This document shows, one piece after another, positions 1 to 10,675 of a DNA stretch of 10,675 nucleotides (positions within the stretch are counted from its first letter, which is position 1; each line of letters opens with the position of its first letter). This stretch comes from an uncultured Desulfobacterium sp. (GTDB taxonomy: Bacteria > Desulfobacterota > Desulfobacteria > Desulfobacterales > Desulfobacteraceae): contig CAKZLA010000179.1 of the NCBI GenBank assembly GCA_937124525.1, forward strand, positions 1 to 10,675. The letters run 5' to 3'. Below the pieces are notes generated by a model. The model had not been told where the DNA came from, did not search any database, and saw only the letters and a program-made list of their open reading frames with translations. A program made the translations under genes and the position numbers.

Positions 1-107
1 ACCCTTAACCAAAAAATCGGTATAATGACTATTGTAAGGCCTTGACCGTTATAAGCCAAACCCAGAAGATTTTTTGTTTTTCCTGGCAAACCAACACAGA
101 AATAAAA
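1..107. other. Left-edge sequence without a recognisable gene
   Basis: This AT-rich stretch lies beyond the operon's terminator-like hairpin. I see no coding frame, RNA gene or clear promoter in it. It probably separates the operon from a gene outside the window. Confidence 0.4.
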
Positions 108-180
108 GGCATCCTTAGTATATCACTCCAAAAGTACTTGACACTTTTTGGAAAATAATTCCCAAAAAATGAAGGATGCC
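108..180 (-). terminator. Nested hairpin downstream of the cytochrome operon, probable terminator or palindromic repeat
   Basis: The outer stem GGCATCCTT (108-116) / AAGGATGCC (172-180) pairs perfectly over 9 bp. It encloses an inner stem CCAAAAGT (128-135) / ACTTTTTGG (143-151) with one bulged base. On the minus strand the outer stem is followed by TTTTATTT, as in an intrinsic terminator, and it lies about 40 bases after the cytochrome stop. The large nested form also suits a mobile palindromic repeat. Confidence 0.55.
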
Positions 181-191
181 GAAAACTTACG

Positions 192-217
192 CAAAAATGT
201 CAATAAGGCAAACCTGA
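192..217 (+). repeat. Short dispersed repeat, copy 1
   Basis: The core TGTCAATAAGGCAAACCTGA (198-217) matches 10165-10184 at 18 of 20 bases, and with the preceding CAAAA(A/G) at 23 of 26. It ends four bases from the cytochrome stop codon. Part of it, inverted and imperfect, can be seen at about 138-150 (CTTGACACTTTTTG) within the neighbouring hairpin. Confidence 0.6.
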
Positions 218-220
218 AAC

Positions 221-2245
221 TTAAGGCGTTTTCACCCCATAACCCATGGGTAACTTTTTGAACCTTCCCCCATGGATGATGGGGTCCCCCTCATACCCCA
301 GTGCCTTAAAGTCAATGTAATCCGTGGTATCCTTGAGATGACTTACATCCCGGCCCTTGGACATCATAAAACTGAAATCCGTTCCCTTGTGGGCAATAGC
401 TTTAAAATCCACATCCCGATTGTCCTGGTGGCAGCGATTACAGGTTTTCTCTTCCTTGAGGCTGGCATGACATTGCACACAAGACAAGGCCATATCAGCT
501 GGCATCACCTCGTGCTCCAGACGCCAGTACATCCAGGTTTCCACCCATTTAAAGGTACCGCTGTAATCCAGGTTCACGGCCTGCATGCCATCTGTAAATG
601 CCTTTTCCCAATCCAGATTTTTCCAATAGGCCGTCTTATCCTCTTTATCCCTGGGAAACAGGTGGGGAATTAAAAAATAATCATTTTCCGCATCAACGGC
701 CTGGACCCCCTTCATGATTTTAAACGGCGTGATCTTGGATAAGGGATCGTTAATGGAGCCCACAGGATCGGTCAAATTGATCACAGGGGCATGGATGTTC
801 ACCTTTTCTCCCATGAGGACCCGCTGCATGTAGCCGTCATACCAGGCATAGGTAGGTTTGGGGGATTCCTTCCATTTAAATTCGCCCTTTTTCCAGTTGT
901 AATCGGGTTGACCATACTTGTCTTTTTTAGGCTTTCTTTTTTTATCCCCGGCCTTGGACCAGTCCCACCAGGTCTTAGTGGGTTTGCATTTGGCATAAAC
1001 CGGCGAATGACAGGTATTACAATCAATGGTCTTACAATGGGTATTGAGATGATGGTCCAGTAGACTGCCGCAATAATGGGGGGTATCTGAGTGACAGTCC
1101 TGGCAGGAGACAGCTCCTTCGGAGGCTGGCACCGAAGAACTTCTTCCGGCAATTTTATGATTCCGGGTCTTGTGACACTCGGCACAGGAAAAATCATAGC
1201 CCCCCATGTGAACATCACAACTTCTGTCAGGTTTTAACAATTGCCGGGAAAGATCGGCATGCTTAATGGCATCTCCGCCGCCACCGTTAAAGTGGCAGGC
1301 TCCACAGCTGGCCCGGCTGGAGTGTCCCACATTCTGGGCCACAAATTTCAGATCAACCTCCTTGGCTGGCATCCCCGCACCCGGGGGGGCTTTTTTATAG
1401 GTGCCGGTGGTATCGTGGCACACCAGACAATCCATTTTTGTTTTATCCGTAAAATCAAATGATGCGTCTTTCCATCCATATCCTGCATGACAACTTGTGC
1501 AACGAGCCTCGTTGCTGATGGGGCTGATTCAGTAGTTGTTCAGGGCCGTTGTGCCCTTGCCATGCTGGATGTCCTTTCGATGCTTCACCGTAAAAGGCGA
1601 AGGGCCCTTCCAGAGCCAATGGGCCGTGGTGAGCATATCCTCTGCCTGGGCATCGTGGCACCGCTGGCACTCCGCTGTCACCTGGAATGGGTCTGCGGCG
1701 TCGGGGAGCTTTACCAGTTCCTTGTGATCCGGAACATTTTTCAAATGACACCCTGTGCAGCTCACCGGCCCTTTGGCCTCTTTTTTGTGACAGGCCATGC
1801 ACTGCTGGTGAAACGCCGCTTTTAAGCCCAAACGCTGGGGGTGATCCGCTTTAAACGCCTCCTGATGACAAGCCGAACACCGGGTGGTTTCCGACATGGT
1901 CTCATCTTTTGGCCGATAATGATGGCAGGTGGTGCAGTCGCCGATGAGTGCGCCGTGACGCTTGTGGGCAAATCGCACCGGCCCGTAATGATCTTCTCTG
2001 GCCTTGATAATGGGGCTTTCCAGAAGAAAATAGGTGGTTTCAACATCTTTAATATCAATGCCCTTATCCAACAGACATACCCTTCGCAGAACCTTGCAGT
2101 CATCCTTGACCACATCCACAAAGGGCACCCTCTCCTTTGCCCGTTCCTTTGCCTTTTCCTGGTCCGGGGCCTTCCACACCTCGGCACTGCAAAGACAGGC
2201 GGCAAAAAATACAATGCCGACCCATACTATTATTTTTTTGATCAT
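221..2245 (-). CDS. Selenocysteine-containing 13-heme cytochrome c, octaheme tetrathionate reductase (OTR) family, with N-terminal tetraheme fusion
   Basis: Read as one 674-residue protein through an in-frame TGA (1529-1531, residue 239, read as Sec). It has an N-terminal Sec signal peptide (residues 1-21) and a cytochrome c3/c7-like part with CxxCH motifs at 104, 123, 149 and 163. The OTR-like part has motifs at 193, 249, 273, 314, 354, 381, 409, 589 and 602, giving 13 in total. Downstream of the TGA the same frame continues at once with ISPISNEARCTSCHAGYGW, so the second half has no signal peptide or start of its own. The first ATG after the stop (1435) would cut off the heme motif at 249. 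Asn236, Sec239, Asp325 and Lys328 have exactly the spacing of OTR Asn61, Cys64, Asp150 and Lys153 (numbers from memory). Lys153 is the unusual distal ligand of the catalytic heme. The protein is periplasmic and probably reduces a sulfur or nitrogen oxyanion with electrons from the adjacent NrfD/ferredoxin module. Substrate unknown. The start has a GGGAGG ribosome site and overlaps the NrfD stop (ATGA). The alternative is a nonsense-mutated pseudogene. Confidence 0.85.
1499..1515 (-). promoter_or_regulatory. Bacterial SECIS-type hairpin
   Basis: In the mRNA the stem GCAACGA / UCGUUGC (7 perfect pairs) closes on the loop GGC. It begins 13 nucleotides after the UGA, and the first loop G follows 20 intervening nucleotides. 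E. coli fdhF has its GGUC apical loop at nearly the same distance (18 intervening nucleotides) and a similar C-rich linker. A G at the start of the apical loop is the known SelB-contact feature of bacterial SECIS elements. The hairpin lies inside coding sequence (SNEARC), as expected in bacteria. Function is inferred from position and shape. Confidence 0.78.
1529..1531 (-). other. In-frame UGA proposed as selenocysteine codon (Sec239)
   Basis: The minus strand reads AAC AAC TAC TGA ATC AGC. Both flanks are in one frame and both encode conserved cytochrome sequence (LNNY before, ISPISNEARCTSCH after). The codon aligns with the active-site cysteine of the OTR family, the usual place for selenocysteine to replace cysteine. 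A TGT or TGC to TGA point mutation could give the same picture, but the hairpin immediately downstream favours recoding. Confidence 0.83.
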
Positions 2246-3444
2246 ACAGAGACCTCCCGAGATCCGGATAACACCGGCAGAAAAGTGACAATAAAACGAT
2301 AAAGGAACATCAAAGTTGCTATAAGTCCGGCGGTGACCAGAAACTCTCCCGGGGCCGGGAAATAATTGCTGTTACTCACCGGTGGGGAGTAAGCCACAAT
2401 GAACACATTGATGCGGTTCAAGGCCACGCCCCCCACAATCAGGGCACAGGCAGTGAACAACAGGGGACGGGACCGTCGCACGCGAAGGGAGAGCAACATA
2501 CACCAGGGAACAATGACCCCCATGATAATTTCTAATAAGAAGGAGTTGGTCTGATAGGTGCCATCCAGAAGATACGCCCAGGTGCCCCTTACCGCCATGT
2601 CACCCAACTTCAGGGACATATAAATGCCCAGGGTAAAAATGGTGATGCGGGTAAGAGGGGTGAGTATTTCCATTTCATCGGCCAGTCCCAGTGAGGTGGT
2701 GGCAAGGGTGGTCTCAAAAACCACCATGGGATATCCCACGGAAAATGCCGATGTTAAAAACAACAACGGCAGGATGGGGGTGTACCACAATGGATGAATT
2801 TTGGTGGGAGCAATTAGCATGAGGGACCCAAGGCTGGACTGGTGCATGCAAGACAGCACCACCCCTGCAATGATGAAAACCCACATGAATTTACCAAGAA
2901 GACGATCTGCCCATTGCAGCAGAACCTCCAGAGGACGATTCAATGATGCCAGCAGCCCCGGCAATCGCACACTGTTTTTAAACTGTTCTGCCACAATGGG
3001 TAAAAATTCAATGTAGAGCACATTGAGGTAAAACATCACGCACATGGCCACTTCAAAAAGCACGGAATTGGGGTTCCAGTTAAGCATGGGTTTCCAGATG
3101 GCCCAGGAACGACCGATATCCACCATTAGCCCCAACACAACAAAGGTATATCCCAACACCGCCGTCAACAGGGCCGGTCGGGTCACAGCTTCGTAGGCAT
3201 GGCGACCAAAAACATGGGCCAGGGCCGCCGTGGTAAATCCCCCGGCTGCCAAGGCAACGCCAGTGGCCACATCCACCCCCACCCACAACCCCCAGGGGCG
3301 GGCCGTGGAAAGATTAGACACATATCCAATGCCCCCTGTAAACCTGGCAATCACCGCCACGGCCCCTGCCACCATAAAGGCCAGCATGACATAAACACCA
3401 GGTGTCCAGAATTCTTTATTCACCGGTCGGGGATTATGCGTCAT
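2242..3444 (-). CDS. NrfD/HybB-type integral membrane quinol oxidoreductase subunit
   Basis: A 400-residue, strongly hydrophobic protein with about ten predicted membrane segments, of the NrfD/PsrC/HybB superfamily. Such subunits exchange electrons between menaquinol in the membrane and a periplasmic ferredoxin partner. Recognisable features are the N-terminal [10 protein letters not shown] segment, the [21 protein letters not shown] stretch, the charged segment [14 protein letters not shown], and [15 protein letters not shown], all typical of the HybB branch. I chose the ATG at 3444 because GGAGG lies six bases upstream. A longer frame starting at 3486 would add a lysine-rich, unlikely N-terminus ([11 protein letters not shown]). 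The start overlaps the ferredoxin stop by 11 bases, and the stop overlaps the cytochrome start (ATGA), so the three are translationally coupled. Its job here is probably to feed quinol electrons through the ferredoxin to the cytochrome. Direction of flow is inferred. Confidence 0.9.
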
Positions 3445-4357
3445 GGTGGGCCTCCTTTTCTTTTTCATGACCATTCTTTTTTTCATTTCGACGCATTATC
3501 CCCCCCAGTACCCCAAACAAAAGTATGGGGGACCATAGATAACTGAACAACCCATGCTGGATGGTCTCGGACAATTTGGGGGTGGGCCGATCTGGCAGGC
3601 TGGGAAACCCCAGGTTTTCAAAGGGTTCTGATGAAATATAGACCCATGAGGTGCCCCCCACCTCTTTTTCGCCATAGATGTGATCCACGTATTTACCGGG
3701 ATTGTCTTTAAGTCGCTGTTTTGCAAGCTTCATAATGGTATCCCGCCGGCCAAAGGTGATGGCCTCCACCGGGCAGATGCCAGCGCATCCGGGCAGCCCG
3801 TTCTCCTTGGAAATTCTCTCAAAACAAAAGGTGCATTTCATCACCCGGGGGGTGATGGGATCATAATATTCATAGGCGGGAATCTCAAAGGGACAGGCCA
3901 CCATGCAGTAACGACAGCCAATGCATTTAGTGACATCATAATGGACACTGCCGTTTTCTTTTTTGGTCAATGCCCCCACAATGCATGCCGATGCACAAGC
4001 CGGGTCCTGGCAATGCATGCACTGGAGTTTTACAAAGGTGGGCACCAGTTGATCATGGACATCCAGCTTACCTGGAAAGTACCGATTGACAACAGTGTAG
4101 GCCTTTTCATGGGGACGACGTTTGATATCCAGCACCGTTGGATCATTAAATGAAACTTCCGGTGCCGGCAACCCGTTTACCTGGTTACAGGCCTCTTCGC
4201 ACTTACGGCAACCAATGCACCGGGTGAGATCCACCAGACACCCAAAGGCATCCGGCGGCGCTGCTGATTCCCATGCATGGGCTCCGGCTGCCGGGGTCAC
4301 CGCCGACGCACCGGCGGCCCCCATCACCTTAAAAAAACCACGTCTGTTAATGTTCAT
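3434..4357 (-). CDS. Tat-exported HybA/NrfC-like ferredoxin with four [4Fe-4S] sites and C-terminal membrane anchor
   Basis: 307 residues. The N-terminus [13 protein letters not shown] is a twin-arginine signal, followed by an alanine-rich stretch to about residue 28. Four cysteine sets follow: 47/50/53/57, 113/116/121/125, 145/148/151/155 and 175/178/191/195. This is the pattern of the four-cluster electron-transfer subunits HybA, NrfC and DmsB. One predicted membrane helix (about 269-288, [19 protein letters not shown]) near the C-terminus matches HybA, followed by a charged His/Lys/Glu tail. It would sit on the periplasmic face between the NrfD quinol site and the multiheme cytochrome. It is the first gene of the operon. 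An AGGAG ribosome site precedes the ATG. The downstream NrfD frame overlaps its end by 11 bases. Confidence 0.92.
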
Positions 4358-4493
4358 CTTCTCTCCTGTTTCAAAGGGATATTCGAACTTGATTCCCAGG
4401 AATTTCCAACGTCTGGCCCCCGATCAATGATTAGCCACCCTGAAATCAAGCCCCTTCCCTGTTGTCATTACATCTTACCTCAAGAGCCTTACA

Positions 4494-4507
4494 GCAATAG
4501 TTATGCC
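4494..4507 (-). promoter_or_regulatory. Sigma54 (RpoN) -24/-12 promoter of the ferredoxin-NrfD-cytochrome operon
   Basis: The minus strand reads CGGCATAACTATTGCT, against the consensus TGGCACG-N4-TTGCW. The essential GG (4507-4506) and GC (4495-4494) are exactly ten bases apart, and GGCA and TTGCT are both kept. Transcription would start near 4482, leaving a 5' leader of about 125 bases before the ferredoxin ATG at 4357. A divergent sigma54 activator gene next door supports the call. Confidence 0.72.
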
Positions 4508-4535
4508 GTTGGCTTTTTAAAGAATATTAAAGGTT

Positions 4536-4547
4536 TCAACAGGTTGA
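4536..4547. promoter_or_regulatory. Second short dyad between the divergent genes
   Basis: TCAACAGGTTGA has five perfectly paired bases in each arm around AG. It lies about 30 bp upstream of the -24 element of the operon promoter. Its sequence differs from the dyad at 4621-4638, so the two need not bind the same protein. This may be chance. Confidence 0.2.
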
Positions 4548-4590
4548 TCTGACAAACAATTTTTATTTCATTGTTTCATTTATTTTGTCG

Positions 4591-4619
4591 TTGACTGTTT
4601 AACCCATCTGCTTTATTTA
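4591..4619 (+). promoter_or_regulatory. Possible sigma70-type promoter of the regulator gene
   Basis: TTGACT (4591-4596) is a strong -35 match. TATTTA (4614-4619) follows after 17 bases as a weak -10. The predicted start near 4626 falls inside the palindrome at 4621-4638 and 32 bases before the ATG. Confidence 0.4.
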
Positions 4620-4620
4620 G

Positions 4621-4638
4621 CATATGTTTAAACACATG
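4621..4638. promoter_or_regulatory. Palindrome, candidate enhancer site for the sigma54 activator
   Basis: CATATGTTTAAACACATG is an 18-bp dyad with 8 of 9 pairs matching around TTTAAA. It lies about 115 bp upstream of the -24 element, a normal distance for a Fis-type enhancer-binding protein. It also overlaps the probable start of the regulator's own transcript, so it could serve in autoregulation. The binding role is inferred. Confidence 0.45.
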
Positions 4639-4657
4639 ATCAAACAACAGGATAGCC

Positions 4658-6064
4658 ATGGAAATAAAAGAGATAAATCAATACTGGGAAAAAATCATTA
4701 ACACCATGAACGACGGCCTGATGGTGGTGGCTCCAGATTGCACCATCCTCATGGTGAACAGCGCCTTTGAACAGATGACAGGTTACACTTCCGAAGAAAT
4801 CGTTGGACATTCCTGTAAAATATTGGAATGTGATGCCTGCGAAACCACCCTGATAAAAACAGACGATGCAAATTCGTGCAGACTTTTCAGGCCCGGGCAA
4901 ACGGACATCAAGCGATGCCGCTGCCATGCCCTGTGCAAGGACGGCACCTTTTTACCGATTCTAAAAAACGCCTCTATTTTAAGGGATGATCATGGTATTG
5001 CCATGGGGGTGGTGGAAACTCTCACCGATATGTCAGAGCTGACTCGGCTGGATCGCCAGGTACACCAGCTGGAACGTCAGGTACACCTGAAAAAAGGATT
5101 TTATGGTATTCTGGGAAATTCCCGGGCCATGCACAATGTATTTGACCTGATTGAAAAGGCAGCGGAGAGCAACGCACCGGTGATCATTCTGGGAGAAAGC
5201 GGCACAGGCAAGGAACTGGTGGCCAATGCCATCCACATGTGCAGCAGTCGCAAACAGCAACCTTTTATTAAACTCAACTGCGCAGCCCTCAACGAATCGT
5301 TGTTGGAGAGCGAACTCTTTGGCCATGTAAAAGGGGCCTTCACCGGTGCCCATGCCCGACGTATGGGTCGATTTGAAGCGGCCCATGGCGGCAGCTTCTT
5401 TCTGGATGAAATCGGAGATGCCCCCCTGTCCATACAGACCAAGCTGTTAAGGGTCCTGGAAACCGGTCAATTTGAGGCGGTGGGGGAAGTAAACCCCACA
5501 TCTGTGGATGTCCGCATCATCACCGCCACCAACCAGGATCTCAATGAAATGATCGCCCAACGTCTGTTCCGTGAAGATCTATTTTTCCGCATCAACGTCA
5601 TCCCCATACACCTGCCCCCCCTTCGCCATCGAAAAGAGGAAATCCCGCTCCTGGTCAATACCTTTATCCATCGCCTCAACAATGAGAGCGAAAAGACTGT
5701 CACCGGATTAAGCCCCCAGGCCATGGAACGATTCATAAGCTATGACTGGCCCGGCAACGTCCGGGAACTGAAAAATGCTTTGGAATATGCCTATGTAATC
5801 ACCGAGGGAGACAGTATCCATGCCGACCATCTTCCCCGGCAGATACAAACGGATATCACGGCCCCCGGAAAGATGGCTTTAAAAGGGGAGGATATAAGCA
5901 TGCCAACGAAAAAAAACAATGAAAAAGAGGCATTGGTGGAGGCATTGAAAACCACAGGAGGGAACCAAAGCCAGGCAGCCCGACTCCTTGGCATCAATCG
6001 CGTCACGGTGTGGAACCGCATGAAAAAATATGGCATTGACCTGAAAAAAATTATTACCCAGTAA
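4658..6064 (+). CDS. Sigma54-dependent transcriptional activator, cysteine-rich PAS - AAA+ - Fis HTH
   Basis: 468 residues. An N-terminal PAS sensor domain (about 8-125) is followed by a short coiled linker (125-146, LDRQVHQLERQVHLKKG). The AAA+ sigma54-interaction domain (about 150-375) has Walker A GESGTGKE (179-186), the sigma54-contacting GAFTGA loop (226-231), Walker B GGSFFLDE (244-251), the RLFREDLFFRIN arginine-finger region (302-313) and WPGNVREL (364-371). A Fis-type helix-turn-helix (about 436-460) closes the protein. There is no phospho-receiver domain, so the signal is probably sensed directly by the PAS domain. That domain holds an unusual set of cysteines (53, 58, 61, 74, 87, 89, 93) that could bind a metal or Fe-S cluster or act as a thiol switch. 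The ATG is preceded by AGGA. The gene is divergent from the selenocytochrome operon, which has a sigma54 promoter, so it is very likely its activator. The signal is unknown. Confidence 0.93.
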   Translation: MEIKEINQYWEKIINTMNDGLMVVAPDCTILMVNSAFEQMTGYTSEEIVGHSCKILECDACETTLIKTDDANSCRLFRPGQTDIKRCRCHALCKDGTFLPILKNASILRDDHGIAMGVVETLTDMSELTRLDRQVHQLERQVHLKKGFYGILGNSRAMHNVFDLIEKAAESNAPVIILGESGTGKELVANAIHMCSSRKQQPFIKLNCAALNESLLESELFGHVKGAFTGAHARRMGRFEAAHGGSFFLDEIGDAPLSIQTKLLRVLETGQFEAVGEVNPTSVDVRIITATNQDLNEMIAQRLFREDLFFRINVIPIHLPPLRHRKEEIPLLVNTFIHRLNNESEKTVTGLSPQAMERFISYDWPGNVRELKNALEYAYVITEGDSIHADHLPRQIQTDITAPGKMALKGEDISMPTKKNNEKEALVEALKTTGGNQSQAARLLGINRVTVWNRMKKYGIDLKKIITQ

Positions 6065-6142
6065 ATTTATTCACCCCAAACACCTGAACAGTGGTAAAGG
6101 CACGCCCCGTTCATGTGAACTGAAGTCTGAAGCTTAAATTTG

Positions 6143-7345
6143 CTATACGGAAAAAGCGGCTTTTATTTTCTCCATGGCCCAGTCAATGTCTTCCTTTGTT
6201 ATGACCAGCGGAGGGGCAAACCGGATGGTGCAGGTATGGGTCTCCTTGCACAGAATGCCCATGCCCATCAATTTTTCACAAATGGCTCTGGCACCGCCCT
6301 TGGTACCTTCAAGCAGCTCAATGGCAATCATCAATCCCCGGCCCCTTATTTCTTTTATGGCTGGCGAATCAATCTGTTTCAATTGCTCAAGGAAATAGGC
6401 ACCCATGTTTGCGGCATTTTCAACCATGTTCTCCTCCACCAGCACCTTGAGTGCCTGTCGGGCCACGGCACAGGCCAGGGGATTACCCCCAAAGGTACTG
6501 CCATGCTGACCCGGTTGGAGAAGCCCTAACACCGCTTCATTGGAAAGCACCGCCGACACCGGATAAAAACCACCGGAAAGGGCCTTGCCAATGAGGGTGA
6601 GATCCGCCTCAATACCGTCGTGTTCTTCGGCCAGCATTTTTCCGGTTCTGCCAAGGCCTGTCTGGATTTCGTCCAGGATGAGAACCACATTATTCCGGGT
6701 ACAAATATCACGCACCTTTTTCAGATATCCCTCTGGAGGAATGATAACCCCGGCCTCCCCCTGTATGGGCTCCACCATGAACGCCACGGTGTTGGGGGTG
6801 ATGGCATCTTCCAGGGCCTGGGCATCCCCAAAGGGAATGATCTTAAACCCCGGTGCAAAGGGACCAAAACTTTTGCGAGCATTTTCATCGGTGCTGAATC
6901 CAATGATGGCAAGGGTTCTGCCATGAAAATTATCTTTACACACAATAATTTCTGCCTGATTTTCTTCAACGCCTTTGGATTCATACCCCCATTTACGCAC
7001 ACTTTTGATGGCAGTTTCCACGGCCTCTGCACCGGAATTCATGGGCAGCACTTTATGGGACCGGGTCAGGCTGCACAGCTCCTGATATAAAAGGGGCAGC
7101 TGATCGTTCCTAAAGGCCCGGGAGGTAAGTGTCAGCCGCTCTGCCTGGTCCAGCATGGCCTGTTTGATTTTGGGGTGGGCATGGCCTTGATTCACCGCTG
7201 AATAGGCAGACAGACAATCCAGATATTTATTGCCCTCAACGTCCCATACCCAAATCCCTTGTCCCCGGCACAATACGACGTCCAGGGGTTTGTAGTTGTG
7301 GGCACCAAGCTTGTCTTCAATATCTATGTATTCTTTTGTTTTCAT
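6143..7345 (-). CDS. rocD: Ornithine--oxo-acid aminotransferase (ornithine delta-aminotransferase), PLP class III
   Basis: 400 residues, the normal bacterial length. It converts ornithine plus 2-oxoglutarate to glutamate-5-semialdehyde plus glutamate in the cytoplasm, linking arginine/ornithine with proline metabolism. Family features are [34 protein letters not shown], the PLP-ring aspartate in [13 protein letters not shown] (Asp225) and the Schiff-base lysine in LIGKALSGG (Lys254). [15 protein letters not shown] follows. YSAVNQGH and RAFRNDQLP point to ornithine rather than acetylornithine aminotransferase. I chose the ATG at 7345 because AAGGTGA lies just upstream. A GTG at 7354 is part of that ribosome site and an unlikely start. 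The gene is convergent with the regulator and divergent from the flavoprotein gene, so it is a single-gene unit with no visible link to its neighbours. Confidence 0.9.
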
Positions 7346-7713
7346 GGGGTTCACCTTGTTCTTTTATTTAAAACTCCGTCCAAGCGACTGGAATCATGAG
7401 AGTTTCAATTTTCGTTGTGGCAGATGGTTACTGCCATGTATGCTCAATTGTTCCTTTCTTAGGACCTAATCATAACATCTGGTATTCATGGAAGGAGATT
7501 TAGGGCTATTTAGATTAGGTATCACATTTGCAGCGGACAGAACAAGCGGTAAGTTTTCCTTTTTTTTCTTGTTCTTTTTCCCTTCAGAAGGCTATAATCT
7601 GTATCTAAACTTCCTGGCGTGGTCCAGGCTCTTTGATTTATTTGTCTGGCAGGATAATTGCATATACTGAATCCCATATCACAATGAAATTCATAACCAT
7701 CAAGGGGGGAACC
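7346..7713. other. Intergenic region between rocD and the flavoprotein gene
   Basis: This 368-bp divergent spacer has no convincing gene. A 60-codon frame at 7488-7670 (plus) has a poly-T-derived phenylalanine run and no family signal, so I leave it out. The right half holds the promoter reported at 7569-7598 and a good ribosome site (AAGGGGGGA) before the ATG at 7714. I found no clear rocD promoter on the minus strand. Confidence 0.5.
7569..7598 (+). promoter_or_regulatory. Probable sigma70 promoter of the flavoprotein-rubrerythrin operon
   Basis: TTGTTC (7569-7574) and a perfect TATAAT (7593-7598) are separated by 18 bases. Transcription would begin near 7605, about 109 bases before the flavoprotein ATG. 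A TATACT further downstream (about 7664) is a weaker alternative. Confidence 0.5.
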
Positions 7714-8856
7714 ATGACATCTCATCTTATCATCGGGAATGGCGCAGCTGGAACAACCGCGGCGGAACAGATCCGGAAACAAGATCCCAATGCTGGGATC
7801 ACCATGATCACCAAAGAGCCTCTTCCCCTGTACAGTCGCATACGGATTCCAGACTTTTTAGGTGGAAAAATCCAGGAACAGACCTTGATTATTAAAGATC
7901 TCCCATGGCACGAGCAACGCGGGATCAACCTAATAACAGAGACAATAGTGTCCCATGTGGACTATAAAAACAAAACGGCAGTAGCAGAGGATGGGACGTT
8001 ATTTCCCTATGATACCCTGCTGCTGGCAACGGGGAGCAACTCCTTTATCCCCCCCATCAAAGGCAGCGATAAAAAAGGGGTTTTTACTCTGAGAACCGCA
8101 GCCGATGCCAGGGCGCTGGCTGCCATGGATGCAGAGGACAAAGAGGTGGTACTCATCGGCGGTGGCCTTCTGGGACTTGAAGCAGCTTCGGCCCTGGTCA
8201 GCACGGGCAAACGAGTGACAGTGGTGGAGTTTTTTGACCGACTTCTTCCACGGCAACTGGATAATGAAGGGGCTGGCAGGCTACAGTCCCTTCTGGAAGC
8301 CATGGGGTTTACCTTCAGACTGGGGGAGGTCACCCAAGAGATTTCCGGCAAAGACCGTGTGGATGGCGTGTGTCTCAAATCCGGTGAGACACTTAAGGCC
8401 AATGCTGTTCTTTTTTCTGCTGGGGTTCGCTCGGAATTATCCCTGGTGGCTGATTCCGGCATGGAAACAGATCGTGGCATTGTTGTAAATGAGCAAATGG
8501 AAACATCCCTTACCGGGGTATATGCCGCCGGAGATGTGGCTCAGTTTGACGACATCAATTTCTGTATATGGCCAGAGGCCGTGGAACAGGGACGGGTGGC
8601 AGGCATAAATATGGCAGGGGGGAAGGCAACCTTTAAGAACACGCCCCCCTCCAATGTTTTAAAGGTAGCAGGAATTTCCCTTGCATCTGCGGGGGAGATT
8701 GATGTGGAAGGTAAAATGAACTCAGACATCGTTGCCAGTGATACCGTGTATCAAAAAATTGTAAAAGATGCTGACGGAAACATCATTGGCTGTATCATGC
8801 TGGGGGATACCACGCAATTTAACAGCATACTCAAACAAATAAAAGGAGAACAATAG
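7714..8856 (+). CDS. FAD/NAD(P)H-dependent oxidoreductase, NADH:rubredoxin oxidoreductase-like
   Basis: 380 residues of the two-dinucleotide-fold flavoprotein disulfide reductase superfamily. The FAD fold begins at once (LIIGNGAAGT, residues 6-14), the NAD fold is at 146-156 (VVLIGGGLLGL), and the second FAD motif GVYAAGDVAQF is at 268-278. There is no CxxxxC redox-active disulfide in the first domain, which fits rubredoxin/NADH oxidase-type reductases rather than thioredoxin or lipoamide reductases. It probably passes NADH electrons to rubredoxin-type centres, including rubrerythrin encoded three bases downstream, to drive peroxide reduction in the cytoplasm. I chose the ATG at 7714, which has the ribosome site AAGGGGGGA and gives a start next to the FAD motif. 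Upstream in-frame ATGs at 7633 and 7684 would add a tail before the fold. The exact electron acceptor is inferred. Confidence 0.85.
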   Translation: MTSHLIIGNGAAGTTAAEQIRKQDPNAGITMITKEPLPLYSRIRIPDFLGGKIQEQTLIIKDLPWHEQRGINLITETIVSHVDYKNKTAVAEDGTLFPYDTLLLATGSNSFIPPIKGSDKKGVFTLRTAADARALAAMDAEDKEVVLIGGGLLGLEAASALVSTGKRVTVVEFFDRLLPRQLDNEGAGRLQSLLEAMGFTFRLGEVTQEISGKDRVDGVCLKSGETLKANAVLFSAGVRSELSLVADSGMETDRGIVVNEQMETSLTGVYAAGDVAQFDDINFCIWPEAVEQGRVAGINMAGGKATFKNTPPSNVLKVAGISLASAGEIDVEGKMNSDIVASDTVYQKIVKDADGNIIGCIMLGDTTQFNSILKQIKGEQ

Positions 8857-8859
8857 ATC

Positions 8860-9438
8860 ATGGCAGAGTTAAAGGGAACAGAAACAGAAAAAAATCTACT
8901 CAAGGCTTTTGCAGGGGAATCCCAGGCAAGGAATCGATACAACTATTTCGCAAGTATCGCCAAGAAAGAGGGCTTTGTGCAGATGGCTCATATTTTTGAA
9001 GAGACCGCTGACCAGGAAAAAGAGCATGCCAAACGTCTGTTTAAATTTTTGAAAAGCGGAGAAGAAATTGAAATCACCGCAGCCTTTCCAGCCGGTGCCT
9101 TAAAGGGCACTGTGGAAAACCTTGAGGCATCTGCAGCCGGTGAAAACTATGAGCACACCACCATGTACCCTGAATTTGCCGTAACGGCAAAAGAAGAAGG
9201 ATTTGATGCCATTGCCGATATATTCACGGCCATTGCCGTTGCAGAAAAACAGCACGAAAAAAGATTTCTTGATTTAAAGGCCAACATTGAAAGTGACAAG
9301 GTCTTTAAAAGAGACACAAGCGTTACATGGCGTTGCCGTAACTGTGGCTATCTCCATGAAGGGAATGAAGCCCCGGATGTCTGCCCGGCATGTGCCCATC
9401 CAAAGGCACATTTTGAACTTCTGGGTGAAAATTATTAA
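8860..9438 (+). CDS. rbr: Rubrerythrin
   Basis: 192 residues, the standard length. An N-terminal ferritin-like four-helix domain carries the diiron ligands: Glu20, Glu53 with His56 (EETADQEKEHAKR), Glu95 and Glu98 (GENYEHTTMY), and Glu129 with His132 (AEKQHEKRF). A C-terminal rubredoxin-like domain holds one Fe(Cys)4 site (Cys159, Cys162, Cys175, Cys178; CRNCGYLHEG...CPACAHPKAHF). It reduces hydrogen peroxide to water in anaerobes without making O2. The ATG follows the flavoprotein stop by three bases. GGAG lies 11 bases upstream, inside the end of the flavoprotein gene, so the two are co-transcribed and the flavoprotein is a plausible electron donor. Confidence 0.96.
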   Translation: MAELKGTETEKNLLKAFAGESQARNRYNYFASIAKKEGFVQMAHIFEETADQEKEHAKRLFKFLKSGEEIEITAAFPAGALKGTVENLEASAAGENYEHTTMYPEFAVTAKEEGFDAIADIFTAIAVAEKQHEKRFLDLKANIESDKVFKRDTSVTWRCRNCGYLHEGNEAPDVCPACAHPKAHFELLGENY

Positions 9439-9599
9439 CCCGTGGCGCTTTCGCTTTAATAACCTATGATCATGCCCGCATACTTGGGGAGTCAGAGCAA
9501 ATCAATTTACCTGCAAATTCGGCTGCAAAGCTGATATCTCTAAGCTTTAAAAAAAATAAGTGATAGATTGAAAACTTCTGACTCCATTATGGGGCAATT

Positions 9600-9617
9600 G
9601 TTAATAATATAATCAAC
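9600..9617. promoter_or_regulatory. AT-rich dyad before desulfoferrodoxin, possible Fur/PerR-family operator overlapping a -10 box
   Basis: GTTAATAATATAATCAAC pairs at 7 of 9 positions about its centre and contains TATAAT (9608-9613), with no good -35 at 17 bases. Its composition recalls Fur/PerR boxes, and PerR-type control of rubrerythrin and related genes is known in Desulfovibrio. The site lies 18 bases before the ATG, so a repressor bound here could block transcription. Weak evidence. Confidence 0.3.
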
Positions 9618-9634
9618 CATTTAAAGGAGGTATC

Positions 9635-10009
9635 ATGGCGGAGAAACTGGGTATTTACAAATGTGAAAAATGTGGAAATATTGTTGAAGTCCTGCATGGA
9701 GAAAAACCCCCGCTGAGTTGCTGCAATCAGCCCATGGCATTGATGACGGAAAATACAGTGGATGCAGCCCTGGAAAAACATGTACCTGTCATTGAGAAAA
9801 TTGAAGGTGGGTATCTTGTCAAGGTGGGAAGTGTTGCCCATCCCATGGAAGAAAAACACTACATTGAGTGGATTGAACTCAATGCAGAGGGAATGGTTTA
9901 CCGAAAATTTCTAAATCCCGGCGACACCCCCGAAGCCACTTTTCTCACAGATGCCGACAATGTAACGGCCCGGGAATTCTGTAATATCCACGGGTTCTGG
10001 AAATCCTGA
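9635..10009 (+). CDS. dfx: Desulfoferrodoxin (class I superoxide reductase)
   Basis: 124 residues, the usual length for the two-iron class. The N-terminal desulforedoxin-like Fe(Cys)4 centre uses Cys10, Cys13, Cys29 and Cys30 (YKCEKCG...LSCC). The catalytic centre II uses His49 (EKHVPV), His69 (VAHPM), His75 (EKHYIEW), Cys116 and His119 (CNIHG). The EK pair that includes the proton-donor lysine (Lys48) is present, so the enzyme looks fully active. It reduces superoxide to hydrogen peroxide in the cytoplasm, which the rubrerythrin encoded upstream can then remove. A strong AAAGGAGG site lies just before the ATG. The 196-bp gap from rubrerythrin and the dyad in it suggest its own promoter. Confidence 0.97.
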
Positions 10010-10029
10010 TCCTGCCTCACCTGTTTTGG

Positions 10030-10053
10030 GGTTGGTCATAACATCGGCCAACC
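10030..10053 (+). terminator. Hairpin after desulfoferrodoxin, possible terminator
   Basis: GGTTGGTC (10030-10037) pairs with GGCCAACC (10046-10053), 8 pairs including one G-U, around an 8-base loop, 20 bases after the stop codon. There is no T-run behind it, so intrinsic termination is uncertain. Confidence 0.3.
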
Positions 10054-10073
10054 ATCACAATTGGTGAGCCAAT

Positions 10074-10188
10074 GGGGTCAGGCCTGTGTTATTGGAGGCT
10101 GAGGCTTTTATCAGGCTCCATGCTTTTGGCAACGGTTGTATTTAAAGAAAAAATCAAACAAAAGTGTCAATAACGCAAGCCTGACCCC
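10074..10188. repeat. 115-bp nested palindromic repeat element (REP/MITE-like)
   Basis: The terminal arms 10074-10094 and 10168-10188 are inverted repeats of 21 bp matching at 19 positions (both begin GGGGTCAGGC when read inward). Inside, GGAGGCTGA (10094-10102) and TCAGGCTCC (10111-10119) form a second stem with 8 of 9 pairs. The right arm contains the dispersed repeat also found at 192-217. No transposase is encoded in it. It resembles palindromic elements mobilised in trans, such as REP elements of RAYT transposases or MITEs, but I cannot name the family. Confidence 0.65.
10159..10184 (+). repeat. Short dispersed repeat, copy 2
   Basis: The core TGTCAATAACGCAAGCCTGA (10165-10184) is in the same orientation as the copy at 192-217 and forms part of the right arm of the palindromic element. 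The two copies therefore bracket the whole block of seven complete genes. Confidence 0.6.
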
Positions 10189-10369
10189 CACCAAGGATGG
10201 CCCATGTTGTGACCAGGCCCCATCAGTGTATTTAAAAACTGGATCTCACAACTATGCTGCAATGCTGCAAATTTATTAATATATGTTCGGATGGGAAACC
10301 CGTTGGCGGCAAGATTTTCTGGGATTTTATCAACGGATTCAGTGACTCTCTTGTCACTTTTTAGGATAG
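10189..10369. other. Non-coding or decayed sequence before the yggS remnant
   Basis: No supportable gene on either strand. A minus-strand frame at 10167-10454 is open for 95 codons but overlaps the repeat and the yggS remnant and has no family features. There is a short dyad GTGACTCTCTTGTCAC at 10340-10355, with GTGAC/GTCAC arms, of unknown meaning. Confidence 0.35.
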
Positions 10370-10516
10370 GAGCATGCTTTTTGTCAACAAAAATACAAAG
10401 AGATTGATCTCTCTGTATTATCAATGGGTATGAGTGGTGATTATGTAACTGCAATTGAGTCAGGCTCTACCCTTGTTCGTATAGGTACAGCTATATTTGG
10501 TTCAAGAGGGTATTAA
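10370..10516 (+). pseudogene. yggS: C-terminal remnant of a YggS/PROSC-type PLP homeostasis protein
   Basis: The frame open from the TAG at 10367 to the TAA at 10514-10516 encodes 48 residues. They include [19 protein letters not shown] and then [13 protein letters not shown], the characteristic C-terminal end of YggS family proteins (SMGMSxD, [13 protein letters not shown]). The family is normally about 220-230 residues, so over three quarters is missing. The stop at 10367 blocks the frame, and I see no convincing continuation in the other frames. A single sequencing frameshift near 10370 is possible but would not restore the full gene, because the repeat begins only 180 bases further left. 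The TAA overlaps the ATG of the next gene (TAATG), so the ancestral pair was an operon. Confidence 0.7.
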
Positions 10517-10675
10517 TGAGAAAAGTAATTGTGATTCTCTTACTCATCATAATCCTAGGTACGCCTCTATTTGCAACAACTCCAGTTGAATATCAAGTGG
10601 AAGAGTTTCCAAATTGGGCTATTACCTTGCGTCGAGGAGAGACTCTCTTCTTTGGTTCTCTCCCTTTAACCTTTG
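10516..10675 (+). CDS. Unrecognised secreted protein, N-terminus only (runs off the window)
   Basis: 53 codons are visible. The first 20 residues, MRKVIVILLLIIILGTPLFA, are a clear Sec signal peptide with a likely cleavage after FA. The mature part begins TTPVEYQVEEFPNWAITLRR and continues GETLFFGSLPLTF. I do not recognise it with certainty. The EFPxW...LRRxE...FGSLP pattern recalls short exported proteins of spirochaetes, which is a weak impression. The start overlaps the stop of the yggS remnant. No strong ribosome site is visible, so translation probably depended on coupling to the upstream gene. Confidence 0.6.
   Translation, partial: MRKVIVILLLIIILGTPLFATTPVEYQVEEFPNWAITLRRGETLFFGSLPLTF

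Follow-up and report, generated by a model that had tools for sequence, protein, structure and literature searches.

Octaheme tetrathionate reductase (OTR) has been described as an enzyme of 'cryptic function' (PMC11024163) and reduces tetrathionate, nitrite and hydroxylamine (PMC4484225, PMC11024163). Catalysis takes place at its second heme, to which a conserved lysine serves as ligand (PMC11024163), and the protein from Shewanella has been presented as a periplasmic enzyme that is fed by STC (PMC4484225). In sulfate reducers, an 'octaheme cytochrome complex (Ohc)' has been named (PMC6302107). The family that comprises OTR is defined by TIGR04315, 'tetrathionate reductase family octaheme c-type cytochrome', and selenocysteine (Sec) has already been recorded in it. 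Table 1 of a 2026 review lists a TIGR04315 octaheme c-type cytochrome with one Sec, WP_331457571.1, as GenBank annotated and without a motif, and in the available text of that review the word 'octaheme' appears once (PMC13188914). A Sec-containing OTR is therefore not new as such, and the preliminary description of the DNA studied here, which knew of no family member with selenocysteine, is outdated on this point. The genome paper on Desulfobacterium autotrophicum lists 31 selenoproteins (PMC2702500). Five selenoprotein genes are named for Desulfococcus multivorans, with no OTR among those named in the available text (PMC5109826).

Here, we analyze a stretch of 10,675 nucleotides (the window) from an uncultured Desulfobacterium sp. 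(GCA_937124525.1, contig CAKZLA010000179.1), the closest relative of which is a sulfate-reducing bacterium. Its features are collected in Table 1.

Table 1. Features of the window discussed in the text (positions refer to the complete stretch; residue numbers refer to the 674-residue readthrough protein)
Feature	Position	Strand	Basis
Gene for a predicted Sec-containing cytochrome of the OTR family (OhcA-like); 674 codons, one in-frame TGA, 13 CXXCH	221..2245	-	
In-frame TGA, codon 239, predicted selenocysteine	1529..1531	-	
Predicted N-terminal export signal, residues 1 to ~22 (MIKK + hydrophobic stretch)	2180..2245	-	by eye
N-terminal domain with four hemes, similar to cytochrome c3/c7 (residues 85-170); CXXCH at 104, 123, 149, 163	1736..1993	-	Pfam Cytochrom_CIII, Cytochrome_C7
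OTR core, residues 183-595	461..1699	-	TIGR04315 match
Second heme motif of the OTR core (CTSCH, residues 249-253), motif of the predicted catalytic, Lys-ligated heme	1487..1501	-	1SP3 alignment; available text of PMC11024163
K328, at the position of the Lys that ligates heme in OTR	1262..1264	-	1SP3 alignment
D325	1271..1273	-	alignment
Predicted SECIS hairpin GCAACGA-GGC-TCGTTGC, 13 nt after the TGA	1499..1515	-	
NrfD-family integral membrane subunit (OhcC/HmcC/HybB-like); 4-nt overlap (ATGA) with the cytochrome start	2242..3486	-	
4Fe-4S subunit, Tat-like start (OhcB/HmcB/HybA-like)	3434..4357	-	
PAS + sigma-54 activator, divergent	4658..6064	+	

A multiheme cytochrome frame spanning a TGA codon

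Two apparent genes in the window make up a single frame that is split by one TGA, as had been proposed in the preliminary description. When TGA codon 239 (1531-1529) is read through, an unbroken protein of 674 residues results; the frame has no other break and the gene terminates with TAA. The protein matches TIGR04315 with 494.5 bits (cut-off 375) in a single stretch that covers residues 183-595 and spans the TGA, in agreement with the earlier view that the halves belong together and that the protein is a member of the OTR family. Its 13 CXXCH motifs are divided into four that are N-terminal, eight in the OTR core (193, 249, 273, 314, 354, 381, 409 and 589) and one just past the core at residue 602. 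The earliest start of the downstream open reading frame is an ATG situated 32 codons past the TGA and beyond the CTSCH heme motif, and no export signal was seen on the downstream half when its translation was inspected by eye.

The match of the window protein to Shewanella OTR (1SP3) scores 394 bits and places the TGA on the cysteine of the NNFC motif, ten residues ahead of the second heme motif in the OTR core. This alignment confirms the conserved OTR cysteine as the site of the TGA and likewise the spacing that had been noticed around it, with Asn at -3 (N236), Asp at +86 (D325) and Lys at +89 (K328). The lysine is invariant in all of the 47 proteins aligned. On the basis of the work on 1SP3, we take the cysteine of NNFC to be located at the catalytic, Lys-ligated heme. 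A fold search with an AlphaFold model of the window protein returned 1SP3 as the only match at E values up to 0.001. The model served for fold matching only; with pLDDT values of about 63 around residue 239 and below 50 around residue 328, it is not reliable enough in this region to yield distances.

The codon at the site and its hairpin in homologous genes

Homologous loci were fetched from named genomes, and 54 of the 61 cover the site while seven do not. Among the covering loci, 30 have TGA and 24 have TGC or TGT at the site, and nothing else occurs. A search of 291 genomes of the same order yielded an OTR match above the cut-off in 155; among the 150 order matches listed, 22 contain an internal stop, and all 22 stops are TGA. 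Reading of 70 of these listed matches gave 21 TGA codons, each exactly at the site and with the aligned part otherwise free of stops, although the proportion of TGA in this set means nothing because the 70 were partly chosen for TGA. The remaining listed match with a TGA stems from the genome of locus L024, which has TGA at the site. The family of Desulfocicer vacuolatum makes up a less biased sample: here, a search at E 1e-150 gave matches in 32 of 78 genomes, and 21 of these matches have one TGA, one has two and ten have none. In the family of the genome that contains locus L025, six matches above the cut-off were found in 14 genomes, every one of them with one TGA. From these two family searches 25 further loci were read (18 TGA, 7 TGC/TGT). 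In total, 150 sites were read including that of the window, and removal of eight duplicates left 142 distinct OTR sites with 63 TGA, 51 TGC and 28 TGT codons (79 Cys), whereas TAA or TAG was found at none of the 142. The TGA of the window is thus shared with 62 other distinct loci, and its presence at this site in related genomes, which had been raised as a possibility, is established.

Some single loci deserve mention. In L034, a copy from a metagenome-assembled genome that was left uncounted, the best single-frame alignment misses the site while tblastn matches the whole gene, a discrepancy that is probably due to a frameshift. L150, from the D. vacuolatum family, has a second in-frame TGA at query residue 283, where Tyr is otherwise invariant, and its match ends early; this second TGA may reflect decay or a faulty assembly. 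The genome of D. vacuolatum additionally contains a paralogous OTR with Cys (L112).

On the protein level, 118 of the best 120 of 4289 hits cover the site and exhibit Cys in 105 cases, Leu in 11 and Thr and Ala in one case each. The other two of the best 120 are orphan downstream halves (P0114, P0118), showing that gene callers can split Sec OTR genes in two and that the resulting fragments reside in the protein database. The earlier expectation that the TGA column is Cys in all other homologues therefore holds for the 105 but not for the 13 proteins with Leu, Thr or Ala, all of which fall into one clade of 17 that is set apart from the Sec rows. The members concerned are P0097, P0102-P0106, P0109-P0112, P0115, P0119 and P0121 (one with Thr, one with Ala). 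As judged from these sequences, some OTRs do without Cys or Sec at this column, and a chalcogen is thus not needed for the fold, the conserved lysine or every function of the family.

The hairpin that follows the TGA in the window extends with its 3' arm into the motif of the predicted catalytic heme and takes in the first Cys codon there. Hairpins of 7 bp, placed at a fixed distance from the site, are present at 63 of 63 TGA sites as opposed to one of 79 Cys sites, and they come in two types. The first, found at 55 TGA sites, has the form GCAACGA-G[GT]C-TCGTTGC, starts 13 nt after the TGA and contains one G-U pair in L032. The second is found at eight TGA sites in the form [CT]TGGTGC-AG[GT]T-GCACCA[GA], starts 17 nt after the TGA and has an outer pair that changes from C-G to T-A, both sides changing together. 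Synonymous variation was assessed for 35 Sec loci of the window's subfamily in those 376 codon columns in which the majority residue occurs in at least 28 rows and is not Met or Trp; the six columns without any such variation are contiguous (244-249) and are those of the hairpin. Wherever a first-hairpin row has Arg at +9 (43 rows), the codon is CGT, whereas Cys rows use six codons. Position +8 is Ala or Ser in 44 of 44 first-hairpin rows and Pro in 44 of 72 Cys rows, an association of Sec with non-proline residues that is not significant on independent pairs (median p 0.06). When the hairpin region is folded as a single sequence, its energy is ordinary (z -1.0; 35 of 200 shuffles are as stable), so that the argument for a SECIS element rests on comparison and not on energy, and an Rfam gathering search of the window gave no match. 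Since the hairpin is conserved right after the UGA, selenocysteine is very likely inserted at this codon.

Five further genes of D. vacuolatum with an in-frame TGA (L137-L140, L143), namely selD and four formate-dehydrogenase-like genes, have hairpins that start 10-14 nt after the TGA and the loops of which begin with GG. From knowledge of the respective families, we assume that these five are Sec genes.

A tree of 124 rows was calculated by a quick method without bootstrap, leaving out the site and the 12 following residues. It calls for at least nine changes between Sec and Cys on the best tree, seven of them forced by well-supported (starred) branches, compared with about 40 for shuffled labels; these counts do not generally distinguish gains from losses. 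In six to seven of seven independent pairs, the hairpin changes along with Sec, and never in the opposite direction. Desulfospira joergensenii (L011) has Cys and lacks the hairpin inside a starred set of 22 otherwise Sec-containing rows. Locus L089 has TGT (Cys) at the site and has kept the complete Sec hairpin together with the SNEARC codons, and by its sequence appears to have switched between Sec and Cys very recently. Desulfocicer vacuolatum DSM 3385 (Sec) and Desulfospira joergensenii DSM 10085 (Cys, within the Sec clade) are cultured sulfate reducers with closely related forms of the protein and offer a natural experiment on the role of the cysteine.

SelA, SelB, SelD and tRNA-Sec all score above the cut-off in D. 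vacuolatum, the nearest relative, whose protein is 95% identical to that of the window. Among 19 genomes with the TGA form, SelB exceeds the cut-off in 18 and tRNA-Sec in 15, and each does so in four of five genomes with the Cys form, such that the machinery fits but does not tell Sec and Cys forms apart. In 14 control genomes, SelB was above the cut-off in two and tRNA-Sec in five. The best explanation overall is that the TGA-split gene encodes one OTR-family multiheme cytochrome, very likely with Sec at the position of the OTR cysteine, and the recoding of the TGA that had been put forward from the window's sequence finds support in the hairpin, the codon invariance, the interchange of Cys and TGA and the Sec machinery of relatives. 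SelB would insert Sec at the UGA with the aid of the hairpin 13 nt downstream.

Operon context and readings of the locus

The genes for the NrfD and Fe-S subunits are located upstream of the cytochrome gene on the same strand. Ohc complexes combine an octaheme-type cytochrome (OhcA) with an Fe-S protein (OhcB) and an NrfD-family membrane protein (OhcC), all encoded in one operon, and by gene order this set is present in the window. Genes resembling those for OhcB and OhcC both occur upstream in 25 of 30 TGA loci. As for the others, the NrfD gene is at the contig edge in L006 and L014, L019 has no upstream DNA, L050 is on a short contig and L032 has a TGA-containing OTR gene without partner genes in 6 kb upstream. 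A sigma-54 activator gene is found near the operon in 18 of the 30 TGA loci, and genes for the Fe-S subunit, the NrfD subunit and the activator are all present in five of five Cys loci of the same subfamily. The equivalog cut-offs for Hmc are missed (HmcA 55.9/400, HmcB 363.9/420, HmcC 273.5/550) while the Fe-S subunit passes that for HybA (272.8 vs 263). A scan for sigma-54 promoters returned 18 matches vs 14 expected by chance, and the match upstream of the operon (4494-4508, minus strand, two mismatches) proves nothing.

Two further observations concern the surroundings. On the 3' side of the cytochrome gene, a perfect 9-nt inverted repeat (GGCATCCTT/AAGGATGCC at 108-116 and 172-180, 55 nt apart) possibly represents the ends of a small mobile element. 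At 7633-10009 on the plus strand, genes for an NAD(P)H-type oxidoreductase, rubrerythrin and desulfoferrodoxin stand in a row that looks like an oxygen-defence cluster and was not found in the 14 kb of locus L001.

The window protein may constitute the periplasmic part of a complex of the Ohc type. Electrons from menaquinol would enter it via the NrfD and Fe-S subunits and travel along the 13 hemes to the one with the Lys ligand. At this heme, the substrate would be attacked by a selenolate at a sulfur-sulfur (or N-O/S-O) bond; as the substrate, tetrathionate or a polythionate/polysulfide is a first guess; an Se-S adduct would form and be cleaved by electrons from the heme, and Cys versions would perform the same chemistry with a thiolate. 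With Sec at codon 239, selenium would adjoin the predicted catalytic heme. The new kind of redox centre that the preliminary description saw in this is a conjecture, and the clade with Leu at this column shows that some OTRs do without the chalcogen. As a whole, we tentatively propose, with confidence somewhat short of even, a catalytic selenolate-heme centre that evolution has switched on and off, that is specified by two kinds of hairpin overlapping codons of the catalytic heme motif and that in its Sec form breaks sulfur-sulfur bonds as part of a quinol-driven periplasmic complex of sulfate reducers.

It is conceivable, though less likely than not, that the complex described here conducts electrons between the quinone pool and cytochromes of the periplasm, a role also ascribed to Hmc, with Sec present but not acting as a nucleophile. 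Sec might then tune or protect the Lys-ligated heme, for example as a transient ligand or as an oxidation-resistant residue. The similarity of the operon to those for the Hmc and Ohc electron-transfer complexes, the 13 heme motifs and the Leu clade, which has neither Cys nor Sec at the column, are all in line with such a function, whereas the retention of Cys or Sec at 142 of 142 distinct genome sites and in 105 of the 118 protein hits that cover the site speaks against it.

The remaining alternatives deny selenocysteine altogether. It is very improbable that the TGA is decoded as a different residue, for instance Trp or Cys, be it through near-cognate readthrough or under an altered genetic code. 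Cys would restore the consensus of the family, but in the window TGA terminates both the NrfD gene next to the cytochrome gene and the gene for desulfoferrodoxin, and therefore acts as a stop here; moreover, the closest relative possesses Sec machinery and hairpins in like position, and plain readthrough to Cys needs no invariant hairpin. Even less credit can be given to the TGA as a real stop in a gene that is decaying or makes two separate proteins. It is true that databases list downstream halves as separate proteins (P0114, P0118) and that the second TGA of L150 indicates that single copies may decay. A real stop is nevertheless hard to reconcile with 63 distinct loci that have TGA in this column without a single TAA or TAG among the 142, with TGA as the stop in 22 of 22 stop-bearing rows among the 150 listed OTR matches, with invariant codons in the hairpin and with a downstream half that has no export signal (by eye) and begins after the second core heme motif. 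In addition, 120 synonymous face 16 non-synonymous differences past the TGA when codons 240-669 are compared with the nearest relative, L001. A sequencing or assembly error, for which nothing speaks except that the window is a single reading, has a negligible probability, as 62 other distinct loci have the TGA as well, among them two on contigs of 5.2 and 6.0 Mb (L156, L157). A real stop, decay, a sequencing error and near-cognate readthrough are all rejected.

Comparison with known systems

An earlier candidate for a c-type cytochrome with Sec is ExtKL of Geobacter (NF040886), which shares with the window protein the character of a multiheme cytochrome with an in-frame TGA and a predicted Sec (PMC1914089, PMC5877670). 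In ExtKL, however, the heme motifs are N-terminal, the hemes number five and the protein is not an OTR, and its C-terminal part resembles no characterised protein according to the available text (PMC1914089). The chemistry proposed above has a model in the thiosulfate dehydrogenase/tetrathionate reductase TsdA, where a heme cysteine forms a Cys S-thiosulfonate intermediate (PMC4423706). TsdA differs in being a diheme enzyme of another family, the cysteine of which ligates heme.

In the open-licence literature, as far as its text was available, we found no further description of Sec in connection with OTR or multiheme cytochromes, nor did we find a characterisation of Sec adjoining a catalytic heme c in that literature. 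WP_331457571.1 has membership in TIGR04315 and one Sec in common with the window protein, but is a table row that comes without the position of Sec, a hairpin, evolution or an operon in the available text (PMC13188914). New in comparison with this review are the exact site, the hairpin in its two types, the invariant codons that write it, the repeated switching between Sec and Cys and the operon.

With the Ohc and Hmc complexes of sulfate reducers, the locus shares the combination of a cytochrome c, an Fe-S protein and an NrfD-family membrane subunit in one operon. It deviates from them by the predicted Sec in the cytochrome and by scores below the Hmc equivalog cut-offs. Shewanella oneidensis OTR (1SP3) and the window protein have in common the core with eight CXXCH motifs, the NN[FY]-C/U motif, the lysine of the catalytic heme and Asp at +86. 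The window protein differs from it in that a UGA-coded residue replaces the cysteine, in that four N-terminal heme motifs and one C-terminal motif are added to the core, and in that its operon encodes HmcB- and NrfD-like subunits.
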